Assembly (NCBI GenBank): GCA_903847405.1
Contig: CAINDP010000115.1
Span: 1 to 64,000 of the forward strand
Reading direction: 5' to 3'
Length of the DNA stretch: 64,000 nt
Source: an uncultured Myxococcales bacterium
GTDB lineage: Bacteria; Myxococcota_A; UBA9042; DTJE01
Shown: piece after piece, positions 1 to 64,000 of the stretch
Layout: each line of letters opens with the position of its first letter
Numbering within the stretch: position 1 is the stretch's first letter
Position numbers and translations under genes: made by a program
The notes under the pieces: generated by a model
Told to the model about the DNA's origin: nothing
Databases searched by the model: none
The model's input: the letters and a program-made list of their open reading frames with translations, nothing else

Positions 1-120
1 CCGGTCATGCTGGTCGCGATGGGACTGCCGGCGCTGGACGCTCCGGTGCCGCCCCGGGGGCGCAGGCTGCCGCCGTCCGAGGTGGTGTTCCACGAGGGCA
101 TGGGCGGGGCGGAGCCTTAG
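1..120 (+). CDS. C-terminal fragment of a nitroreductase-like protein
   Basis: The window begins inside this gene. The open frame from base 1 to the TAG at 118-120 encodes 39 residues rich in Pro and Arg, with a PPRGRRLPPSEVVF stretch. Nitroreductase-family flavoproteins commonly end with such a segment (Pro-Arg-Lys/Arg-Leu-Pro, then a short strand containing Val-Val). Only the tail is visible, so the FMN-binding region cannot be checked. Its stop codon overlaps that of the convergent DUF302 gene by a few bases. The family assignment is an inference from a short tail; another flavoprotein is possible. Confidence 0.45.
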   Translation, partial: PVMLVAMGLPALDAPVPPRGRRLPPSEVVFHEGMGGAEP

Positions 121-512
121 ATGCGTTCCAGGGCGCGGATCAGGCGCTGCTCGGCTTCGGCGGCCAGGGGCCCCACGCCCGCGTTGTTCACGATGCTGAA
201 CATGGACTTGGGGCTCGCGATGCTGACCACGGCGCCGTCGTCGTTTTCGGTCACGACGACGTTGCACGGCAGCAACAGGCCGGCCCAGGGCTCGCCCAGC
301 AGGGCCTGGTAGGCCAGCGGCGGGTTGCAGGCGCCCAGGATGACGTACTTCTTGAGGTCGACATCCAGTTTCGCCTTCATGACGTTGTGGACGTCGATGC
401 GGGTGAGGATGCCGAAGCCCTCGGTCTGGAGCGCCGCGATCGTGCGATCGACGGCGGCCTCCCAGGCGGTGCCGGGTAGTTCGCGGGTCAGGCCATAGGC
501 GGGATGCTGCAC
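117..512 (-). CDS. DUF302 domain protein
   Basis: A 131-residue cytosolic protein matching the DUF302 fold: an N-terminal YGLTRELPG segment, a helix, then EGFGILTRIDV, a KKYVILGACNPPLAYQAL core and LLPCNVVV. The motifs GACNP and LLPCN are typical of the family, whose biochemical role is unknown; members are often found near redox or sulfur genes. The frame continues upstream to an ATG at 578. I prefer the GTG at 510-512 because a strong GGAGGAAACC Shine-Dalgarno lies directly before it and because family members normally begin at the YGL strand. It is divergent from ftsH and convergent with the nitroreductase-like tail. Confidence 0.75.
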   Translation of the reverse strand: MQHPAYGLTRELPGTAWEAAVDRTIAALQTEGFGILTRIDVHNVMKAKLDVDLKKYVILGACNPPLAYQALLGEPWAGLLLPCNVVVTENDDGAVVSIASPKSMFSIVNNAGVGPLAAEAEQRLIRALERI

Positions 513-598
513 GGTTTCCTCCGGTGAGACGGACACCTTCGGACGGTGGGGATGCCGGTGCAGAGTGTCAAGAACCACGGCTGCTCACGGCCGCATCG

Positions 599-627
599 TT
601 GCCAATCGTGGATCCCATGATTATCAT
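599..627 (+). promoter_or_regulatory. Candidate sigma-70 promoter of ftsH with palindrome
   Basis: TTGCCA (599-604) and TATCAT (622-627) are separated by 17 bp, with the ftsH GTG about 50 bp downstream. The -10 box lies inside a near-perfect palindrome, CATGAT-T-ATCATG (616-628), which could be an operator for ftsH or for the divergent DUF302 gene. The match is by eye only. Confidence 0.45.
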
Positions 628-675
628 GCGACCGCGAATCCCCCCGGGATCAGCAACCGGGCACGAGGAAGGGTA

Positions 676-2508
<1,833 letters not shown>

Positions 2509-2580
2509 CGTCGTTCCTCCCCCTCGGTTGACAGACCGCTGCGTAGAATCCACAGTGAACCCGCGAACGGGGGCGTCCTC

Positions 2581-3000
2581 TTGACGTTGGTGCCGACGAA
2601 GGTCCGGTCCGGCCGTACGGTGATGATCGTCGCCGTGGCAGGCGTCTACCTGGTCGCGTCCGCGTCCGCTTCGCTGGAACTGGTCCTCCGAACCCACGCG
2701 ATCTGTGTCCAGCACGGCGAACTGGTGCACCTGGGGCATCCTGCCGGGAATGCGACGTCACAGGTTCCGACTGCGCCTGAGGAGGCGGGCATCGGCGGCC
2801 AGCCGGCGGGGGACTCCGGCCACGAGCACTGTTCGTTGCAGAGCCACCGTCCCGGGACTGCCCTGTTGCCGGACCGGACTGCCGTGCCGCAGCAGCGGGT
2901 GCCTCCGGTACTGGCCCGTGTCCGCATTCCGGTTGACGAACCTGCCAACGGGATCGACGTCACCGGCCTCGCTCCGAAGCAGTCTCCTCCCCTCGTCTGA
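2581..3000 (+). CDS. Small His/Cys-containing exported or membrane protein
   Basis: A putative 139-residue protein starting at TTG (an internal GTG at 2620 or ATG at 2623 is possible). A basic N terminus is followed by one hydrophobic segment (about 14-30), then HAICVQHGELVHLGH and, later, GHEHC. These clustered His and Cys residues look like a metal-binding site. I do not recognise a family. It sits directly upstream of an outer-membrane barrel and a complete metal ABC transporter on the same strand, so a role as a periplasmic metal carrier or sensor is a reasonable inference. It fills most of the 2509-3076 interval, in which I see no other gene. Confidence 0.5.
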   Translation: MTLVPTKVRSGRTVMIVAVAGVYLVASASASLELVLRTHAICVQHGELVHLGHPAGNATSQVPTAPEEAGIGGQPAGDSGHEHCSLQSHRPGTALLPDRTAVPQQRVPPVLARVRIPVDEPANGIDVTGLAPKQSPPLV

Positions 3001-3076
3001 CGCTCCACCGCGCATCGATGACGAAACAGACGACGGCCGGACGGGTCCCGCGACCCGGCGCCGGCAGGAGGAACCC

Positions 3077-4246
3077 ATGAAACGATTCGTGGGCCTGGCC
3101 CTCGCGACCCTCGCCCTGGCGGCGGGGGGCACGGCGACGGCCCAGGCGATTCCCGGAAACCCGGTGGAGACCGTGCCGATGACGGCGGCCCCGCCGCCCC
3201 TCGCGACCGGTGGCGCCAGCGTAGGCGTCAGCCTGGACCTGGCGTTCATCCTGGACGTGGCCGGGGCGTGGTACTCCGACACCCCGATGGAGGTGGGCGG
3301 ACACGATCCGGCAAAGACGGGCTTCAATTTCCAGGCGCTGGAGATGTCGGTCCAGTCCAACGTGGACCCGTACTTCCGGTTCGTGGCGAACCTGGCCCTG
3401 GCCCTGGACGGGCTGGAAATCGAGGAAGCCTTCGGGCAGACGACGTCCCTGCCGTGGGGTTTCCAGATCCGTGCGGGACAGATGCTGACGCGCATGGGGC
3501 GCATGAACACGATGCATCCCCATGCGTGGTCGTTCGTGGACCAGTCGCTGATGATCGGGAAGTTCCTGGGCGCCGACGGCAGCCGCGGGCTGGGGTTCGA
3601 ACTGTCGTGGCTGGCGCCGCTGCCCTGGTTCGTCGAGTTCGTGGCGTCGGCGACCGACGCAGCCGGGGATGCGACCGCGCGGTCCTTCCTGGGCGGCGGT
3701 GAGTGGAACGTCCACGGTTTCCAGGACTTCCTGTACACCGTGGGACTGAAGCAGTTCTTCCCCTTCGGGCGCGAGTGGTCGCTGGCCTGGGGGCTGTCGG
3801 GGCAGGTGGGGCCGAACGCCACCGGGCACGGGAACCTGACGTCCATCTACGCGACGGACCTCTACCTCCGGTACAAGCCGCTGGGTTCGCCGGGGCGCAC
3901 CAGCCTGTCGCTGACGGTCGAAGGGATGTACCGGGTGCGGCAGGTTCCCCAGGATTCGCTGCGGGACTGGGGCGGCTACGCCAGCCTGGTGTGGCAGTTC
4001 GCCCGGCGGTGGGAACTGGGCGGGCGGTACGAGTACGTGTCGGGCCTGCCCGACGACCCGCTGGATCCGCAGTGGACGACGGGGCGGCACCGGGGCGCGC
4101 TGGAGGCCTCGTTCTACCCGTCGCACTTTTCGCGGCTGCGGCTGCAGGGATCCTGCGACGTGCCGCGCTGGCAGGCGGCCCCGATCTGGGGCGCCGTCCT
4201 GAACCTGGAATTGGCGGTGGGGGCGCACGGCGCCCATGTGTTCTAG
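3077..4246 (+). CDS. Outer-membrane beta-barrel protein of metal-uptake operon
   Basis: A 389-residue protein with a clear Sec signal peptide (MKRFVGLALATLALAAGG, cleavage near ATAQA). The rest is rich in alternating aromatic and polar strands (for example SFVDQSLMIGKFLG, DLYLRYKPLG, RWELGGRYEYVSG) and ends close to the barrel, as expected for a porin-like outer-membrane protein. An AGGAGGAACCC ribosome-binding site precedes the ATG. The binding-protein gene starts 17 bp after its stop, so it probably belongs to the same transcript as the metal ABC transporter and may provide substrate passage through the outer membrane. Substrate specificity is not visible from sequence. Confidence 0.75.
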   Translation: MKRFVGLALATLALAAGGTATAQAIPGNPVETVPMTAAPPPLATGGASVGVSLDLAFILDVAGAWYSDTPMEVGGHDPAKTGFNFQALEMSVQSNVDPYFRFVANLALALDGLEIEEAFGQTTSLPWGFQIRAGQMLTRMGRMNTMHPHAWSFVDQSLMIGKFLGADGSRGLGFELSWLAPLPWFVEFVASATDAAGDATARSFLGGGEWNVHGFQDFLYTVGLKQFFPFGREWSLAWGLSGQVGPNATGHGNLTSIYATDLYLRYKPLGSPGRTSLSLTVEGMYRVRQVPQDSLRDWGGYASLVWQFARRWELGGRYEYVSGLPDDPLDPQWTTGRHRGALEASFYPSHFSRLRLQGSCDVPRWQAAPIWGAVLNLELAVGAHGAHVF

Positions 4247-4263
4247 GAACCTGGAGGAAGGAC

Positions 4264-5220
4264 ATGCGAACGCGATGGATCGTACGGATGACGAGTGCGG
4301 CGGGCCCGATGGCCCTGGTGTGCGGGCTGATGGCAGGGACGCTGTTCCTGCCGGTACTGGCCACCGCGAAGGTGCGGGTGGTGGCGACGTTGCCTACGCT
4401 GGGCTCGGTGGCGCGCGAGATCGGCGGGGAGCGGGTGGACGTGGAGGTGCTGGCGGCCCCTGGCGAGGACCCGCACTTCGTCGACGCTCGGCCGAACCTG
4501 ATCCTGTCCCTGAACCGGGCCGACGCCCTGGTGGTCAACGGGCTGGAACTGGAGGCCGGTTGGCTGCCGCCGCTGCTGCAGTCTGCGCGGAATGGGAAGG
4601 TGCAGGCCGGGGCGCCTGGATTCCTGGATGCGTCGTCGGTGGTTTCCCGGTTGGACGTGCCCGGCGGGCCCGTGGATCGGGCGCAGGGCGACATCCATCC
4701 CGGCGGGAACCCGCACTTCCTGTACGAGGCCACGTCGGTCGCGCGGGTCGCGGCGGCGGTGGCGGACCTTCTGTCGCGGGTGGATCCGGCGGGTGCACCG
4801 ATCTACGCGACGCGGGGCGCGGCCCTGGTTGCGCGGCTGGACGCCGTGGGGCGCGATGCGGCGGCGCGGGTGGCCGCGTTGCCGGCGCCGCGGCGCCAGG
4901 TCGTGGCGTACCACAAGTCCGTGGCGTACCTGGTCCGGTGGCTGGGGCTGGCCGAGGTGGCCACGATCGAACCGCGGCCGGGCATCCCGCCCGATCCGGG
5001 CCACGTGGCGAAGGTCCTGTCCACGATGAAGGCGACCGGCGCGAACGTGATCCTGCAGGAGGTCTACTACCCGCGCAGCACCTCCGAAACGCTGGCGCGG
5101 TTGACCGGGGCGCGGTTGGTAGTGCTGCCCGGAGGGGCCGAGTTCGACAAGGGCGAGTCCGCGAGCGACCACGTGAAGGAAATCGCGGACCTCGTGATCC
5201 GCGCCCTGGGGAGTGAGTGA
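4264..5220 (+). CDS. Metal ABC transporter substrate-binding protein (ZnuA/TroA family)
   Basis: A 318-residue periplasmic binding protein of cluster A-I, which delivers Zn, Mn or Fe to an ABC permease. It has an N-terminal signal sequence ending near LATAKVR, the VVATLPTLGSVAREIGG start typical of the family, and metal-ligand histidines in DPHF (near residue 72), NPHFLYEA (near 151) and YHKS (near 217), followed by EPRPGIPPDPGHV. The long His-rich loop of canonical ZnuA is absent, so the metal cannot be assigned. It overlaps the downstream ATPase start by 4 bp (GTGA), indicating translational coupling. Confidence 0.88.
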   Translation: MRTRWIVRMTSAAGPMALVCGLMAGTLFLPVLATAKVRVVATLPTLGSVAREIGGERVDVEVLAAPGEDPHFVDARPNLILSLNRADALVVNGLELEAGWLPPLLQSARNGKVQAGAPGFLDASSVVSRLDVPGGPVDRAQGDIHPGGNPHFLYEATSVARVAAAVADLLSRVDPAGAPIYATRGAALVARLDAVGRDAAARVAALPAPRRQVVAYHKSVAYLVRWLGLAEVATIEPRPGIPPDPGHVAKVLSTMKATGANVILQEVYYPRSTSETLARLTGARLVVLPGGAEFDKGESASDHVKEIADLVIRALGSE

Positions 5221-6002
5221 AGATGGCGATGAAGACTGGACCGGAAGGGCAGGGCGCCCTGCTGCGGGTCGAGGGCCTGAGGGTCGGGTACCGGGGCCGC
5301 GCGCTGCTGCCGCCGATGACGTTCGCGATCCGCCCGGGGGACCTCTGGGGGCTGATCGGGCCGAACGGCAGCGGCAAGACGACGTTGCTGCGCACCCTGC
5401 TGGGGCTGCACCCGCGCCTGGGCGGCGACATGGAACGGGGGGCGGGCGTCCGGGTGGCCTACGTGCCGCAGCGGGGCGACCTGGACGCGGCGATTCCGGG
5501 CCGCGTGCTGGACGTGGTGCTGGAAGGCGTCGACCGTGGGTGGTCGTTCCTGGACCCCCTGGGGACGCTGCGCCGGCGTGACGAGGTGCATCGCGCCCTG
5601 GAGGACGTGGGTGCGGCCGCCCTGGCGCACCAGCGGTTCCGGGAACTCAGCGAGGGGCAGAAGCAGCGGGTGCTGGTCGCCGGCGCCCTGGTGTCGCGGC
5701 CGGACCTCCTGGTCCTGGACGAGCCGACCAGTGCCATGGACCACGCGGGCGAGCACGCGGTGTTCGACCTGCTGGAGACCCTGCGGACATCCCGTCGCCT
5801 GGCGGTCCTGGTGGTCAGCCACCACACGGCCCTGCTGATGGAGCACGTGTCGCACCTGGCGTTCGTGGACCGGGAATGCGGTGCGGCCGTGGCCGGGCCC
5901 CTGGAGGACGTGGCCGCCACCCCGTGCTTCCGGGCGCACTTCACGGGCCGGGGCTTCGAGCACCCGGACCCGGCGGTCGCCGCCCAGGGAGGTGCGGCAT
6001 GA
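5217..6002 (+). CDS. Metal ABC transporter ATP-binding protein
   Basis: A 261-residue ABC ATPase energising the adjacent permease at the inner face of the cytoplasmic membrane. Visible motifs are Walker A GPNGSGKTTL, the signature LSEGQKQRV, Walker B LLVLDEPTSAMD and the switch histidine in VVSHH. The start is the GTG at 5217, overlapping the previous stop; an ATG six bases downstream is an alternative. The stop overlaps the permease ATG (ATGA). Sequence and context match the ZnuC/MntB class. Confidence 0.92.
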   Translation: MKMAMKTGPEGQGALLRVEGLRVGYRGRALLPPMTFAIRPGDLWGLIGPNGSGKTTLLRTLLGLHPRLGGDMERGAGVRVAYVPQRGDLDAAIPGRVLDVVLEGVDRGWSFLDPLGTLRRRDEVHRALEDVGAAALAHQRFRELSEGQKQRVLVAGALVSRPDLLVLDEPTSAMDHAGEHAVFDLLETLRTSRRLAVLVVSHHTALLMEHVSHLAFVDRECGAAVAGPLEDVAATPCFRAHFTGRGFEHPDPAVAAQGGAA

Positions 6003-6895
6003 CGGGCAACGAGGTCCCGACGATCGCGCAGTTCTTCGACGCCTGGGAACTGTTCCAGTACCCGGCGATGTCCGGGGCGATTGCGGGCGCCCTGATGGGA
6101 TGGCTGGGCGTATACGTGGTCCTGGGCCGCATGGTCTTCCTGTCCGCGGCGCTGTCCCAGGCCGCGGGCCTGGGCGTCGCGCTGGCGTTCTGGCTGCAGA
6201 TCGGGTGGGGAATGGCCGATTCGCCGCTGGCCTCGCCCTGGGTGGGGGCCACGGTCCTGACCGTGGTGGCCACGCTGCTGTTGCTGGCGGATCGAAGCCC
6301 CGCGGGGACGCGCCGGGAGGCGATCCTGGGGTTCGCGTACCTGGCCGGCGCCGCGGGTACCCTGGCGGTCGGCACCCGCATCGCGGCGGAGGTCCACGAC
6401 ATCGAGTCGCTGCTGTTCGGCTCGGCCGTCGCGGTGCTGCCCGACGACTTCCGCCTGCTGGCGACCGTGGCCGCCGTGATCCTGGCGATCCACGCCTGGG
6501 GCTCGCGGGGGATGATCCAGGCCGCGTTCAGCCCCGACGCGGCCCGGGTCCGGGGGTTGCCCGTGGGCGCCCTGCGCGTCGTGCTGTTCGGCTCCGTCGC
6601 GCTGGCGATTTCCGTCTGCACGCGCGTCGTGGGGGCGCTGCCGGTGTTCGCCCTGTCGGTCCTGCCGGCGGCGGCGGCGACGCGCCTGGCCCCGTCCGTG
6701 CGGTGGTCCCTTTGGCTGGCGGCGGGGATCGGGGCTTTCGCGGGGTTCGCCGGCTATGTCGCGGCATTCCTGTGGAGCCTTCCGGTCGGCGCGTCCCAGA
6801 CTCTCGTCGCGGCGGCGATCACCGGGGTGGTGTTCGCCGCGGAAGTGCCGATCGCCCTGCGGGCCCGGTGGAAGAGGGCCCGGCCTGCGGCCTGA
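5999..6895 (+). CDS. Metal ABC transporter permease (ABC-3 family)
   Basis: A 298-residue polytopic membrane protein with about eight hydrophobic helices. Family hallmarks include SGAIAGALMGWLGVYVVLGRMVFLSAALSQAAGLGVAL near the N terminus, the central LLFGSAVAVLPDD segment and ALPVFALSVLPAAAA near the C terminus. The start is fixed by the 4-bp overlap with the ATPase gene. It completes the operon of small His/Cys protein, barrel, binding protein, ATPase and permease. No Fur- or Zur-type operator was recognised by eye. Confidence 0.9.
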   Translation: MTGNEVPTIAQFFDAWELFQYPAMSGAIAGALMGWLGVYVVLGRMVFLSAALSQAAGLGVALAFWLQIGWGMADSPLASPWVGATVLTVVATLLLLADRSPAGTRREAILGFAYLAGAAGTLAVGTRIAAEVHDIESLLFGSAVAVLPDDFRLLATVAAVILAIHAWGSRGMIQAAFSPDAARVRGLPVGALRVVLFGSVALAISVCTRVVGALPVFALSVLPAAAATRLAPSVRWSLWLAAGIGAFAGFAGYVAAFLWSLPVGASQTLVAAAITGVVFAAEVPIALRARWKRARPAA

Positions 6896-6992
6896 ACCGG
6901 GGCGCGCCCGGGGCCGAAAACCGCCCGCTCCGACGTCCGGTGGAATACCGCCCGACCCGCTCCCGGAGCGGTCCCGCGGGCCCTGGCGCGCC

Positions 6993-7021
6993 TTGACACC
7001 GGGGCACGGATGGGCTAGTTT
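6993..7021 (+). promoter_or_regulatory. Candidate promoter of the bactofilin operon
   Basis: A consensus -35 TTGACA (6993-6998), a 17-bp spacer and TAGTTT (7016-7021) lie 25 bp before the first bactofilin ATG. The same arrangement (TTGAC, 17-bp spacer, TAGTTT) recurs at 15198-15226. Confidence 0.6.
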
Positions 7022-7046
7022 CCCCCCGGTCGATCGGGAGGCTCCA

Positions 7047-7406
7047 ATGGCGAACGACGGCACCGCCGTCATCGGCAAGGCAATCACCGTCCGCGGCGAA
7101 ATCGAAGGCCGGCAGGCTCTTCGCGTCGAAGGACTGGTCGAGGGCCATATCCGTCTGGAAGCGGAACTGGTGGTCGGCGAAGGCGGCACGGTCAAGGGCG
7201 AAGTGCATGTCGCCGTCCTGACGGTCGAGGGCCATTTCGATGGCACGGCCGCCTGCGACGAAATCGCGCACCTGATGCCCGGATGCGACGTCACGGGGAC
7301 GATCAGTTCGTCCCGCGTGGTCGTCGAGGACGGCGCGCTCTTCACGGGCACGCTGGACATGGACGTGGGATCGGAACCGATCCCGGGCGAGGCGCGTCAT
7401 GGGTGA
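7047..7406 (+). CDS. Bactofilin (first of three)
   Basis: A 119-residue polymer-forming cytoskeletal protein. The repeated short beta motif with Gly and hydrophobic residues (ITVRGEIEGRQALRVEGLVEGHI, then VGEGGTVKGEV) is the bactofilin right-handed beta-helix. Bactofilins form nucleotide-free filaments used for cell shape, chromosome positioning or wall-enzyme placement. This copy carries an unusual internal Cys (TAACDEIAHLMPGCDVTG). An ATG with a GGGAGGCTCC ribosome-binding site defines the start. Its end overlaps the next bactofilin by 8 bp. Confidence 0.9.
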   Translation: MANDGTAVIGKAITVRGEIEGRQALRVEGLVEGHIRLEAELVVGEGGTVKGEVHVAVLTVEGHFDGTAACDEIAHLMPGCDVTGTISSSRVVVEDGALFTGTLDMDVGSEPIPGEARHG

Positions 7407-7722
7407 AACGACAATCGGGCCGCGGACGCGGATCGAGGGTTCGGTGACCGGTCGCGACGTCCTGGTGGTCGAAGGCGAGATCCGGGGCACGGTGACCATG
7501 GAGGCACCCATCCGGATCGAGCGGGAAGGCCGCCTGGAAGCCGAAGTGCAGGGGCCGGAAGTGGCCATCGGCGGAACCGTGCAGGGGCACGTGATCGGCC
7601 TCAAGAAGGTCGAAATCCTGCCGGGTGCCAAGATGATCGGCGACGTGCGGACCCCCCGGATCCTGATTTCGGACGGGGCGGTGTTCCGCGGTCGCGTGGA
7701 CATGGACGTCGGGGAGGGTTGA
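7399..7722 (+). CDS. Bactofilin (second of three)
   Basis: A 107-residue minimal bactofilin consisting almost only of the beta-helical core (TRIEGSVTGRDVLVVEGEIRGTV, GTVQGHVIGLKKVEILPGAKMIGDV). Both N- and C-terminal tails are very short. The ATG lies inside the end of the upstream bactofilin, so the two are translationally coupled. The C-terminal FRGRVDMDVGEG resembles the FTGTLDMDVGSE end of the first copy, indicating tandem duplication. Confidence 0.9.
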   Translation: MGETTIGPRTRIEGSVTGRDVLVVEGEIRGTVTMEAPIRIEREGRLEAEVQGPEVAIGGTVQGHVIGLKKVEILPGAKMIGDVRTPRILISDGAVFRGRVDMDVGEG

Positions 7723-7725
7723 CCC

Positions 7726-8283
7726 ATGGCGGACGATCAGGGATCCCGCACGGAAATCGGCCCGGAGACGCTGGTCACGGGTGACGTTCGGGCCGACGAG
7801 GACATCGTCGTGTTCGGCCGCATCGACGGGACGGTGTCGTCCACGACGGCCGTGATCGTGGAAGACGGCGGCCGGGTCGGGTCGCGCATCGAGGCGCCGA
7901 CGGTCATCGTGGCCGGCTGGGCCTCCGGTGACGTGATCGGCACCGAGCGCGTCGAAATCACGGAAAGCGGCCGCGTGCTGGGCAACGTGTATGCCCCGCG
8001 GCTGGTCCTTCTGGAAGGTGGCGCCGTGAAGGGCCGCGTGGTGATGGACGGGTCCCGGCCCGATTCCGTCCAGGCGCCCGTACCGACGCGCACCGTGACG
8101 GCCCGTCCGGTTGCGTCCCAGCCCGGGACGGCGGCGCGACGGTCCGCGGCTCCGGCCTCGCGGACCGTTCGCGAGCCCGTGTCCGCGACCCGGGCCAAGG
8201 CCGCCGCAGCCCCGGCGCCGCGCGCCGCTGCGAATCCGGGCCTGCTGGATCTGGGCGACGACGGCGAACCCAAGGTGGATTGA
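7726..8283 (+). CDS. Bactofilin with Ala/Pro-rich C-terminal tail (third of three)
   Basis: A 185-residue bactofilin whose first ~110 residues form the beta-helical core (TLVTGDVRADEDIVVFGRIDGTV, GDVIGTERVEITESGRVLGNV). It differs from its neighbours by a roughly 75-residue basic, Ala/Pro-rich, probably disordered tail ending in LLDLGDDGEPKVD. Such tails in bactofilins usually recruit partner proteins. The start lies 3 bp after the previous stop, so the three copies form one operon and may co-polymerise; the tailed copy could be the adaptor subunit (inference). Confidence 0.9.
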   Translation: MADDQGSRTEIGPETLVTGDVRADEDIVVFGRIDGTVSSTTAVIVEDGGRVGSRIEAPTVIVAGWASGDVIGTERVEITESGRVLGNVYAPRLVLLEGGAVKGRVVMDGSRPDSVQAPVPTRTVTARPVASQPGTAARRSAAPASRTVREPVSATRAKAAAAPAPRAAANPGLLDLGDDGEPKVD

Positions 8284-8326
8284 TCCCTGGTCCTCGCCGG
8301 GGATGTCTTGACGGCAAGGTGCGACG

Positions 8327-9259
8327 ATGGGACGGCCCGGAACAGGCCTGCCGTTTTCGGTCGTCAACCCGCCGGTTCCCGACGGGCACTGGTTCGTCCC
8401 CACCCGCGACGGCACCCGCATCTACGTGGAGTCCTTCGGCGATCCGGCGGCGCCCCCCCTGGTGCTGTGCGACGGAATGGGCTGCAACGGTTCGTTTTTC
8501 GCCTACCTCGTCCCGTATTTCAGCCGGTTCATGCGGGTCATCCGGTGGAACTACCGCGCCCATGGGCAGTCGGAAATCCCCGATGACCCGTCCCGGATGA
8601 CCGTGGAAGACAGCATCCAGGACCTGTTCGAGGTGTGCGACGCCCTGGACATCCAGAAAGCGGTGTTCCTGGGCTACAGCATGGGCGTCGAGATCGTCCT
8701 GGATGCGGCCCACCGGGCCCCGCAGCGCATGATCGCGCAGATCCTGATGAACGGCTCGCCGGGGCGCCTGCCCGACACGTTCCACGGCAACACGATGGCC
8801 CGGTCGTTCCTGCCGTTCTTCTACGCCGCGGTGACCCGCTACACGGGGCCCGTGGCGCGGTTGTGGCACGCCGTCATCCCCACGCACCTGGCGTACCTGG
8901 TGTCCAGCATCAACGAATTCGACGGCCGACTGGTGCGGTGGCCCGACATGCGGCCGTACCTGGCGCATCTGGCGGCCATGGACCTGCAGGCGGGCGTCAA
9001 CATGCTGGCCAACGCGGCCGAGCACGACACGCGCCCCTTCCTGGGCCAGATCCGCGTTCCCAGCCTGGTGGTCGGCGCCTACCGGGACACCTTCGCCCCG
9101 TACTTCCTGTCCGAGGAAATGTACGAGGCCCTGGCCGACAGCGAACTGCTGGGCATCCGCGGCGCCACGCACTCGGCGCCCCTGGAGCAGCCCGACCTCG
9201 TCAACCTGGGCATCGAGGAGTACCTCGTCCGCCGCGGCTTCCTCGCCGCGAGGCCGTAA
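8327..9259 (+). CDS. Alpha/beta hydrolase
   Basis: A 310-residue alpha/beta-hydrolase-fold protein. It shows the nucleophile elbow GYSMG (Ser), an oxyanion region LVLCDGMGCNG, the strand RVIRWNYRAHGQSE and a C-terminal GATHSAP segment supplying the probable catalytic His; the acid is probably in VVGAYRDTFAP. There is no signal peptide. Substrate cannot be inferred. The ATG is preceded by AAGGTGCGACG and lies 43 bp after the third bactofilin, so it may share that transcript. Confidence 0.85.
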   Translation: MGRPGTGLPFSVVNPPVPDGHWFVPTRDGTRIYVESFGDPAAPPLVLCDGMGCNGSFFAYLVPYFSRFMRVIRWNYRAHGQSEIPDDPSRMTVEDSIQDLFEVCDALDIQKAVFLGYSMGVEIVLDAAHRAPQRMIAQILMNGSPGRLPDTFHGNTMARSFLPFFYAAVTRYTGPVARLWHAVIPTHLAYLVSSINEFDGRLVRWPDMRPYLAHLAAMDLQAGVNMLANAAEHDTRPFLGQIRVPSLVVGAYRDTFAPYFLSEEMYEALADSELLGIRGATHSAPLEQPDLVNLGIEEYLVRRGFLAARP

Positions 9260-9260
9260 G

Positions 9261-9394
9261 GCCGCAGCGCCGTACCCGTACCCGTCCCCGTACCCGTTCC
9301 TCCCCTTCGCCGATCTCCGCCCCCTTCAAGCACGGATTCGGGCCAGGACTCGGGTACGGGTACGGGCTCGGGTACGGGTACGAGAGGGCTGCGG
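9261..9394 (+). repeat. Inverted repeat of TACCCG hexamers between convergent genes
   Basis: The left arm (about 9262-9298) contains CCGCAGC followed by repeats of CCGTACCCGTACC; the right arm (about 9350-9394) contains CGGGTACGGG repeats and ends GCTGCGG. The arms can pair over about 35-40 bp around a 50-bp centre. It lies in the 153-bp gap between the convergent hydrolase and FHA genes and could act as a bidirectional terminator or be a mobile repeat. Confidence 0.75.
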
Positions 9395-9412
9395 CGTTCG
9401 GGGTAGGTTCGA

Positions 9413-10186
9413 TCAGGAAGCGACAGGCCGCTTGAACTGGAAGAGGTGGTGGCCGACCAGCACGAAATCGCCGTCCTCCAGGGCCACGCGGCCCTTGATC
9501 CGCAGGAAGCAGCCGTTCGTGCTGCCCAGGTCCTTCAGGACGCACCCGGCGCCCGAGGCCGCGAAGGATGCGTGGCGCGACGACACGAAGGGATCGTCCG
9601 GCAGCAGGATGTCGCCGCTGGTGCGGCCGAGGGTGGTTTCCGGCGAGCGCAGCAGGTACGCCTCGAGGATCGCGTCGTTCGGTCCCAGGCGCAGCAGCCG
9701 CCCGAACCAGTCGCCCGTGGTGCCGGCCGATCCCAGCCACGCAGCGCCGTCCGTGGAGGGCTGGGGCCGCGGAATCGCCAACTGGATCGCGAACAGGGCG
9801 TGCCCGATGCGGACCTGATCGCCGTCGGCGACGGTCCGCTGTCCCGTGACGCGCACGAAGGTGCCGTGGCGCGTCGCCAGGTCCTCCAGGAACACCACGT
9901 CGCGGCCCACGTCGATCGTCGCGTGCTCGTCGGCAACCCGCGGATCGTCGGCCACGATCACTTCCGGGCCGGTACGGCCCACGTGGTTCAGGCCGTCCAC
10001 CAGCGGGATTTCGGGACCCGTGCCGCCGTCCGTCCGGATCGTGACGAGGCTGCAGGTGCCCTTGCGGGCCGTCGATGCGTGTCGGGGCTTGAAGCCCTTC
10101 ATCGACTGCTCGAGGGGTTTGCCGCAGTTCAGGCAGTAGGTGAAAATCTCTTCGTTGTCGGTCCCGCAATGTACGCAGCGGATCAT
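9413..10186 (-). CDS. Zinc-ribbon protein with two FHA domains
   Basis: A 257-residue cytosolic protein. The N terminus carries a zinc ribbon (CVHCGTDNEEIFTYCLNCG). Two phosphothreonine-binding FHA domains follow: the first around NHVGRTGPEVIVADDPRVADEHA and the second around TTLGRTSGDILLPDDPFVSSRHASF with LGSTNGCF. The ATG at 10184-10186 has a strong CCGGAGGGG ribosome-binding site. It is divergent, by 107 bp, from a Ser/Thr kinase that also starts with a zinc ribbon, so it is a plausible reader of that kinase's phosphorylation. The degenerate SxxH of the first domain (ADEH) suggests altered specificity. Confidence 0.87.
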   Translation of the reverse strand: MIRCVHCGTDNEEIFTYCLNCGKPLEQSMKGFKPRHASTARKGTCSLVTIRTDGGTGPEIPLVDGLNHVGRTGPEVIVADDPRVADEHATIDVGRDVVFLEDLATRHGTFVRVTGQRTVADGDQVRIGHALFAIQLAIPRPQPSTDGAAWLGSAGTTGDWFGRLLRLGPNDAILEAYLLRSPETTLGRTSGDILLPDDPFVSSRHASFAASGAGCVLKDLGSTNGCFLRIKGRVALEDGDFVLVGHHLFQFKRPVAS

Positions 10187-10239
10187 TGCCCCCCTCCGGG
10201 TCCAGTCGGTGATGCAGTTGGGTCTGTACCTACCGGGCC

Positions 10240-10268
10240 TTGCGAATCCTACCATCGCACTCTAGAAT
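10240..10268 (+). promoter_or_regulatory. Candidate promoter of the Ser/Thr kinase gene
   Basis: TTGCGA (10240-10245), a 17-bp spacer and TAGAAT (10263-10268), with the kinase TTG start 26 bp downstream. The -10 sequence fits the TAGNNT form seen at other starts in this window. Confidence 0.55.
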
Positions 10269-10293
10269 CGTAAAGCCTTCACGGAGCCCCTTC

Positions 10294-11538
10294 TTGGCCG
10301 CCTGCCCGTCGTGTTTGAATGCGGCACCCGACGGAAGTCGTTTCTGCCCGTTCTGCGGGGGGAAACTGGCCGCGCTGGTCAAGAAGCCCGTGGATCCCCT
10401 GGTCGGAAAGGTCGTCGACAACAAGTACGTCATCCTGGAACGCATCGGCACCGGTGCGATGGGCAGCATCTACAAGGCCGAGCACCGCGCCCTGTCCAAG
10501 CAGATCGCCCTGAAGATCCTGCACCGGCACCTCCTGACGGAGGAAAGCCAGGTCAAGCGCTTCCACCGGGAGGCGAAGGCCGCGTCGCGGCTGAACCATC
10601 CCAACGCGATCGTGATGCTGGACTTCGGCCAGACCGAAGACGGGCTGTCGTACATCGCGATGGAATTCCTGCCGGGGAAGGACCTGTGCCGCGTCCTGTT
10701 CGAGGATGGCCGCCTTTCCGAGGACCGGATGGTCCGCATCGCCACGCAGATCCTGGACGCGCTGGACGAGGCGCACGCGGCGGGCGTGATCCACCGGGAC
10801 CTCAAGCCCGAAAACATCATGATCGAGCCGCTGCGCTCGAACCCCGATTTCGTGAAGGTGCTGGATTTCGGCATCGCCAAGATCCGCGACTACACGGGCG
10901 GGGAGAACTCGTCCTTCAAGACGGCCACGGGCATGGTGTTCGGCACCCCCGAATACATGTCGCCCGAACAGATTCGCGGCGAGGAGCTGGACGGTCGGTC
11001 GGACCTCTACTCCCTGGGCGTGCTGATGTACCAGATGGCCTCCGGCGAACTGCCCTTCACGGGGGATTCGGTGCTGGAGGTGGCAACGGCGCACCTGACG
11101 CAGCCGCCGATCCCCCTGGCCGAAAAGGTGCCGGGGATCACGCCCGGCGTGGCGGCCGTGATCGCCAGCCTGATGGCCAAGAAGCGCGACGATCGTCCGG
11201 CGAACGCAGGCGATGCCCGGAAGGCCCTCGTGGGCGCCTGGGAGGCTGCGGCGCGTGCGGTCGCCGAGCGGCGGTTCGAGGACGCCCGGAGCGCGGAATC
11301 CCGCTCCCAGGTTTCGTCCGAGGCCCGGACGCACCTGGTGCCGGCCGTTTCCGAGGTGCGCATGGGTCCCTCGACGCGGGCGCCGTCCCTGGCGCCGACC
11401 CGCGGGCCTGTCGCGTTCACGACCGAAGTCAGTTCGATGATCCGTCGCAGCATGACCTGGAAGATCGTGCTGTTCCTGGGCCTTGCTGCATTCTCCGTGG
11501 CTGCCCTGGTGGCCTGGGCGTGGATTCGGCATGGATAA
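10294..11538 (+). CDS. Membrane-tethered Ser/Thr protein kinase with N-terminal zinc ribbon
   Basis: A 414-residue Hanks-type kinase. A zinc ribbon (CPSC ... CPFCGGKL) precedes the catalytic domain: IGTGAMGSIYKAE (glycine loop), IALKIL (ATP lysine), HRDLKPEN near residue 167, DFGIAK near 191, and GTPEYMSPEQ. A ~100-residue variable linker leads to a single C-terminal transmembrane helix (ITWKIVLFLGLAAFSVAALVAW-like, about 387-409) with only a few residues beyond it. I chose the TTG at 10294 because GGAG precedes it and because it starts right at the zinc ribbon. The stop overlaps the CYTH start. There is no periplasmic sensor domain, so input is probably cytosolic. Confidence 0.9.
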   Translation: MAACPSCLNAAPDGSRFCPFCGGKLAALVKKPVDPLVGKVVDNKYVILERIGTGAMGSIYKAEHRALSKQIALKILHRHLLTEESQVKRFHREAKAASRLNHPNAIVMLDFGQTEDGLSYIAMEFLPGKDLCRVLFEDGRLSEDRMVRIATQILDALDEAHAAGVIHRDLKPENIMIEPLRSNPDFVKVLDFGIAKIRDYTGGENSSFKTATGMVFGTPEYMSPEQIRGEELDGRSDLYSLGVLMYQMASGELPFTGDSVLEVATAHLTQPPIPLAEKVPGITPGVAAVIASLMAKKRDDRPANAGDARKALVGAWEAAARAVAERRFEDARSAESRSQVSSEARTHLVPAVSEVRMGPSTRAPSLAPTRGPVAFTTEVSSMIRRSMTWKIVLFLGLAAFSVAALVAWAWIRHG

Positions 11539-12211
11539 CGACACCGCCATCGGCATCGAGTGTGAGGTCAAACTGGTCGTCGCGTCCAAGGACGACCTGC
11601 GACGCTTCCTGGCGGTGCTGCCCAAGCCGCGCCGCTGGGGCATGCAACTGAACTGCTACCTCGACACGCCCGGGCACGACCTGCTGGCGGAAGGCATCAG
11701 CCTGCGCGTCCGCGTGACGCCGGACCACGCCCGCCTGACGCTGAAGGCGAAGCGTGGTCGCGAGGGGGCCACCTTCCGAACCGAGGAAACCGAGGTCGCC
11801 GTGGACCGCGCCGCGGCGATCGCGTGGATCTGCGACGGTCGGGCCTTCGACCTTGCGCGCATGCCGGGATTCGAGGGCGTTGCCGAGCGCGTCGTGGGGC
11901 AGCCCCTGGCCGTGGTGAACTGGTCCCTGACGCGCCGGGCGATCTGCGACACGCCCCAGGACGTGACGATCGAAGTGGACGAAACCGTGTTCCCCGACGG
12001 GCACCGCGATTTCGAGATCGAGGCCGAGGACCTGGACCCGGAAAAGGCCCTGCGCGTGATCGACGCCTTCGCCGTCCAGGCCGGCGTGGTGCTGGTTCCG
12101 CAGGAATGGACCAAGCACGCCCGTGCCGACGCCCACCGGGGCGACCGGCCCATCCCGATCCCCGTGGGCGACCCGTCCGGCGCCATGCCCGACGGGCTCG
12201 ACCAGACGTGA
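11531..12211 (+). CDS. CYTH domain protein
   Basis: A 226-residue protein of the CYTH (triphosphate tunnel metalloenzyme) superfamily. The signature ExExK is IECEVKLVV near the N terminus, followed by conserved strands: QLNCYLDTPGHDLL, SLRVRVTPDHARLTLKAK and ITIEVDETVFPDGHRDFEIEAED-like acidic strands. Such enzymes hydrolyse inorganic triphosphate or thiamine triphosphate or bind polyphosphate. The start overlaps the kinase stop (ATGGATAAC), indicating coupling. The ~35-residue C-terminal extension is Pro/Asp-rich and not part of the fold. Confidence 0.85.
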   Translation: MDNDTAIGIECEVKLVVASKDDLRRFLAVLPKPRRWGMQLNCYLDTPGHDLLAEGISLRVRVTPDHARLTLKAKRGREGATFRTEETEVAVDRAAAIAWICDGRAFDLARMPGFEGVAERVVGQPLAVVNWSLTRRAICDTPQDVTIEVDETVFPDGHRDFEIEAEDLDPEKALRVIDAFAVQAGVVLVPQEWTKHARADAHRGDRPIPIPVGDPSGAMPDGLDQT

Positions 12212-12221
12212 GGTTGACGGG

Positions 12222-14045
12222 ATGGAATCCGGCCGGAGGACCGCGGCCCTCGTGTCGTCGGCGGTCGCCTTTCTGGCCTACCTGATCGCCCTGCCGCCCG
12301 TGCCGTACTGGCTGGATGCGCCGGAGTTCATGGCGGCCGGCGCGAACCTGGGCCTTCCCCACCCCCCCGGTCATCCTTCGATGCTCCTGCTGCTGAAAGC
12401 CTTCCTGCTGCTGCCCTTCGGCGACATGGCCTTCCGCGCGAACCTGTTTTCGGCGACGTTTGCCGCCGTGTCGGCCGGCCTGGTGTCGCTGCTGGCGACG
12501 GATGCCGCATCGGCCGTTTCCGTCGTCGCGCATCATCCGCACGGGCGGTCGCGCTGGCCCGCGCTGGGCGGCCTGGCAGCCGGCATCGGCTTCGCGCTTT
12601 CCGGGTCGGTCGTGCTCCAGGCGATGTCGGTGGAGGTCTACACATTCTCGTGCGCCCTGGTCCTGGGGGCGCTGGTGATCGCGACGCGGTACCCGGCGGA
12701 CGCGCGGGCGGGGTGCCTTGCCGCCATCCTCCTGGCCCTGGGACTGGCGAACCACCACCTCCTGGTCCTCCTGGCGATCCCCGCGGTGGCGATGGCGTGG
12801 CTGCGTCGCGACGTCCGGTGGTCCGCCGTGCTCGCCGTCGCGGCCACCGGCTTCGTCGTGACGGTCGCCTGCTACCTGTACCTCCCGGTGCGCGGCGCCG
12901 CGGGCGCCGAACCGACGTGGGCGGACACCAGTTCGTTCGAGGGGACCTTCTGGTACGCATCCGCGCGGATCTTCGCGGCCTCCCTGGGCGGCCACGCCGA
13001 GGCCGGTTCCAGCATGGGCGAAAACGCGATCAAGGGGCTGGGCCTCCTGGCCGGCGCACTGTCGCCCCTGGTGTTGGTGGCGTCGCTGGCCGGCGTCTGG
13101 CTGCTGGTGCGATCGGGCGCAGGTCGATGGGCCCTGGTCCTGCTGCTGCTGGTGGTGGGGAACCTGCCGTCCAAGGTGGCGATGGGCATCCTGGACCCGT
13201 CGAACCCGGACGATCACGGGTACTTCCTGCCTGCCGTCGCCGGACTGGCGATCCTGGCCGCGGCAGCCGGCGCGGCGTTGCCGATCCTGGCGGCGTCGCT
13301 GGGCGCGACGGCGCGGCGGGTGGCCTCGGGCCTGGGCGTCGCGGTGCTGGCAACGCTGGCCCTGGCACCGTTGGCGGCTTCGGGCGCGACCATGTTCCAG
13401 GAGCGGGCGGACCTGCGGGAGCCGTCGGCGCTGGCCCGGTCGGTCTGGGAGTCGGTGCCTCCCCGCGCCGTGTTGCTGTCGTCCCACTATCCCGTGCACT
13501 TCCTGCTGATGTACGGCCAGGACATCGAAGGCGCCCGGCCCGACGTGACGCTGGTGCAGCAGACCCTCTATGCCAAGGCCCGGGGAGGGCGAACCTACGC
13601 GACCCGCCTGGGTGCCCGGGATCCGGACCTTGGGCCCTTCACCCGGTCCTTCCTGTGGACCGGGGACCTGGACTGGGAACTGCTGCGGGCGCTGGCGGCT
13701 CGACGTCCGGTGCGGCTGATGGCCTCCGACGACCTGGCGGCGCCCCTGGGCGACGTGCGGTTCGACGGCTGGACCTTCGACGTGGTCCCGCCTGGTGTCG
13801 GCACCCCGGTGCCGCCCCTGGAATCGGCGGCGCACCTGGCCGACCTGCGCGACGCGGTCTGGCACTGGCCCACGGTCGACATCGAGACCCGTCGCGTGCT
13901 GCTGCGGCACCTGGCGACGGCGGGGACCTGGCTGGCAGGGCAGGGGCACCGCGACGCGGCCATCCGCCTGCTGGACGCGGCCCTGGAACTGAACCCCCGG
14001 GACGCCTTGCTGCGGCGCATGCGACTGGCGCTGGGCGGGGCGTGA
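12222..14045 (+). CDS. DUF2723 polytopic membrane protein
   Basis: A 607-residue integral membrane protein with ten or more hydrophobic helices and a soluble C-terminal region. The N-terminal WLDAPEFMAAGANLGLPHPPGHPS is the hallmark of DUF2723, which is related to PMT-type (GT-C) glycosyltransferases; Asp/Glu in DAPEF would be the catalytic acids. The C terminus (about 560-600) resembles a TPR hairpin. Likely role: transfer of a lipid-linked sugar to an exported acceptor (inference). The ATG at 12222 is 10 bp after the CYTH stop. Confidence 0.82.
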   Translation: MESGRRTAALVSSAVAFLAYLIALPPVPYWLDAPEFMAAGANLGLPHPPGHPSMLLLLKAFLLLPFGDMAFRANLFSATFAAVSAGLVSLLATDAASAVSVVAHHPHGRSRWPALGGLAAGIGFALSGSVVLQAMSVEVYTFSCALVLGALVIATRYPADARAGCLAAILLALGLANHHLLVLLAIPAVAMAWLRRDVRWSAVLAVAATGFVVTVACYLYLPVRGAAGAEPTWADTSSFEGTFWYASARIFAASLGGHAEAGSSMGENAIKGLGLLAGALSPLVLVASLAGVWLLVRSGAGRWALVLLLLVVGNLPSKVAMGILDPSNPDDHGYFLPAVAGLAILAAAAGAALPILAASLGATARRVASGLGVAVLATLALAPLAASGATMFQERADLREPSALARSVWESVPPRAVLLSSHYPVHFLLMYGQDIEGARPDVTLVQQTLYAKARGGRTYATRLGARDPDLGPFTRSFLWTGDLDWELLRALAARRPVRLMASDDLAAPLGDVRFDGWTFDVVPPGVGTPVPPLESAAHLADLRDAVWHWPTVDIETRRVLLRHLATAGTWLAGQGHRDAAIRLLDAALELNPRDALLRRMRLALGGA

Positions 14046-14162
14046 TTCCTTGAACCCCTGACCTCTGACTCCCGGACTCCCCGAACCGTTACCACCCCCG
14101 TCGCGCTCTTGGCGCCCGGCGCCCCCCCGTGTCATCCTGACGTGGCTTCCCCGGGGAACGCC

Positions 14163-15074
14163 ATGGACCGGGCCGTCGACGCCTTCCTGTTCCACCTGAA
14201 GGTCCAGCGGGGCCTGTCGGCGAACACGCTGCTGGCGTACTCCCGTTCCCTGTCCCGCCTTTCGGGCTACGTGATGGCCACGCGGGGACGGGATGCCCTG
14301 CCGGCGGACGTGACCCGCGACGACGTCGAGTCCTTCCTGGGCCGCCGGAAGGCCGAGGGCCTGGCGCCCCGCAGCCTGGCCGCCGCGGTCGTGGCCATGC
14401 GGCAGTTCTTCGCCTGGGCCGCCGAGACCGGCGCGCTGCGCGAAAACCCGATGGAGGACGTCGAAATCCCCCGGTTCCAGCGGCGACTGCCGGTGGTCCT
14501 GTCGGAAGGGGACGTCGACTCGATCCTGCAGAAGCCGTCGGCCCAGTCACCCCAGGGCCTCCGCGACCGGGCCATCCTGGAACTGCTGTACGGCTCCGGC
14601 CTGCGCATCAGCGAGGCCCTGGGGCTGGACGTGGTGGACGTGAACCTGACGCAGAATTTCGTCCTGGCCCGGGGCAAGGGGCGCAAGGAACGCATCGTCC
14701 CCATCTCGGAGCCCTGCCGGGACGCGGTCCTGACCTACCTGCGCGACGGCCGGCCCCTGCTGATGCTGCGCCGCCGCCCCGCGGTGCGCGGACGCCGCGA
14801 TCCGCTGTTCATCACGGCGCGCGGAACGATCCTGACCCGCCAGGGCTTCTTCAAGAACCTCCAGGCCTACGGGATCCAGGCCGGCATGATGATGCGGGTG
14901 TCGCCGCACAAGCTGCGCCATTCCTTCGCGACGCACCTGGTCGAGAACGGCGCCGACCTTCGCAGCGTGCAGGAAATGCTGGGCCACGTGGACATCAGCA
15001 CGACGGAGATCTATACCCACGTCAGTCGCAAGCACCTCCGGGACGTGTATCACAAGGCTCATCCGCGGGCGTGA
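14163..15074 (+). CDS. Tyrosine recombinase, XerC/XerD type
   Basis: A 303-residue site-specific recombinase. The N-terminal SAM-like domain (FLFHLKVQRGLSANTLLAYSRSL) is followed by the catalytic domain with Arg in GLRISEAL (near 147), Lys in GKGRKER, HKLRHSF (near 256), LGHVDISTT and Tyr in EIYTHV (near 284). All five catalytic residues are present and length is normal, so it is probably an active dimer-resolution recombinase rather than a phage integrase; no phage or integron genes are near. Assignment between XerC and XerD is not possible from sequence alone. Confidence 0.9.
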   Translation: MDRAVDAFLFHLKVQRGLSANTLLAYSRSLSRLSGYVMATRGRDALPADVTRDDVESFLGRRKAEGLAPRSLAAAVVAMRQFFAWAAETGALRENPMEDVEIPRFQRRLPVVLSEGDVDSILQKPSAQSPQGLRDRAILELLYGSGLRISEALGLDVVDVNLTQNFVLARGKGRKERIVPISEPCRDAVLTYLRDGRPLLMLRRRPAVRGRRDPLFITARGTILTRQGFFKNLQAYGIQAGMMMRVSPHKLRHSFATHLVENGADLRSVQEMLGHVDISTTEIYTHVSRKHLRDVYHKAHPRA

Positions 15075-15088
15075 CCTCCCTTCCCCGC

Positions 15089-15142
15089 GTGGACGTCGAC
15101 GTGGACGTGGACGTGGACGTGGACGTCGACGTGGACGTGGAC
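15089..15142 (+). repeat. GTGGAC hexamer array (nine units)
   Basis: Nine consecutive hexamers of GTGGAC with two GTCGAC variants (units 2 and 7), just after the recombinase stop. Read in frame it would encode Val-Asp repeats, but no gene uses it. A second array lies at 45594-45629. Confidence 0.9.
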
Positions 15143-15197
15143 GAACCAGCCCTGACCGGGCACCTCCCGGCGACTCGCAGCCTGCCCTCCCTCGTTC

Positions 15198-15226
15198 TTG
15201 ACCCCGCCGCCCGTTTCCGGTAGTTT
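15198..15226 (+). promoter_or_regulatory. Candidate promoter of the HisKA-REC gene
   Basis: TTGACC (15198-15203), a 17-bp spacer and TAGTTT (15221-15226). The predicted transcript would start close to 15233, just ahead of two possible ATG codons at 15236 and 15251. Confidence 0.55.
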
Positions 15227-15250
15227 TCGCGGCCGATGCAGGAGTTGCCC

Positions 15251-15877
15251 ATGGAGTCCACCGAGCCCGGGGGCCGGGACCGGGAGCTTTCGAAGCTCTA
15301 CCACGCCCTCATGAATCCCCTGACCGTGGTGCTGGGCTACGCCCAACTCCTGTCGTCGCGCAAGGACCTGGACCAGGACGTCCGGGCCCAGGTCACCCGC
15401 ATCCTCGAAGAGGCCCGCGAGTGCAGCCGCATCATCGAGCGTGCCCGCGCAAGTTCCCCCCGGGCGGCCAATCCCGCGTCCCCCTCGGGGCCCCAGGCCG
15501 GGGGCGCGCCGCGGCGGCGGGTGCTGGTCATCGACGACGAACCCGTGATCCAGAAACTGACGGCCGAGGCCCTGGGCGCGGACAACGACGTGGTGGGCGT
15601 GTCGACGGGGGCCGAGGCGGCCCAGCGCCTGCTGGCCGAGGACTTCGACGTCGTGCTGCTGGACCTGTCCCTGGGCGGCGACATCAGCGGCCGTTCCCTG
15701 TACGAAACCCTCACGGTCCAGCAGTCGGACGTCGCCGAGCGGGTCGTCTTCGTCACCGGTGGAATCCAGGATGCGGAAGTGCAGGAGTTCGTGACCCGCA
15801 GCGGCCGCGAGTTCCTGCAGAAGCCGTTCCACCTTCGTACGTTGCGGGATGTCGTGGCGCGGGTCGGCGAGATGTAG
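15251..15877 (+). CDS. Hybrid HisKA-like dimerisation domain plus receiver protein, no ATPase
   Basis: A 208-residue signalling protein. The N-terminal ~75 residues look like a HisKA four-helix dimerisation domain with the conserved His in YHALMNPLTVVLGYAQLL. After an Ala/Pro/Gly linker a receiver domain begins (RVLVIDDEPVIQKLT), with the phospho-acceptor Asp in VVLLDLSLGG and the conserved Lys in FLQKPF. No HATPase_c catalytic domain is present. I start at the ATG at 15251, which has AGGAG at good spacing; an ATG at 15236 is possible. It may act as a phosphotransfer/receiver adaptor fed by another kinase. Confidence 0.8.
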   Translation: MESTEPGGRDRELSKLYHALMNPLTVVLGYAQLLSSRKDLDQDVRAQVTRILEEARECSRIIERARASSPRAANPASPSGPQAGGAPRRRVLVIDDEPVIQKLTAEALGADNDVVGVSTGAEAAQRLLAEDFDVVLLDLSLGGDISGRSLYETLTVQQSDVAERVVFVTGGIQDAEVQEFVTRSGREFLQKPFHLRTLRDVVARVGEM

Positions 15878-15908
15878 GTCGCGTGCGTCGGTCGGACCGT
15901 TTCCCCGG

Positions 15909-16688
15909 TCAGTCCTTCTTCACCAGCCCCTTCGTGAAGTGCGACAGGATGTCCATCGGGATCGGGAACACGACCGTCGTGTTCTTTTCCACGCCGATCT
16001 CGGTCAGGGTCTGCAGGTAGCGCAACTGGATCGCCACCGGCTCCTGCGCCAGGACCTGGGACGCCTCGAACAGCTTCTTGGACGCCTCCAGCTCGCCGGC
16101 CGCGTGGATGATCTTGGCCCGCTTCTCGCGCTCGGCTTCCGCCTGCCGCGCCAGGGCGCGCCGCATCTCGTCGGGCAGGTCCACCTGCTTCATTTCGACC
16201 AGCGACACCTTGATGCCCCAGGCGTCGGTGTGGCGATCCAGGATTTCCTGCAGGCGCAGGTTCAGCAGTTCCCGCTGGGACAGCAGTTCGTCCAGCTCGA
16301 CTTCGCCCAGGACGCTGCGAAGGGTCGTCTGGGCCAGTTGCGACGTGGCGTACAGGAAGTTTTCGACCTCGATGATCGCCTTCGACGCATCGACGACGCG
16401 GAAGTAGCAGACGGCGTTCACGCGGGCCGTGACGTTGTCCTTCGTCACGATGTCCTGGGGGGGGACGTCCATCGTGATGGTTCGCAGGTCCACCTTGATG
16501 ATGCGGTCTATGGGCCAGAAGACGAAGATGAGGCCCGGCCCCTTCGGCTTGCCCAGGACACGCCCCAGGCGGAAGATGACGCCGCGCTCGTACTCGCGCA
16601 GGACGTGGACCGCGCTGAACAGGTACGCGACCAACAGCACCACGATGACGGCGGGTCCCTTCAGCAGCGTCACGAGCAGTTCGTCCAT
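15909..16688 (-). CDS. SPFH/band 7 protein (slipin, stomatin-like)
   Basis: A 259-residue membrane protein with one N-terminal hydrophobic helix ([17 protein letters not shown]) and the slipin signature [28 protein letters not shown] and the coiled-coil [20 protein letters not shown]. Slipins form oligomeric membrane scaffolds. The gene lies 37 bp downstream of an NfeD protease, the classic partner in an nfeD-slipin operon; NfeD cleaves the hydrophobic C-terminal part of slipins in studied systems. Confidence 0.93.
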
Positions 16689-16725
16689 GGGTTCCTCCTC
16701 AGGTTCGCGATTGCCTCACGACCCC

Positions 16726-18138
16726 TCACACGTCCTCAGGCGGCGCAGGCGGGGCCGATCCCGCAGGCGCAACCCGTACCATCAGCCCGTTCAGTTCGAC
16801 GCAGCGCACGCGGGTCCCCTGGGGGATCGGCGGGTCTGCGATGGCCTGCCAGTACTCGCCGTTCATCAGGATCCTGCCCGTCGCGCCGATGTCGGTCACG
16901 GCAGTGCCCTCCTTGCCGACCATGCCCTCGCCGCCCGTCGTCGTCTTTCGACGCATGGCCCGCAGCACGATCATGCCCAGGAAGACCGTGATCGCGCCGA
17001 ACGCCAGGGCCGCGGAAATCGCCAGGACGGGGTCCACGCCGAACTCCTGGTTGGGGACATCGACCAGCATGATCCCGCCCAGCGCCAGGGCGATGACGCC
17101 CAGCAGCGCCAGAAGACCGAACGACGTCACGAAGATCTCGGCCACGAACAGGCCCAGGGCCGCCACCATCAGCACCACGCCCGTCGCGGTCACGGGGAGG
17201 AACGAGAACCCGGTGACGGCCAGCAGCAGGCACAACCCGCCGATGACGCCCGGAAGGATCATTCCCGCGTGGGTGACCTCGACGTACACCAGCAGGGCGC
17301 CCACCAGCAGCAGCAGGAAGGCCAGGTTCGGGTTCACCAGGAACGACAGGACCTGCTCGCGGAAGGTCATTTCGATCGTCGCGATCGGCTGGTCCTTCGT
17401 GGACAGCGTCTTGACCGTCCCGTCCAGCAGTTTGACCTCGCGACCGTCCAGTTTCGTCAGCAGTTCCCAGTCCGAGGAGGCGACCAGATCGATCAGGCCG
17501 CCGTCCAGGGCCTCCTTGTCGCTCCAGGACTTCGACTCGGTGACGGCCAGCATCGCCGCTTCGGCGTTGCGCCCGCGACGCTCGGCGATGGCGCGCAGGT
17601 AGGCCGTGACGTCGTTGGTGATCTTTTCCATGAGGATCGAGGCCTGGCCCCCGCCGCCCTTGTCGTCCTTCGTTGCGGGCGGGGCTTCCTTCGCGGGTTC
17701 CTTCGTGGGTTCCTTCGCAGGTTCGGGCATGGGCAGGATGCCGCCGATCGACAGGATCGGGTGCGCCGCGCCTGTCCGCGTGCCGGGCGCCATGGCCGCC
17801 ACGTCCGCCGACACCAGCAGGAAGAAGCCGGCCGAGGCCGCCTTGCCGCCCGACGGGGACACGTACACGACCACCGGAACCCGGGATGCCAGCATGCGCT
17901 GGATCATGGTTTCCATGGAATCCACGAGGCCGCCGGGCGTGTTCAGGACGATCAGGATCAGCGACGACCCCTCCTGTTCGGCCAGGTCGATTCCGCGGAC
18001 CACGTATTCTGCGTGCAGGGGATCGATCGCCCCGTCCAGGACGATGCGGTGGACCGCCGCGTCTGCCGGGGGGGCAGTACCCACCACGGCGAGTGTGGCC
18101 AGGAACGGAATCAGCGTTCGGGCTGGGGAGAATCTCAT
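16726..18138 (-). CDS. NfeD membrane serine protease (ClpP-class)
   Basis: A full-length 470-residue NfeD1-type protein. A signal peptide (cleavage near ADAAVH) precedes a ClpP-like domain with NTPGGLVDS and the catalytic Ser in SGGKAASAGFF; Lys later in the domain completes a Ser-Lys dyad. A Lys/Glu/Pro-rich insertion (PAKEPTKEPAKE) is unusual. The C-terminal half has several helices (TLAFLLLLVGALLVYVEVTHAGMILPGV-like, MVAALGLFVAEIF) and a final OB-fold (MVGKEGTAVTDIGATGRILMNGE). The start is 17 bp after the M29-Usp stop, so the three genes probably share a transcript. Confidence 0.92.
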   Translation of the reverse strand: MRFSPARTLIPFLATLAVVGTAPPADAAVHRIVLDGAIDPLHAEYVVRGIDLAEQEGSSLILIVLNTPGGLVDSMETMIQRMLASRVPVVVYVSPSGGKAASAGFFLLVSADVAAMAPGTRTGAAHPILSIGGILPMPEPAKEPTKEPAKEAPPATKDDKGGGGQASILMEKITNDVTAYLRAIAERRGRNAEAAMLAVTESKSWSDKEALDGGLIDLVASSDWELLTKLDGREVKLLDGTVKTLSTKDQPIATIEMTFREQVLSFLVNPNLAFLLLLVGALLVYVEVTHAGMILPGVIGGLCLLLAVTGFSFLPVTATGVVLMVAALGLFVAEIFVTSFGLLALLGVIALALGGIMLVDVPNQEFGVDPVLAISAALAFGAITVFLGMIVLRAMRRKTTTGGEGMVGKEGTAVTDIGATGRILMNGEYWQAIADPPIPQGTRVRCVELNGLMVRVAPAGSAPPAPPEDV

Positions 18139-18155
18139 GTCAGGGTTCTACCACA

Positions 18156-19613
18156 TCAGCGCACCAGAAGCACCGGGCACCGGGCATTGGCGGCGACGGA
18201 ACTGGCCACGCTGCCCAGCATCCAGCGCGACAGCGCCGACGTGCCGCGGTTCGCCAGCACGATCAGGTCTGCGCCGCGCTGCTCGCCCAACTCCACCAGC
18301 GTGGAAGCCGGTTCGCCCCAGGGGACCAGGACCGTGTATGCGTCGGCCGCCCGGGGCGTGTGCTCGCGGACCAGGTCGTCCAGCCGCTCGGCCGCGTCGA
18401 CTTCCTGCTGGCGCGTCCAGTCCTGGTCCGGCATGGACACGTAGTGCGGGAACAGGGGGCTGACGGTTGGGGGCCGCACCAGCACGTGGCATACCGTCAG
18501 CGTCGCGTCGTCCCGCCGGGCGATGGCGTCGGCGCAACGCAGGGCTTCGACCGATGCTTCCGAGTAGTCCACGGCGACCAGGACGTTGTGGAAGCAATGC
18601 GGCGCCGCGGCGTCGCGGGTGACGGGCCTGGGGACCACCTCGCCGCCCACCAGCAGGCGCTCGACGTGACCGTCGGCGAACCCGACCTCCATCGTCGGGC
18701 GCAGGACCAGGAAATCCCGATGGGTCCTGGACGCGTTCCGACCGCCCCCCATGTCCTGGTTGTTGCCGAACGCCACGTGGACCGTCCGGTAGGCCTTTTC
18801 GTCCTCCAGGAGGTTCCCCGTGACACGGGCGCCCGGGTTCAGGCCGATTCCCAGTTCGCCCACGACCTTTGCGGCGTCGTCCTCCGACAGGGCTGCGATC
18901 ACCTGCTCGCGATAGGGGGCGTCGGCGCACTGGATCGCCGTGACCCGGCCCTTTGAAACGGTCATCGTGACGGGCGAAGGGACGGCGCCCAGGTCGCCGA
19001 TGGACCCGTCGCACACCAGGACGCCCTCGACGGAATCCTCCACCGGAGCGCACCAGATCTCGCCGCAGGGCAGGTTTCCCCAGCCGCCGTCGGTGATCAT
19101 GGTGTCGGTCGCGAACGGCCGATCCGCGATGCCCAGGACGAGGTTGGTCCCTCCCGGCGCGGTCAGCGTGACCCGCGTTGCCCCCTGGAACCGTCGCATG
19201 AGGTCGTGCGCCGCGACGGCCATGGCCTCGTAGTCCACGTCCATCGGGCCTTCCAGGAGCATCGATGCCGTGATCCCCGGCGCGTGCCCGATGCGGCGCG
19301 ACACCTTGGCGATCGCACGCAACAGGTCGATGCGGAACGGCGTTTCCGTGACGCGGCCCTCGAAGCACGTCACCGCGACGTCCACGTCGGGGACCAGCAT
19401 CATCAGGTCTTCGGGGATGTCGTCGAGGGGGCGCTCCGACTCCCGCAGGACGTACCACGACGGACGGGCGCCCAGGGATTCCGCGGCCGCGCGGAAGGCC
19501 TCGCCAACCAGGAGGGTCGCGTCGTCCGTGACCACCAGGAAGTTTTCGCCCTCGCGCAGTTCCAGGATCTGGGTCAGTGCTGCCTTCGCATTCCGGATCA
19601 GCCGCTCGTCCAT
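18156..19613 (-). CDS. M29-like aminopeptidase fused to universal stress protein domain
   Basis: A 485-residue two-domain protein. Residues 1-340 resemble metal-dependent M29 aminopeptidases (aminopeptidase T class): a conserved Glu in EDEKAYRTVHVAFGNN, a Gly-rich GGGRN segment, and the ligand pair in SRTHRDFL. Residues ~345-485 are a UspA domain: NVLVAVDYSEASVEALRCA at its start and the nucleotide-binding G-x2-G-x9-G(S) region near LANRGTSALSRWMLGSVASSVAANA, ending CPVLLVR. The ATG at 19611-19613 follows GGGAGGAGGCG. Fusing a peptidase to a stress-nucleotide sensor suggests regulated peptide turnover. It heads an apparent operon with NfeD and the slipin. Confidence 0.82.
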   Translation of the reverse strand: MDERLIRNAKAALTQILELREGENFLVVTDDATLLVGEAFRAAAESLGARPSWYVLRESERPLDDIPEDLMMLVPDVDVAVTCFEGRVTETPFRIDLLRAIAKVSRRIGHAPGITASMLLEGPMDVDYEAMAVAAHDLMRRFQGATRVTLTAPGGTNLVLGIADRPFATDTMITDGGWGNLPCGEIWCAPVEDSVEGVLVCDGSIGDLGAVPSPVTMTVSKGRVTAIQCADAPYREQVIAALSEDDAAKVVGELGIGLNPGARVTGNLLEDEKAYRTVHVAFGNNQDMGGGRNASRTHRDFLVLRPTMEVGFADGHVERLLVGGEVVPRPVTRDAAAPHCFHNVLVAVDYSEASVEALRCADAIARRDDATLTVCHVLVRPPTVSPLFPHYVSMPDQDWTRQQEVDAAERLDDLVREHTPRAADAYTVLVPWGEPASTLVELGEQRGADLIVLANRGTSALSRWMLGSVASSVAANARCPVLLVR

Positions 19614-19767
19614 GATCGCCTCCTCCCTGGGAAGGGAACGGACGCCGTCGTCCGTGGCCGTTCGCACCTTTCGTACCGTCAAATCATTGTGCCCCTGCGG
19701 TGTGGGGGAGGCAAGCGCCGAACGCGGCGCGCCTCGCTGCATGGCGGGTCTGCCGGTCCCCCGTTGG

Positions 19768-19820
19768 GGAAAATGGGGACAGACACCATTTCGCGAAAAT
19801 GGTGTCTGTCCCCATTTTCC
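19768..19820 (+). repeat. REP-like palindrome, perfect 24-bp arms
   Basis: Arms 19768-19791 and 19797-19820 are perfect reverse complements around a 5-bp centre (CGCGA); the core is ATGGGGACAGACACC. It sits between the promoter side of the M29-Usp gene and the lon stop codon. Related copies are at 32400-32441, 40289-40340 and 45631-45655. Confidence 0.92.
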
Positions 19821-19855
19821 GGTCAGGCGTGCGGTGGAATCGAAAGCGCGGTGCG

Positions 19856-22351
<2,496 letters not shown>

Positions 22352-22393
22352 CTTGTCAGGCTCCGTCGCGCCCGGTTTGGGCAACTGCCGAAA

Positions 22394-22422
22394 AGAATGG
22401 ACACGTCAGCGCGAAAATCAAG
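22394..22422 (-). promoter_or_regulatory. Candidate heat-shock-type promoter of lon
   Basis: On the minus strand CTTGATT is followed after about 14 bp by TCCATTCT, resembling the sigma-32 pattern CTTGAAA-N(11-16)-CCCATNT. It overlaps the end of the DsbA-like gene and is 43 bp before the lon ATG. The match is partial. Confidence 0.35.
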
Positions 22423-23320
22423 GCTGGTTGAACTCCGTGGCCAGGGGAGACGCCATAAAAGTTGCCGCCTTGTCCGCCAGGTTCGCCTTGACCCGCTCGA
22501 TCCGTGCGTCCTTCAGGGATTTTCCCTGGGCCATCAGGCCGTCCACCTGCTGGATTTCGCGCTGGACCATCTGCTTGATGGACTCGTACGACGCCCAGCC
22601 CACCTGCATCTGGCCATTGATGAAGAAGGACGGGGTTCCCGCCGCGCCCATCTGGGTGGCGGCGTTGCCCTCGGCCTTCGCGCGGGCCCGGACCGACATA
22701 TCCAGATAGTCCTTGTTGAACTTCGCGGGATCCAGGCCGACCTGCTGGGCGAAGCGCGTCAGCGAGGCCTCGTCCAGCGAGCCCTGGTTCTGGAACAGAA
22801 GGTCCGCGTACGCGTCGAACTTGCCCTGGCGCGCGGCGGCCATCGATGCGGCGGCGGCGTTCCAGGCGTTGCGGTGCATGTCCAGGGGGTTCTGCTTGAA
22901 GACCATCCGCACCTGGCCGGGGAAGTCGTCGGCCAGGGCACGCAGGGGCTCGTAGGCGCGCTTGCAGACCGGGCACTGGAAGTCGGACACCTCCAGCACG
23001 ATGACCTTCGCGGTCGCGGGACCCTTGGCAGGGCTGGGGTCGTTTGCCGGCTTCGTGCCGGGCGGAACCGGGTACTGGGGCGGCGGCGGCGGGGGGGGCG
23101 GCGGCCGATCGCCCTCCACGCGGAAGATCGCCGGAGGCTGCCCGGGGGCGGGCGGCGGTTGCGGCGGCCTCGGGGCCTGGACTGCCGGCGCCGGCGCCGA
23201 CGCGACCTCGGCGGCGGGTGCCTGGGACGAGGCGCCCCCGCCGGACGCGGTGAAACGCCCCAGGGCGAAGAATCCCGCGGCAACCAGCAGGAACGCGACG
23301 ACGAGTGCGGCCGTTTTCAT
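22418..23320 (-). CDS. DsbA-like thiol-disulfide oxidoreductase with Pro-rich linker
   Basis: A 300-residue exported protein. An N-terminal membrane anchor or signal (TAALVVAFLLVAAGFFALG) is followed by a ~70-residue Ala/Pro linker including a run of nine prolines, then a DsbA/thioredoxin_4 domain: VIVLEVSDFQCPVCKRAYEPL with the CPVC active site, a helical insert, and the cis-Pro loop AAGTPSFFINGQ. These enzymes introduce or rearrange disulfides in the periplasm, relevant here because many neighbouring lipoproteins are Cys-rich. The ATG at 23318-23320 has GGAGGATCC before it. Confidence 0.88.
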   Translation of the reverse strand: MKTAALVVAFLLVAAGFFALGRFTASGGGASSQAPAAEVASAPAPAVQAPRPPQPPPAPGQPPAIFRVEGDRPPPPPPPPPQYPVPPGTKPANDPSPAKGPATAKVIVLEVSDFQCPVCKRAYEPLRALADDFPGQVRMVFKQNPLDMHRNAWNAAAASMAAARQGKFDAYADLLFQNQGSLDEASLTRFAQQVGLDPAKFNKDYLDMSVRARAKAEGNAATQMGAAGTPSFFINGQMQVGWASYESIKQMVQREIQQVDGLMAQGKSLKDARIERVKANLADKAATFMASPLATEFNQP

Positions 23321-23390
23321 GGATCCTCCCATTCGAACTCTGGATGCTTATCATGCGACTTCCCGCGGGATCAAGTAATCCGCGGGGGTG

Positions 23391-23413
23391 TCCGATGTTC
23401 CGGGGACATCGGA
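23391..23413 (+). other. Short hairpin in divergent intergenic region
   Basis: TCCGATGT (23391-23398) and ACATCGGA (23406-23413) are perfect inverted arms around a 7-bp loop, 25 bp before the TlpA-like GTG. A second, 7-bp inverted pair (CCGCGGG type) lies just upstream. These could be an operator or mRNA leader hairpin. Confidence 0.45.
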
Positions 23414-23438
23414 GGTGCCCGGTACCTGGGGGGGGACA

Positions 23439-23984
23439 GTGAAGGAACGACTGGCAACGGTGATTCGGTGGGTGCTGATCGGCGTGGCGGTGGTGCTGCT
23501 GGTGCGCGGTGCGTCGGGCGGGTGTTCGACGCTGCCGGCGGTCGGGTCCCCGGCGCCAGGCTTCGCGGTACCTGATGCGTGGGGCGGTGGGACGTGGTCG
23601 CTGGAGGCCTTCCAGGGGGCGCCCGTGGTCCTGGTGTTCTTCGCGACGTGGTGCCCGTCGTGCCGCGAGGAACTGCCCGAGGTGACGAAGGCGCTGGCGG
23701 CGTGGCCGGCATTGAAGGTGCTGCTGCTGAGCGACGAGGCACCGCAGCACGTGGGGACCTGGCTGAAGGGCCACGGGTACGCGATCGCGGCCGGGGGCGC
23801 CGCCGGTCCGGCCTGGCAGGCGTATGGCGTCCGGGTGGTGCCGTCGGTCGTCGTCGTGGGGGCGGACGGGAACGTCGCCTACGCGGGACAGGGCGGATCG
23901 GCGTTGACGGACGCGCTGAACGTGGCCCGGAAAGGAATGGCCGAGGGCGCAGCCCCTGCCGACGCCGTCGCCTCCGGCCGGTAG
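23439..23984 (+). CDS. TlpA/ResA-like thioredoxin family protein
   Basis: A 181-residue membrane-anchored thioredoxin-fold protein: an N-terminal helix (VIRWVLIGVAVVLLVRG), then AVGSPAPGFAVPDAWGG, the active site FFATWCPSCREEL and the cis-Pro loop VRVVPSVVVV. It probably reduces periplasmic disulfides (heme-protein or general). I choose the GTG at 23439, after a GGGGGGGAC stretch, because the preceding in-frame residues are Pro/Gly-rich and non-conserved. It is divergent from the DsbA-like oxidase, pairing oxidising and reducing activities. Confidence 0.86.
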   Translation: MKERLATVIRWVLIGVAVVLLVRGASGGCSTLPAVGSPAPGFAVPDAWGGGTWSLEAFQGAPVVLVFFATWCPSCREELPEVTKALAAWPALKVLLLSDEAPQHVGTWLKGHGYAIAAGGAAGPAWQAYGVRVVPSVVVVGADGNVAYAGQGGSALTDALNVARKGMAEGAAPADAVASGR

Positions 23985-24225
23985 TCGGGCACACGGGGGG
24001 AGAGGCAGGCGTCCGGAAGAAATTGATGGGGTGTTGGAGGAATCAAGAAGGAGGAAAACATGTCTACCGGAGCGCCTGCCATTGCACCCCATCCGGATCA
24101 ATGAATGCAGATCGACGACCGAAAATTCCACCGGGAGCGGGCAAGGTGCGGGAAAATGGGCCGACGCGGGTCTTTCGAGGCGGGGTGAGGGAGGGTTCGG
24201 GGGCTCGGGACGGGAGGCTGGGAGC

Positions 24226-25824
24226 GTGAAGGGCGAAGCGGGCGAGCGGGTGCTGGGGCGGTTCCGGCTGGAGCATCCCATCGGCGAGGGCGGTTTCGGG
24301 TGCGTGTTCCTGGGGCGCCAGGACGCGCTGGACCGGGAGGTGGCCATCAAGGCGGCCCGGCCCGGGCGGCGGGACGACGACGGCGTCCGGGAGCGGTTCC
24401 GCCGCGAAGCCCTGCTGGTGGCCGGCATCAACCATCCGAACGTCGTCACCTACCATGACTTTGGCGTGGACGAGGACGGGGACCTGGTCCTGGTGATGGA
24501 GCACCTGCAGGGATGCAGCCTGCTGGACGTCCTGCGACGCCGGCGGCCGGTGCCCCTGGCCGACGTGGCCCGGTGGATGGCCGACGCGGCGGCGGGGCTC
24601 CACGAGGCCCACGCCCGGGGGCTGGTCCACCGGGACGTCAAGCCGTCGAACCTGTTCCTGGTAGCGCCCGGGACGCGGTCCGAGCGCCTGAAGGTCATCG
24701 ATTTCGGGATCCTGCTGGCGGACCGGCAGGCGCACCCGGAACTGGTGGACCTGACGCGCAGCGACGCCTTCATCGGGACCCCGGAATACGTGGCTCCGGA
24801 AATGATGCTGGGGCGGAACCTCGACGGCCGGGCCGACCAGTACGCGCTGGCCCTGGTGGCCTTCGAACTGATTGCCGGACGCCGGCCGTTCCCTCCGGCC
24901 GACGACGGCGGGTTGCTGATCCGCCTGTCCGAACGGCCCGAGGCGCTGGACTTCCGGGACACGGGACGTCGGGTGCCGCCTGCGGTTTCCGCGGCGCTGT
25001 GGAAGGCGCTGTCGCCGTCGCCCGCCGAGCGCTTTCCGACGATCACGGCCTTCGGCGACGCCTTGCGCGACGCGGTGGCGGGGTTCGACGAGGAGGGGCA
25101 CGGGGATCGGACCCGGATCGTGCGGGACGCGGCGTCGGATCCGACGCGGACCCTTTCGACGGTGGACGAGGAGCAGGCGGGGGCCGGCGCGGACGCCCGA
25201 CGGACACCGAACGGCGCGCCCCGGGGGAAGCCGGCCTTGCGGCGTGCGGCCTGGCCGGCGGCGGGACTCCTGGTGGCGGGGCTGGCGGTCGGGGTGTGGC
25301 TGGCCGTTCCCGGCGCCGGGTCGAACGCATCGAACGGGGATGCGGCGGTTGTCGCGGGGATCGAACCGGCGAACGCGGCTGTCGTGGCGGTTCCCCCGCC
25401 TGCGGTGCCGTCCGCCGACGCCCCGGCAGCGGTGGCGGTGGCAGCGGCAGCGGCGCCGATCCCGTCCGTCCCTGCGAAACCGGTTCCCGACCTGTCCCTC
25501 CGCGTTGCGCAGCCCCGGTCCCGCCCGCCGTCGTCCGAGTCCGCGGCGCGCGTCGAACCGGCGTCGGCCGCGGTCCAGGACGCGGCGCCCCCGGTCGCGA
25601 TCCAGGCGCGGGAACCGGAAGCCGGCATCCTGGCGCTGAACGCCCATCCCTGGGCGGAGGTCGAGGTCGACGGTCGTGCCGTGGGGCGGACGCCCATCCT
25701 GTCCTACAAGGCTGCGGCCGGGAGCCACCGGATCGAATTCCGCCACCCGTCGCTGGGGACGCAGGTCGTGACCCGGAACCTGGCGGCGGGGACGAAGGAG
25801 GTGGTGTCGGTGCGGTTCGAGTAG
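24226..25824 (+). CDS. Ser/Thr protein kinase with C-terminal PEGA domain
   Basis: A 532-residue Hanks kinase. Kinase motifs: IGEGGFGCVFLGRQ, VAIKAAR, HRDVKPSN near residue 135, DFGILL and GTPEYVAPEMM. A transmembrane helix (about 342-365) separates it from a long Ala/Pro-rich periplasmic linker and a PEGA domain (LNAHPWAEVEVDGRAVGRTP), a small surface beta-domain common in myxobacterial kinases. I choose the GTG at 24226, which follows GGGAGGCTGGGAG; an upstream GTG at 24031 in the same frame cannot be excluded, and the 241-bp gap before it otherwise holds nothing recognisable. Confidence 0.88.
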   Translation: MKGEAGERVLGRFRLEHPIGEGGFGCVFLGRQDALDREVAIKAARPGRRDDDGVRERFRREALLVAGINHPNVVTYHDFGVDEDGDLVLVMEHLQGCSLLDVLRRRRPVPLADVARWMADAAAGLHEAHARGLVHRDVKPSNLFLVAPGTRSERLKVIDFGILLADRQAHPELVDLTRSDAFIGTPEYVAPEMMLGRNLDGRADQYALALVAFELIAGRRPFPPADDGGLLIRLSERPEALDFRDTGRRVPPAVSAALWKALSPSPAERFPTITAFGDALRDAVAGFDEEGHGDRTRIVRDAASDPTRTLSTVDEEQAGAGADARRTPNGAPRGKPALRRAAWPAAGLLVAGLAVGVWLAVPGAGSNASNGDAAVVAGIEPANAAVVAVPPPAVPSADAPAAVAVAAAAAPIPSVPAKPVPDLSLRVAQPRSRPPSSESAARVEPASAAVQDAAPPVAIQAREPEAGILALNAHPWAEVEVDGRAVGRTPILSYKAAAGSHRIEFRHPSLGTQVVTRNLAAGTKEVVSVRFE

Positions 25825-25837
25825 GGGGCCGGCGAGG

Positions 25838-26074
25838 TCAGGCCTTTCGCCAGGTCTTGATCGCGATGGCCACGCCCGAGGACACCATGAACAGCCCGCC
25901 GAACGCGAACGTGTACGCCGCGTGGATTTCCTGATCGTTGGAGCCCAGGAAGTAGAACCGCCACGCCGCGACGAACAGCGGGATCGACGCGGACATGATG
26001 ACCAGGGCAACGCGTTTCATGTCGCGCTGCGAATGGGGGACCAGGACGTCCGAGTGCTCGTGCTGTTCGCTCAC
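25838..26074 (-). CDS. Small two-helix membrane protein
   Basis: A 78-residue protein with two hydrophobic segments (VALVIMSASIPLFVAAWRFYFL and AYTFAFGGLFMVSSGVAIAI) and a His-containing N terminus. I do not recognise a family. It starts 21 bp after the stop of the upstream 163-residue gene, so the two are probably co-transcribed. Coding support is its membrane-protein composition and a TCCTCGGAGGAATCC-like region before the ATG. Confidence 0.6.
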   Translation of the reverse strand: MSEQHEHSDVLVPHSQRDMKRVALVIMSASIPLFVAAWRFYFLGSNDQEIHAAYTFAFGGLFMVSSGVAIAIKTWRKA

Positions 26075-26095
26075 GGGATTCCTCCGAGGAATGGC

Positions 26096-26587
26096 TCAGT
26101 CGTCTGCATCGCCCCAGACCAGTTCCATGTTCTGGCGGCCGCCATCGGGCGGCGGGCTGCCGGCGACCGGGGCCTTGACGCCTGCGCGGCCGGCCGCCGC
26201 TTCGGCGTGTTCTACCATGCGACGGGTCCTTCGCGCCAGAGCGTCGATGGAGCCTTCCAGCGCCGCGATGCGCTCCTGAAGGGGCGAACGGGCCGACGCC
26301 AGCAGCCGATCGGCGATTCCCAGGCGATCGGGCCCGGGGCCGGGGGATGGGGCCGGAACCCCGGCCATCGACGCAGTTGCCACCAGCCCGTCCAGGCGCC
26401 GGGCCAGCGTGAACGCGGACTTCCGTTCGGCGACGCGGCGGGGGCCCTTCAGCGCCAGCCAGGCCGCCATCAGCAGGCGGCGCGCCTCGGGACGCAGGTC
26501 GCGCGGCAGGAGTCCCCGGTCCAGGGCGGCAGCCAGATCCCGGGCCACGAGGTCCAGCAGGATCCACGGCGAGTCGGTGTCGTTCAC
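26096..26587 (-). CDS. Hypothetical helical protein
   Basis: A 163-residue, Ala/Arg/Leu-rich soluble protein of unknown function, predicted helical with a possible coiled coil at residues ~100-130 (LQERIAALEGSIDALARRTRRM) and a disordered Pro/Gly tail ending MELVWGDADD. No signal peptide or motif is visible. It is divergent from the YjbQ gene and upstream of the small membrane protein gene. Confidence 0.6.
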   Translation of the reverse strand: MNDTDSPWILLDLVARDLAAALDRGLLPRDLRPEARRLLMAAWLALKGPRRVAERKSAFTLARRLDGLVATASMAGVPAPSPGPGPDRLGIADRLLASARSPLQERIAALEGSIDALARRTRRMVEHAEAAAGRAGVKAPVAGSPPPDGGRQNMELVWGDADD

Positions 26588-26652
26588 GGCCCGTAGTGTA
26601 CGACCGCGGGGGTGATTCTGCTACACTCGCCCCGTCTTGGGAGCGGCATGCG

Positions 26653-27066
26653 ATGACGAGGTTCGAGGTTCTAACGACCCAGGCCGAGGAAACCGTGGAC
26701 ATCACCGCGCAGGTGGTCGACGCGGCAGCCCGATCGGGGCTGGCCGAAGGTGCCCTGCTGGTCTGGTGCCCCCACACCACGGCTGCCATCTTCGTCAATG
26801 AAGGCCACGACCCGGACGTGCTGCACGACATCGCCCTGGTCCTGGGGCGCCTGGCGCCGCAGGGACTGGCCTACCGGCACGGCGAGGGGAACTCGCCCGC
26901 CCACCTGAAGTCGCTGCTGGCCGGGTGCAGCGTGACCCTCCCGGTGTCGGAAGGGCGCCTGGCTTTGGGTACGTGGCAGCGCGTCTTCTTCGCGGATTTT
27001 GACGGCCCCCGGACGCGGCAGGTCTGGGTGCAGCCGCTGGCAGGTGCGGCTTCCGAAGTGCCCTGA
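26653..27066 (+). CDS. YjbQ family protein (UPF0047)
   Basis: A 137-residue single-domain protein of the secondary thiamine-phosphate-synthase/YjbQ family. Conserved features are the central CPHTTAAIFVNEGHDPDV with its His/Thr cluster, HGEGNSPAHLKSLLAG and the C-terminal LGTWQRVFFADFDGPRTRQVWV. Members form trimers with a His-rich metal-like pocket; physiological role is uncertain. Length is typical. A weak -10-like TACACT lies about 30 bp upstream. Confidence 0.92.
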   Translation: MTRFEVLTTQAEETVDITAQVVDAAARSGLAEGALLVWCPHTTAAIFVNEGHDPDVLHDIALVLGRLAPQGLAYRHGEGNSPAHLKSLLAGCSVTLPVSEGRLALGTWQRVFFADFDGPRTRQVWVQPLAGAASEVP

Positions 27067-27084
27067 CAGGGAAAAGGTAAATCA

Positions 27085-27588
27085 ATGGCGGATCCGAAGA
27101 AGCCTGCCCTGGGCGACGTGATCGAGGTTCGGTGCCGTTTCTGCAGGCTGAACCTGGATGCGAACGTGTCGGCCCTGGGGCCGGACGGGGCCATCGTGAA
27201 GGTCCAGTGCCGTACGTGCCGCCACTTCCAGGATTTCAAGGCGCCCAAGCCCGTCGAGGACCAGCGCGCGGCCCTGATCAAGAAGGTCATGAAGATCGCC
27301 GAACGGCACACCCAGGGCACGTCCGATCGCAAGACGCCGTCGTCCACGACCGCTTCCCTGACGCCCGAGGCCGTGGCCAAGGCGCTGTGGGACGAGGCGA
27401 CGAAGGACGCCAATCCGTTGAAGAGCAAGATCTACGACAAGCACCGGTCCTTCGGCGTGGACGATCTGATCCACCACAAGGGCATGGGGCTGGGCGTGGT
27501 TCGCGAGGCGGATGACGTGTCGGTGCTGGTCCTGTTCCGCGAAGGATTCGTCCGCCTGCCGCACGACCAGCCCCGCGAAGACGAGTAG
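27085..27588 (+). CDS. Zinc-ribbon protein with C-terminal Tudor/CarD-like motif
   Basis: A 167-residue protein. The N terminus has two Cys pairs (CRFCRLNL ... CRTCRHFQ) forming a probable zinc ribbon; the C terminus has DDLIHHKGMGLGVVREADDVSVLVLFREGFVRLPH, which resembles the short beta-barrel (F-x-x-G-D-x-V-x-H-x-x-x-G-x-G-x-V) found in CarD/TRCF/UvrD-tail domains that contact RNA polymerase. The middle is helical and basic. A transcription-associated role is an inference; no named family is assigned. It starts 18 bp after YjbQ. Confidence 0.7.
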   Translation: MADPKKPALGDVIEVRCRFCRLNLDANVSALGPDGAIVKVQCRTCRHFQDFKAPKPVEDQRAALIKKVMKIAERHTQGTSDRKTPSSTTASLTPEAVAKALWDEATKDANPLKSKIYDKHRSFGVDDLIHHKGMGLGVVREADDVSVLVLFREGFVRLPHDQPREDE

Positions 27589-27613
27589 GATCGAACCAGC
27601 GGAGGGAAGGACC

Positions 27614-28783
27614 ATGAACCGGTGGGTAGCGGTCTGGATCGTCGCCTGGGGGTTGCCGGCCGGCGTCGGGTGCTTCACGGACGAGGGCGGGGCGGGGACC
27701 CGGGACGTGCCGCGCGCCGAGGACGTGACCGACGTGCCGGTCCAGTGGGACACGCCGCCGCAGCAGGACCTTCCGGACGCGTTCGACGTGCCGCCGGCCG
27801 AGGATCTGCAGGACGTGCCGGTCCAGTGGGACACGCCGCCGATGCAGGACCTCCCGGACACGTTCGACGTGCCGCCTGCCGAGGATCTGCCAGACGTCCT
27901 CGACGTGCCGCCGGACGCAGGGCCCTTGCCGGAACGCCTGATCCTGGACCCGGCCTCCCTGACGTTCTTCGACCTGCCCATCAACTCGATCCGCGGGGCG
28001 GTTTCGGGGTACGACGCCGCGGCCAGGACGTGCGTCACCATCGTCTGGGACTACTCGAACACCGCGCACGACCTGGTTCCCTGGTGCGACGAGTTCGGGG
28101 CGGGCTTCCCCTACGTGCTCGTCGTCCGGGACACCGACGGGCCCTGCGGGCAGTGGGACTACAGCGCCAATGTCACCGCGACGGCTGCCGAGGGTTGCGT
28201 GCAGTTCCAGGGCCTGGGGATCGGGGCGCTGGACCTGGTGGACGTGGCGGTCACCGTGGACAACCCGGCCGGCGGCCAGACGATCATCGAGGCCCGCAAC
28301 CGCGCGACGTTTGCGCCGAAGCCGGTCAGCCTGGGCCTGCGGTACGTCAGCGACGTTCCAGGAGACGTGTACATCCAGACGGGCGACGACTACGGCCTGC
28401 CGGCCTGGGTCCAGGTGCTGGGCCCGGACGGGAACGCGCGCCTGCTGTTCGACCGGTGCGACGTGCCCTCGTGCGAGGCCCCCGGGGCGGGCGTTTGCGG
28501 CATCGCGTTCCACACCGTCCGCAACGTGACGGGCGGGACCTACCGCGGGCAGGCATGGGTGACCTGGGACGGGAAGTTCCGGGTGATGGACGAGGTCGGC
28601 CAGTGCCGGAAGGCCGAGGTCGCTGCGGCGGGGGCGTACACGTTGCGGGCCTGCTTCGGCTGGGCGACGGTGGACAGCCCCGGCGGCGCGGGGCCCGACG
28701 TGAAGGACCCGCAGTGCCTCGACGTTCCGTTCACCCTTCCGGGCGACACACAGGTCGTCGTGGTCGCGGACTTCGGCGGCTAG
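27614..28783 (+). CDS. Lipoprotein with duplicated DVP linker
   Basis: A 389-residue predicted lipoprotein. The signal peptide ends in the lipobox LPAGVGC. A ~75-residue Asp/Val/Pro linker follows that contains two near-identical copies of a ~27-residue unit beginning DVPVQWDTPP. The ~270-residue C-terminal domain is beta-rich with paired Cys (TCVTIVWDYSNT, VPWCDEFGAG, GPCGQWDYSANV) and is of unknown function. The ATG has GGAGGGAAGG in front. The Asp-rich linker probably spaces the domain from the outer membrane. Confidence 0.78.
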   Translation: MNRWVAVWIVAWGLPAGVGCFTDEGGAGTRDVPRAEDVTDVPVQWDTPPQQDLPDAFDVPPAEDLQDVPVQWDTPPMQDLPDTFDVPPAEDLPDVLDVPPDAGPLPERLILDPASLTFFDLPINSIRGAVSGYDAAARTCVTIVWDYSNTAHDLVPWCDEFGAGFPYVLVVRDTDGPCGQWDYSANVTATAAEGCVQFQGLGIGALDLVDVAVTVDNPAGGQTIIEARNRATFAPKPVSLGLRYVSDVPGDVYIQTGDDYGLPAWVQVLGPDGNARLLFDRCDVPSCEAPGAGVCGIAFHTVRNVTGGTYRGQAWVTWDGKFRVMDEVGQCRKAEVAAAGAYTLRACFGWATVDSPGGAGPDVKDPQCLDVPFTLPGDTQVVVVADFGG

Positions 28784-28804
28784 GTTCGGGGCCTGCCGGC
28801 CGCG

Positions 28805-31800
28805 TCACGGCGTCGGCAGCGGCATCCCCGACGTTTCCAGCAGCGCCAGGATCACCGCCCCGATCCCGTACGGAATGTCGTCCTCCACCTTCACTTTCGC
28901 GTATTCGGCGAACGTCCCGGCGGTGGTGGGCCCGGAAGTTCCCGTGATCACCGGCCCGTCCGTGCCTTCGACGACCCGCGAACGGATCCCCTGCAGGGCC
29001 AGCGCGATGGACGGCAGGACCTCGTCGCCCAGCAGTCCGTACCGCCAGGCCCGGGCCATGCCGAAGGCGAACAGGCCGCCGACGGACGTTTCCAGGTAGG
29101 TTTCGCCGGGGCGGTTCAGGACCGTCCACCACAGGCCGGTGGCGGGATCCTGCGCGGCACGGGCGGCGTTCGTCAGGCGGCGCAGCAGGGACAGGGCGAA
29201 GGGCTGGCGGGCGCCGCCCGGAGTGCCGGCCAGGCGCAGGTACTCGGCCACCGACGCCAGGACCCAGCCGTTGCCGCGTCCCCAGTAGATGCCCTCGTCC
29301 TGGGGAAGCGCCCAGTTCACGGCGTGATGCAGGAAGCCCGCGGGTTCCTGCAGCAGTTCCTGGAACACGCGGAACTGGGTTTCGGCATCCAGCCAGGGGG
29401 TCGACGTCGGGCCGTCCAGTGCGCCGATCCGCGCCAGGGGCACGCCGACCATCCACAGGCTGTCCACCCACAGCGTGATGCCCATGATTTCCAGGGTGCC
29501 CAGGTGGTTGATGCCGCCTTCCGGGGTGCGCAGCGCCTCGTGCTCCGCGTACTCCAGGAAGTCGTCCACCACCGCCCGGTACTTCGCGTCGCCGGTCGCC
29601 TGCCACACGTAGAACGCCGCCGTCACCGGCGAGGCCGTGTCGCTGGACATCATGGTGTAGCCCGCCGCGACGTGGTGGTCGATCCACGCCTTCACGTAGG
29701 CCAGCAGTTCGGGATCGCCCGTCACCCGGTGCAGTTCGCAGAACGACGACATCATCACTGACGGGACCCAGTCCCAGGACAGTTTGTCGGCGGCGACGCG
29801 GGTCATCTGGCGGTGGGCGATGGCGGTCGCCAGGGCGACGTTGTCCGATTCCGGGGCGCGCTTCTGGGCAAAGCAGGCGTTGCTGATCGGCACGCCGGGC
29901 GCGCACGCGTCGAAGGGCGGGTCCAGGACCCGGGCCGTGCCGGACACGGCGTCGGGCAGCGGGACGGCTGTTCCGTAAAGTTCCAGTGTGTTTCCGCCGT
30001 CGGCGTAGGCGAGGCCCCCGTTCAGCGCCAGCACCGTGATGCGGGCGTTCGACGTCACGATCACGCCGTCCACGTCCAGCGTTTCCGGGGCGCCGGCCTC
30101 GCGCAGCCAGACCAGGTCGATGTGCGCGTCCCCTGCAGGTCCGTAGGTCCCCGTGATCGTCCAGGCCGCGCTGCCTTCCCCGGACGCGACCCGGGTCACG
30201 GTCAGTTGGCCGTCGGGCATCCCGGCCGCGATGCCGGTCTTCCAGGGCGCCAGCACGGCCAGGAAGCCGGGAGCGACGGCGTTGATCGTGGCGTCCGCCA
30301 CGGCGTGGTTGCCGTATCCGCTGTCGATCGAGTGCGCGTGGGGCGCCTGGCCGGCGACAAACGGTGGTTCTGCGACGACCGGTTCCCCGGCGGTGGAGGC
30401 GATTGCGACGCGGATGGCGGCCTTGTCGCGGCGGAACGTGGCCCCGGTGGCGTCGATGGCGTAGGTCCCGCCTGCGTCGTAGCCCGCGTAGCCGTTCACC
30501 CGCCAGGTGAAGTCCCGGGCGGTGCCGACGTCGGACTGGACCTGGTCCGCCACGACCGTGTAGCGGTCGCGCACCATCAGCAGGGTCCTCGTGATCGTGG
30601 CCTGCTGGTAGGTCTGCCGCACCTGCGCGACGTCGATGTTGTCCCCGTCGTGGAACGTGGTCATGGTGGCGTCGGCGTCGCCCCAGTCGTTCAGCAGGCC
30701 CCGGGTCGGCGCCCCCTGGCCGTCGATCAGGATGACGTTGTGGGACGGCGCGTCAGCCGTGACGGCGTTGTCCAGGTTGTTCGGCTTGTAGTAGCCCGAG
30801 TCGAGCAACAGGTACTCGCCGAACGCCGCCAGGGCGAAGGACGTCCCATCGGCGTGGTCGTGCAGGGTCTTGCGGGCCGCGCCCGATTCGCCCAGCAACA
30901 GCACCCAGAGGTCGTCGGTGCCCCAGCCGGTCCGCAGCGTCGCATGGCCCGACACGAGGTGCCCGCTGGATTTCCACGACGGCTCGTTGTCCACCGGCGC
31001 TGTGGTGATGTCGAACAGGTGCTGGGGCATCAGGTCCATCCCGCGCGTCATGGACATGTCATTGTTGATGTTGTGCCGCGCGTCCCAGGCGAACCAGCCG
31101 TACCCCGAGATCCCCGACAGCAGCAGCCCGGCGTTCTGCACCCGCATCGAGCCGTCGCCGGTGGTCGATCGCAGGCCGTTGGGCATGCGGTGGTCCAGGG
31201 ACCACTGGAACGCCGACCACAGGCGCTGCGAATGGCTGTTGGCCGCGAAGGGCAACGCCAGGGGGTCCTCCCACTGGTAGGGCATGCCGTCGGTGCAGTC
31301 GATGGGCGCCCAGGGATCCACGTCGTTGCGGTTGATGCAGTTGCGGTACAGAAGGCCGTCCGCCGGCCAGGCGTTGCGCATCGCCAGGAAGAACGCGATG
31401 GCGGGCGGGAAGCCGAAGCCGAAGTAGAAGGGTTCCTCGCTGACCACGCCGTCGTCCTGGATGTACCGGCCGGTCGGGCCCCACAGGTAGTCCAGTTCGC
31501 CGGCCGCGAAGTCCAGGATCTCCCGGCTGCGGGGCTCGTCGGGGAAGGCGAGTGCCACAAATCCCATGGCCGATGTCGTGCGGATCGGGTGGTTGTTCTG
31601 GCTGACCGTCAGCGCCGTCCAGCGGGAGTAGTCGTCAAGAACGTAGCGTTCGTAGAACTTCTCGTTGATCGTGACCAGGCGCCGGCGCGCTTCGGCGGCT
31701 TCCGCGGCCGGGAACATCGTGGTGCCCGCCAGCAGGTCCCAGGCGACGGCAAACGAGATCGAGCCGTCAGCCATTCGGATGTTGATGTCCCAGACCGTAT

Positions 31801-32344
31801 TCGTTTCCCAGTCGGTCCGGATGCGGCCAAAGCAGCCGCGCGCCTTCTCGGCCGCGGCCGAGTCGTCCAGCAGCCAAGCCAGCACGGCGTTTGCTTGCGC
31901 GATGCGCCCGTCGTTCCCGAACGTTCCACTGTCCCACTCGTCGCCCGTGTCGTCGATGCATTCGCCTGCGGCGGTCGCACGGATGCTGCCCAGGATCCCG
32001 GCCCAGGGCTCCCGATCGATGCGGGCGAGGATCGCCGCCTTCCGGTCCGGCCGCGTCACGAGGGTGGGGTGCTCGGTCCAGCCGGGCAGGGGGCCGGGGT
32101 CGCCACCGAGGGTGTCGGCCGGAGGCACGTCGGGGACGTCCACCGAGGGCACGTCCTCGACGTCGGGCGTGCCCGGATCCGCCGGATCCCCGGGCACGTC
32201 GAGGTCCCCGAGCAGGTCCCCCGGGACGTCCGTTGCCGGGATATCCACGGCGGGCGTGGACGAGGTGTCGCCGCAGCCGGCCGCGCCTGCCAGCCCGGCC
32301 ACCACGATTGCCACCAGGAAACTGCGAACGTGCCGGCACTTCAT
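28805..32344 (-). CDS. Lipoprotein fusing heparinase II/III-like lyase and GH105-like hydrolase
   Basis: A 1179-residue lipoprotein (lipobox LAGAAGC, then a DVP linker). Residues ~80-430 form an alpha/alpha-toroid with the motif SQNNHPIR (near 249), and ~450-780 a beta-sandwich with HDHADGTSFALAAFGEYLLLD (near 494); both are hallmarks of heparinase II/III/alginate-lyase-like polysaccharide lyases. Residues ~823-1179 match GH105/GH88 unsaturated uronyl hydrolases: LWVDSLWM (catalytic Asp near 958), YWGRGNGW (near 1021) and GETYLETSVGGLFAFGMARAW. A lyase leaves an unsaturated uronate that the second domain would remove. I use the ATG at 32342-32344 (GGAGGAACCCC before it); the frame runs on to 33133 but overlaps another gene. 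Confidence 0.85.
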   Translation of the reverse strand: MKCRHVRSFLVAIVVAGLAGAAGCGDTSSTPAVDIPATDVPGDLLGDLDVPGDPADPGTPDVEDVPSVDVPDVPPADTLGGDPGPLPGWTEHPTLVTRPDRKAAILARIDREPWAGILGSIRATAAGECIDDTGDEWDSGTFGNDGRIAQANAVLAWLLDDSAAAEKARGCFGRIRTDWETNTVWDINIRMADGSISFAVAWDLLAGTTMFPAAEAAEARRRLVTINEKFYERYVLDDYSRWTALTVSQNNHPIRTTSAMGFVALAFPDEPRSREILDFAAGELDYLWGPTGRYIQDDGVVSEEPFYFGFGFPPAIAFFLAMRNAWPADGLLYRNCINRNDVDPWAPIDCTDGMPYQWEDPLALPFAANSHSQRLWSAFQWSLDHRMPNGLRSTTGDGSMRVQNAGLLLSGISGYGWFAWDARHNINNDMSMTRGMDLMPQHLFDITTAPVDNEPSWKSSGHLVSGHATLRTGWGTDDLWVLLLGESGAARKTLHDHADGTSFALAAFGEYLLLDSGYYKPNNLDNAVTADAPSHNVILIDGQGAPTRGLLNDWGDADATMTTFHDGDNIDVAQVRQTYQQATITRTLLMVRDRYTVVADQVQSDVGTARDFTWRVNGYAGYDAGGTYAIDATGATFRRDKAAIRVAIASTAGEPVVAEPPFVAGQAPHAHSIDSGYGNHAVADATINAVAPGFLAVLAPWKTGIAAGMPDGQLTVTRVASGEGSAAWTITGTYGPAGDAHIDLVWLREAGAPETLDVDGVIVTSNARITVLALNGGLAYADGGNTLELYGTAVPLPDAVSGTARVLDPPFDACAPGVPISNACFAQKRAPESDNVALATAIAHRQMTRVAADKLSWDWVPSVMMSSFCELHRVTGDPELLAYVKAWIDHHVAAGYTMMSSDTASPVTAAFYVWQATGDAKYRAVVDDFLEYAEHEALRTPEGGINHLGTLEIMGITLWVDSLWMVGVPLARIGALDGPTSTPWLDAETQFRVFQELLQEPAGFLHHAVNWALPQDEGIYWGRGNGWVLASVAEYLRLAGTPGGARQPFALSLLRRLTNAARAAQDPATGLWWTVLNRPGETYLETSVGGLFAFGMARAWRYGLLGDEVLPSIALALQGIRSRVVEGTDGPVITGTSGPTTAGTFAEYAKVKVEDDIPYGIGAVILALLETSGMPLPTP

Positions 32345-32399
32345 GCGGGGTTCCTCCGGAGGCCGTTTGCAGCGTAGCCGACCGGCGGAAATGGTGCCA

Positions 32400-32441
32400 C
32401 GGAAAATGGGGACAGAAAATGGTGTCTGTCCCCATTTTCCG
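32400..32441 (+). repeat. REP-like palindrome, 16-bp arms
   Basis: CGGAAAATGGGGACAG (32400-32415) and CTGTCCCCATTTTCCG (32426-32441) are perfect reverse complements around a 10-bp loop. It lies in the divergent gap between the lyase-hydrolase and NicO-type genes and shares its core with the repeat at 19768-19820. Confidence 0.9.
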
Positions 32442-32488
32442 CCCCCGTTTTCGCGTATCCTCGGATTCTCACCCCCGGGGTCTCCTGG

Positions 32489-33193
32489 ATGGATGCGGTT
32501 GCCGGCGCCACGTTGATGATGACCGCGCTGTTCCTGGGGACGGTGCACACGCTGCTGGGGCCCGACCACTACGTTCCCTTCGTGGCCCTGGCGCGGGCCG
32601 GGAAGTGGAGCCTGCGCAAGACGATGGCGATCACGGCCCTCTGCGGCGTCGGGCACGTCCTGTCGTCGGTTGTCATCGGGCTGGTGGGCGTCGGGGCGGG
32701 CCTCGCGCTGTCCGCCGTGACCGACGTCGAGGTCGCGCGCGGCACGTTCGCCACCTGGGCCCTCATCGGCTTCGGCCTGGCGTACGGGACCTGGGGGCTC
32801 TGGCACGCCCTGCGGAACCGGCCGCACGTCCACGCCCACGTCCACGAGGACGGGTCGGTCCACGCCCATACGCACGGACACCAGGAAGCCCACCTGCATC
32901 CCCACGGGGAGGGCAGGGCGATCTGGGTCCTGTTCATCGTGTTCGTCCTGGGGCCCTGCGAGCCGCTCATCCCGCTGCTGATGTACCCCGCGGCCCAGCA
33001 CGACTGGGTCACCCTGGGCCTGGTCACGACGATTTTCGGCACCGCCACCCTCGCGGGCATGATGGCCATGACGGCGGCGGGCTGGTACGGCCTGAAGGTG
33101 CTGCGGCTGGGGTTCCTGGAGCGCTACGTCCACGCCCTGGCGGGCGGCGTCCTGGCCCTGTCCGGCGTGATCGTGATGGCGCTGGGGGTCTGA
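32489..33193 (+). CDS. NicO/RcnA-like transporter with His-rich loop
   Basis: A 234-residue membrane protein with about six helices. Helix I carries HTLLGPDHYVPF (H-x4-DH-type motif of NiCoT/NicO/UreH families), helix II has ALCGVGHVLSS and a later helix has VLGPCEPLIPLLMYPA. A cytosolic or periplasmic loop contains eleven or so His residues within HVHAHVHEDGSVHAHTHGH and following residues. Likely role is export or uptake of Ni, Co or another divalent metal; related TauE/SafE-type proteins are an alternative. No metal regulator is adjacent. Confidence 0.78.
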   Translation: MDAVAGATLMMTALFLGTVHTLLGPDHYVPFVALARAGKWSLRKTMAITALCGVGHVLSSVVIGLVGVGAGLALSAVTDVEVARGTFATWALIGFGLAYGTWGLWHALRNRPHVHAHVHEDGSVHAHTHGHQEAHLHPHGEGRAIWVLFIVFVLGPCEPLIPLLMYPAAQHDWVTLGLVTTIFGTATLAGMMAMTAAGWYGLKVLRLGFLERYVHALAGGVLALSGVIVMALGV

Positions 33194-33202
33194 GGGCGGG
33201 CC

Positions 33203-34045
33203 CTACCGGGCGATCTCGCACCGCCCCTCGAAGCAGAATCCCTGCTGGCAGGGTGCGAGGCTGTCGTCGCAGGAGCACACGCTGTTCTTCCCGTCCGACG
33301 ATTCCATGCACGAATTCGTCAGGCACCAGGAATTGAGGTGCTGGCAGTCGGCGGTTGCGCCCAGCTTGTACGTCGGGCCTTCCGGGCCGCAGAACTGGGT
33401 CGCCGGATCCCAGCAGCCGGAGGCGCAGAACTGCAGTTCGGGGGCCGGCGGCGGCGCGATGGCGCAGCCCATGCACCCCTGGACGCAGCGCCCGCCGCAG
33501 CAGGTATACTGGGTCCCCGAATCGCACTGGGTTCCGCCGTTCGCACACTGCGCGCAGTAGCCGACGCCGCCGCTCCCGGTGTTCAGCCCGTCGCACGCGC
33601 CCGACCTGCACTGTGCGTGGGTCGTGCACCCGGCGAAGTCCTCCCGCCAGGGCAGGCAGTTCAGCGTGCCGTTGAAGATCGTGGCACCGACGTCGCACCA
33701 CTGTCCCGAATCGCAGTCGCCCTTGTCGCGGCAGGTGCAGAAGCCGGCCGTGCTGCAACTGCCGGACACGCATTCCGCGTCCAGCGCGCACGGGTAGCCG
33801 CCGATTTGCGGAGGAATGACGATGACTTCGGTCCCCGGATCCTCGCCCGGGTCCGTGCCCGGATCCTCCCCGGGGTCCGTCAGCGTGTCGTCCGGCGTGC
33901 CCGGGTCCGTGCCCAGGTCCGTCCCGCCCGGGTCGATCGCCGGGGCATCCTGCAGGGACGCGAAGTCCGGCGCCGGGACCGTCACGGCGCAGGCAACCAT
34001 CATCGGGAACGCCAGCACGATGGCCGGCCACAGGGAAACGCGCAT
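33203..34045 (-). CDS. Cys-rich lipoprotein
   Basis: A 280-residue predicted lipoprotein (lipobox FPMMVAC). After a linker of repeated TDPGEDPG units comes a domain with about 30 cysteines (ECVSGSCSTAGFCTCRDKGDCDSGQWC and similar), resembling the Cys-rich repeats with C-x(4-6)-C spacing found in myxobacterial surface proteins. All Cys are probably disulfide-bonded. Function unknown. It is convergent with the NicO-type gene. Confidence 0.75.
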   Translation of the reverse strand: MRVSLWPAIVLAFPMMVACAVTVPAPDFASLQDAPAIDPGGTDLGTDPGTPDDTLTDPGEDPGTDPGEDPGTEVIVIPPQIGGYPCALDAECVSGSCSTAGFCTCRDKGDCDSGQWCDVGATIFNGTLNCLPWREDFAGCTTHAQCRSGACDGLNTGSGGVGYCAQCANGGTQCDSGTQYTCCGGRCVQGCMGCAIAPPPAPELQFCASGCWDPATQFCGPEGPTYKLGATADCQHLNSWCLTNSCMESSDGKNSVCSCDDSLAPCQQGFCFEGRCEIAR

Positions 34046-34110
34046 GGAACTTCTCCGAGGGAGCGCAGACAGTCTATCCGACCCGGCCGCATCTGCAAGG
34101 TCCGCGCGGC

Positions 34111-36096
<1,986 letters not shown>

Positions 36097-36164
36097 GGCG
36101 GGATCCTGCGGCCCGGGGGGCGGGACGTCAAGTCCGCACGCGCGGATTGGCGTCATTTCTGCTC

Positions 36165-36194
36165 TTGACCCCAAGCAGGATGCTGCGATAGTGG
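36165..36194 (+). promoter_or_regulatory. Candidate promoter of the VWA-FGE lipoprotein gene
   Basis: TTGACC (36165-36170) and TAGTGG (36189-36194) at 18 bp, or GATAGT at 16 bp, lie 24-30 bp ahead of the ATG at 36218. Confidence 0.45.
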
Positions 36195-36217
36195 CTGTGG
36201 CTTGGACAGGGGCATCT

Positions 36218-39200
36218 ATGTTGTCGCGACGGACCGCCGCCCGGACCTGGTGGATGACGGCAGCGTGGCTCCTGGCGGCAGGTTGCGGCGGGAACGGTGC
36301 CGTCACGCCGGAGGTGGGGGCCGAGGGCGGCAACTGCTATCCGAACCGGACGTGCAACATCGGGCTGGAGTGCACGTCGAACTGGTGCATCCCCCCCACG
36401 GTTCCGGTGGCCGACGTGCCCGTCAAGGACGACGCCGTGTCCGTGGAGGACGTGCCCCCGGTGGACGTGCGCCCGGACGATGTGCCCGTGATCGACGCGC
36501 CGCTGGACGACGGGCCCCTGCCCGACGCGCCCCAGGTCGATGCGCCCCTGCCGGACGTGCCCTCCATGGATGCGCCGCTGGACGATGTCCCGGTGATCGA
36601 CGTTCCGGTGGTCGATGTTCCCTTGGCCGACGTGCCCGTGATCGACCTGCCCCCGGCGGACGTCCCGGTGGACGTCCCGGTGGACGTCCCGCCCGAACGG
36701 ATCTGCACCCCCGGCGCCGCCGTCTGCGACGCAGGCGTTTCCAGCACCTGCGCTCCCTCGGGCCTGGAGTGGACGACCTGGGACTGTGTCGCGGACGGAC
36801 TGGACTGCGTGGGCGGCGCTTGCGTGTCCCCGCCGGTTCCGTGCGTCCGCATCCGGCCCATCGACATCCGGACGAACCAGCCGGTCCCGGCGTCGGTCGC
36901 CGTGGTCGTCGCGGTGGACGACTGCGACGGCGTGCCGGTGATCGGGCTGACCCTGGCCGGTTTCAAGGTGTACGAGGACCAGAAGGTGATTTCGCCGACC
37001 GAGTCGTCCACGACGCTCCTGTCGCGCGGGGCGGACGTGGTCGTTTCGCTGGTCATCGACAACTCCCCGTCGGTGCGGGCCTCCGGCGCGCTGCCGCAGG
37101 CCGTGGCAGCCGCGCGGCAGTACGTCGAGCAGGTGATGGTTTCCCCGTCGGTCCATGCCGGCGTGTGGTTCTTCAGCAAGGCGCTGGTGCCCCGGCAGGT
37201 CTACACCACCGACAAGGCGGCGGTCCTGGCCGCGCTGGACGGCCTGCTGACGGACACGTCGGGCCTGAACACCACGAACCTCTACGGCTCGTTGATCGAC
37301 ATGCTGGACGTCAGCCGGACCTTCCAGGCGCAGCATCGCGGCGTGATGGCCGGGGGCGTCACGACGCTGGGGCAGGTCGTCCTGTTCACCGACGGGTCGG
37401 ACCAGGCCGGGGTGAGAACGCTGGACGACGTCCGGGCGGCCCTCGGCGGGACCTCCGACGACGTCCTCGCGATCGCGTTCGGCGGGGAGATCGAGGCCGA
37501 CGTGATCCCGGTCCTGGGCAAGGACGGCTGGTATGTCGCGCAGGCCGCCGGGGACCTGGGGACGCGGTTCGCCGAGGCTGCCGTCCGCACGAGGGCGCTG
37601 CAGAAGCGGCTGTACGTCGTCGGCTACTGCTCGCCGAAACTGGCGGGTCAGCACGGAGTGGCGATCGAGGTGGTGGACGGCGGCAAGGTGCTGGGGATTT
37701 CCCCGTCGGTGCCGTTCGATGCGTCGGGGTTCAATACCTCCGGGCCCGGTTGCTCGCCGGCCACGTTCGACGCCGCGTGCGACGGACTCTTCTGCGGCGG
37801 GCTCCTGTGCGGCACCTGCGGCCCCGGCCTGTGCCTGTCCACGGAATGCCAGTGCCCCGAGCCGTTCGTGGGCGACCAATGCGCCGGGTGCGACACGTAC
37901 CACGCCGGCGACCGCTGCCAGACCTGCTCGGCGACCTGGACCGGCCCGGACTGCCGGCAGTGCGCGAATCCCCTGCTGACCGGCGCGGACTGCACCCTGT
38001 GCGCGAACGCCCACTTCGCCCGGCCCGACTGCACGACGTGCCTGCCGGCCTTCCGGGGCACGGAGTGCGCACAGTGCGCGGATCCCCGGTTCGCGGGCGT
38101 CCAGTGCGACCAGTGCTCCGAGGCCTTCACGGGCCCGGGATGCAGCCAGTGCGCGAACGCCCGCTTCGCCCCGCCCGATTGCGCGGTGTGCACGCCGGCC
38201 TTCACCGGGACGGACTGCACCGAATGTTCCAACCCCCACATGGTCGCGCCCGCCTGCACGACCTGCCTGCCGGCCTTCCTGGGCGCCGACTGCCAGGCTT
38301 GCGCCGATCCCCACCGGGGGGGCGCCGAGTGTGACCGGTGCCTGCCGGCGTTCACGGGGACGGACTGCATGCAGTGCGCGAACCCCCGCTTCGCGGCGCC
38401 CGACTGCACGTCGTGCCTGCCCGAGTATGCCGGGGCCGATTGCAGCCAGTGCTCGAACACGCACCTCGTGGCACCCGCCTGCACCGAGTGCCTGCCATTG
38501 TTCACCGGCACGGAGTGCGCCCAGTGCGCGAACTCCCACTTCGCGACACCCGACTGCACGACGTGTGTGCCGCGGTTCACCGGAGCCGCCTGTGACCAGT
38601 GCGCCAATCCCCGCCAGGTGGGTCCGGAATGCGACCAGTGCGCCGACACGCGCTTCGTCGCGCCCGACTGCACGACGTGCGTCGCGCCCTGGGGGGGGCC
38701 CGACTGCACCCAGTGCGCGAACCCGCACTTCTCGGTGCCCGCCTGCACGGAATGCCTGTCGAAGTACACGGGAGCGCTGTGCGACCAGTGTGCGAACCCG
38801 GTCTATACCGGCGTGAACTGCGACCAGTATGCGACGGTCGCGATACCGGAAGGCCAGTACATGCAGGGGTGCAACGTCGCGGTCGACACCCAGTGCAGCC
38901 CCGCGGAATCCCCCTACCACCACGCGGTGGTCCCGGCGTTCAGCATCGACAAGTACGAGGTGACCGTGCTGGCGTACTGGGCCTGCCTGTACATGGGCGG
39001 GTGCACCACGCCGACCGGGACCGCGGCCGAATGCAACTACGGAAAGGCCGGCAAGGACTACTTCCCCGTGAACTGCGTCAACTGGGACCAGGCCCGGCAG
39101 TACTGCGCGTGGTCCGGCAAGCGGCTGTGCACCGAGTCCGAGTGGGAAAAGGCCTCGCGCGGCCTGGATGGACGGAAGTTCCCGTGGGGGAACCTGGATG

Positions 39201-39544
39201 CGACATGCACGGTGGCGGTCATGTATGAAACGACCCCCGGGTGCGGGACCGGCGGAACGATGATGGTGACCGCGAAGCCGGCCGGGGCCAGCCCGTACGG
39301 CGTCCAGAACATGAGCGGAAACGTTGCCGAGTGGGTGGAGGACGACTACCACGCCACCTACACGGGCGCGCCCTTGACCGGCGTCGCCTGGGTCGCGTCC
39401 CCGCGGACCACCAGTCGCGTCACGCGGGGCGGCGGCTTCGCCTATGGCAACGGCGACGTCATCGGCAACCTGCGCAGTTCGGATCGCACCGCCACCGCCA
39501 TCACCAGCGTTTCCGCCGACCTGGGCATCCGCTGCTGCAAGTGA
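36218..39544 (+). CDS. Giant lipoprotein: VWA-like domain, Cys-rich repeats, formylglycine-enzyme-like domain
   Basis: An 1108-residue lipoprotein (lipobox LLAAGC, Cys near 23). Order: short Cys motif; Asp/Val/Pro linker (~65-165); a VWA-like domain (~245-470) with DNSPS as the MIDAS-like motif and FTDGSD; about 20 repeats of ~18-20 residues (~508-870) built on QCANPxF-x3-DCTxC; and a C-terminal FGE/SUMF-like domain (~875-1108) with [45 protein letters not shown] and [15 protein letters not shown]-like domains can be formylglycine enzymes or, often, surface ligand-binding domains. Likely an adhesion or recognition protein. Start ATG at 36218. Confidence 0.82.
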
Positions 39545-39560
39545 CGGTTCGTCCCGCGCG

Positions 39561-40166
39561 TCAAGGCGCTACCGTGGGCGATCGGTCCACGACGGGGCGC
39601 GGGTCCGGGTCGGGATCGATGCCTGCCAGGACCCTGGCGCCCGCGACGAAGTCCGACAGCGCCCGGGAACCTTCCAGGGGAATGTCCAGCAGGCTGTCCC
39701 GGAAGGTGCACCCGGTGGCGCCGCAGATTTCGGTGACCCCGCGGAACTCGGCGGTGCGGCCGGAAAGCCCCGACCGGATGGAACACTGGGTCATCGCGCT
39801 CCATCGGATCGTCACGCGCTTCCATTCGGTGCGCATCGCAATTCCGCCCAGCGATTCATCGAACCGCCGCTGGTAGGCCATCCCTTCGAAGGTCACGACG
39901 AAGTCCTTCGCCTGCCCGTCGTCCGCGTGGGCCACGCCATCGCGGACCCGTCCGAATGCGTATGCCGCGCCTCGGGTGGGCGAGCGGATTCCGAGGGACC
40001 TCGCGAGGGACAGTTCGTCCCGGGTGGGCTGGTACGCATCGGGGACGGCGGCAAGATGCACGATCCTGTGGCACCCGGAAGACTGTGCGGCGACCAGGAG
40101 TGCGCCCGCCGTCAACAGGCATCGCCGCCAGAGGAAACGGTCACCGGGGCAGGACGTTCGTTTCAC
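39561..40166 (-). CDS. Hypothetical lipoprotein
   Basis: A 201-residue protein with a basic N terminus (VKRTSCPGDRFLWRR), a hydrophobic stretch and a lipobox-like VAAQSSGC. The mature part has four Cys (QCSIRSG, ICGATGC) and no recognised domain. I choose the GTG at 40164-40166 because GAGGGA lies 7 bp before it and the signal starts there; the frame continues upstream through the REP region, which is not coding-like. It is divergent from the next lipoprotein gene. Confidence 0.6.
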   Translation of the reverse strand: MKRTSCPGDRFLWRRCLLTAGALLVAAQSSGCHRIVHLAAVPDAYQPTRDELSLARSLGIRSPTRGAAYAFGRVRDGVAHADDGQAKDFVVTFEGMAYQRRFDESLGGIAMRTEWKRVTIRWSAMTQCSIRSGLSGRTAEFRGVTEICGATGCTFRDSLLDIPLEGSRALSDFVAGARVLAGIDPDPDPRPVVDRSPTVAP

Positions 40167-40288
40167 GGTGCATCCCTCGAATTCGTCGATCCGGGCGGTC
40201 AGGTGCGCCGGCACGATGTTCTGCGCCTCCAGGTGCTGCAGGACCAACCGATTCTGTCGCCGGCGTCCCGTTCGCGCAAGGGATTCCA

Positions 40289-40340
40289 GGAAATGGGGAC
40301 AGGCACCGATTTCCGGAAATGGGGACAGACACCAATTTCC
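40289..40340 (+). repeat. Two tandem REP-like units
   Basis: Two 26-bp direct copies of GGAAATGGGGACAGRCACCRATTTCC (40289-40314 and 40315-40340), each with inverted GGAAAT/ATTTCC ends. Unlike the other copies they are arranged head-to-tail. Confidence 0.92.
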
Positions 40341-40341
40341 G

Positions 40342-40347
40342 TATAAT
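40342..40347 (+). promoter_or_regulatory. Consensus -10 box abutting REP units
   Basis: A perfect TATAAT follows the second REP unit after one base and precedes the lipoprotein ATG by 27 bp. No good -35 is visible at 17 bp; that position lies inside the REP unit. Confidence 0.5.
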
Positions 40348-40374
40348 GTCGCGTCCGGAGACCTGGGGGGGATC

Positions 40375-41334
40375 ATGATTTGCCGAATGTCCGTGTTCTG
40401 GTGCGTGCTTTCGGTCGGGGTCGCAGGCTGCAACGGACCTGTCGATCCGGGGACCGACGGCATCGACGGGATCGAGGAATCGGTCGTCGCCACCGACTCG
40501 GGGGATGCGGTTGTCGATTCCAGCGACGTCGTGCCCGACATCCCCGGTGACGAAGGCGATCTGCCGGGCGAGGCGTGGGCGCCCTCCTGCACCTCCGACG
40601 ACAATCCGGGCCCGCACGACCCGGCCTATGACGGTAAGTGCAAGCAGAACTCCGGATGCACCCACCTCGGGTGCGAGGCCTGCGCCACTTCGTGTGTCCT
40701 TTGCGACGGGCCGCGGTGTGTCGGCGTGGTCAGCGACGATTCGTGCATGGTTTCGCCGGGCGCACTGTCCGGACTGGCGGACGAGCCGGCCGGGGGTGTT
40801 ACCGCCCCGGGCGCCGGCGCGACCCTGGCGATCCTGGATTCGGACTCCGGGGCGTTGACGTTGTCGCTGTCGGCAGGTCCCGATGTCCCGTCGGTCGCCG
40901 TGTGGCTGGACGGCACCGGTGCCCGACAGAGCCGTCCGCTGGCACTCCCGGTCACGCGGATTGCGGACCGGGTCCTCGTGGAAGGCGCGTGGTCCATGAC
41001 GAACTACTGCACCGGCCAGGTGATGAACGGCGCCGAGCCGGTCCACCTCGTGGACGCGGTCGTGGATTCCCAGGGCCAGGCCACGGCGGCGTTGCCGTTC
41101 GACCGCTCCGACCCGTGGCGAGGGTCCGTGGCCTGGATCCGCCTGTTCGAGGACGCGGAAGGGACGCGCGTCTACCGGTGGTTCCAGCCCGGTGCGATGC
41201 TGGAAATCGGTTACGGTGCATCGGGTTCGGTGCCTGCGCTGGTGACCGAACCCCTTCCCGAGGACGCAGCCGGGCCCCTGGGGTCGGCATGGGGATCCTT
41301 CGATTGGGTCGCCGGATTCGCCGCCGCGGATTAG
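40375..41334 (+). CDS. Hypothetical lipoprotein with Cys cluster
   Basis: A 319-residue predicted lipoprotein (lipobox VGVAGC) with an Asp/Val/Gly linker, a short domain with seven Cys (CTSDDNPGPHD, CKQNSGCTHLGCEACATSC) and a beta-rich C-terminal domain of unknown function (RVLVEGAWSMTNYCTGQ, AWIRLFEDAEGTRVYRW). The ATG at 40375 or 40387 could be used; the first has GGGGGGATC before it. Confidence 0.7.
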   Translation: MICRMSVFWCVLSVGVAGCNGPVDPGTDGIDGIEESVVATDSGDAVVDSSDVVPDIPGDEGDLPGEAWAPSCTSDDNPGPHDPAYDGKCKQNSGCTHLGCEACATSCVLCDGPRCVGVVSDDSCMVSPGALSGLADEPAGGVTAPGAGATLAILDSDSGALTLSLSAGPDVPSVAVWLDGTGARQSRPLALPVTRIADRVLVEGAWSMTNYCTGQVMNGAEPVHLVDAVVDSQGQATAALPFDRSDPWRGSVAWIRLFEDAEGTRVYRWFQPGAMLEIGYGASGSVPALVTEPLPEDAAGPLGSAWGSFDWVAGFAAAD

Positions 41335-41346
41335 CCCTCGCGCCTG

Positions 41347-41375
41347 TTTACCCCGCCCGAGCCCCGTGCTACCTT
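41347..41375 (+). promoter_or_regulatory. Candidate promoter of the crotonase gene
   Basis: TTTACC (41347-41352), a 17-bp spacer and TACCTT (41370-41375), 38 bp before the ATG. Confidence 0.4.
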
Positions 41376-41413
41376 CCCCGCAGCCTGACTCCCAACACGT
41401 AAAGGAGGCTCCC

Positions 41414-42133
41414 ATGGCCCTGATGTCCTGGCGCCGCGAAGGTACCGTCGCGATCATCACGCTGGAAAACGGCGAAAACCGGCACAACCCGACGTTCGTG
41501 GCGGAAATCCTGGCCACCCTGGACGCCATCGAGGCCGACGAGGGCGCGTGCGCCGTCGTGATCACGTCCAACGATCCGAAGAACTGGTCCCAGGGCATCG
41601 ACCTGGAGTGGATCCTGGGCTGCGTGCCGGATCCCGCCCGCCACGACGAAATCCGCGACTTCATGCACGGCCTGGACAAGATGTTCGCGCGCGTGCTGAC
41701 GTTCCCCGTGCCCGTCGTCGCCGCGATGACCGGCCACACGTTCGGCGACGGCGCCATCCTCGCCTGCTGCTGCGACTTCCGCATCATGCGCGCGGACCGG
41801 GGCTTCTTCTGCTTCCCCGAAGTGGACCTGAACATCCCGTTCCTGCCCGGCATGACCGCGATCGTCCAGGCCGCCGTGCCGGAGCCGTTCTGCACGCGCT
41901 GGGTGCTGGAAGGCCGTCGCGTGGGCGGCGCCGAGCTGGTCCAGGCGGGCGTGGCGATGAAGGCCGTGGAAGGCGCGGACGCCGTGGTGGCGGAAGCGAT
42001 TGCCTACGCCGCGACGTTCGGCAAGGGCCGCAACGTGGTGCGCGTGCTGAAGCAGCGCATGCACGCCTCCATCCTGGAGGTGTTCACGCGGGACGACACG
42101 CCGGTGATCGCGAAGCTGGAACTGATGGTCTAA
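41414..42133 (+). CDS. Enoyl-CoA hydratase/isomerase (crotonase) family protein
   Basis: A 239-residue crotonase-fold protein. The N terminus VAIITLENGENRHNP, the oxyanion-hole segments NWSQGIDLEWIL and VAAMTGHTFGDGAILACCCDFRIM, and FFCFPEVDLNIPFLPGM are family hallmarks. The second catalytic Glu of hydratases is not obvious, and the pattern near PEVDLNIPFLPG resembles delta3-delta2-enoyl-CoA isomerases, so isomerase activity is possible. A strong AAAGGAGG site precedes the ATG. It ends directly against the convergent adenosine deaminase stop. Confidence 0.86.
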   Translation: MALMSWRREGTVAIITLENGENRHNPTFVAEILATLDAIEADEGACAVVITSNDPKNWSQGIDLEWILGCVPDPARHDEIRDFMHGLDKMFARVLTFPVPVVAAMTGHTFGDGAILACCCDFRIMRADRGFFCFPEVDLNIPFLPGMTAIVQAAVPEPFCTRWVLEGRRVGGAELVQAGVAMKAVEGADAVVAEAIAYAATFGKGRNVVRVLKQRMHASILEVFTRDDTPVIAKLELMV

Positions 42134-43393
42134 CTACGGGTTGTCGATCCCGCTGTCCTGCCAGAACCCGCCGGGCGGCATCTGCTCCTTTTCCACCTGG
42201 TCGTAGAAGTCGATGATCTTGCGGACGTAGTTGCGTTTTTCGACGTACGACCCCGGGTAGAAGGACCGCTTGAACCCGTAGATGATGATGTTGCGCAGTT
42301 CCCGTGACGTCAGGCCGAAGTTCTCCACCGCCAGCGCGATTTCCTTCGACACGGTCGTGTTCGACACCAGCCGGTTGTCCGTGCACAGCGTCGTGGACAA
42401 CCGCGCCTCGCGCATCTGCCGGAAGGCGTGCTTCTGGATCCCGCCGATCTTCGGGTTCGTCTGCAGGTTCGACGTCAGGCAGACCTCCAGCGTGATGCGC
42501 CGGTCGGCGACGTACTCGGCCAGGCGCTGCACATAGCCGGCCTTGTCCTGGATGGCCGGCGACGAGATCATCGCGGGGCTCAGCAGGTAGTAGCCGTGCC
42601 CGATCCGGTCGGTGTGCAGGTCGGTGATGGCCTGGAAGATCGATTCCGGGCCGTAGGCCTCGCCCGCGTGGACCGTCTTCTTCAGGAAGTTCTTGTGGGC
42701 GAAGTCGTAGGCGGCCCGATGGTCCCCGGCCGGGTAGCCCTTTTCGCGGCCCGCCAGGTCGAAGCCCGTAATCGGAAGCCCGTACTTGTCGCGGATGGCC
42801 ACGGCGGCCTGGGCCAGTTCCAGGGAGGCCAGCCCGAAGATCTCGGGCTCGGGCGTGTACGGGTGCACGCGGAACCAGTCGTGGTAGTACGACGACATGG
42901 CGCTGTTGAAGTACCGCAGCGCGCAGACCGTGATGGCGTACATGAACTCGGGCTCGGCCAGGCGCCCGGGCTGGCTGGCGATGCGCTTGTTCGCCTTGCG
43001 GGTCGCCTTCAGCAGGCCGCGGTTCACCGCCCGCAGGACGTCGTCCATGTTCATCGTCGCGTTGGCGTGCAGTTGGGGCGCGAACCGCACCTCGAAGTAG
43101 CGCACGCCTTCGGCGTAGTTGTCTTCCGCCAGTTCGTAGGCCGCCCGCTCCAGGCCTTCGGGGTCCTGCATCACCGCCGTCGTGTACTGGAAGCCCTTCA
43201 GGTATTCGACCAGGCTGGCATACCGTTCCTTGAACACCAGTTCGCGCATGCCGCCTTCCGTGTCGGAGGGCAGGGCGATGTGGCGTTCGCGGGCCATTTC
43301 CACCAGCGAGGACAGGCGCAGGGACCCGTCGAGGTGCACGTGGAGGTCCGTCTTGGGCAGCGCCCGGATCAGCGACATCGAGACCGGGGTCAT
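42134..43393 (-). CDS. Adenosine deaminase family protein
   Basis: A 419-residue metal-dependent amidohydrolase converting adenosine (or an adenine derivative) to the inosine form. Visible sites are KTDLHVHLDGS (metal His pair), FDLAGREKGYP, HAGEAYGP (metal His and catalytic Glu), DRIGHGY and the CTDNRLVSNTT segment in place of the usual S-x-N-T-D-D-P, as in several bacterial subgroups. It is about 60-80 residues longer than the core enzyme, with extra C-terminal helices. GGAGGATTGAACCC precedes the ATG, 4 bp after the AAA+ stop, so the two are co-transcribed. Confidence 0.9.
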   Translation of the reverse strand: MTPVSMSLIRALPKTDLHVHLDGSLRLSSLVEMARERHIALPSDTEGGMRELVFKERYASLVEYLKGFQYTTAVMQDPEGLERAAYELAEDNYAEGVRYFEVRFAPQLHANATMNMDDVLRAVNRGLLKATRKANKRIASQPGRLAEPEFMYAITVCALRYFNSAMSSYYHDWFRVHPYTPEPEIFGLASLELAQAAVAIRDKYGLPITGFDLAGREKGYPAGDHRAAYDFAHKNFLKKTVHAGEAYGPESIFQAITDLHTDRIGHGYYLLSPAMISSPAIQDKAGYVQRLAEYVADRRITLEVCLTSNLQTNPKIGGIQKHAFRQMREARLSTTLCTDNRLVSNTTVSKEIALAVENFGLTSRELRNIIIYGFKRSFYPGSYVEKRNYVRKIIDFYDQVEKEQMPPGGFWQDSGIDNP

Positions 43394-43397
43394 GGGT

Positions 43398-45500
43398 TCA
43401 ATCCTCCCGCTTCAGGCCCCGGAACAGGCGTCCCGCGTGCCGGCACTCGGCCTCGGCCGAGTCCACGATGTGGTCCATCCCGATCCGCCGCCCGTCGCGT
43501 GCCGCGCGGTAGGCCGCCCGCAGGATGGCGTTCTTGATGTTGCCGCCGGACAGTTCGAAGGACTCGCCCACGCGGTCCCAGTCGATGTCCGGGTCGATGG
43601 GACATTCCCGGGGGATCAGGGACTTCCAGATCTGCGCGCGATGGGCCTTGTCGGGGAAGGGGAAGCGGATCTTGAACTGGATGCGGCGCTCGAAGGCCTT
43701 GTCCATGTTCTTTTCGAGGTTGGTCGTCAGCAGGGAGATGCCGTCGAACCGCTCGATTTCCTGCAGCAGCAGGTTGATTTCCATGTTGCTGAAGCGGTCC
43801 ACCGAGGTGTCCACCTTCACGCGGGACGTGAACAGCGCGTCGGCCTCGTCGAACAGCAGGATGCTGTTGTTGGCGCGCGCCGTCTGGAAGATTTTTTCGA
43901 TGTTCTTTTCGGTTTCGCCGATGTACTTCGACATCACCCGCGGAATGCTGATCTGGTACAGCGTCTGGCCCAGTTGCTCCGCCAGGATTTCCGCGCACAG
44001 CGTCTTGCCGGTCCCCGGATCGCCCACGAACAGGCAGCACAGGCCGCGGCCCGTAGGCATGCGCTTGGCGAACCCCCAGTGCGTCAGGATGAAGGTGCGG
44101 TGCTTGGCGGCGTCCAGCACGTCCCGGACCATCGTCATCTCGCTGGGCGGGAGGATCAGATCCTCCAGGGTCAGCGGGATCTTGCGGCGGTGCGCATACT
44201 CTTCCATGTCGGCGCGGATCTGGGCCCAGGCGCCGGCCTGCAGGTCGTCCTGGGACAGCGCAGCGGCCTTGCGGATCGTGCACAGCGAGCGCGCCACGAC
44301 GGTCGCGTTGGCGATCTGGCCCCCCGTGAACTCGAAGGTCAGCGACAGGGACGGGAGGTCCACGGTGCCGTCGCACGCGTCGCCGTCCAGGTGCAGCGTC
44401 CACAGGCGTTCGCGGCGCGCGATGTCCGGCGTGTCGAACTCGACCTGGACGCCCACGTGGCGTTCGACGGCGGGGTCCAGTTGCCGGGAATCCGTCGTGC
44501 ACAGGATGGCGACGCCAGGGTGGCGGTCCAGCCGGGCGAACAGCGCGGGCATGCGGGGATTGCGGGAACCGAACAGGGCCTCGCAGGAATCGAACACCAG
44601 GACCGCCCGGCGCATCGTGGCTTCCTGGAACACGGCGTCCAGGATGTCGTCGGTGAGGGGCTCCAGGGCGGCCATGCGCGTCGAATCCACCGTGATCAGG
44701 GGGCGCCCGCCCGACGCGGCGATGGCGGCTGCCAGCAGGGTCTTGCCCGTGCCGGAGGGACCGCCGAAGCCGAAGGTGACGCCGGGGCCCCCGGGCATCG
44801 CGCGCTGCAGGACCGGACCGGCGAGCGTGACGACGCGTTCCAGCACCGTCGGGTCCATCACCACGCGATCCAGGGCGGCGTCGGGGCGCGACAACCCGCA
44901 AAACGGCGCGATCGTCCGGTCCAGGTGGTCGTGGCCCAGCAGGAACGACACGACGCGGTCGGGCAGGCGGACCTCGTACGACAGCAGCGAATCGGACCCG
45001 GCGTCCCGGGGCAGCGACAGGCGGATCAGCTTCGCGTCGACCAGGGGCGATCCGGGCAGGAAGCGCTCGCGCAGACGCATGCGCTCCACGCGGGACTCCC
45101 GCAGCATCGACAGCAGGAAGTCCACGTCCGGGTAGTCCAGCAGCACGTTGTCCTTGAAGCGTGCGATGCGCTTGCGAAAGGTGCTGTCCAGGACCGGCGC
45201 CAGGGCCAGGCGCAGGATCTGCACGTCGGTATCGTCCAGTTCCCACGACAGCGCCAGGGCGTCGAAGGGCGGTACGACCCCCAGGCCCGCCAGCGCGTTC
45301 CGGGTCGCATCCAGGCGTGCCTGTGCCGCCGGAACGGCCTTGCGGTAGGCGGCGGCATCGACGTCGTCGGCCGGGGCCCAGGATTCCGCCGTCCGCAGAT
45401 CGACCTGGGCCTCCGCCCAGTGGCAGACGGCATCCAGGTGGGCCAACTGGGCCTCGCGAACTGCCTGGGGTGTCGGGATCTGCGTGGCGTTCTTCGACAT
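43398..45500 (-). CDS. Tandem AAA+ ATPase, injection-system-associated type
   Basis: A 700-residue protein with an N-terminal ~200-residue helical domain and two AAA+ modules. The N-terminal pattern (LDDTDVQILRLALAPVLD, DVDFLLSMLRESR, FLPGSPLVDAKLIRL, VVSFLLGHDHLD) recalls the winged-helix-type domain of ATPases encoded with extracellular contractile injection systems. AAA1 has Walker A GPSGTGKT (near 246) but a degenerate Walker B (LVFDSCE, no catalytic Glu); AAA2 has GDPGTGKT (near 491), LLFDEADALF and a GGNIKNAILRAA sensor. No injection-system structural gene is in the window. The ATG at 45500 has no Shine-Dalgarno and may be leaderless. Confidence 0.82.
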   Translation of the reverse strand: MSKNATQIPTPQAVREAQLAHLDAVCHWAEAQVDLRTAESWAPADDVDAAAYRKAVPAAQARLDATRNALAGLGVVPPFDALALSWELDDTDVQILRLALAPVLDSTFRKRIARFKDNVLLDYPDVDFLLSMLRESRVERMRLRERFLPGSPLVDAKLIRLSLPRDAGSDSLLSYEVRLPDRVVSFLLGHDHLDRTIAPFCGLSRPDAALDRVVMDPTVLERVVTLAGPVLQRAMPGGPGVTFGFGGPSGTGKTLLAAAIAASGGRPLITVDSTRMAALEPLTDDILDAVFQEATMRRAVLVFDSCEALFGSRNPRMPALFARLDRHPGVAILCTTDSRQLDPAVERHVGVQVEFDTPDIARRERLWTLHLDGDACDGTVDLPSLSLTFEFTGGQIANATVVARSLCTIRKAAALSQDDLQAGAWAQIRADMEEYAHRRKIPLTLEDLILPPSEMTMVRDVLDAAKHRTFILTHWGFAKRMPTGRGLCCLFVGDPGTGKTLCAEILAEQLGQTLYQISIPRVMSKYIGETEKNIEKIFQTARANNSILLFDEADALFTSRVKVDTSVDRFSNMEINLLLQEIERFDGISLLTTNLEKNMDKAFERRIQFKIRFPFPDKAHRAQIWKSLIPRECPIDPDIDWDRVGESFELSGGNIKNAILRAAYRAARDGRRIGMDHIVDSAEAECRHAGRLFRGLKRED

Positions 45501-45507
45501 GGCGTTG

Positions 45508-45536
45508 ACGCTATCCCGCGCCCCCTCCGGCGTCAA
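45508..45536 (-). promoter_or_regulatory. Candidate promoter of the tandem AAA+ gene
   Basis: On the minus strand TTGACG (45536-45531), a 17-bp spacer and TAGCGT (45513-45508). The predicted transcript start falls within a few bases of the ATG at 45500, which would give a leaderless mRNA. Confidence 0.5.
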
Positions 45537-45593
45537 GGCGAGCGCACCGACAACCGTCGTCACCGTCGCGGTCTGCCGCCCGCCCTTGCTGTC

Positions 45594-45629
45594 GTGGACC
45601 TCGACGTGGACGTGCACGTGGACGTGGAC
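45594..45629 (+). repeat. GTGGAC hexamer array (six units)
   Basis: Six hexamers: GTGGAC with variants CTCGAC (unit 2) and GTGCAC (unit 4), immediately followed by a REP-like unit. It resembles the array at 15089-15142. Confidence 0.85.
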
Positions 45630-45630
45630 G

Positions 45631-45655
45631 AGAAATGGTGTCTGTCCCCATTTCT
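45631..45655 (+). repeat. Single REP-like unit
   Basis: One 25-bp unit, AGAAATGG-TGTCTGTCC-CCATTTCT, whose ends are 8-bp inverted repeats; it is the reverse-complement orientation of the ATGGGGACAGACACC core. Confidence 0.85.
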
Positions 45656-45695
45656 TGTCGTGGACGACCCCCTGCTCCGCGGCCCCGGAAACGGG

Positions 45696-45701
45696 TACAA
45701 T
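45696..45701 (+). promoter_or_regulatory. -10-like box upstream of the M1 peptidase gene
   Basis: TACAAT, 27 bp before the GTG start at 45729. The -35 position (TGCTCC) is poor, so this is weak support. Confidence 0.35.
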
Positions 45702-45728
45702 CCGGCCCGACTTGCTCCGGGAGAGCCC

Positions 45729-47705
45729 GTGACGCGTGAAACGTTCGGCGGACTGGCGATGGCGGCCGCGATGGCGATCTGGACGGTCGCGGCCCCCGCC
45801 CGGGGCGCGGACCTGCCCGGGCCCGTGGACGCCCGGGCGTGGCGGGACGCGCGGGATCTGCTGATGGCCCGCACCCGCATGGAGCCCCCGACCCCCGCCA
45901 CCCCGATCCGCGAGCTGCGGAGGTACCTGCGCACGATCGTGCCCCAGGCCGTGGTGACGGGGACGGTGCGGGTGCAGCACCTGGACGGCGACGTCACGAT
46001 CGACCCCACGGGAAAGCGCATCGACGCGGTGCTGCGGGAAACCGTGAACTTCGTGGACGCGGGAACCAGCGCCTTCCGGCTGATGTCCTTCCTGCCCATC
46101 GCGGGGATCGAAACCACCGACGGCATGCCCGTGACCTGGACCGCCGAAACCGTGCAGGGCTATCCCATGGCCCTGGTCACCCTGACGGACATCCCGGCGA
46201 AGGGCGCGTCGCGGGACTTCGTGGTTCGCCTGAGCGGCGTGCCCGACTGCCAGATGAGCGGCCCGATTTCGGTGAACCTGTGCGCCTGGGGCCGGGTCAT
46301 CTACGTGGCCGGCGACCTGTTCCTGCCGGGGGCGCTGGGCGACGACTTCGCCACGGCCGACCTGCGCATCACGATGCCCGCCGGGTACACGATCGCGGCG
46401 ACCGGCGTCGTGACGTCGGTGACGCCGGCCGCGGACGGCATGGAAGTGCACCACGTCGAGCAACCCTTCCCCAGCGACGCCCGGTCGTTCGGCATTTCGC
46501 TGTACCAGGAGGCGCGCATCCCCTGGGGCACGGGCTACATCGGGACGTACACGGACCCGGCCGACGCCCGGGCCCAGGACGGCGTGCCCGAGATCCTCAC
46601 GGACATGAAGAACGTGCTGGAGTACTACTCGGCGCGGATCGGCGCCTTCCAGTTCCCGAAGATGGAGGCCTGCCAGGTGACCAACGACGCCGGCGCGGCC
46701 TTCGGCTGGCCGGCCCTGCTGTGGATCCCCGACGGCATGCTGCGGCACGCGGGCACCGGCCGCACCGCCCTGTTCGCCCACGAACTGGGCCACCAGTGGT
46801 TCCCGGACATGATCAAGAGCAACGACAACTGGGCCGCCTGGCTGTCCGAGGGGTTCGCCGAGTACCTGTCCACGGAGTACATGGGCACGGTCGTGGGGGC
46901 GGACTACCCGACCGCCGTCTACAATTCGTACGGCGAGATGTACATGTACTTCATCCCCGACGCCCAGGACTACGGCCTGTCGTCGATGGACTCCCAGTAC
47001 GTCAGCGACAGTTCCGTGTACCAGGTCGTCACGTACTACAAGGGCGCCATCGTCTGCCACATCCTGGAAAAGTACGTGGGCACCGACGTGTGGAACCAGG
47101 CGCTGCGGGCGATGTACGACGCGCTGGCCGGCAAGGAGGCGTACTACACGACGTACGACTTCAAGGCGTACCTGGAAGCCGCGGCGGGCCGGGACCTGAC
47201 CGACGTGTTCATGAACTGGGTGTTCAAGAAGGGCTTCCCGACCTACACGGTGGACGTGACGCGCACGATGTCGGACGCGGGCGCCCCCCGGGCGACCGTC
47301 CGGGTGCGGCAGGTGTCCAGCACGAAGTACAACGACTTCAAGATGCCGGTCCAACTGGCGCTGGTGACCGAGGCCGGGGAAACCGTGGTTGAAGTGGCGG
47401 TCGACGTGGCCGACCAGACGTTCACCTTCGACCTGGACAGCCGCCTGGTGCGCGTCCGGTTCGACCCGGCGCGGAACTTCCTGAAGCACGTGAACCCGGG
47501 GCTGCCGGGAGACATGGACCTGTCGGGCGAAATCGACGGGATCGACCTGATGTACACGGCCTGGGCCCAGGGGTCGTCGGCCTACGGGTACTCCGACAAC
47601 TTCCACGCGGCCGTGGATTTCGATCGGAACGCCCAGGTGGACGAGGTGGACCTGGCGCTGGTGACGGACGGGTTCGGCCGGTCGTCGGAAGGAGGTGCGC
47701 CATGA
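45729..47705 (+). CDS. M1-family metallopeptidase with C-terminal dockerin
   Basis: A 658-residue secreted protein. A signal peptide (GGLAMAAAMAIWTVAAPARGAD) precedes an M1-like beta domain and the gluzincin site HELGHQWF (near 351) with the second Glu in WLSEGFAEYL. The exopeptidase motif GxMEN is not conserved: the corresponding segment reads NDAGAAFGWPALLW. At the C terminus (about 595-655) are two calcium-loop repeats, DMDLSGEIDGIDL and DFDRNAQVDEVDL, fitting the dockerin type I pattern. Start is the GTG at 45729 (GGGAGAGCCC before it). The stop overlaps the ATG of the cohesin-like lipoprotein, so the two are translationally coupled. Confidence 0.86.
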   Translation: MTRETFGGLAMAAAMAIWTVAAPARGADLPGPVDARAWRDARDLLMARTRMEPPTPATPIRELRRYLRTIVPQAVVTGTVRVQHLDGDVTIDPTGKRIDAVLRETVNFVDAGTSAFRLMSFLPIAGIETTDGMPVTWTAETVQGYPMALVTLTDIPAKGASRDFVVRLSGVPDCQMSGPISVNLCAWGRVIYVAGDLFLPGALGDDFATADLRITMPAGYTIAATGVVTSVTPAADGMEVHHVEQPFPSDARSFGISLYQEARIPWGTGYIGTYTDPADARAQDGVPEILTDMKNVLEYYSARIGAFQFPKMEACQVTNDAGAAFGWPALLWIPDGMLRHAGTGRTALFAHELGHQWFPDMIKSNDNWAAWLSEGFAEYLSTEYMGTVVGADYPTAVYNSYGEMYMYFIPDAQDYGLSSMDSQYVSDSSVYQVVTYYKGAIVCHILEKYVGTDVWNQALRAMYDALAGKEAYYTTYDFKAYLEAAAGRDLTDVFMNWVFKKGFPTYTVDVTRTMSDAGAPRATVRVRQVSSTKYNDFKMPVQLALVTEAGETVVEVAVDVADQTFTFDLDSRLVRVRFDPARNFLKHVNPGLPGDMDLSGEIDGIDLMYTAWAQGSSAYGYSDNFHAAVDFDRNAQVDEVDLALVTDGFGRSSEGGAP

Positions 47706-48310
47706 GGCGGAACCTGGTGATTCCGTTCCTGTGCGCGGCCGCCCTGCTGGTGGCGGGATGCGACACGAAGCCCCTGTCCATCCCGGACCCGGGGGCGCCG
47801 GACGTGCCTGCCGACGTCCCGGGCGAGGTGGCCCCCGACGTTCCCGTCGTGGACGACGCGCTGCACGACGCGGTGGTGCCCGTCGCGTACATCCCCGCGG
47901 CCTCCTTCCGGTTCGTATCGGCGGGACGGGACGGCGAGGCCTTCGTGATCGACGTCGTCGCGCGGGATTTCAAGGCCACGTTCGGAATGGCCCTGCGGGT
48001 CGAGTGGGATCCGGCGGCCCTTGCCCTGGTATCGGCCCGGCCCGCGGCGATCTTCGGCGACGAGGCGGCGGGCGAGGCGGTGTACCGTGCGGCCGAAATC
48101 CGCCCCGGCTCCCTGGCCCTGGGCCTGACGCACCTGTACTACCTGGCGGCAACCGCGCTGCCGGGCGACGTTGTCGTCGCCACGCTGAAGGTGAAGTCCC
48201 TGAACGGCACCCCCGCCGACCTGCGCTTCTTCGCCCCCCGCTGCCTGCTGATGGACGGCGATCGCGCCCCGATCGACGCCACGTACCTGACCGCGACCCT
48301 GAATCCCTGA
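47702..48310 (+). CDS. Cohesin-domain lipoprotein
   Basis: A 202-residue lipoprotein (lipobox LLVAGC) with an Asp/Val/Pro linker and one ~135-residue beta domain. The run VIDVVARDFKATFGMALRVEWDPAAL, with LVSARPAAIFG and later ALGLTHLY and VVVATLKVKSL, follows the cohesin fold pattern (short V-x-V, then W/F-D-P-x-x-L, then I-A-x-L-x-F-x-V). Overlap with the dockerin-bearing peptidase (ATGA) makes cohesin-dockerin binding the likely purpose: the lipoprotein would hold the peptidase at the outer membrane surface. The domain call is by eye and divergent from clostridial cohesins. Confidence 0.72.
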   Translation: MRRNLVIPFLCAAALLVAGCDTKPLSIPDPGAPDVPADVPGEVAPDVPVVDDALHDAVVPVAYIPAASFRFVSAGRDGEAFVIDVVARDFKATFGMALRVEWDPAALALVSARPAAIFGDEAAGEAVYRAAEIRPGSLALGLTHLYYLAATALPGDVVVATLKVKSLNGTPADLRFFAPRCLLMDGDRAPIDATYLTATLNP

Positions 48311-48389
48311 CGCTTCGGTTCCGCCTTCACGGGTTGACTTTGGGAACGTGCGGTCGCAGGCTGATTTCGTCTGGAAACGGAGAGCGTTG

Positions 48390-49064
48390 ATGGCAACGAC
48401 GAAGAGGGTCGCGGTGATCCTTTCGGGATGCGGCGTGTTCGACGGCAGCGAAATCCACGAGGCGACGCTGTCGCTGCTGGCGCTGGACCAGCGGGGGGCC
48501 GTGGCGATCATCGCGGCGCCGGACGTGCCGCAGGCCAAGGTGCACGATCATTCCAACGCGGTTGACGTCCACGGCGAAACGCGCAACGTGCTGGTCGAGT
48601 CGGGGCGCATCGCCCGGGGCAACATCCGGCTGCTGTCGACGCTGTCGCCCGAGGACGTGGACGCGGTGATCCTGCCGGGCGGTTTCGGCGCCGCGCTGAA
48701 CCTGTCCACGCTGGCGAAGGCGGGGGCGGACCTGGCGGTGGAACCGACGACGCTGGCGTTCCTGAAGGCCGTGTACCAGGCCGGCAAGCCGCTGTGCGCG
48801 CTGTGCATCGCGCCGCCGATCCTGGCGAAGGTCCTGGCGGAACTGGGCATCAAGGGCGTCCGGATGACCATCGGCAACGACCCGGCCACCGCCGCCGTGA
48901 TCACCGCCCTGGGCCAGACCCACGTGACGTGTCCCGCGTCGTCCTTCGTCGCAGATCCCGCCCGGAAGATCGTGACGTCGCCCGCCTACATGCTGGCCGG
49001 CGGCATCGCGGAACTGTGGATGGGGATCAACGCGGCGGTGGGGGAACTGCTGGACCTGGCGTGA
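48390..49064 (+). CDS. elbB: ElbB-like glyoxalase (isoprenoid biosynthesis protein, DJ-1/PfpI fold)
   Basis: A 224-residue class I glutamine-amidotransferase-like protein. Conserved elements are RVAVILSGCGVFDGSEIHEA at the start, VHGETRNVLVESGRIARG, DAVILPGGFGAALNLSTLA and the nucleophile elbow KPLCALCIAPPILAKVL (Cys). These match ElbB, described as a glyoxalase-III-like protein linked to isoprenoid metabolism. Length is typical. A TTGACT lies 50 bp upstream, but no convincing -10. Confidence 0.92.
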   Translation: MATTKRVAVILSGCGVFDGSEIHEATLSLLALDQRGAVAIIAAPDVPQAKVHDHSNAVDVHGETRNVLVESGRIARGNIRLLSTLSPEDVDAVILPGGFGAALNLSTLAKAGADLAVEPTTLAFLKAVYQAGKPLCALCIAPPILAKVLAELGIKGVRMTIGNDPATAAVITALGQTHVTCPASSFVADPARKIVTSPAYMLAGGIAELWMGINAAVGELLDLA

Positions 49065-49093
49065 GGTCGGGGGAGGTTCCGGGAAGGGCAGGG

Positions 49094-49648
49094 CTACTCC
49101 TGGATCGGCCCGGGCTCGCTGCCGACGCGGTTGTCCTGAAGATCCCTCGCGTACTCCTTCGCGAACTCCACGTAGTGATCGGCCGAGTCCTTCAGGGCGG
49201 CGATCTCGGCGTCCGTCAACGGCCGCCGGACCTTCGCAGGCACGCCCACGGCCAGGTGCCCGTCGGGAATGATCATGCCCTCGGGGACCAGGGCGCCCGC
49301 GCCGACCATGGCGTTTTCGCCCACCACCGCCTCGTCCAGGACCGTCGCGCCCATGCCGACCAGGCAGCGGCGCTTCAGGTGACAGCCGTGGAGGACCGCG
49401 TTGTGGCCGACGGTCACCTCGTCCTCGATGATCAGCGGCGTGCGGCCGGTGGACTCGTGCAGCACGCAGCCGTCCTGGATGTTCGATCGGGCGCCGATGC
49501 GCACGGCGCCCACGTCGCCGCGAATGGTCGCGTGGAACCAGACCGACGATTCCGGGCCGATCTGGACGTCGCCCGCGATGACGACGTGGTCCAGGATCAG
49601 CGCGTCGGGATGGATGCGGGGCGCGCGGCCCTTGAACGACTTGATCAT
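49094..49648 (-). CDS. Gamma-carbonic-anhydrase-like hexapeptide protein
   Basis: A 184-residue left-handed beta-helix protein of the YrdA/PaaY/CaiE group. Hexapeptide turns (VVIAGDVQIGPESSVWFHATIRGDVGAVRIG) and the three zinc His regions (VLHESTG, VGHNAVLHGC) are visible. The family includes gamma carbonic anhydrases and metal-dependent thioesterase-like proteins, so activity is unproven. It is 22 bp downstream of the NtrC-type regulator gene and may share its transcript. Confidence 0.92.
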   Translation of the reverse strand: MIKSFKGRAPRIHPDALILDHVVIAGDVQIGPESSVWFHATIRGDVGAVRIGARSNIQDGCVLHESTGRTPLIIEDEVTVGHNAVLHGCHLKRRCLVGMGATVLDEAVVGENAMVGAGALVPEGMIIPDGHLAVGVPAKVRRPLTDAEIAALKDSADHYVEFAKEYARDLQDNRVGSEPGPIQE

Positions 49649-49670
49649 GGTGACCTCCGGGTGCAGCGAC

Positions 49671-51017
49671 CTACAGTTTACGATAGATGGTCCGGGTGGC
49701 GATGCCCAGCAACTGCGCGGCCAGCCGCTTGTTGCCGCGGGTCAGGCGCAGGGTCTGCTGGATCACCTGCTGCTCGATTTCGTCCAGGGGCGTGCCCAAC
49801 TGGATCGTCAGGTACTGCATGGCGCTGGCGTCGGACGCCACCAGGTCGGGCAGGTCCTCGGGGCGGATGGTGTCGCCCCGGCTCAGAACGACGGCGTGCT
49901 CGATGGTGTTTTCCAGTTCGCGGACGTTGCCCGGCCAGTCGTGGGCGATCAGCAGGTCCATGGCCTCGCGGGTGATCGTCCGCACTTCCTTCCGGTTCTT
50001 TTCCGCGAAGCGCGACAGGAAGTGCTGGGCCAGCAGCGGGATGTCGTCGCTGCGTTCGCGCAGGGCCGGCAGCGTCATCGAAATGACGTTCAGGCGATAG
50101 AACAGGTCCTCGCGGAAGCGCCCGGTGCGGGACATCTCCAGGAGGTTCTTGTTGGTGGAGGCCACGACGCGGACGTCCACGCGCAGGGTCTGGGTGCCGC
50201 CCAGGCGCTCGAACTCGCCCTCCTGCAGCACGCGCAGCAGTTTCGCCTGGATCATGGGATCCAGCTCCGCCACCTCGTCCAGGAACAGGGTGCCGCCGTC
50301 GGCCATCTTGAACCGGCCCTCGCGGCGGGCGAAGGCGCCGGTGAATGCGCCGCGCTCGTGGCCGAACAGTTCGGATTCCAGCAGCGTGACCGGGATGGCG
50401 GCGCAGTTGATCGCGACGAAGGGCCCGCGGTTGCGGCGGCTGCGGCGGTGGATGGCCCGGGCGACCAGTTCCTTGCCGGTTCCGGATTCGCCCATGATCA
50501 GCACGGTGGTGGAGGCCTGGGCGACCTGGGTGATCGTGTCCTGGACGCGGCGCATCGCGGCGGAGGTGCCCACCAGGCTGCGCTCGCCGGTGACCGCTTC
50601 CAGTTCCGCGCGCAGCGCCTGGTTTTCGGCCTTCAGGGAGGCCTTTTCGTAGGCGCGCGTCACGCTGCGGACGACCAGGGGGCGCTTGAGGGGCTTGGTG
50701 ACGAAGTCGTAGGCGCCTTCCCGCATGGCTTCCACGGCCCGCTCGATGGTCCCGAAGGCGGTCATGATGACCACCTCGGTGTCGGGGCGCAGGGCCTTGA
50801 CCGCCCGCAGCAGGTCCATGCCGTCCATGCCGGGCATGCGCAGGTCCGCCAGCACCACGCCGAAGTCCTCGCCGCGCAGGACCTCCAGGCCCTCCTCGCC
50901 CGAAGCGCCGGTGCGGACGTAGAACCCCTCGCGGTCGAAGATTTCGCGCAGGGATTCCACGGCGGCGCCGTCGTCGTCGACGACCAGGAGGCGGGGGCGG
51001 GGAGCATTGCTAGCCAT
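49671..51017 (-). CDS. Sigma-54-dependent NtrC-family response regulator
   Basis: A 448-residue regulator. The N-terminal receiver domain has RLLVVDDDG and the phospho-acceptor Asp in [13 protein letters not shown]. The central AAA+ domain has GESGTGKEL, the sigma-54 contact loop ERGAFTGAF and LFLDEVAEL. The C-terminal Fis-type helix-turn-helix includes [23 protein letters not shown]. All activation motifs are intact. No histidine kinase is adjacent, so it is an orphan regulator whose partner is elsewhere. No -24/-12 promoter was found by eye near it. Confidence 0.95.
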
Positions 51018-51061
51018 CGATACGACCGCTTGAGATGCCGGAGTCGAATAGCACGGATGGG

Positions 51062-51622
51062 CTAGAACCGGAAGTTGGTGCCCAGGAGGAGCTGGTAGAT
51101 GAAGCAGGCGTCCACATCGGCGGCGAAGGTCGCGCCCAGGTTCAGGGGCTGGAACATCAGTTCGACGTTCGGATGGACCAGGTAGCTGATGCCCGCGCCG
51201 ACCCGGAGGAAGCCGGAGGCAGTGCCGTTGCCCCCCTTGGACACATCGAAACTCGGGCCGATGTCGAGGAGGGGCCAGACGTACAGCGGGTGGTCCTTGA
51301 GAACCCGGATCTTGTAGCGCGCGCCGATGGGCAGCGCGATGGACGCGGCCTTCTTGCGCACGTTCACCATGAACCCGAAGTGCGGCGCCAGTTCGCCGGG
51401 GCCTACCTTGAAGGTGTATTCGACCGGGATTTCCATCGAGAACGCCGAGAAGGTTCCGACGTCGGGGACGACCAGCATGATGAATCCCAGCTGGAGGCCC
51501 ACCGACCAGGGCTTGTCCGACAGGTTGATGTTCGTCCCCGCCTGGGCCTTGGCCGCGGGCAGGGTCACCAGCACCAGCGCGGCCAGCAGGGCCAGCGCGA
51601 CGGAACGCAGCGTCTTTTTCAT
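51062..51622 (-). CDS. Small outer-membrane beta-barrel protein
   Basis: A 186-residue protein with a Sec signal (LALLAALVLVTLPAAKAQA) and a mature part of alternating strands (SVGLQLGFIMLV, MEIPVEYTFKV, HFGFMVNV, VGAGISYLVHPNVELMFQPL) ending in aromatic LLLGTNFRF, typical for a barrel inserted by the BAM complex. It resembles small OmpW- or OmpA-barrel-size proteins. GGAGGATTC precedes the ATG at 51620-51622. Function unknown. Confidence 0.82.
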   Translation of the reverse strand: MKKTLRSVALALLAALVLVTLPAAKAQAGTNINLSDKPWSVGLQLGFIMLVVPDVGTFSAFSMEIPVEYTFKVGPGELAPHFGFMVNVRKKAASIALPIGARYKIRVLKDHPLYVWPLLDIGPSFDVSKGGNGTASGFLRVGAGISYLVHPNVELMFQPLNLGATFAADVDACFIYQLLLGTNFRF

Positions 51623-51735
51623 GAATCCTCCGATGCCATCAAGGTCACGGCAACGATAAACCGGGTGGGGGGCAAACGCCAAGCAGGCGAAACGGACGCG
51701 GCGGGAATGGAAGGGGATCGCGGGGCACGGGGCCG

Positions 51736-53580
51736 TCAATGCCCGCCGGAGCCCGAGGGTTTCGCGTTCCAGATGCGGGTCAGAAGCAGCAGGCCGATGA
51801 CGGCGAAGGGCGCCAGGAAGAGGGGCCAGTACCGCCAGTCCTGGGAGGTCAGGTAGCCCAGCGAGACGGACTGCACCGCGGTTCCCAGGTACACGAACCC
51901 GTCGATCATGCCGACCGCGGTCGCGGCGCCCTTCCGCCCCCCGAAGTCCATGGTCGCGGTGCCGGACAGCAGGCCGTGCGTGCCGATCACGCCCAGGGAC
52001 AGCAGGAACACGAAGAAGCCCAGGTACCAGGGGGGCAGGGTCAGTCGCGGGCCCGCCGACAGCGTGCGCTGGTCCCCGGCCTCGGCGGTGGGCATGGGAT
52101 CGTTCATGGCCAGCGCGATTTCGGTGCCGTCCCGTTGCACCACGAACCGGATGCCTCCGCGGGCCTCGGCGGCCGGGAGGACGGTCGCGGGCTCGACCGG
52201 CTCGCGGGTGCACAGGCAGCGCCGCAGGTCCCACACGACCCCGTCGCCCTTGCACACGGACGGCATGCACTGGACGGCGCGGGACACGGCGGCCCAGGTG
52301 TCGTCGGCCTGCAGCGGGACTCCGTTGACGGAAATGATCTGGTCGCCGGGCTTCAGCGGGACCTTCCGGTCATCGGCCCAGCCCACGACGGCCGGACGCT
52401 GGCCCAGGGTCGGCAGCATGCCCAGCGTGCAGACGAAGACCAGGATGTACAGGAAGCCCGCGGCCGGGGCGCGGCGGCTCTGGAACAGCCAGTCGCTGAT
52501 GTGTCCCGCGACGTTGGCGCCGATGACGCCCGCCACGAACAGCCATCCGCCCCAGCCGGCCTGCAGGAAGGGCAGCAGGGTCACGATGGCGCCCACCGAC
52601 ACCAGGGCGACGCGCGTGCGGCCCTTGGTCCGGCTGGCGATGAGGAACAGGACGATGCCGATGCACAGGGCGCCGACGATGAAGGGCCAGTACTCCCACG
52701 AACCGTTGCGCAGGGGGTGGCTGGCGGGCAGGACCCAGTATTCCTTCGCGAAGATCGGGAACCAGTGCATGACGCCGTTGCGCAGGACGCCCGTGCAGAA
52801 CTCGACGAAGGCGATCGTCAGGATGATCGGGTTCGTCAGGACGCGCTTGACGATCTGCGAAAGGGGGATGTCGCCCACGCCGGACGAGGCGTCGCCGGTG
52901 TCGAAGTCCTGGTGGCCGGCCTGGCCCGGGCGGTCGCGCAGCAGGAAGAACTCGACGACGGCCATGATCAGCAGCAGCCCGGCCGGGAAGAAGAACACCC
53001 ACCAGGACGACATCGTGCCCGCGGGGCCCCAGGTGCTGGTCCAGGCCAGCACCCACTCGTTGACGCTGAAGGCGAAAAAGACGCCGGACGAGATCATCGT
53101 GCCGAAGATGCCCGAAAAACTGCCGCGCTCGCGGACGTGGAACCACGACGAATTGACCTTGACGATGGCGACGGCCGCCGCGCTCTGGAAGTACATGTTG
53201 ATCGCGTACAGCACGGACATCGTCGCGACCAGGTCGAAGGGTAGGGCGCCCGGCGACAGGATCATCGAGCGGATGTACCCGCCCATGAGGAGGTTCGCGA
53301 TGCCCGCGCCGATGGCGGCCGCCAGGATCGCCTTCTTGCCCCCGACCTTGTCCGTGACGGGGCCGTTGACCAGGAAGGAAATGGCGTAGACCAGCGTCCC
53401 GATTCCGAAGATCAGGCCGAAGTCCTCCTTGTTCATCAGGTCGCCCAGGGCGTTCTTGGCCACCGTCAGGTTGTAGCGGCCCATGTAAAGGAAGGCGTAC
53501 GTCAGGCCCATCGGGAACCAGTTCAGGAAGCGGCGGTGGCGGAAGGACGTCGAGTGCACCGGGGCTGAATCCAGGACCAT
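51736..53580 (-). CDS. OPA-family MFS transporter with inserted PDZ-like domain
   Basis: A 614-residue membrane protein. The N-terminal half (NWFPMGLTYAFLYMGRYNL, then LVNGPVTDKVGGKKAILA) follows the organophosphate:phosphate antiporter (GlpT/UhpT) pattern. It differs from a 12-helix OPA protein in two ways: two additional helices (about residues 295-340), and a ~120-residue soluble insertion (about 385-505) with KPGDQIISVNGVPLQADDTWAAV, the core of a PDZ domain, plus three to four Cys. By topology the insertion would be periplasmic. It lies 15 bp after an exported TPR-like gene, in an operon with a secreted phosphoesterase, suggesting uptake of a phosphoester or phosphate. Confidence 0.82.
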   Translation of the reverse strand: MVLDSAPVHSTSFRHRRFLNWFPMGLTYAFLYMGRYNLTVAKNALGDLMNKEDFGLIFGIGTLVYAISFLVNGPVTDKVGGKKAILAAAIGAGIANLLMGGYIRSMILSPGALPFDLVATMSVLYAINMYFQSAAAVAIVKVNSSWFHVRERGSFSGIFGTMISSGVFFAFSVNEWVLAWTSTWGPAGTMSSWWVFFFPAGLLLIMAVVEFFLLRDRPGQAGHQDFDTGDASSGVGDIPLSQIVKRVLTNPIILTIAFVEFCTGVLRNGVMHWFPIFAKEYWVLPASHPLRNGSWEYWPFIVGALCIGIVLFLIASRTKGRTRVALVSVGAIVTLLPFLQAGWGGWLFVAGVIGANVAGHISDWLFQSRRAPAAGFLYILVFVCTLGMLPTLGQRPAVVGWADDRKVPLKPGDQIISVNGVPLQADDTWAAVSRAVQCMPSVCKGDGVVWDLRRCLCTREPVEPATVLPAAEARGGIRFVVQRDGTEIALAMNDPMPTAEAGDQRTLSAGPRLTLPPWYLGFFVFLLSLGVIGTHGLLSGTATMDFGGRKGAATAVGMIDGFVYLGTAVQSVSLGYLTSQDWRYWPLFLAPFAVIGLLLLTRIWNAKPSGSGGH

Positions 53581-53595
53581 CGTTTCCTCCTCGGG

Positions 53596-54183
53596 CTACT
53601 TCGGAGCGGGTTCGAAGCCGCCGGATCGCTGGGCGGGGGCCGTTGGGTCCAGTCCCTGCGAGGGGTTGCCGTACCGGCGCCAGGCGCCCAGGACGGTGTC
53701 GCGTGCTTCCGGGGTGGTCGCCACGCTCCAGGCGCGCCGGAGGGCGGCCCGGCCCTCGTCCGGTCGCGCATGTTCCAGCCAGTAGCCGCCCACGGCGACC
53801 CAGCGGTTCGGATCCTCGGGGTGGGCCAGGGCTTCGTCGTGGAGGCGTTCCCCGGGATCCTTGCGGCCGTCCGGCCGTGGAACGCCGGCGTCGCGGGGCA
53901 GGGGCGGAGTTTCGGTCGACGAGGGCGCCATCCGAGGCACCTGCGGGGGGACCGGCGGGGCGCCGGATGGCGACGAGCGCGGCGCGACGACGGCGGGACG
54001 CGGGCCGAAGGCGGCGGGGGGCGGGACGGCCGCGACCGGCGGGGCCTGGAGGGGTTCGAGGTCCCCGGGACCGGGGATCGACGGGAAACCGCCCGGATTG
54101 GTGAAATGCAACCAGGTTCCCACGCCGACGGCGACCGCCAGGCCCAGGAGGCCCGCGGCCAGTGCCCTGGTGCGGTGTTTCAT
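53596..54183 (-). CDS. Exported Pro-rich protein with C-terminal helical repeat
   Basis: A 195-residue protein with an N-terminal membrane helix (ALAAGLLGLAVAVGVGTWL), a ~85-residue Ala/Pro linker, and a C-terminal helical region (HDEALAHPEDPNRWVAVGGYWLEHARPDEGRAALRRAW) resembling one or two TPR hairpins. No enzyme motif is seen. Its ATG overlaps the end of the phosphoesterase gene (4 bp), so it is translated with it; a scaffold role between the phosphoesterase and the OPA transporter is possible. Confidence 0.7.
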   Translation of the reverse strand: MKHRTRALAAGLLGLAVAVGVGTWLHFTNPGGFPSIPGPGDLEPLQAPPVAAVPPPAAFGPRPAVVAPRSSPSGAPPVPPQVPRMAPSSTETPPLPRDAGVPRPDGRKDPGERLHDEALAHPEDPNRWVAVGGYWLEHARPDEGRAALRRAWSVATTPEARDTVLGAWRRYGNPSQGLDPTAPAQRSGGFEPAPK

Positions 54184-55916
54184 GGGCGGCCGGTCCGGCG
54201 ACCGGCCGGCCGGGCGGCCAGTGCGGCCAATGCGACCAGGAACGGCAGCAGGAAACCGGCCGGAACGGGCGACCGGGCACCCGCGGAACAGCCGCCGCCC
54301 TTCGCGCCGGCGACACAGGCGCCGTCGGTGCACGTCATGCCCCGATCGGCGCAGGATTCCACGGTCGTCCAGGTCCGGGCGTCGGCCGCGCACTGAACGA
54401 GGGCCGCGCCGTCGCACCGGGTGGCGCCGACGACGCACAAGCCCGTCGGTGCGTCCGGGGAGGTTTCGAGGGTTGCGTCCTCCCGGGCCGGGGGAACGTC
54501 GCCGTCGTCCGCGCCGGGCGCCTGATCGGGGAGGGACGCCATTTCGGCCTGGGTGTCGGTCTGGATCGCAGGCACGTCCTCCGCGGGAACGTCGGGCGCC
54601 GCGTCCGGGATGGTCGCGACGTCGGAGGTGTCCGGGTCGTCCGGCGGGACCGCCGGGTGGGCGGCCTCGTCCTCGCCGGCCGGGGAGGCGCATCCCGGGT
54701 CGTCCGGCCAGTCGGTCCGTCCGTCGACGTCGTCGTCGATGCCGTTGCTGCAGGCGGTGGCGCCCACGCGGAACGCGGTTTCGTGGTCGTTCCGGTTCCA
54801 CGGGGAGGCCTGGACCCGCAGGGTATGCGTGCCGGCGGCCATGCCGGTGCTGTCGAAGGTCGCGGCCCAGACGTGGGGCTGGGCTTCGGCCATGGGGGTC
54901 CAGGCGCCGCCGTCGACCTGGAAGCGGACCGCGTCGGGAGCCTTGTCGCCGAACACCAGGGCGCGGACCGGGCACTGCGTCCAGTTGGCCGGGACGTTGG
55001 TGGCGCGCGGGTTGCCGCCTCCCAGGTTCACGTCCACCGGGGCCGTCGTCACCACGTAGGGCCAGGTCGCCGCCGCGAACACCCGTGCCGACAGCGCCCC
55101 TGCGTCCACGGCCAGCAGCGCGACGTGGTCCTGGTCGGACTTGCCCAGGCTGTCGAGGTTCAGGTGCAGCGTCCGGCCCCGGTACTCCGAAGCGAACGCG
55201 TGGGTGTGGCCGTAGACGTACGCGTCCACGTCGAAGGCCTCCAGCAGGGCCTTGAACTCGGCCTTGCCGCCTTCGATCGAATTGCCGATGTCGCGGTCCA
55301 CCGGGTGGTGGCCGAAGGCCAGGCGGACCGTCGCGTCGGCGTTGTCGTCGAAGGCCTTCTGCAGGAACGCCAGTTCCCCCGCGTCGAGGGTGGCGTTGTC
55401 CGCCAGGACGCCGCCGCCGTCGCTGGCCGGGGTCGACGTCGTCAGCAGGTGCACGCTGCCGGCCGGCCCGTCGCGGCGGATCGAATGCTGGGTCTGGTGG
55501 TCGGCGCTGCCCTGGATCGAATACTGGAGGTAGTGCGGCATGCCCTTGTCGGCGTACTGGTCGTGGTTCCCAGGCAGGTCCACGTAGGTGTCCGGCGTCA
55601 CCCCGCCGTCGTCCAGGATCGCGCGGTACTTCGTCCACTCCTCCTCCTGCTGACCGGTCGGGATCGGCAGCAGGCCCGTGGCGTCGGTCAGATCGCCGCA
55701 GTTGAGGATCAGCGTGGGCTGGATCGACTGGGCACCTTCCCGGGTCAGCCACGCCAGGTTTTCGTTCGCGCGGTCACCGGAAGACCCGATGTGCGAGTCC
55801 GAAACCACGACGAACCAGTCGATCCGCGAGGCGTCCGGCGCGTATTCGGCGGACGCGGGGAAGGCGGGCAGGAGCGTGGCGAGTACGACGATGGCGAAGG
55901 CGGCGTGGCGCAACAT
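54180..55916 (-). CDS. Secreted metallophosphoesterase with MYXO-CTERM-like tail
   Basis: A 578-residue exported protein. After a signal peptide (cleavage near PASAEY), the calcineurin-like domain shows VVVSDSHIG, LILNCGDLTD, LPGNHDQYA, AFGHHPVD and VYGHTHAF, the complete five-motif set for a two-metal phosphoesterase. A beta domain and a CSNGIDDDVDGRTDWPDDPGC motif (common in myxobacterial surface proteins) follow, then an acidic Asp/Pro linker, four more Cys and a tail with GGGCSAGA, a hydrophobic helix and a final Arg cluster, as in MYXO-CTERM sorting signals. The ATG is at 55914-55916. It heads the operon with the TPR-like protein and the OPA transporter. Confidence 0.86.
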   Translation of the reverse strand: MLRHAAFAIVVLATLLPAFPASAEYAPDASRIDWFVVVSDSHIGSSGDRANENLAWLTREGAQSIQPTLILNCGDLTDATGLLPIPTGQQEEEWTKYRAILDDGGVTPDTYVDLPGNHDQYADKGMPHYLQYSIQGSADHQTQHSIRRDGPAGSVHLLTTSTPASDGGGVLADNATLDAGELAFLQKAFDDNADATVRLAFGHHPVDRDIGNSIEGGKAEFKALLEAFDVDAYVYGHTHAFASEYRGRTLHLNLDSLGKSDQDHVALLAVDAGALSARVFAAATWPYVVTTAPVDVNLGGGNPRATNVPANWTQCPVRALVFGDKAPDAVRFQVDGGAWTPMAEAQPHVWAATFDSTGMAAGTHTLRVQASPWNRNDHETAFRVGATACSNGIDDDVDGRTDWPDDPGCASPAGEDEAAHPAVPPDDPDTSDVATIPDAAPDVPAEDVPAIQTDTQAEMASLPDQAPGADDGDVPPAREDATLETSPDAPTGLCVVGATRCDGAALVQCAADARTWTTVESCADRGMTCTDGACVAGAKGGGCSAGARSPVPAGFLLPFLVALAALAARPAGRRTGRP

Positions 55917-56045
55917 TCGGAGGTCCTCCCGAGGTCCTGCGACGGCGATGATAGCGCAAATCCCGGGCGGCGTTCCCGTGTCCGTTCCGGGGGGAACGGC
56001 GGGTCGAAAATTCAGTGGAAATGCAGCGGAATCCAGGCGCCTGCG

Positions 56046-56074
56046 TTGACAATCCGGAGGGGGGCGCAGAAAAT
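56046..56074 (+). promoter_or_regulatory. Candidate promoter of small lipoprotein genes
   Basis: TTGACA (56046-56051), a 17-bp spacer and GAAAAT (56069-56074), about 100 bp before the lipoprotein ATG at 56176. The -35 is a perfect consensus. Confidence 0.5.
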
Positions 56075-56175
56075 TGGCACACCTGAAGAAGGGGCCGCGG
56101 CAGGAATCCGGCGGCGTCCGGGTGCCCATCGGGCCCCGAATCGGTGTTCAAGGCTACAGCGTGGAGGTGTTTGTG

Positions 56176-56568
56176 ATGAAGTTTTCGATGGCTCTGGCGA
56201 CCGGCGCGCTCCTGGTGTTCGGCCTGGCCGGCTGCAACGGCAAGATCAAGGCGGACCTGGCGAAGTGCACGGCAGACTCGGCCAAGGCCACTGCCGAACT
56301 GAACGCGTCCAAGGGCGAACTGGACGGTCTGAAGAAGCAGGTGGCCGACCTGACGCAGAAGATGACCGTGGTCAGCAAGGAGCGCGAGGACCTGCTGGTC
56401 CGCGTGACCGAGTGCGATGCCGCGACCAAGGCTGCCGAGGAGGCCGCCGCCGCGAAGGCCGCGCCCGCCCCGAAGAAGGCCGCCGCGAAGAAGGAAGCGC
56501 CGAAGACGTCCACCGGCGCGCCGGTGCCGACGGTCGAAAAGAAGTTCAAGGGCCGGTTCGCGAAGTAG
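56176..56568 (+). CDS. Coiled-coil lipoprotein with Lys/Ala-rich tail
   Basis: A 130-residue lipoprotein: signal ending in the lipobox VFGLAGC, a coiled coil (about 22-85, with heptads such as ADLAKCTADSAKATAELNAS) and a tail rich in Ala, Lys and Pro. Two Cys in the coiled coil could cross-link subunits. This is the general plan of abundant Lpp-like structural lipoproteins, though sequence similarity is not evident. GGAGGTGTTTGTG precedes the ATG. Confidence 0.75.
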   Translation: MKFSMALATGALLVFGLAGCNGKIKADLAKCTADSAKATAELNASKGELDGLKKQVADLTQKMTVVSKEREDLLVRVTECDAATKAAEEAAAAKAAPAPKKAAAKKEAPKTSTGAPVPTVEKKFKGRFAK

Positions 56569-56611
56569 TTCGCGCCCTGGTGATGACGGAAACCCTGAAG
56601 GAGATATCCCC

Positions 56612-57013
56612 ATGAAGAAGTTCAGCATGATCCTGGCCGGCGCCCTGCTGGCGGTTGCCTTTGTCGCGTGCGACGCGACGAACACCACCAACGACGTGAT
56701 CGGCGACACGAGCACCGACCAGGCCCCCGTCTGCACCGAGGTCCCGACCGCGACGTTGAATCTGGCGTGCGCGCAGTACCGCGAGGCCCTGTGCAGCCGC
56801 CACGTGGACTGCAGCACCTACGGCTCGATGACCGAGTGCGACACGTGGTTCAATGGCGAGTACGGCGCGTGCGAGGATGCTCCCGCGGACGCCCTGGACG
56901 CCACGTCCCAGGCCTACCTGAAGACCTGCCTGTGCGATCTGCCCGACGCGGTCTGTACGGCCCTGGTCGCCAACGGCGCCGAGGCCACGATCCCCGCTTG
57001 CGGCAGTTTCTGA
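56612..57013 (+). CDS. Small Cys-rich lipoprotein, paralogue A
   Basis: A 133-residue lipoprotein (lipobox VAFVAC). The mature domain has eight Cys in an order shared with the next lipoprotein gene (ACAQYREALCSRHVDC ... ECDTWFNGEYGACED ... TCLCDLP ... CTALV ... CGSF). No known function; the pattern resembles the Cys-pair helical repeats common in myxobacterial lipoproteins. AAGGAGATATCCCC precedes the ATG. Confidence 0.75.
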   Translation: MKKFSMILAGALLAVAFVACDATNTTNDVIGDTSTDQAPVCTEVPTATLNLACAQYREALCSRHVDCSTYGSMTECDTWFNGEYGACEDAPADALDATSQAYLKTCLCDLPDAVCTALVANGAEATIPACGSF

Positions 57014-57096
57014 TCCGCGCGTTCCGAACCCCCTCCAAACCCCCGCATTTTCCCTGATCGACCGCATCGCAGCGAGCATTCCCTCGCAGCAAGGGA

Positions 57097-57125
57097 TTGA
57101 CGTCGCGAGCCGCCGGTGGTACCAC
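57097..57125 (+). promoter_or_regulatory. Candidate promoter of paralogue B
   Basis: TTGACG (57097-57102), a 17-bp spacer and TACCAC (57120-57125), 27 bp before the ATG at 57153. Confidence 0.45.
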
Positions 57126-57152
57126 CCATCGCAACCCGGTGGGAGGACCCCG

Positions 57153-57548
57153 ATGACGCGTGTGCTCGCGACCCTGACTGTGATCGGTGCGGCGGCCATG
57201 CTGGCTTCCGCCTGTGTCCAGGAATCGAACTGGTCCGCGGACCTGGGCCCGGACGCCCCGGCGTGCACGGTGGTGGCTTCCACGGACGCCAAGGACGCCT
57301 GCGTGCGGTTCCAGGCGGCCCTGTGCGCCCAGGCGGTGGGCTGCGACCTGTTCGCGGCCCTGCCGGCCTGCGTGACCTGGTTCACGGCGACCTACGGCGA
57401 CTGTGAACTGGCCTCGGCGAAGCCGGCCCTCACCGACGACCAGAACACCGCCTTCGTGGCGTGCCTCTGCGGTCTGCCCAACGCCTCCTGCCGCTCGCTG
57501 GGCGAGGGTGGCGTCGAGGTTTCGGTCCCCACCTGCGCGAAGTTCTGA
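57153..57548 (+). CDS. Small Cys-rich lipoprotein, paralogue B
   Basis: A 131-residue lipoprotein (lipobox MLASAC). The mature domain aligns with the gene at 56612 along its length: ACVRFQAALCAQAVGC matches ACAQYREALCSRHVDC, CVTWFTATYGDCE matches CDTWFNGEYGACE, and CLCGLPNASC matches CLCDLPDAVC. The two genes are therefore a diverged tandem duplication. Function unknown. Confidence 0.75.
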   Translation: MTRVLATLTVIGAAAMLASACVQESNWSADLGPDAPACTVVASTDAKDACVRFQAALCAQAVGCDLFAALPACVTWFTATYGDCELASAKPALTDDQNTAFVACLCGLPNASCRSLGEGGVEVSVPTCAKF

Positions 57549-57595
57549 CGTCGACGCTCCGGGGGGCCTGAACGACTCCGGGAAAAACCACGAGG

Positions 57596-59458
57596 CTACT
57601 GGACGTCCAACGCGGGTAGGCAGAAGTCCGCCGTGGCGGGGTCGCCGTTCAGGACGCCGTCCGGGGTCAGCCACTTCGCGTCCTTCGCCACCACCGGAAC
57701 GACGACGTCGTACACGCCGTTCGCGTCGGTTCGGCCCTCGGCCGCGGTCTGCAGCGTGGACGCGAAGGACGTGTCCCCCAGGGACCAGGTGTTCTGCGCC
57801 GATTCCGCCGACACCGGGAAGAACAGGCGCACCGAAACCGAGGCCAGGGGCGTGCCGTCGGAGGCCGCGCGAATCCGTCCACGGACCAGGGCGCCCTCGG
57901 GCAGCGACACGTCCAGGGTATGGGCGGCGGTCAGATCCAGCGACGGGTAGGCGACGCGCGGGAACCCCGTGCGGGCAGGCGGGCTGACGACCAGGGCGTA
58001 CTGCCCGGGGTCCACCGCCACCGAAAAGGCTCCGCCCGAGTCCGTGGTCGCCTCGAAGACGGCCTCGGTCGCACCGGCCTGGGCCACGGCCCCCATCGCC
58101 GCCTGGCGGTTGGTCATCAGCGACACGACCGCATCGGCCACGGGCAGGCCCGTCGCCGCGCGGAGGACGTGGCCCGTGACCGGGACGCGGGGGCCCAGTT
58201 GGATCTGGAAGGCCGGGCTGTCCTGGGTCAGGAGGTCCAGGGTCCGCACGGAAGCCGCCCAGGGCGACTCGGGCGGCGGCGTGATCGCGAGGGTGTATGT
58301 TCCCTCCAGCAGGTCCATGGTCCCCACGCCGAAGGCATCCGTCGTGGTCGCCGCCGTGAAGTCGCCGTTTCCGGCCGTGCCCACCGCCGTCACGCGAGCC
58401 TGGGGCACCGTCGTGTCCAATCCCTCGCCCCCGAAGATCTGGACGGACACCGTGCGGACCTCCGGCACCGGGTCCACGTCCAGCGTCAGGAACGGCGTCG
58501 TGGCGTAGTCGGCCTGGAGGGCGTCGAGGCCGCCGGTCCACAGGAAGTGCCGCGTGGGGAAGAGGGGGGGCGAGCGTCCGGCCGACACGGTGATGTCGAC
58601 GGCGCCGGCGCCGGGCGGCAGGATCAGCACGAACACGCCCTGGGCGTCCGTGAGAGTGCTGGTGCCGATCCGGTCGGTTCCCACCTTGCCGGCCACCTGG
58701 GCGCCGGTGACGGGTTGGTGGCCCGCGTCCACGACCTGCCGCACGACGCCCTGAAGGCGCATGTACGATGCGTCCGGCGGCAGCACGACGTCCATCGTGA
58801 CGTCCGCCCCGACCTGCAGGGGGAACGAGAACGGCGGCAGCGTTTCCAGCACGCCGGAGCCCGGGATGAACGTCACCTGATAGGCCAGGTTCGGCAGCAG
58901 CCGCAGGGAAAAACGCGGCGCATCGGAGGCGGTCGCGTCGAAGGCCTGGACGGCGGCCTCGCTGCGGAACTGGGTCCCCGGAACGCGGCCGGTCGCCACG
59001 GCCACTAGGCGCCCTGCCGCGAGGTCGGCATCCGAGGCCGGGGAGGCCGGCGCATCGCCGTTGCCCGTCCATGCGCCGCCTGCGGGGGCGTGGAAGACCC
59101 GGCCCTGGACGACGACGGGGGCGGCCAGCGACAGGTCCAGGGCCCCGGTGGTGTCGATCGTCAGGCTGGTGAACTGGTCGCCCAGCAGGGCGCCGGCGGG
59201 ATCGGGATCCGCCTGGACCGAAAACGCCATGGCCCACGGCGGGAAGGCGACGCACACGCCGGCCGACGCCGCGCAACCGGTTCCGACGGGGCAGTCGCCG
59301 TCCGCCTGGCACGCCTGGCCGGCGTTGCCGGGCACGCCGCTCTGGGTCGCGTCCTGGACCCTCGGCACATCCGTGGCGCCGACCTGGTCGCCGGTGTCGC
59401 CGCCGCAGGCCACAAGGACCAGGACGGCGGCGAACGCGATGGCGATGGCGTGCTTCAT
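57596..59458 (-). CDS. Lipoprotein with carboxypeptidase-regulatory-like repeats
   Basis: A 620-residue lipoprotein (lipobox VLVLVAC). A Cys motif (CQADGDCPVGTGCAASAGVC) follows a short linker. The rest consists of repeated beta-sandwich units of the carboxypeptidase-regulatory-like type (VTGAQVAGKVGTD ... TLTDAQGVFVLILPPGAGAV; VADAVVSLMTNRQ ... TDSGGAFSVAVDPGQYAL; LASVSVRLFFP ... TDANGVYDVVVP). Such domains are adhesive or structural. It overlaps the upstream gene by 4 bp and closes a four-gene operon. Confidence 0.82.
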   Translation of the reverse strand: MKHAIAIAFAAVLVLVACGGDTGDQVGATDVPRVQDATQSGVPGNAGQACQADGDCPVGTGCAASAGVCVAFPPWAMAFSVQADPDPAGALLGDQFTSLTIDTTGALDLSLAAPVVVQGRVFHAPAGGAWTGNGDAPASPASDADLAAGRLVAVATGRVPGTQFRSEAAVQAFDATASDAPRFSLRLLPNLAYQVTFIPGSGVLETLPPFSFPLQVGADVTMDVVLPPDASYMRLQGVVRQVVDAGHQPVTGAQVAGKVGTDRIGTSTLTDAQGVFVLILPPGAGAVDITVSAGRSPPLFPTRHFLWTGGLDALQADYATTPFLTLDVDPVPEVRTVSVQIFGGEGLDTTVPQARVTAVGTAGNGDFTAATTTDAFGVGTMDLLEGTYTLAITPPPESPWAASVRTLDLLTQDSPAFQIQLGPRVPVTGHVLRAATGLPVADAVVSLMTNRQAAMGAVAQAGATEAVFEATTDSGGAFSVAVDPGQYALVVSPPARTGFPRVAYPSLDLTAAHTLDVSLPEGALVRGRIRAASDGTPLASVSVRLFFPVSAESAQNTWSLGDTSFASTLQTAAEGRTDANGVYDVVVPVVAKDAKWLTPDGVLNGDPATADFCLPALDVQ

Positions 59459-60021
59459 TGCCCGCTCACCTGCACGTCGCAGGCCACCTGGGGCACGAAC
59501 GTCCACGAGACGTAGGCATAGCCCCCCGTGATGATCCGCCCCTGCTCCGGGTCGAACTCGATCTTGTGGTCCGACACGAACAACTCCAGGACGTGCGGCG
59601 CCTGGAACGGGATCAGGTCCGTCAGGAAGGCGCAGGGGTTGAACTGTATGCTGGGCTGCCCGGTGAAGGCGGGCCCCACCGGGGTCGGCGATTCCAGGTA
59701 CCCGACGTACCACTGGTAGTCCAGGGCGTCCGCCGCCGTATCGGGGTCCGTCACCGCGCCCGCGACCGAAAACCGCGTGCTGATCGTGGTCAGGTTCACG
59801 ATCTCGTCCGGTGACGGTTCCACCAGCGAGCGATCGATCGTCGGTCCGAACGCCACGTTCGGCCTTTCCTCGATGTCGGGCCACCATACGCATCCCCCAA
59901 CCAGGGCAGCCACCAGCACCGGCGCGACGAATCGCACCACGGCTGCCGCCATGGAAAGGAAAAGCAATGGGCGTGCCAGCATCGACACCCGGGCAACTCC
60001 TGGGATCAAGGCCACTTTCAA
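59455..60021 (-). CDS. Hypothetical lipoprotein
   Basis: A 188-residue protein with a basic N terminus and lipobox-like VAALVGGC. The mature part is beta-rich with VAGAVTDPDTAADALDYQWYVGYLE, resembling an Ig-like or PKD-like strand pattern, and ends in CDVQVSGQ; no family is assigned. The start may be the ATG at 60021 or the internal ATG about 13 codons in. It lies between the sigma-54 activator and the CarboxypepD_reg lipoprotein. Confidence 0.65.
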   Translation of the reverse strand: MKVALIPGVARVSMLARPLLFLSMAAAVVRFVAPVLVAALVGGCVWWPDIEERPNVAFGPTIDRSLVEPSPDEIVNLTTISTRFSVAGAVTDPDTAADALDYQWYVGYLESPTPVGPAFTGQPSIQFNPCAFLTDLIPFQAPHVLELFVSDHKIEFDPEQGRIITGGYAYVSWTFVPQVACDVQVSGQ

Positions 60022-60090
60022 TGCGCCGGTCCGGGTTCGCGCCCCCGGCGCCCGGGACGGTGCGACAAACGGATCAGGCCGATGCCCGAC

Positions 60091-61890
60091 CTACACGTCC
60101 CGTCCCGCCTCGCGTTCGCGCTCGACGTACCGGAAGATCGTCCGGGGCTCGACCCCCAGGTCCCGGGCCGTCTGGGTCCGGTTGCCCTTGTTCTTCTGCA
60201 GGACCTCCAGGACGTATTCCCGTTCGAAGCGGTCCCGGGCCTCCGACAGGGGCACCGTGGGACGCTCGTCCTCCTCGGGAATCTCGATGTCCGCCAGGGT
60301 CAACTGGGGGCCGTTGGCGAACAGGACCGCCTTCCGGACGCGGTTTTCCAGTTCGCGGATGTTCCCCGGCCAGCGGAACTTCCGCAGGGCCTTCAGCGCC
60401 TCGGGCGAAAAACTGCGCACCGGGGCGGTCGCTTCCGACGCGAAGCGCTGCAGGAAGTACTGCGCCAGCACCTCGATGTCGGCGCCGCGTTCGCGCAGGG
60501 GGGGCAGCGTCACCGTGACCACGGCGATGCGGTAGTACAGATCCTCGCGGAACCGGTTGTTGCGGATGTCGTCCTGGAGATTGCGGTTCGTGGCGGTCAG
60601 CAGGCGGACGTTGACCTTTTCCGGCCGCGAGCCGCCGACCCGCGTCACCATGCCGTCCTGCAGCACGCGCAGCAGCTTGACCTGCAGACCCAGAGGCAGT
60701 TCGCCGACCTCGTCCAGGAACAGCGTGCCGTTGTGGGCCGCCTGGAACTTGCCGATGGTGGCCGCCACCGCGCCGGTGAAGGCGCCGCGACAGTGGCCGA
60801 ACAGTTCGCTTTCGATCAGGTTTTCGGGGATCGCGCCGCAGTTCACCGCCACGAACGGCCCGCCCGAGCGCGTGCTGCGGCCGTGCAGTTCGCGGGCGAC
60901 CAGCTCCTTGCCGGTGCCCGTTTCGCCCAGCACCAGCACCGGGACGTCGGTCGGGGCGACGCGCTGGACGCGGGTGAACACGTCCTGCATGCCCTGGCAA
61001 CTGCCGATCAGGGACCCGAAGCGGGAGGCCTTGACCTCTTCCTTGAGGGACTTGTTATCCCGTTCCAGGGATTCGATCAGCAGCAGGTTCTGGCAGATCA
61101 CCGCGGCCTGCCCGGCGTACACCATCAGCGTCCGCAGCCGCACCTCGTCCAGCAGGTTGAGCAGCCGTTCGGTGCCCAGGTACAGCACGCCGCGCGTCTC
61201 GCCGCCGATCTTCAGCGGGATGCAGGCCACGGACGCCAGCTTCAGGTTGATGACCGAGGTGCAGCCCGAAAACTCGCGGTTGTTCAGGGCGTCGGCCACC
61301 AGTTGCGGCTCGCCGTCCTTCAGGGCCTTCTGGACGATGCTTTCGCTGAACAGGACCTCGTCGGGCGGCATCGCCTTGCGATCCACGTTCCGGGCCACCT
61401 TGACCACGGGCACGCCGTTTTCGACGAACAGGATGAACCCCTTGCTGGCCTGGGTCAGTGCCAGCGTTTCGTCCAGCAGGGTCGCCAGCGCGCGGTCCAG
61501 GTCGCGGGATTCCATCAGGCGCCGGCTGAAGGCGCCCAGGGACTCCAGTTGCTTGAGGGCGGAGGCCTCGTCCGGGGCCTGGTCGTCCAGGGGGGCATCG
61601 CCGGGGGCGTACACCAGCGTGCAGTCGCCCAGGCGCAGCACGTCCCACGGTTCCAGGCGGGCGGTCTTGACCTTGCGGCCGTTGACCAGCACGTCGGCGT
61701 CGCGGTCCAGGGGGCGGATGTGGTGGACCGAGCCCTCCAGCACCACCTCGGCGTGGAGGTCCTTCACCCCGGCCGGGGGCAGCGGCACGTCGCACGTGGG
61801 GTCACGGCCCAGGGTCGTCACGGCGCGGAACAGCGGGAATCGCTTCGGCGGTTGCGACCCCTGAAACAGCAGGATCCGGGCCACACGCAC
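60091..61890 (-). CDS. Sigma-54 activator with FHA and GAF input domains
   Basis: A 599-residue transcription activator. The N-terminal FHA domain has [24 protein letters not shown]; a GAF domain (about 120-280) includes [18 protein letters not shown]; the AAA+ domain has [16 protein letters not shown] and LFLDEVGEL; the C terminus has a Fis-type helix-turn-helix ([22 protein letters not shown]). FHA input links it to Ser/Thr kinase signalling, as in myxobacterial enhancer-binding proteins. It is 3 bp after the TPR-like membrane gene, so they are co-transcribed, and it may control the surface lipoproteins downstream. Confidence 0.95.
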
Positions 61891-61893
61891 CTC

Positions 61894-62712
61894 CTAGAAC
61901 CGCGCACACACGGCGATGCCGGGCGCGAGTCCCGCCCCCGGGGGCGCCACGACCGGGCACGGGACGAACTTCGTCGACTTCACCTCGGGCGTGAAATCCT
62001 GGAAGGCGTCCACGATCCCCCAGACGGCCAGGGCCGCGAAGGTCCCCAGGCCGACGTATTGTACGATCCGCAGGTCCCGGGCGACGCCGGCATCGCGCGC
62101 CGAATAGTAGCCGTCGCTGCCGCGCAGCGATTCGATCGACACCCAGGCGGCGATGTTCAGGGCCAGCGAAACGGTCTGCCCCGTCAGGAACAGCGCGCCC
62201 TTGGTGTTCCGGCCGTTCAGGAACTGCCCGACCCCGAAGGGGACCAGGTTCGGTACCCAACTGCGGCGCACGATCGTTTCCTCGGTGCGCTCGCACTTGA
62301 CCAGGTCGACCGGGGGCTTCGGGGCGGGTTCGGCCTCGATCACGTGCAGGCCGATCAGTTTCTTGCGGATGGCCTCGAACCGCTCGATCAGCGAGGGGGG
62401 GTAGAAGAAGGAATCCAGGCGGTGCTGCGGGGCCAGGGTCAGCAACGCCGTGAACTCGTCCTCCATCTTTCGCTCGTCGCCCAGCCAGTGGTAGCACGCC
62501 GCCAGGTACTCGTGGGCCCGGACCACGAGGTCCGGCGAGGCCAGGCGCACGTCCGGGTACAGCAGCGGTCGCAACTGCTGGACGGCCTTGGCGTAGTCCT
62601 GGAAACGGAAGGTGTTTTCGGCCGTCTGGAATTCGTCCTCGGGGGCGCCCGCGACGGCCGGCGAGGTGGTCGCGAGGAGGCAGGCGAACACCGCCACCGC
62701 AGCCAGCCTCAC
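61894..62712 (-). CDS. TPR-like protein with C-terminal membrane helices
   Basis: A 272-residue exported protein. A signal peptide (RLAAVAVFACLLATTSPAVA) is followed by a TPR-like helical region (TAENTFRFQDYAKAVQQLRPLLY ... LAACYHWLGDERKMEDEF), a segment SFFYPPSLIERFEAIRKKL often seen in myxobacterial motility/secretion-associated proteins, and two membrane helices (ALFLTGQTVSLALNIAAWV and VGLGTFAALAVWGIVDAF). Start is the GTG at 62710-62712. Function unknown; it heads the operon containing the FHA-GAF activator. Confidence 0.78.
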   Translation of the reverse strand: MRLAAVAVFACLLATTSPAVAGAPEDEFQTAENTFRFQDYAKAVQQLRPLLYPDVRLASPDLVVRAHEYLAACYHWLGDERKMEDEFTALLTLAPQHRLDSFFYPPSLIERFEAIRKKLIGLHVIEAEPAPKPPVDLVKCERTEETIVRRSWVPNLVPFGVGQFLNGRNTKGALFLTGQTVSLALNIAAWVSIESLRGSDGYYSARDAGVARDLRIVQYVGLGTFAALAVWGIVDAFQDFTPEVKSTKFVPCPVVAPPGAGLAPGIAVCARF

Positions 62713-62838
62713 TGGACAGCCACCGGACAACAGGACCCCCGCGCGCGACACGGCAGCGAGTATAGCACCGCGCCTGCGCGCGGGTGGGAGTTGGCGGACG
62801 GGTGGTACAATGTCGACCAAGGCTTGCTGGAGCGACGG

Positions 62839-64000
62839 ATGCGTGGTCGGACCGCAGCGTGGATCATCGCCGTGGGGATCGTCGTTCAGGCAGGCGGGGC
62901 CCGGGCTGCGGGAGTGGGGGGGGACGAAGCCGACCTGGTGCAATGGATCGAGCGATCCTGCCCCGCCACGCCCAGCGCCGAAACCATGGTGCGGCTGGAC
63001 CAGATCGCCGGCAAGGCCGTGATGGACGGGCTGCGGCAGGGCAAGTTCCGCACGTCGGTGCAACTGGTCAACGCCTACCTCAAGTGCTGGTCCCGGCAGG
63101 GCACCCTGCTGCGATCGGGGCTGTTCGAGCCGCGCCTGCAGGCCCTCCGCCAGATCCCGTGCTTCGTGCCGCTGGTGGTGTTCGAGTCCGAGGGACGGGT
63201 GGATCCGGACCTGGCGCGGGAGTCCCTGGCGTCCTGCCCCGAGCCCGCCGAACGGCCGGCGGAAGGCGACGAGGCGGCGGTGCGCGTGTGGGCCGAAGAG
63301 GTGCGCCGCCGGGTGCACCTGTTCGCGGCCAGCCAGCCCCCGGGCGACGTCCTGGACGAGGCCGAGCGCTGGCTGGGGCGGATGCAGGCAGCGGGCATCG
63401 TGGCCGAGGACGGGTCCGTGCGCTGGTCGAAGGCGGGGCAGATCGTGGCCGCCCAGCCGCCCCCGGGCGCCGATGCGGCGACGTCGGCGGACGTTCCTGC
63501 CGAGGGTGGGAAGACGTCCGCGACGGAAGGCGAGGCGGTCGGCGAGGGTGAGTCCGCGGCGGCTGCGGGTGCGGCGGGGGACGCTTCCGGCACGGAGGCA
63601 CCCGACCCGGTGTTCGCGGTGCGGGTGCTGGCCGCCGGGGCTGCCGTGGCGTCGGGCAACATGGAGCGCCTGCTGGCGGCCTTCGGCGGCGAGTCGGCCG
63701 CGTGCTCGTCGATGTTCCTGGCGGCCCTGGGCTTTCTGCAGGCGGTGGAACTTCCCCGCCAGGCGGCGCTGCCGATGATCCTGCGGGCGATGGTGGCCCG
63801 GGCGCCGCTGGACGTGGTGGCCGTCCTCAGCGACCGGATGGCCATGAAGTTCAAGGACAAGCCGTGCGCGGTGCAGGCGCTGGTGTCGTCGCTGGCCCTG
63901 TCGTCCCTGACGGCCGAAGTCATCGATGCCGCCTTCAAGGAGGGCAAGGGCGATCGCGTCGTCCGCCTGGCCGCGGCCGCCCCGTCCGTCATCCTGGTGC
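62839..64000 (+). CDS. Exported hypothetical protein, truncated by the window end
   Basis: An open frame of 387 codons from the ATG at 62839 to the edge, with no stop. It starts with a signal sequence (AAWIIAVGIVVQAGGARA) and continues with helical, Ala-rich sequence (DLVQWIERSCPATPSAETMVRLDQ, then LLRSGLFEPRLQALRQIPCF), an acidic/Ala linker (~210-250) and more helices with paired Cys. The segment IPCFVPLVVFESEGRVDPDLARESLASC recalls lysozyme-like/SLT motifs only vaguely; I do not assign a family. It is divergent from the TPR-like gene by 126 bp. Confidence 0.65.
   Translation, partial: MRGRTAAWIIAVGIVVQAGGARAAGVGGDEADLVQWIERSCPATPSAETMVRLDQIAGKAVMDGLRQGKFRTSVQLVNAYLKCWSRQGTLLRSGLFEPRLQALRQIPCFVPLVVFESEGRVDPDLARESLASCPEPAERPAEGDEAAVRVWAEEVRRRVHLFAASQPPGDVLDEAERWLGRMQAAGIVAEDGSVRWSKAGQIVAAQPPPGADAATSADVPAEGGKTSATEGEAVGEGESAAAAGAAGDASGTEAPDPVFAVRVLAAGAAVASGNMERLLAAFGGESAACSSMFLAALGFLQAVELPRQAALPMILRAMVARAPLDVVAVLSDRMAMKFKDKPCAVQALVSSLALSSLTAEVIDAAFKEGKGDRVVRLAAAAPSVILV

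Follow-up and report, generated by a model that had tools for sequence, protein, structure and literature searches.

The fusion gene and its features

The window (the whole 64,000-nucleotide stretch of DNA that was analysed, from a lake-type myxobacterial genome) contains on its minus strand a complete gene whose frame, running from 32344 to 28805, is translated into a protein of 1179 amino acids (P0001) without any internal stop. The coordinates 28805-32344 given in an earlier note on this DNA, which had been made from the sequence without database searches, proved exact, and the strand, absent from that note, is minus. Pfam finds Hepar_II_III_C at residues 484-616 (E 2.7e-10, 40.6 bits against a cut-off of 24) and Glyco_hydro_88 (PF07470) at residues 851-1171 (E 2.1e-45, 155.7 bits against a cut-off of 26.6). 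The uninterrupted frame, with a Pfam match for each half, thus bears out the claim that one polypeptide joins a heparinase II/III-like lyase to a GH105-like hydrolase, and the motifs quoted with that claim (SQNNHP, HDHADGTSF, LWVDSLWM, YWGRGNGW and GETYLETS) are all present in the translation. The toroid part of the lyase half is marked by no Pfam family, and was detected by profile search and in the structure model. A match to DUF3303 (E 0.14) was disregarded. The features of the locus are as follows:

32401..32440, minus strand: inverted repeat of 40 nt, located upstream of the fusion gene and containing the REP-like GGGGACAGACACC (sequence and counts)
32353..32357, minus strand: Shine-Dalgarno-like GGAGG, 8 nt 5' of the ATG at 32344 (read from the sequence)
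28805..32344, minus strand: complete lyase-GH105 fusion gene, 1179 aa, P0001 (frame, Pfam, relatives and ribosome-binding site)
32273..32344, minus strand: signal peptide (residues 1-24) ending with the lipobox-like ...GLAGAAGC (translation and alignments)
32093..32272, minus strand: acidic linker rich in D, P and V, of low model confidence, residues 25-84 (model and pN/pS)
29945..32092, minus strand: lyase half, helical toroid followed by beta-sandwich, residues 85-800 (Pfam, profile and model)
29849..29944, minus strand: junction, residues 801-832 (alignment with separate GH105 proteins)
28808..29848, minus strand: GH105 half, residues 833-1179 (Pfam, profile, residue alignment and model)

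The N-terminus has the appearance of a lipoprotein-type signal, and the protein is probably secreted and lipid-anchored. Cys24 of the lipobox, which was read by eye, is invariant in 5/5 fusions and in 10/10 rows of the lyase alignment, and together with the signal peptide it speaks for the N-terminal part of the earlier proposal of a lipid anchor. The lipobox of P0001 (A-A-G-C) is less typical than that of several relatives. The linker that follows is poorly conserved, with pN/pS of 0.69-0.76.

Structure prediction had been recommended in the earlier note, and the model used here was built from 59 aligned rows, in preference to one from five rows (pLDDT 43.5). The mean pLDDT of the 59-row model is 88.4 and its pTM 0.73, values of pLDDT below 50 being found in the N-terminal 80 residues and in three short stretches. 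The model gives a lyase fold similar to that of the PL39 alginate lyase Dp0100 and a GH105 fold similar to that of YteR. Residues 85-807 of the model match Dp0100 with Z 33.1 (626 residues, 2.9 Å), the next lyase folds below it being PL40 (Z 27.3) and PL15 entries (Z 25.7-27.1), and the C-terminal half matches YteR with Z 46.0 (341 residues, 2.2 Å). Foldseek, run with the same model, ranks Dp0100 at the top and recovers the same GH105 entries.

Residues of the two halves

Heparinase II/III-type lyases composed of a toroid and a beta-sandwich make up families PL12, 15, 17, 21, 33 and 39. The presence of Hepar_II_III_C and of the toroid/beta-sandwich fold (Pfam, model) places the N-terminal half of P0001 among them, and the motif residues of this type, Asn-His, Tyr and His-x-His, are all present. 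In profile searches this half matches PL39 Dp0100 (E 1.7e-16) and PL15 Atu3025 (E 1.1e-14). Its key residues are N251, H252, Y307, H495, H497, D515 and H535; in the profile alignments H252 falls opposite the position mutated to Ala in 6jpn, and H495 opposite the one mutated in 3afl (H531A). Y307, D515 and H535 are kept in all 31 lyase rows and H252 in 28 of the 31, while H495, H497 and D499 are kept in 30/31, the row of G106 being gapped there. According to the available part of PMC11921355, the catalytic pair of Dp0100 is His187/Tyr239, with His acting as the base for guluronate-type substrates, and Tyr being able to perform both steps for mannuronate-type ones.

The Pfam family PF07470 covers both GH88 and GH105 and does not split them. 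Membership of the C-terminal half in GH105 is indicated by the PF07470 match combined with the (alpha/alpha)6 fold, the nearest solved chains being GH105, and in the profile search of this half GH105 PDB entries rank first. Seven of the nine YteR pocket residues, as listed in PMC4528949 (seen in part), are identical in 36/36 GH105 rows. In P0001 the pocket is matched by H947, W959, D961, M965, H1007, W1021 and W1027. D961, kept in 36/36 rows, falls opposite the catalytic Asp of YteR, the position mutated in the D143N variant (2gh4), and the remaining six correspond to His132, Trp141, Met147, His189, Trp211 and Trp217 of YteR, respectively. Tyr41 of YteR is replaced by Trp (W859) in P0001; that position is also Trp in RhiN and YesR, where the position of Asp88 is Asn, as the accessible text of PMC4528949 has it. 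D902 lies near YteR Asp88, but the profile alignment (counted by eye) puts it opposite Asp85; the position is Asp in 35 of the 36 GH105 rows. The concern that one of the halves might lack its catalytic residues was not borne out, as neither is without those that could be compared. Apart from this GH105 half, no GH88/105 domain was found in the same genome.

Fused and unfused arrangements in relatives

The full-length fusion was found in five of the 52 genomes of the relatives search, and the same five were found among 377 Myxococcota sampled, the own genome being counted in both cases. Three of the host genomes belong to the genus of the window and two to its sister genus, and the other four fusions are 80, 67, 55 and 55% identical to P0001. 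Between fused orthologues (three pairs) pN/pS amounts to 0.29-0.34 in the lyase half and to 0.17-0.41 in the GH105 half; both halves are, judging from these ratios, under purifying selection.

Local profile searches on fetched stretches identified a lyase of this family, complete or almost so, in 27 genomes (paralogues excluded), and 23 of these 27 lyase genes are coupled to GH105, either by fusion or by adjacency. Five are fused, six have a close GH105 gene following them, 12 adjoin a GH105 of a more distant type (GH105 comes first in 11 of these pairs and the lyase in one), and for four no adjoining GH105 was seen. These four are in G270, G177, G288 and G096; the contigs carrying the lyases of G270 and G096 are 5.8 and 6.6 kb long, and in G288 and G096 a GH105 is present on another contig. 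Left out of the 27 were lyase pieces at contig ends in G259 and G045 (in the latter a lyase tail followed by GH105), three GH105-less paralogues (a partial copy in G000, full copies in G001 and G002) and distant lyases of 26-30% identity. The statement that the two enzymes are separate proteins in known loci therefore holds for other Myxococcota, in which they are encoded by neighbouring separate genes.

In five separate pairs with the lyase gene preceding that of GH105, each gene has a lipoprotein-like signal of its own. The junction of P0001 (VLDPPFDAC) aligns with PFDWC, which directly follows the signal peptide when GH105 is a separate protein, and is looser than either half (pN/pS 0.26-0.94 in three pairs of fused orthologues). 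Since the junction aligns with the start of mature GH105 and the separate genes each carry a signal, the fusion looks like the outcome of losing the lyase stop codon, together with the spacer and the signal peptide of GH105. It would have arisen, in a common ancestor of the sister genus and the genus of the window, from a lipoprotein gene for the lyase and an adjacent one for GH105 that came after it. A possible near-fusion intermediate is offered by L046 (3664-3672), where 3 bases separate the lyase stop from the GTG start of GH105, the two genes sharing a frame.

A search for fusions in Bacteroidota covered 296 genomes with the alignment A1 (no more than two candidates being scored in each) and 296 genomes with PF07940, where five frames longer than 1000 aa were checked among the matches listed. 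Among these matches Pfam found no GH88 in the PF07940 frames of more than 1000 aa from G377, G391 and G443, and G490 and G513 gave no GH105 match in frames of at least 200 aa. For the latter two genomes 1027-aa Hepar_II_III_C frames are listed (L134, L135), but these frames were not found in the fetched stretches, in which no table-11 frame is longer than 612.

A paralogue devoid of the GH105 half

In the GH105 tree the five fused domains form one clade (100/99), which is sister to separate GH105s of family f6 (100/98). In the lyase tree the fused lyases group in a single clade (100/100) together with the paralogues of G000, G001 and G002 that have no GH105, and these paralogues are placed beside the fused copies of the same genus (93/85; 92/86 without a remote row), the sister genus remaining outside. 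A constraint keeping the fused lyases together was rejected with p-AU 0.028, a modest value given that the group was defined once the tree was known. The paralogues (L025, L026 and L027, all from the window's genus) have NNI, not NNH, at the proposed catalytic-base position, so that residue 252 is Ile in 3/3 of them and His in 28/28 other lyases. They are devoid of the GH105 half where the end of the gene is visible; the full extent of the G000 paralogue is not visible because it is split across contigs C91 and C21. On the simplest reading of the trees, the fusion would have come first, followed by duplication, and one copy would then have lost both its GH105 half and His252. The order could also have been duplication first and then two fusions, which is less simple.

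Genomic surroundings

No polysaccharide-utilisation genes are located beside the fusion; its neighbours are uvrB, a DsbD-like gene, UPF0047 and lipoproteins, which give no useful clue to the substrate. In the genome, which is 96.7% complete, KDPG aldolase (PF01081) was not found at E 0.001 and neither was a true KduI, the only candidate being an under-cut-off PF04962 protein (L124, G000:C233:1803-2630) that scores as IolB-like (82.8 bits against an NCBIfam cut-off of 205). As both a PF01081 aldolase and a true KduI are missing from these searches, the standard route for using the unsaturated sugar set free by the enzyme was not found, which tells against a textbook pathway. With no sugar genes among the neighbours either, one may speculate that the organism uses the products otherwise, or degrades a coat or matrix rather than feeds.

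The inverted repeat upstream of the fusion gene is probably unrelated to the work of the enzyme. The REP-like 13-mer that it holds, GGGGACAGACACC, occurs in the window at 19775-19813, 32421-32433, 40295-40333 and 45637-45649, in five exact copies and one with a single mismatch, against 0.17 expected. The genome has 207 exact copies, and the reversed control gave 0. There is a single Y1_Tnp (RAYT-type) gene in the genome (C82:35045-35383), and a copy of GGGGACAGACACC lies about 420 bases from it. Another combination of domains in one frame, a TatD-type DNase domain with a radical SAM domain, was noted at L036 (11183-12664).

Discussion

The action of a lyase and then of an unsaturated uronyl hydrolase represents two standard consecutive steps in the breakdown of uronate polysaccharides. 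We consider it likely that P0001 is a secreted, probably lipid-anchored protein combining both activities, predicted to perform beta-elimination and then trimming. The N-terminal toroid/beta-sandwich lyase would cleave a uronate-containing polysaccharide by beta-elimination, with His252 and Tyr307 as the putative base and acid, and the non-reducing end created by such cleavage would carry a 4,5-unsaturated uronate. This residue would in turn be removed by the C-terminal GH105 half, with Asp961 as the presumed catalytic Asp. The overall interpretation put forward in the earlier note stands in part: the two enzyme halves, the single polypeptide, the kept pocket residues, the lipoprotein-type N-terminus and the separate proteins in relatives were all found, and it is the catalysis, the order of action and the anchoring of P0001 that we infer.

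As to the substrate, alginate pathways are not known to need GH105, and alginate is therefore the least likely of the candidates named earlier (glycosaminoglycans, alginate, ulvan and rhamnogalacturonan), even though the nearest lyase fold acts on it.

What is gained by joining the two enzymes is a separate problem. The chances are about even that both halves are active with no channelling between them, the fusion merely fixing a 1:1 ratio and sharing one signal peptide and anchor. Such a view is consistent with relatives managing with separate adjacent lipoproteins, and with the shortness and poor conservation of the junction. On the other hand, the fusion was kept in two genera at 55% identity, which suggests some use, yet this argument is weak either way. 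The name of the GH105 family does not fix the reaction either, because one GH105 was reported as a xylanase (PMC6106730, seen in part), and the C-terminal half might have another job, e.g. removal of a saturated terminal sugar that exposes the site for the lyase. Its best NCBIfam match is indeed a beta-galactosidase of GH105 fold, at 126 bits, under the cut-off of 420. However, the YteR pocket residues are kept, GH105 enzymes of two different types are repeatedly found paired with the lyase in the phylum, and a GH105 adjoins a heparinase-type lyase in a Bacteroides locus, all of which makes this other job clearly improbable.

An assembly or sequencing artefact joining two genes might be suspected because elsewhere one commonly finds two separate genes side by side, and a frameshift at the joint was a danger pointed out in the earlier note. 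Its probability is negligible. The same fusion, at 55-80% identity, is present in five Myxococcota genomes that were assembled separately, and it is thus confirmed as genuine and not a frameshift. Four of these assemblies show it without a flagged stop, the TGA flagged in the fifth (G011) is outside the aligned 1190-codon frame, and the low pN/pS in both halves points to purifying selection on each.

Returning to the bifunctional enzyme, a more far-reaching picture can be drawn, which we regard as rather unlikely. The fusion would be a self-sufficient outer-membrane machine, handing the unsaturated end from the lyase to the hydrolase without a SusCD-type locus. After duplication, the second copy would have dropped the GH105 half and the His base, and might now be a Tyr-only lyase acting on the other C5 epimer, or on another polymer whose unsaturated product needs no trimming.

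No natural fusion of a lyase with GH88/GH105 was found in the open-access literature searched (subscription papers being mostly outside it), and the pair formed by this lyase family and its regular GH105 partner was found nowhere described for Myxococcota in that literature. GH105 fusions to other enzymes do exist, as exemplified by L118 with GH105, GDSL esterase and GH43 domains. A natural fusion provides a direct test of whether coupling of the lyase and the hydrolase helps. Controls are available among the relatives, both as unfused pairs, which occur in either gene order, and as a duplicated lyase that has neither GH105 nor the base His.

Comparison with known systems

The nearest lyase fold is that of PL39 alginate lyase Dp0100 (PDB 6jp4), with which Asn-His, Tyr and His-x-His are aligned; however, it is only 18% identical to the lyase half, its solved chain has no GH105, and the substrate may differ. 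The PL15 exo-lyases Atu3025 (3a0o) and exoHep (6lja) have the same two-part fold (Z 25.7 and 26.9) and, according to the part of PMC11921355 available, a His/Tyr pair, but they are separate proteins of 17 and 13% identity. YteR (1nc5, 2gh4), a GH105 unsaturated rhamnogalacturonyl hydrolase, shares the catalytic Asp and most pocket residues with the C-terminal half, whereas it is free-standing, 20% identical, and has a Tyr (Tyr41) where the fusion has Trp.

The locus of Bacteroides timonensis (L045), arranged as SusC-SusD-heparinase-like lyase-GH88/105-FAD oxidoreductase-GH3, also places a lyase beside GH105, but as separate genes of distant sequence within a SusCD locus. Two consecutive degradation steps are combined in one protein by the multimodular P36 (GH78-sulfatase) of the ulvan pathway, although other enzyme families are involved, and the ulvan lyase and GH105 are separate in that pathway, as far as the accessible part of PMC8511951 goes. 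Another parallel comes from the separate lyase and GH105 pairs of other Myxococcota (L010-L014, L046), which represent the same families in the same order. They differ from the fusion in having two genes and two signal peptides, and in L010-L014 the lyases are 41-44% and the GH105 proteins 53-56% identical to the respective halves of P0001.

What the first reader, a model, noticed from the sequence alone, without database searches (positions are those of the whole stretch)
45729..48310. Two-gene cohesin-dockerin module tethering an M1 peptidase to the cell surface
The peptidase ends in two calcium-loop repeats (DMDLSGEIDGIDL, DFDRNAQVDEVDL) that fit the dockerin type I pattern. The next gene, overlapping by 4 bp, is a lipoprotein whose only domain follows the cohesin strand pattern. 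Cohesin-dockerin pairs are known from clostridial cellulosomes and scattered outside them; a lipid-anchored single-cohesin receptor dedicated to one protease, in a myxobacterium-like genome, would be a minimal non-cellulosomal display system.
Basis: partly seen in the sequence, partly recalled or inferred. Interest (0 to 1): 0.88.

Follow-up and report, generated by a model that had tools for sequence, protein, structure and literature searches.

The report
Cohesin lipoprotein paired with dockerin peptidase
Two overlapping genes in a myxobacterial genome encode a secreted peptidase carrying a dockerin plug and a lipid-anchored protein carrying the matching cohesin socket; the two genes stay side by side across the phylum, which suggests a minimal enzyme-tethering device outside the cellulose-degrading cellulosome.

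Summary
45729-47705 encodes a secreted M1 peptidase with an intact zinc site and two C-terminal calcium loops; 47702-48310, overlapping it by ATGA, encodes a lipoprotein with one cohesin-like domain. Alone, both domains score below Pfam's cut-offs (Cohesin 18.2 bits, Dockerin_1 10.7). Profiles from relatives settle their identity: all 19 PDB matches of the cohesin profile are cohesins (best E 8e-12), and the dockerin profile's best matches are dockerins. The pair is conserved: in the genome's class (52 genomes) 32 have both, 18 neither, and the two exceptions lie at contig ends. In other classes of the phylum, shown by rpoB to be Myxococcota, cohesins found with the cohesin profile alone lie beside such M1 genes. 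I examined 48 pairs, in both gene orders, nearly all overlapping by 4 bases. None of 80 generic M1 loci has either domain. Best explanation: a one-cohesin, one-dockerin, calcium-dependent membrane tether for one peptidase. Binding was not shown and 'cell surface' is undecided. New variant of a known kind.

The parts
45729..47705 (+). secreted M1-family zinc peptidase with C-terminal dockerin (658 aa, GTG start)
   Evidence: Peptidase_M1 E 1.9e-17; HELGH-x18-E and YYKG present; the zinc ligands and Tyr are invariant in the 21-sequence alignment
45729..45809 (+). predicted signal peptide of the peptidase (VTRETFGGLAMAAAMAIWTVAAPARGA)
   Evidence: read from the sequence; same type of N-terminus in the nearest orthologue; no signal-peptide program was run
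46686..46724 (+). place of the M1 GAMEN motif; here DAGAAFGWPALLW, lacking the Glu that anchors a substrate's free N-terminus
   Evidence: profile alignment to puromycin-sensitive aminopeptidase puts Gagfgwlalvw on GAMENWGLVty
46779..46850 (+). zinc site H351, E352, H355 ... E374
   Evidence: invariant across 21 aligned relatives
47508..47678 (+). dockerin: loop 1 D595-L607 (DMDLSGEIDGIDL) and loop 2 D630-L642 (DFDRNAQVDEVDL)
   Evidence: profile hit E 3e-21 at 47496-47693 (the profile includes this sequence); PDB dockerins are the best matches of the profile; column conservation in 48 pairs
47702..48310 (+). single-cohesin lipoprotein (202 aa); its start overlaps the peptidase stop (ATGA)
   Evidence: lipobox VAGC; such an overlap in nearly all relatives
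47702..47761 (+). lipoprotein signal peptide and acylated Cys20 (MRRNLVIPFLCAAALLVAG-C)
   Evidence: sequence; lipobox found by pattern in 39 of 48 relatives
47894..48304 (+). cohesin domain
   Evidence: profile A1 E 1.4e-40 (A1 includes this sequence); Pfam Cohesin E 0.003 on the sequence alone; PDB matches of A1 are all cohesins

Best explanation
A two-gene operon makes a minimal, one-to-one cohesin-dockerin tether. The peptidase is exported and its C-terminal dockerin, folded around two Ca2+, plugs into the single cohesin of a lipoprotein that is held in a membrane by its acylated N-terminal cysteine and a flexible linker (about 25-70 residues in most members). The enzyme is thereby kept on a membrane face instead of diffusing away. 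Shown: both domain families, the lipobox, the conserved calcium residues, the zinc site, the conserved gene pairing and the 4-base overlap. Inferred: binding, its calcium dependence, a single binding mode (repeat 1 is the more conserved), and the membrane face. What the peptidase cuts is unknown; loss of the GAMEN glutamate suggests it is not an ordinary aminopeptidase.
For: Profile identity of both domains. Class-wide co-occurrence: 32 both and 18 neither of 52 genomes (p 8e-12). A1 alone found 12 further places in other classes of the phylum; 11 are beside a dockerin-bearing M1 and the 12th is beside an M1 cut by the contig end (L182). Of 18 dockerin places outside the class, 16 have a cohesin next door. 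Two gene orders (18 and 30 of 48) with the pairing kept and nearly always a 4-base overlap. 80 generic M1 loci from many phyla: none has either domain. Cohesin distances track dockerin distances after removing the peptidase's own divergence (partial r 0.375; 14 blocks of the peptidase of similar size give -0.03 to 0.325).
Against: No structure or complex could be modelled: single-sequence AlphaFold2 gave pLDDT 35 for both proteins, which says nothing either way. Dockerin-M1 paralogues without a cohesin gene beside them exist in G001 and G007, one copy in G336 stands alone, and G000's second copy sits at a contig end. Coevolution was tested only coarsely and phylogeny is not fully removed. The membrane face is undecided.
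Confidence: 0.82

Rival explanations
1. The two proteins bind each other, but inside the envelope: the lipoprotein stays on the periplasmic side of the inner or outer membrane, so the peptidase is a periplasmic, membrane-held enzyme and not a surface-displayed one. (This is a rival only to the 'cell surface' part of the claim.)
For: The mature lipoprotein begins C-D-T-K; Asp at +2 retains lipoproteins in the inner membrane of E. coli (own knowledge; abstract of PMC5727369), and Asp+2 is shared by several family-f1 members. Nothing in the locus is a known surface exporter.
Against: In M. xanthus inner-membrane lipoproteins carry Lys+2 and no such role of Asp is reported (abstract of PMC3222651); members of other families have Gly, Ser, Thr or Ala at +2.
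Confidence: 0.45
2. The calcium-loop tail is a dockerin that docks on another cohesin (for example the giant two-cohesin lipoprotein on contig C137), and the single-cohesin lipoprotein serves other dockerin proteins.
For: G000 has two other Pfam cohesins on C137 and a second dockerin-M1; G015 carries 12 Pfam-detectable dockerins.
Against: Most genomes with the pair have no other Pfam-detectable dockerin or cohesin, while the pair itself is adjacent and overlapping; the giant cohesin proteins are not found wherever the pair is.
Confidence: 0.1
3. The EF-hand-like tail is only a calcium-binding stability module and the cohesin-like lipoprotein does something else; the operon reflects a shared pathway without direct contact.
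For: No binding data; many non-cellulosomal dockerins and cohesins have no clear role from their presence alone (PMC9012536, citing Peer et al. 2009).
Against: Near-perfect pairing of two domain families whose well-known function is to bind each other, kept in two gene orders; dockerin divergence follows cohesin divergence more than any peptidase block does.
Confidence: 0.08

Closest known systems
Cellulosomal cohesin-dockerin pairs (scaffoldin-enzyme complexes of clostridia)
   Same: Same two domain families by profile; calcium-loop dockerin at the C-terminus of an enzyme; cohesin on an envelope-bound partner
   Different: One cohesin per receptor and one enzyme type instead of multi-cohesin scaffoldins; a peptidase in place of glycoside hydrolases; lipid anchor; genes overlap in one operon
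Non-cellulosomal cohesin and dockerin modules (Peer et al. 2009; archaeal and other cases, as cited in PMC9012536)
   Same: Cohesin and dockerin outside cellulose degradation and without large scaffoldins
   Different: Here the partner is named by genome context, conserved across a phylum, and tied to one enzyme family; the library searched gave no description of it
Clostridium perfringens secreted glycoside hydrolases joined by cohesin-like and dockerin modules (PDB 2jnk/2ozn are among the dockerin profile's matches; the rest from own knowledge)
   Same: Pairing by one cohesin and one dockerin outside the cellulosome
   Different: There secreted glycosidases; here a membrane lipoprotein and a peptidase
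M1 aminopeptidases (puromycin-sensitive aminopeptidase, aminopeptidase N)
   Same: HExxHx18E zinc site and catalytic Tyr; closest solved relatives of the catalytic part
   Different: Lacks the GAMEN motif and carries a C-terminal dockerin

Membership tests
Cohesin (PF00963) | Domain sequence matches the family | tested here: met
   P0002 alone is under Pfam's cut-off (18.2 vs 24.1 bits); 21 of 33 homologues match at E up to 1, some over the cut-off; the family profile hits only cohesins in the PDB
Cohesin (PF00963) | Nine-stranded jelly-roll fold | tested here: inconclusive
   single-sequence AlphaFold2 model has pLDDT 35; relatives' sequences were not admissible for a deeper alignment
Dockerin type I (PF00404) | Two EF-hand-like calcium loops about 20-45 residues apart | tested here: met
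   D595, D603, D606, D630 in 48 of 48 and D641 in 47 of 48 pairs; 31 of 37 tails match Dockerin_1 at E up to 1, P0001's own tail below the cut-off; PDB dockerins top the profile's hits
Dockerin type I (PF00404) | Binds a cohesin, calcium-dependently | not testable with these tools
   genome co-occurrence only
Cellulosome | Scaffoldin with several cohesins and many dockerin-bearing polysaccharide-degrading enzymes | tested here: not met
   one cohesin per lipoprotein; one or two dockerin-M1 genes and few other Pfam-detectable dockerins per genome in nearly all members; so not filed as a cellulosome
Peptidase family M1 | HExxHx18E zinc site and catalytic Tyr | tested here: met
M1 aminopeptidase | GxMEN exopeptidase motif | tested here: not met
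   GAAFGWPALLW or GGGYAPLSGIF and the like at that place in the relatives aligned
Bacterial lipoprotein | Signal peptide with lipobox and cysteine | tested here: met
   VAGC after a hydrophobic stretch; pattern found in 39 of 48 relatives

The most novel reading that the evidence does not exclude
A phylum-wide, monogamous cohesin-dockerin pair in Myxococcota that displays a non-canonical M1 peptidase on the cell surface, attached and released by calcium, for example for digestion of prey or matrix protein at the cell face.
Probability: 0.35. Interest if true: 0.78.

Novelty: new variant of a known kind. Interest (0 to 1): 0.62.

Why it matters
Most non-cellulosomal cohesins and dockerins have no known partner. 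Here genome context names the partner in 48 cases, giving a naturally minimal one-to-one pair that can be assayed at once, a model for cohesin-dockerin recognition outside the cellulosome, and a ready set of candidate orthogonal pairs for protein display. It also points to a membrane-held peptidase that much of one myxobacterial class keeps.

Tried and rejected
Pfam on single sequences: sub-threshold, not decisive. The genome-contig scan with the peptidase alignment was flooded by generic M1 peptidases and returned no member of the family; it was kept as a negative control. AlphaFold2 without an alignment gave meaningless models for both proteins (pLDDT 35), so no fold search was run. No 16S rRNA gene was found in the assembly, so an rpoB tree was used. 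Considered and rejected: the two gene orders as evidence of repeated re-association; the tree needs only one change. Rejected: the orphan paralogue's partner being the giant C137 protein; orphan and giant protein do not co-occur across genomes.

Full report
What is there. The window encodes a secreted M1 peptidase at 45729-47705 and, overlapping it by ATGA, a lipoprotein at 47702-48310. The flanking genes are unrelated by annotation: an AAA ATPase upstream on the other strand, a DJ-1/PfpI-family gene downstream, then a hexapeptide-repeat protein and a sigma-54 regulator on the other strand. The two genes therefore look like a two-gene unit.

Is each domain what it looks like? On single sequences the case is weak: Cohesin 18.2 bits and Dockerin_1 10.7 bits, both under Pfam's cut-offs. 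I collected homologues from relatives and built profiles from 33 partner domains (A1) and 37 peptidase tails (A2). Against the PDB, A1 matches 19 distinct sequences up to E = 10 and every one is a cohesin (best 8.4e-12). A2's best matches are dockerins, with calmodulins far weaker. Individual homologues match Pfam Cohesin down to 1.2e-10 and Dockerin_1 down to 1e-8.

Does the pair go together? With A1 and A2 over all 52 genomes held of the class, 33 have the cohesin, 33 the dockerin, 32 both and 18 neither (Fisher p 8e-12; the test treats genomes as independent, which relatives are not). The exceptions, G027 and G049, lie at contig ends where the partner would be cut off. In a sample of 379 genomes of the phylum, A1 alone found 12 more cohesin places: 11 sit beside an M1 gene with a dockerin, and at the twelfth (L182) the M1 gene runs off the contig before its tail. 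Of 18 dockerin places outside the class, 16 have a cohesin next door, five of them seen only with an extended profile; the other two are a lone extra copy in G336 and a protein that is not an M1 peptidase (G304). As a control, 80 M1 peptidase loci from many phyla contain no match to either profile.

Gene order and coupling. In 48 pairs examined, 18 have the peptidase first and 30 the cohesin first; nearly all overlap by 4 bases or by 1. The peptidase tree needs only one change of order, so this is one swap with adjacency kept, not many.

Anatomy. Loop 1 of the dockerin is the more conserved (G594, D595, G600, V602, D603, G604, D606); loop 2 keeps D630, an Asp, Asn or Ser at 634, and D641. That asymmetry suggests one preferred binding face (inference). 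Cohesin distances follow dockerin distances beyond the peptidase's own divergence (partial r 0.375), more than for any of 14 similar-sized blocks of the peptidase (-0.03 to 0.325). This is modest evidence, because the blocks overlap and phylogeny is not fully removed. The zinc ligands and catalytic Tyr are invariant in the 21-sequence alignment, but the GAMEN motif is replaced in the relatives aligned, so an ordinary aminopeptidase is unlikely. Some distant members lack a clear HExxH or Tyr match by pattern (L076, L176 and others), which may be a limit of the pattern or real loss.

Taxonomy. An rpoB tree puts the window's genome and other members of its phylum in one fully supported group with Corallococcus and Pyxidicoccus, so the phylum is Myxococcota; finer placement was not possible.

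Where does it sit? The lipobox predicts a membrane lipoprotein. Asp at +2 would mean the inner membrane in E. coli; in M. xanthus the reported signals are Lys+2 for the inner membrane and Ala+7 for the matrix (PMC3222651), neither of which P0002 has. Members from other families have Gly, Ser, Thr or Ala at +2.

What remains unexplained. G000, G001 and G007 have a second dockerin-M1 peptidase; in G001 and G007 no cohesin gene is seen beside it, and in G000 the contig ends there. It could dock on the same lipoprotein. G000 also has a 3450-aa putative lipoprotein with two Pfam cohesins. So the pair is not the only cohesin-dockerin matter in this genome, although most genomes with the pair have nothing else that Pfam detects.

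Verdict. A dedicated, minimal cohesin-dockerin module is the best explanation by far; physical binding, calcium dependence and location need the bench. It is a new variant of a known kind: known domains and a known mode of recognition, in an arrangement (single lipid-anchored cohesin, overlapping gene for one peptidase, widespread in one phylum) that I did not find described in the papers searched. Subscription journals, including Peer et al. 2009, were not readable here, so prior mention cannot be excluded.

Noticed in passing
L064:2465-12817 (G000 contig C137): A 3450-aa putative lipoprotein with many DATCDGxDDDCDG (MopE-like) repeats, two Pfam cohesins and, right after the second, a dockerin-like stretch (GDANDDNEFSIADILFIQQ...); giant ORFs of 3000-9500 aa with several Pfam cohesins also occur in G011, G012 and G026.
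   Followed up: partly
L065 5120-7054 (G000 C165), L066 4741-6672 (G001 C42), L067 485-2392 (G007 C307): A second M1 peptidase subfamily with a dockerin at its end but no cohesin gene seen beside it; in G001 it lies next to genes that look like succinate dehydrogenase subunits.
   Followed up: partly
window 45633-45653, also 19771-19791, 19797-19817, 32417-32437, 40291-40311, 40317-40337: A 21-bp near-palindrome AAATGGTGTCTGTCCCCATTT occurs six times in the window with up to 3 mismatches (four exact; none expected by chance), one copy just upstream of this operon; it looks like a REP-type repeat.
   Followed up: partly
window 45595-45632: A run of GTGGAC-like hexamers directly upstream of that repeat and of the operon.
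   Followed up: no
G015 (whole genome): This genome of the same class has 12 Pfam-detectable dockerins, so a larger dockerin system may exist there.
   Followed up: no

Follow-up and report, generated by a model that had tools for sequence, protein, structure and literature searches.

Extracytoplasmic domains within MFS transporters are, to our knowledge, rare. In a 12-helix MFS protein, the fifth extracellular loop (ECL5) corresponds to the loop between TM9 and TM10. In OATP/SLCO transporters, the best-known case, this loop is the largest extracellular one and holds a Cys-rich, Kazal-like domain above the C-terminal bundle, the function of which is unknown (PMC10507018). An RK motif in TM1 is described as a hallmark of OPA transporters (i.e. 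GlpT, UhpT, PgtP and SLC37), and residues R28 and Y60 of G6PT, which contact the phosphate, are conserved in OPA (PMC13046256). Periplasmic PDZ domains located between membrane helices are found in RseP, MucP and Aquifex aq_1964. The PDZ tandem of RseP works as a size filter (PMC7728848). A survey of 7,852 microbial PDZ proteins found that most of them are proteases and mentioned no transporter (PMC6411480). Our own literature search retrieved no relevant paper on a PDZ domain in an MFS transporter. The initial annotation knew of no standard OPA member with the layout described below, which is consistent with both the survey and our search, although such an absence is not proof.

In this work, we analysed a window of 64,000 nucleotides (contig CAINDP010000115.1, positions 1 to 64,000) and found in it a transporter carrying a PDZ domain, which is real, widespread among Myxococcota relatives and, as far as we could find, not previously described. 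We hold with high confidence that its architecture combines an OPA-like core, a periplasmic PDZ domain and two extra helices. The gene and its parts are as follows, each with the evidence on which it was assigned.

51736..53580, minus strand: transporter gene, 614 aa, whole (ORF, Pfam, predicted structure)
53586..53591, minus strand: AGGAGG ribosome-binding site, 4 nt before the ATG (sequence)
52942..53550, minus strand: N-terminal bundle TM1-TM6, residues 11-213, with R35 and Y65 (model, hydropathy, profile alignment)
52768..52830, minus strand: TM7, residues 251-271, with R267 (profile alignment)
52633..52689, minus strand: extra helix X1, residues 298-316, predicted transmembrane (model, hydropathy)
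52558..52620, minus strand: extra helix X2, residues 321-341, predicted transmembrane (model, hydropathy)
52486..52554, minus strand: TM8, residues 343-365 (model, hydropathy)
52414..52473, minus strand: TM9, residues 370-389 (model, hydropathy)
52039..52410, minus strand: periplasmic insert, RseP/S2P-type PDZ domain, residues 391-514 (Pfam, profile, predicted fold, homology to the tandem form)
52210..52269, minus strand: Cys-rich hairpin after helix alpha-B, splitting the PDZ domain (C438, C443, C455 and C457, in 32/32 sequences)
51769..52032, minus strand: TM10-TM12, residues 517-604, TM10 at about 517-541 (model, hydropathy)

The codon-position GC of the 51736-53580 frame (0.62/0.48/0.95), together with the AGGAGG site, identifies it as the real gene among overlapping high-GC frames, and the alignment of homologues to the 614-aa protein begins at residue ~5. 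An artefact of a single contig, or a frameshift, was ruled out by the homologue alignments and by the matches in 35 Myxococcota genomes. The coordinates, the loop, the motif and the number of helices proposed in the initial annotation were all correct.

As regards the core, Pfam MFS_1 matched the 614-aa protein at 2.6e-20, and the NCBIfam models for PgtP, GlpT and UhpT matched as well, all below their cut-offs (105 bits for the best vs 407.75, the rest lower). When a core profile built from 39 relatives was compared with PDB chains, GlpT (1pw4, 8.7e-28) was the closest solved relative by sequence, with a GlpT/SLC37-type chain from rice (6e-18) and SLC37A2 (4.5e-11) as further matches. The full-length structure predicted by AlphaFold2 from 39 sequences reached a pLDDT of 85.6 and a pTM of 0.85, and its top Foldseek matches were SLC37A2, G6PT and GlpT. 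The protein is therefore like OPA members in its best sequence and fold matches, as well as in keeping the phosphate-binding arginines and the tyrosine of TM2: R35, Y65 and R267 were retained in 79/79 sequences, R35 and R267 being the equivalents of GlpT R45 and R269 in the profile alignment. It is unlike them in its PDZ domain (TM9-TM10 loop), its two helices between TM7 and TM8, and its TM1, where R35-Y36 replaces the RK motif in all 79 sequences. In the absence of this motif we name it OPA-like, i.e. belonging to a neighbouring subfamily rather than being a standard OPA member. Additionally, GlpT K46, K80 and D274 are replaced by Y36, F69 and H272, so that substrate and coupling may differ from those of known OPA members. 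The substrate is probably anionic, and we consider it likely that the protein moves such a solute.

The PDZ assignment of the insert between TM9 and TM10 was examined by sequence and by predicted fold. Pfam PDZ matched the insert alone at 5.5e-4, under the gathering score, at residues 402-424. An insert profile, resting like the insert model on nine inserts, matched a site-2-protease PDZ first among PDB chains (2.1e-6), with RseP at 0.014, and its 39 PDB matches to E=1 were all PDZ-bearing chains save an entry named only 'H10' (E=0.65). Modelled alone, the insert had a pLDDT of 81. The top 17 Foldseek matches of this model were site-2-protease-type PDZ chains, with E-values of only 8.4e-3 to 0.12, and VIA aligned it with MucP PDZ1 at Z 9.3 (rmsd 2.3, 86 residues). 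In the full model the last PDZ strand is short (E509-511). By sequence and predicted fold, the closest PDZ type is thus that of RseP, MucP and Aquifex aq_1964, which also lies in the periplasm between membrane helices; unlike in RseP/S2P, the host is a transporter and no protease, a four-Cys hairpin lies within the domain, and the 614-aa form has a single PDZ where RseP has a tandem. The OPA-type core and the PDZ fold anticipated in the initial annotation were both borne out by these comparisons, and the four-cysteine hairpin is a feature that it had missed.

In 32 aligned sequences, two of which (L006 and L095) apparently come from one genome taken twice, W429, W450, D413, R483, D494 and R505 were invariant along with the four cysteines. 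C438, C443, C455 and C457 would most obviously form two disulfides, as suits a periplasmic domain, a metal site being the alternative. As the hairpin lies within a PDZ domain that itself scores under the Pfam cut-off, the binding groove may be altered. The linkers flanking the domain are short (about 8 and 5 residues), and the linker motif AGDxRxL...P beside TM10 is invariant. When the insert profile was searched in 33 genomes for a donor protein with a four-Cys PDZ, solely the transporter itself was found. In the closest relative (L004:2500-2970), the Cys hairpin is separated from the last PDZ strands by an extra Pro-rich stretch of ~30 residues.

The two helices X1 and X2 sit between TM7 and TM8, with pLDDT values of ~90-96, and their hydropathy peaks at 2.39 and 1.96. 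They co-occurred with the four-Cys PDZ in 32/32 sequences and were absent from every form lacking it. The connector between them carries a mean net charge of +3.8, with at least three Lys/Arg in each sequence; it should therefore face the cytoplasm, which leaves the PDZ loop periplasmic. The invariance of the cysteines, in agreement with an oxidising compartment, supports the same side. We infer that the PDZ domain is periplasmic and is supported by the X1-X2 hairpin, which enters the membrane from the periplasmic side and crosses it. The initial annotation had likewise proposed two additional helices and a periplasmic insert; the model and the hydropathy agree with the former, the connector charge and the cysteines with the latter.

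Full-length matches were found in 35 of the 377 Myxococcota genomes, belonging to 10 families, so that the insertion is conserved and not unique to this contig. The long form was deduced in these 35 genomes from a continuous match, and the best 30 of the 35 were taken as loci; PDZ and X1-X2 were both present in all aligned loci. Relatives of ~450 aa consisting of the core only, i.e. without PDZ or X1-X2, occur in Myxococcota, Ignavibacteria, Krumholzibacteria, Verrucomicrobia and others. In the phylum of one relative, L014 (Ignavibacteria/Bacteroidota), two of 296 genomes matched at E<=1e-85, one with a protein of normal length and one with a 780-aa frame. Among plasmids, no match covered 80% of the query.

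A core-only tree of 79 sequences, 45 of them without insert, grouped the 32 sequences with PDZ and X1-X2 into one clade (0.97), the sister of which, L015, has no insert. The next branch, weakly supported (0.12 for the deeper node), is the tandem form, seen in two genomes (L071 and L072). Both sequences exceed the Pfam PDZ cut-off of 27 bits (55.6 and 37.3); they have no X1-X2, and the start of their insert, next to TM9, is homologous to the single-PDZ insert (hhalign E 5.3e-7). The insert may have been gained once and lost in L015, or gained twice; the homology of single and tandem inserts favours one gain.

Eight KSB1 relatives (L012:6001-7695 and L153-L159), of the same transporter subfamily, carry a domain of ~110 aa at exactly the same TM9-TM10 site, with the motif VKxGMxLxxQPxQIAKF...RFNKYKNKxE and without X1-X2. 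This domain matched no PDB sequence and had no consistent Pfam match, and it was rejected as a diverged PDZ because it did not resemble the PDZ insert (hhalign E 0.38). By these comparisons, it was inserted independently at that site and is unrelated to PDZ. In a single bacterial subfamily, one and the same loop thus holds no insert, one PDZ, two PDZs or an unrelated domain, and comparing those forms would make testable what an outer-side domain does for an MFS transporter. Outside this subfamily, OATP/SLCO proteins are similar in being MFS transporters with a Cys-rich extracytoplasmic domain in ECL5, above the C-terminal bundle, but that domain is Kazal-like and not PDZ, its hosts are eukaryotic and X1-X2 are lacking; the likeness is one of layout only.

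The PDZ domain and the extra helices on the outer side suggest a transporter docked to, or gated by, something periplasmic. The protein would be a secondary transporter of the inner membrane, from an OPA/SLC37-like subfamily, and its 12-helix core would exchange an anionic, probably phosphorylated solute by a rocker-switch (alternating-access) mechanism. The Myxococcota form would have gained an RseP-type PDZ, fixed on the C-terminal bundle by short linkers, with X1-X2 as the membrane support of this rigidly mounted domain. The PDZ could then act as a periplasmic interaction module, recruiting or positioning at the transporter mouth either a partner or a ligand bearing a peptide, and this docking could localise or gate transport. 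The initial annotation had already suggested that a periplasmic partner could dock there, which we find plausible. The whole of this explanation, including docking as the role of the PDZ, is put forward tentatively, as the reading we prefer with somewhat less than even confidence. A broader version, in which transport would be coupled to periplasmic protein recognition throughout the phylum, the stapled PDZ acting through X1-X2 and the KSB1 form being an equivalent with an unrelated domain, seems to us unlikely. If it were true, a disulfide-stapled PDZ would bind a partner or a C-terminus, and the X1-X2 hairpin would then change the state of the transporter.

A close rival to docking is that the PDZ acts as a cap, structural or gating, and has no protein ligand; stapled by disulfides and rigid on the C-terminal bundle, it would shield the mouth or select substrates by size. 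The short linkers and the pTM of the full model speak for such a cap, as do the invariant linker motif beside TM10 and the occupation of the same position by the unrelated KSB1 domain. Known systems point the same way, since the OATP Kazal-like domain is also Cys-rich and placed above the C-terminal bundle (PMC10507018) and the RseP tandem filters by size (PMC7728848). The 45 of 79 tree sequences devoid of insert nevertheless indicate that it is not needed for transport. We regard the cap as a real possibility, ranking below docking, the other explanations being less likely than either.

The protein could also be a sensor, instead of or besides a transporter, comparable to the OPA-family receptor UhpC, in which the PDZ would sense a peptide or protein and the core would signal. 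UhpC is indeed among the weak NCBIfam matches, and an NtrC-type regulator (49674-51017) is encoded 0.7 kb downstream; however, this regulator is not conserved as a neighbour, no histidine kinase neighbour was seen, and both arginines and all core motifs are retained, which makes a sensor improbable.

Docking was further considered in the light of the genes upstream of the transporter.

53596..54183, minus strand: small protein, 195 aa, with a single N-terminal hydrophobic segment and a Pro-rich middle (locus comparison)
54180..56129, minus strand: secreted calcineurin-like metallophosphoesterase, upstream neighbour (Pfam, locus comparison)

The true start of the metallophosphoesterase is probably downstream of the ORF start. 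The 195-aa protein had no Pfam match; a clear homologue was found at the same position in L004 and similar-looking proteins in L078 and L082. That the PDZ docks this phosphoesterase, phosphate esters being trimmed and imported together, is an idea drawn from five genomes of the source contig's family, in which the metallophosphoesterase gene lies upstream of the transporter, directly or one gene away (a small membrane protein stands between the two in three of the five). Against it, no homologue was found in four tested genomes outside the family (G017, G110, G124 and G036), and the two genes can be found separately within the genus: G001 has the transporter without the metallophosphoesterase, and G002 the reverse, with no transporter match at E<=1e-70. 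This distribution rules out the metallophosphoesterase as a general partner, as it is limited to one family and dispensable there, and its docking is very improbable. More generally, no conserved partner gene or operon was found beyond the source contig's family, the neighbours differing between families. The metallophosphoesterase (54180-56129, minus strand) shows a weak match to an acidic double-disulfide repeat, and it ends in a hydrophobic Gly-Gly-Gly-Cys C-terminal tail resembling a surface-sorting signal.

The mean column identity of the insert was 0.54 vs 0.74-0.88 for the core, and over seven pairs dN/dS ranged from 0.14 to 0.60 in the PDZ and from 0 to 0.46 in X1-X2, against 0.05-0.17 in the core; as judged from these ratios, the PDZ is under constraint, looser than that on the core. 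A decaying, functionless passenger, to which the lower identity, the one pair at 0.60 and the stretch of variable length that separates the hairpin from the last two strands might point, is hardly credible given dN/dS values well below 1 and four Cys, two Trp, Asp, Arg and the AGDxR motif that are invariant or nearly so across families.

Finally, minor observations were made on the surroundings of related genes. At eight loci of two Myxococcota families (L006, L084, L085, L123, L128, L129, L130 and L131), a gene next to or near that of the transporter encodes an uncharacterised protein of ~480-580 aa, which probably has a central membrane segment. Two different OPA-like transporters lie side by side or close together in a Verrucomicrobia locus (L044:5842-7314 and 7369-8976), and two different ones near each other in an Ignavibacteria locus (L058:5941-7338 and 9234-10742).
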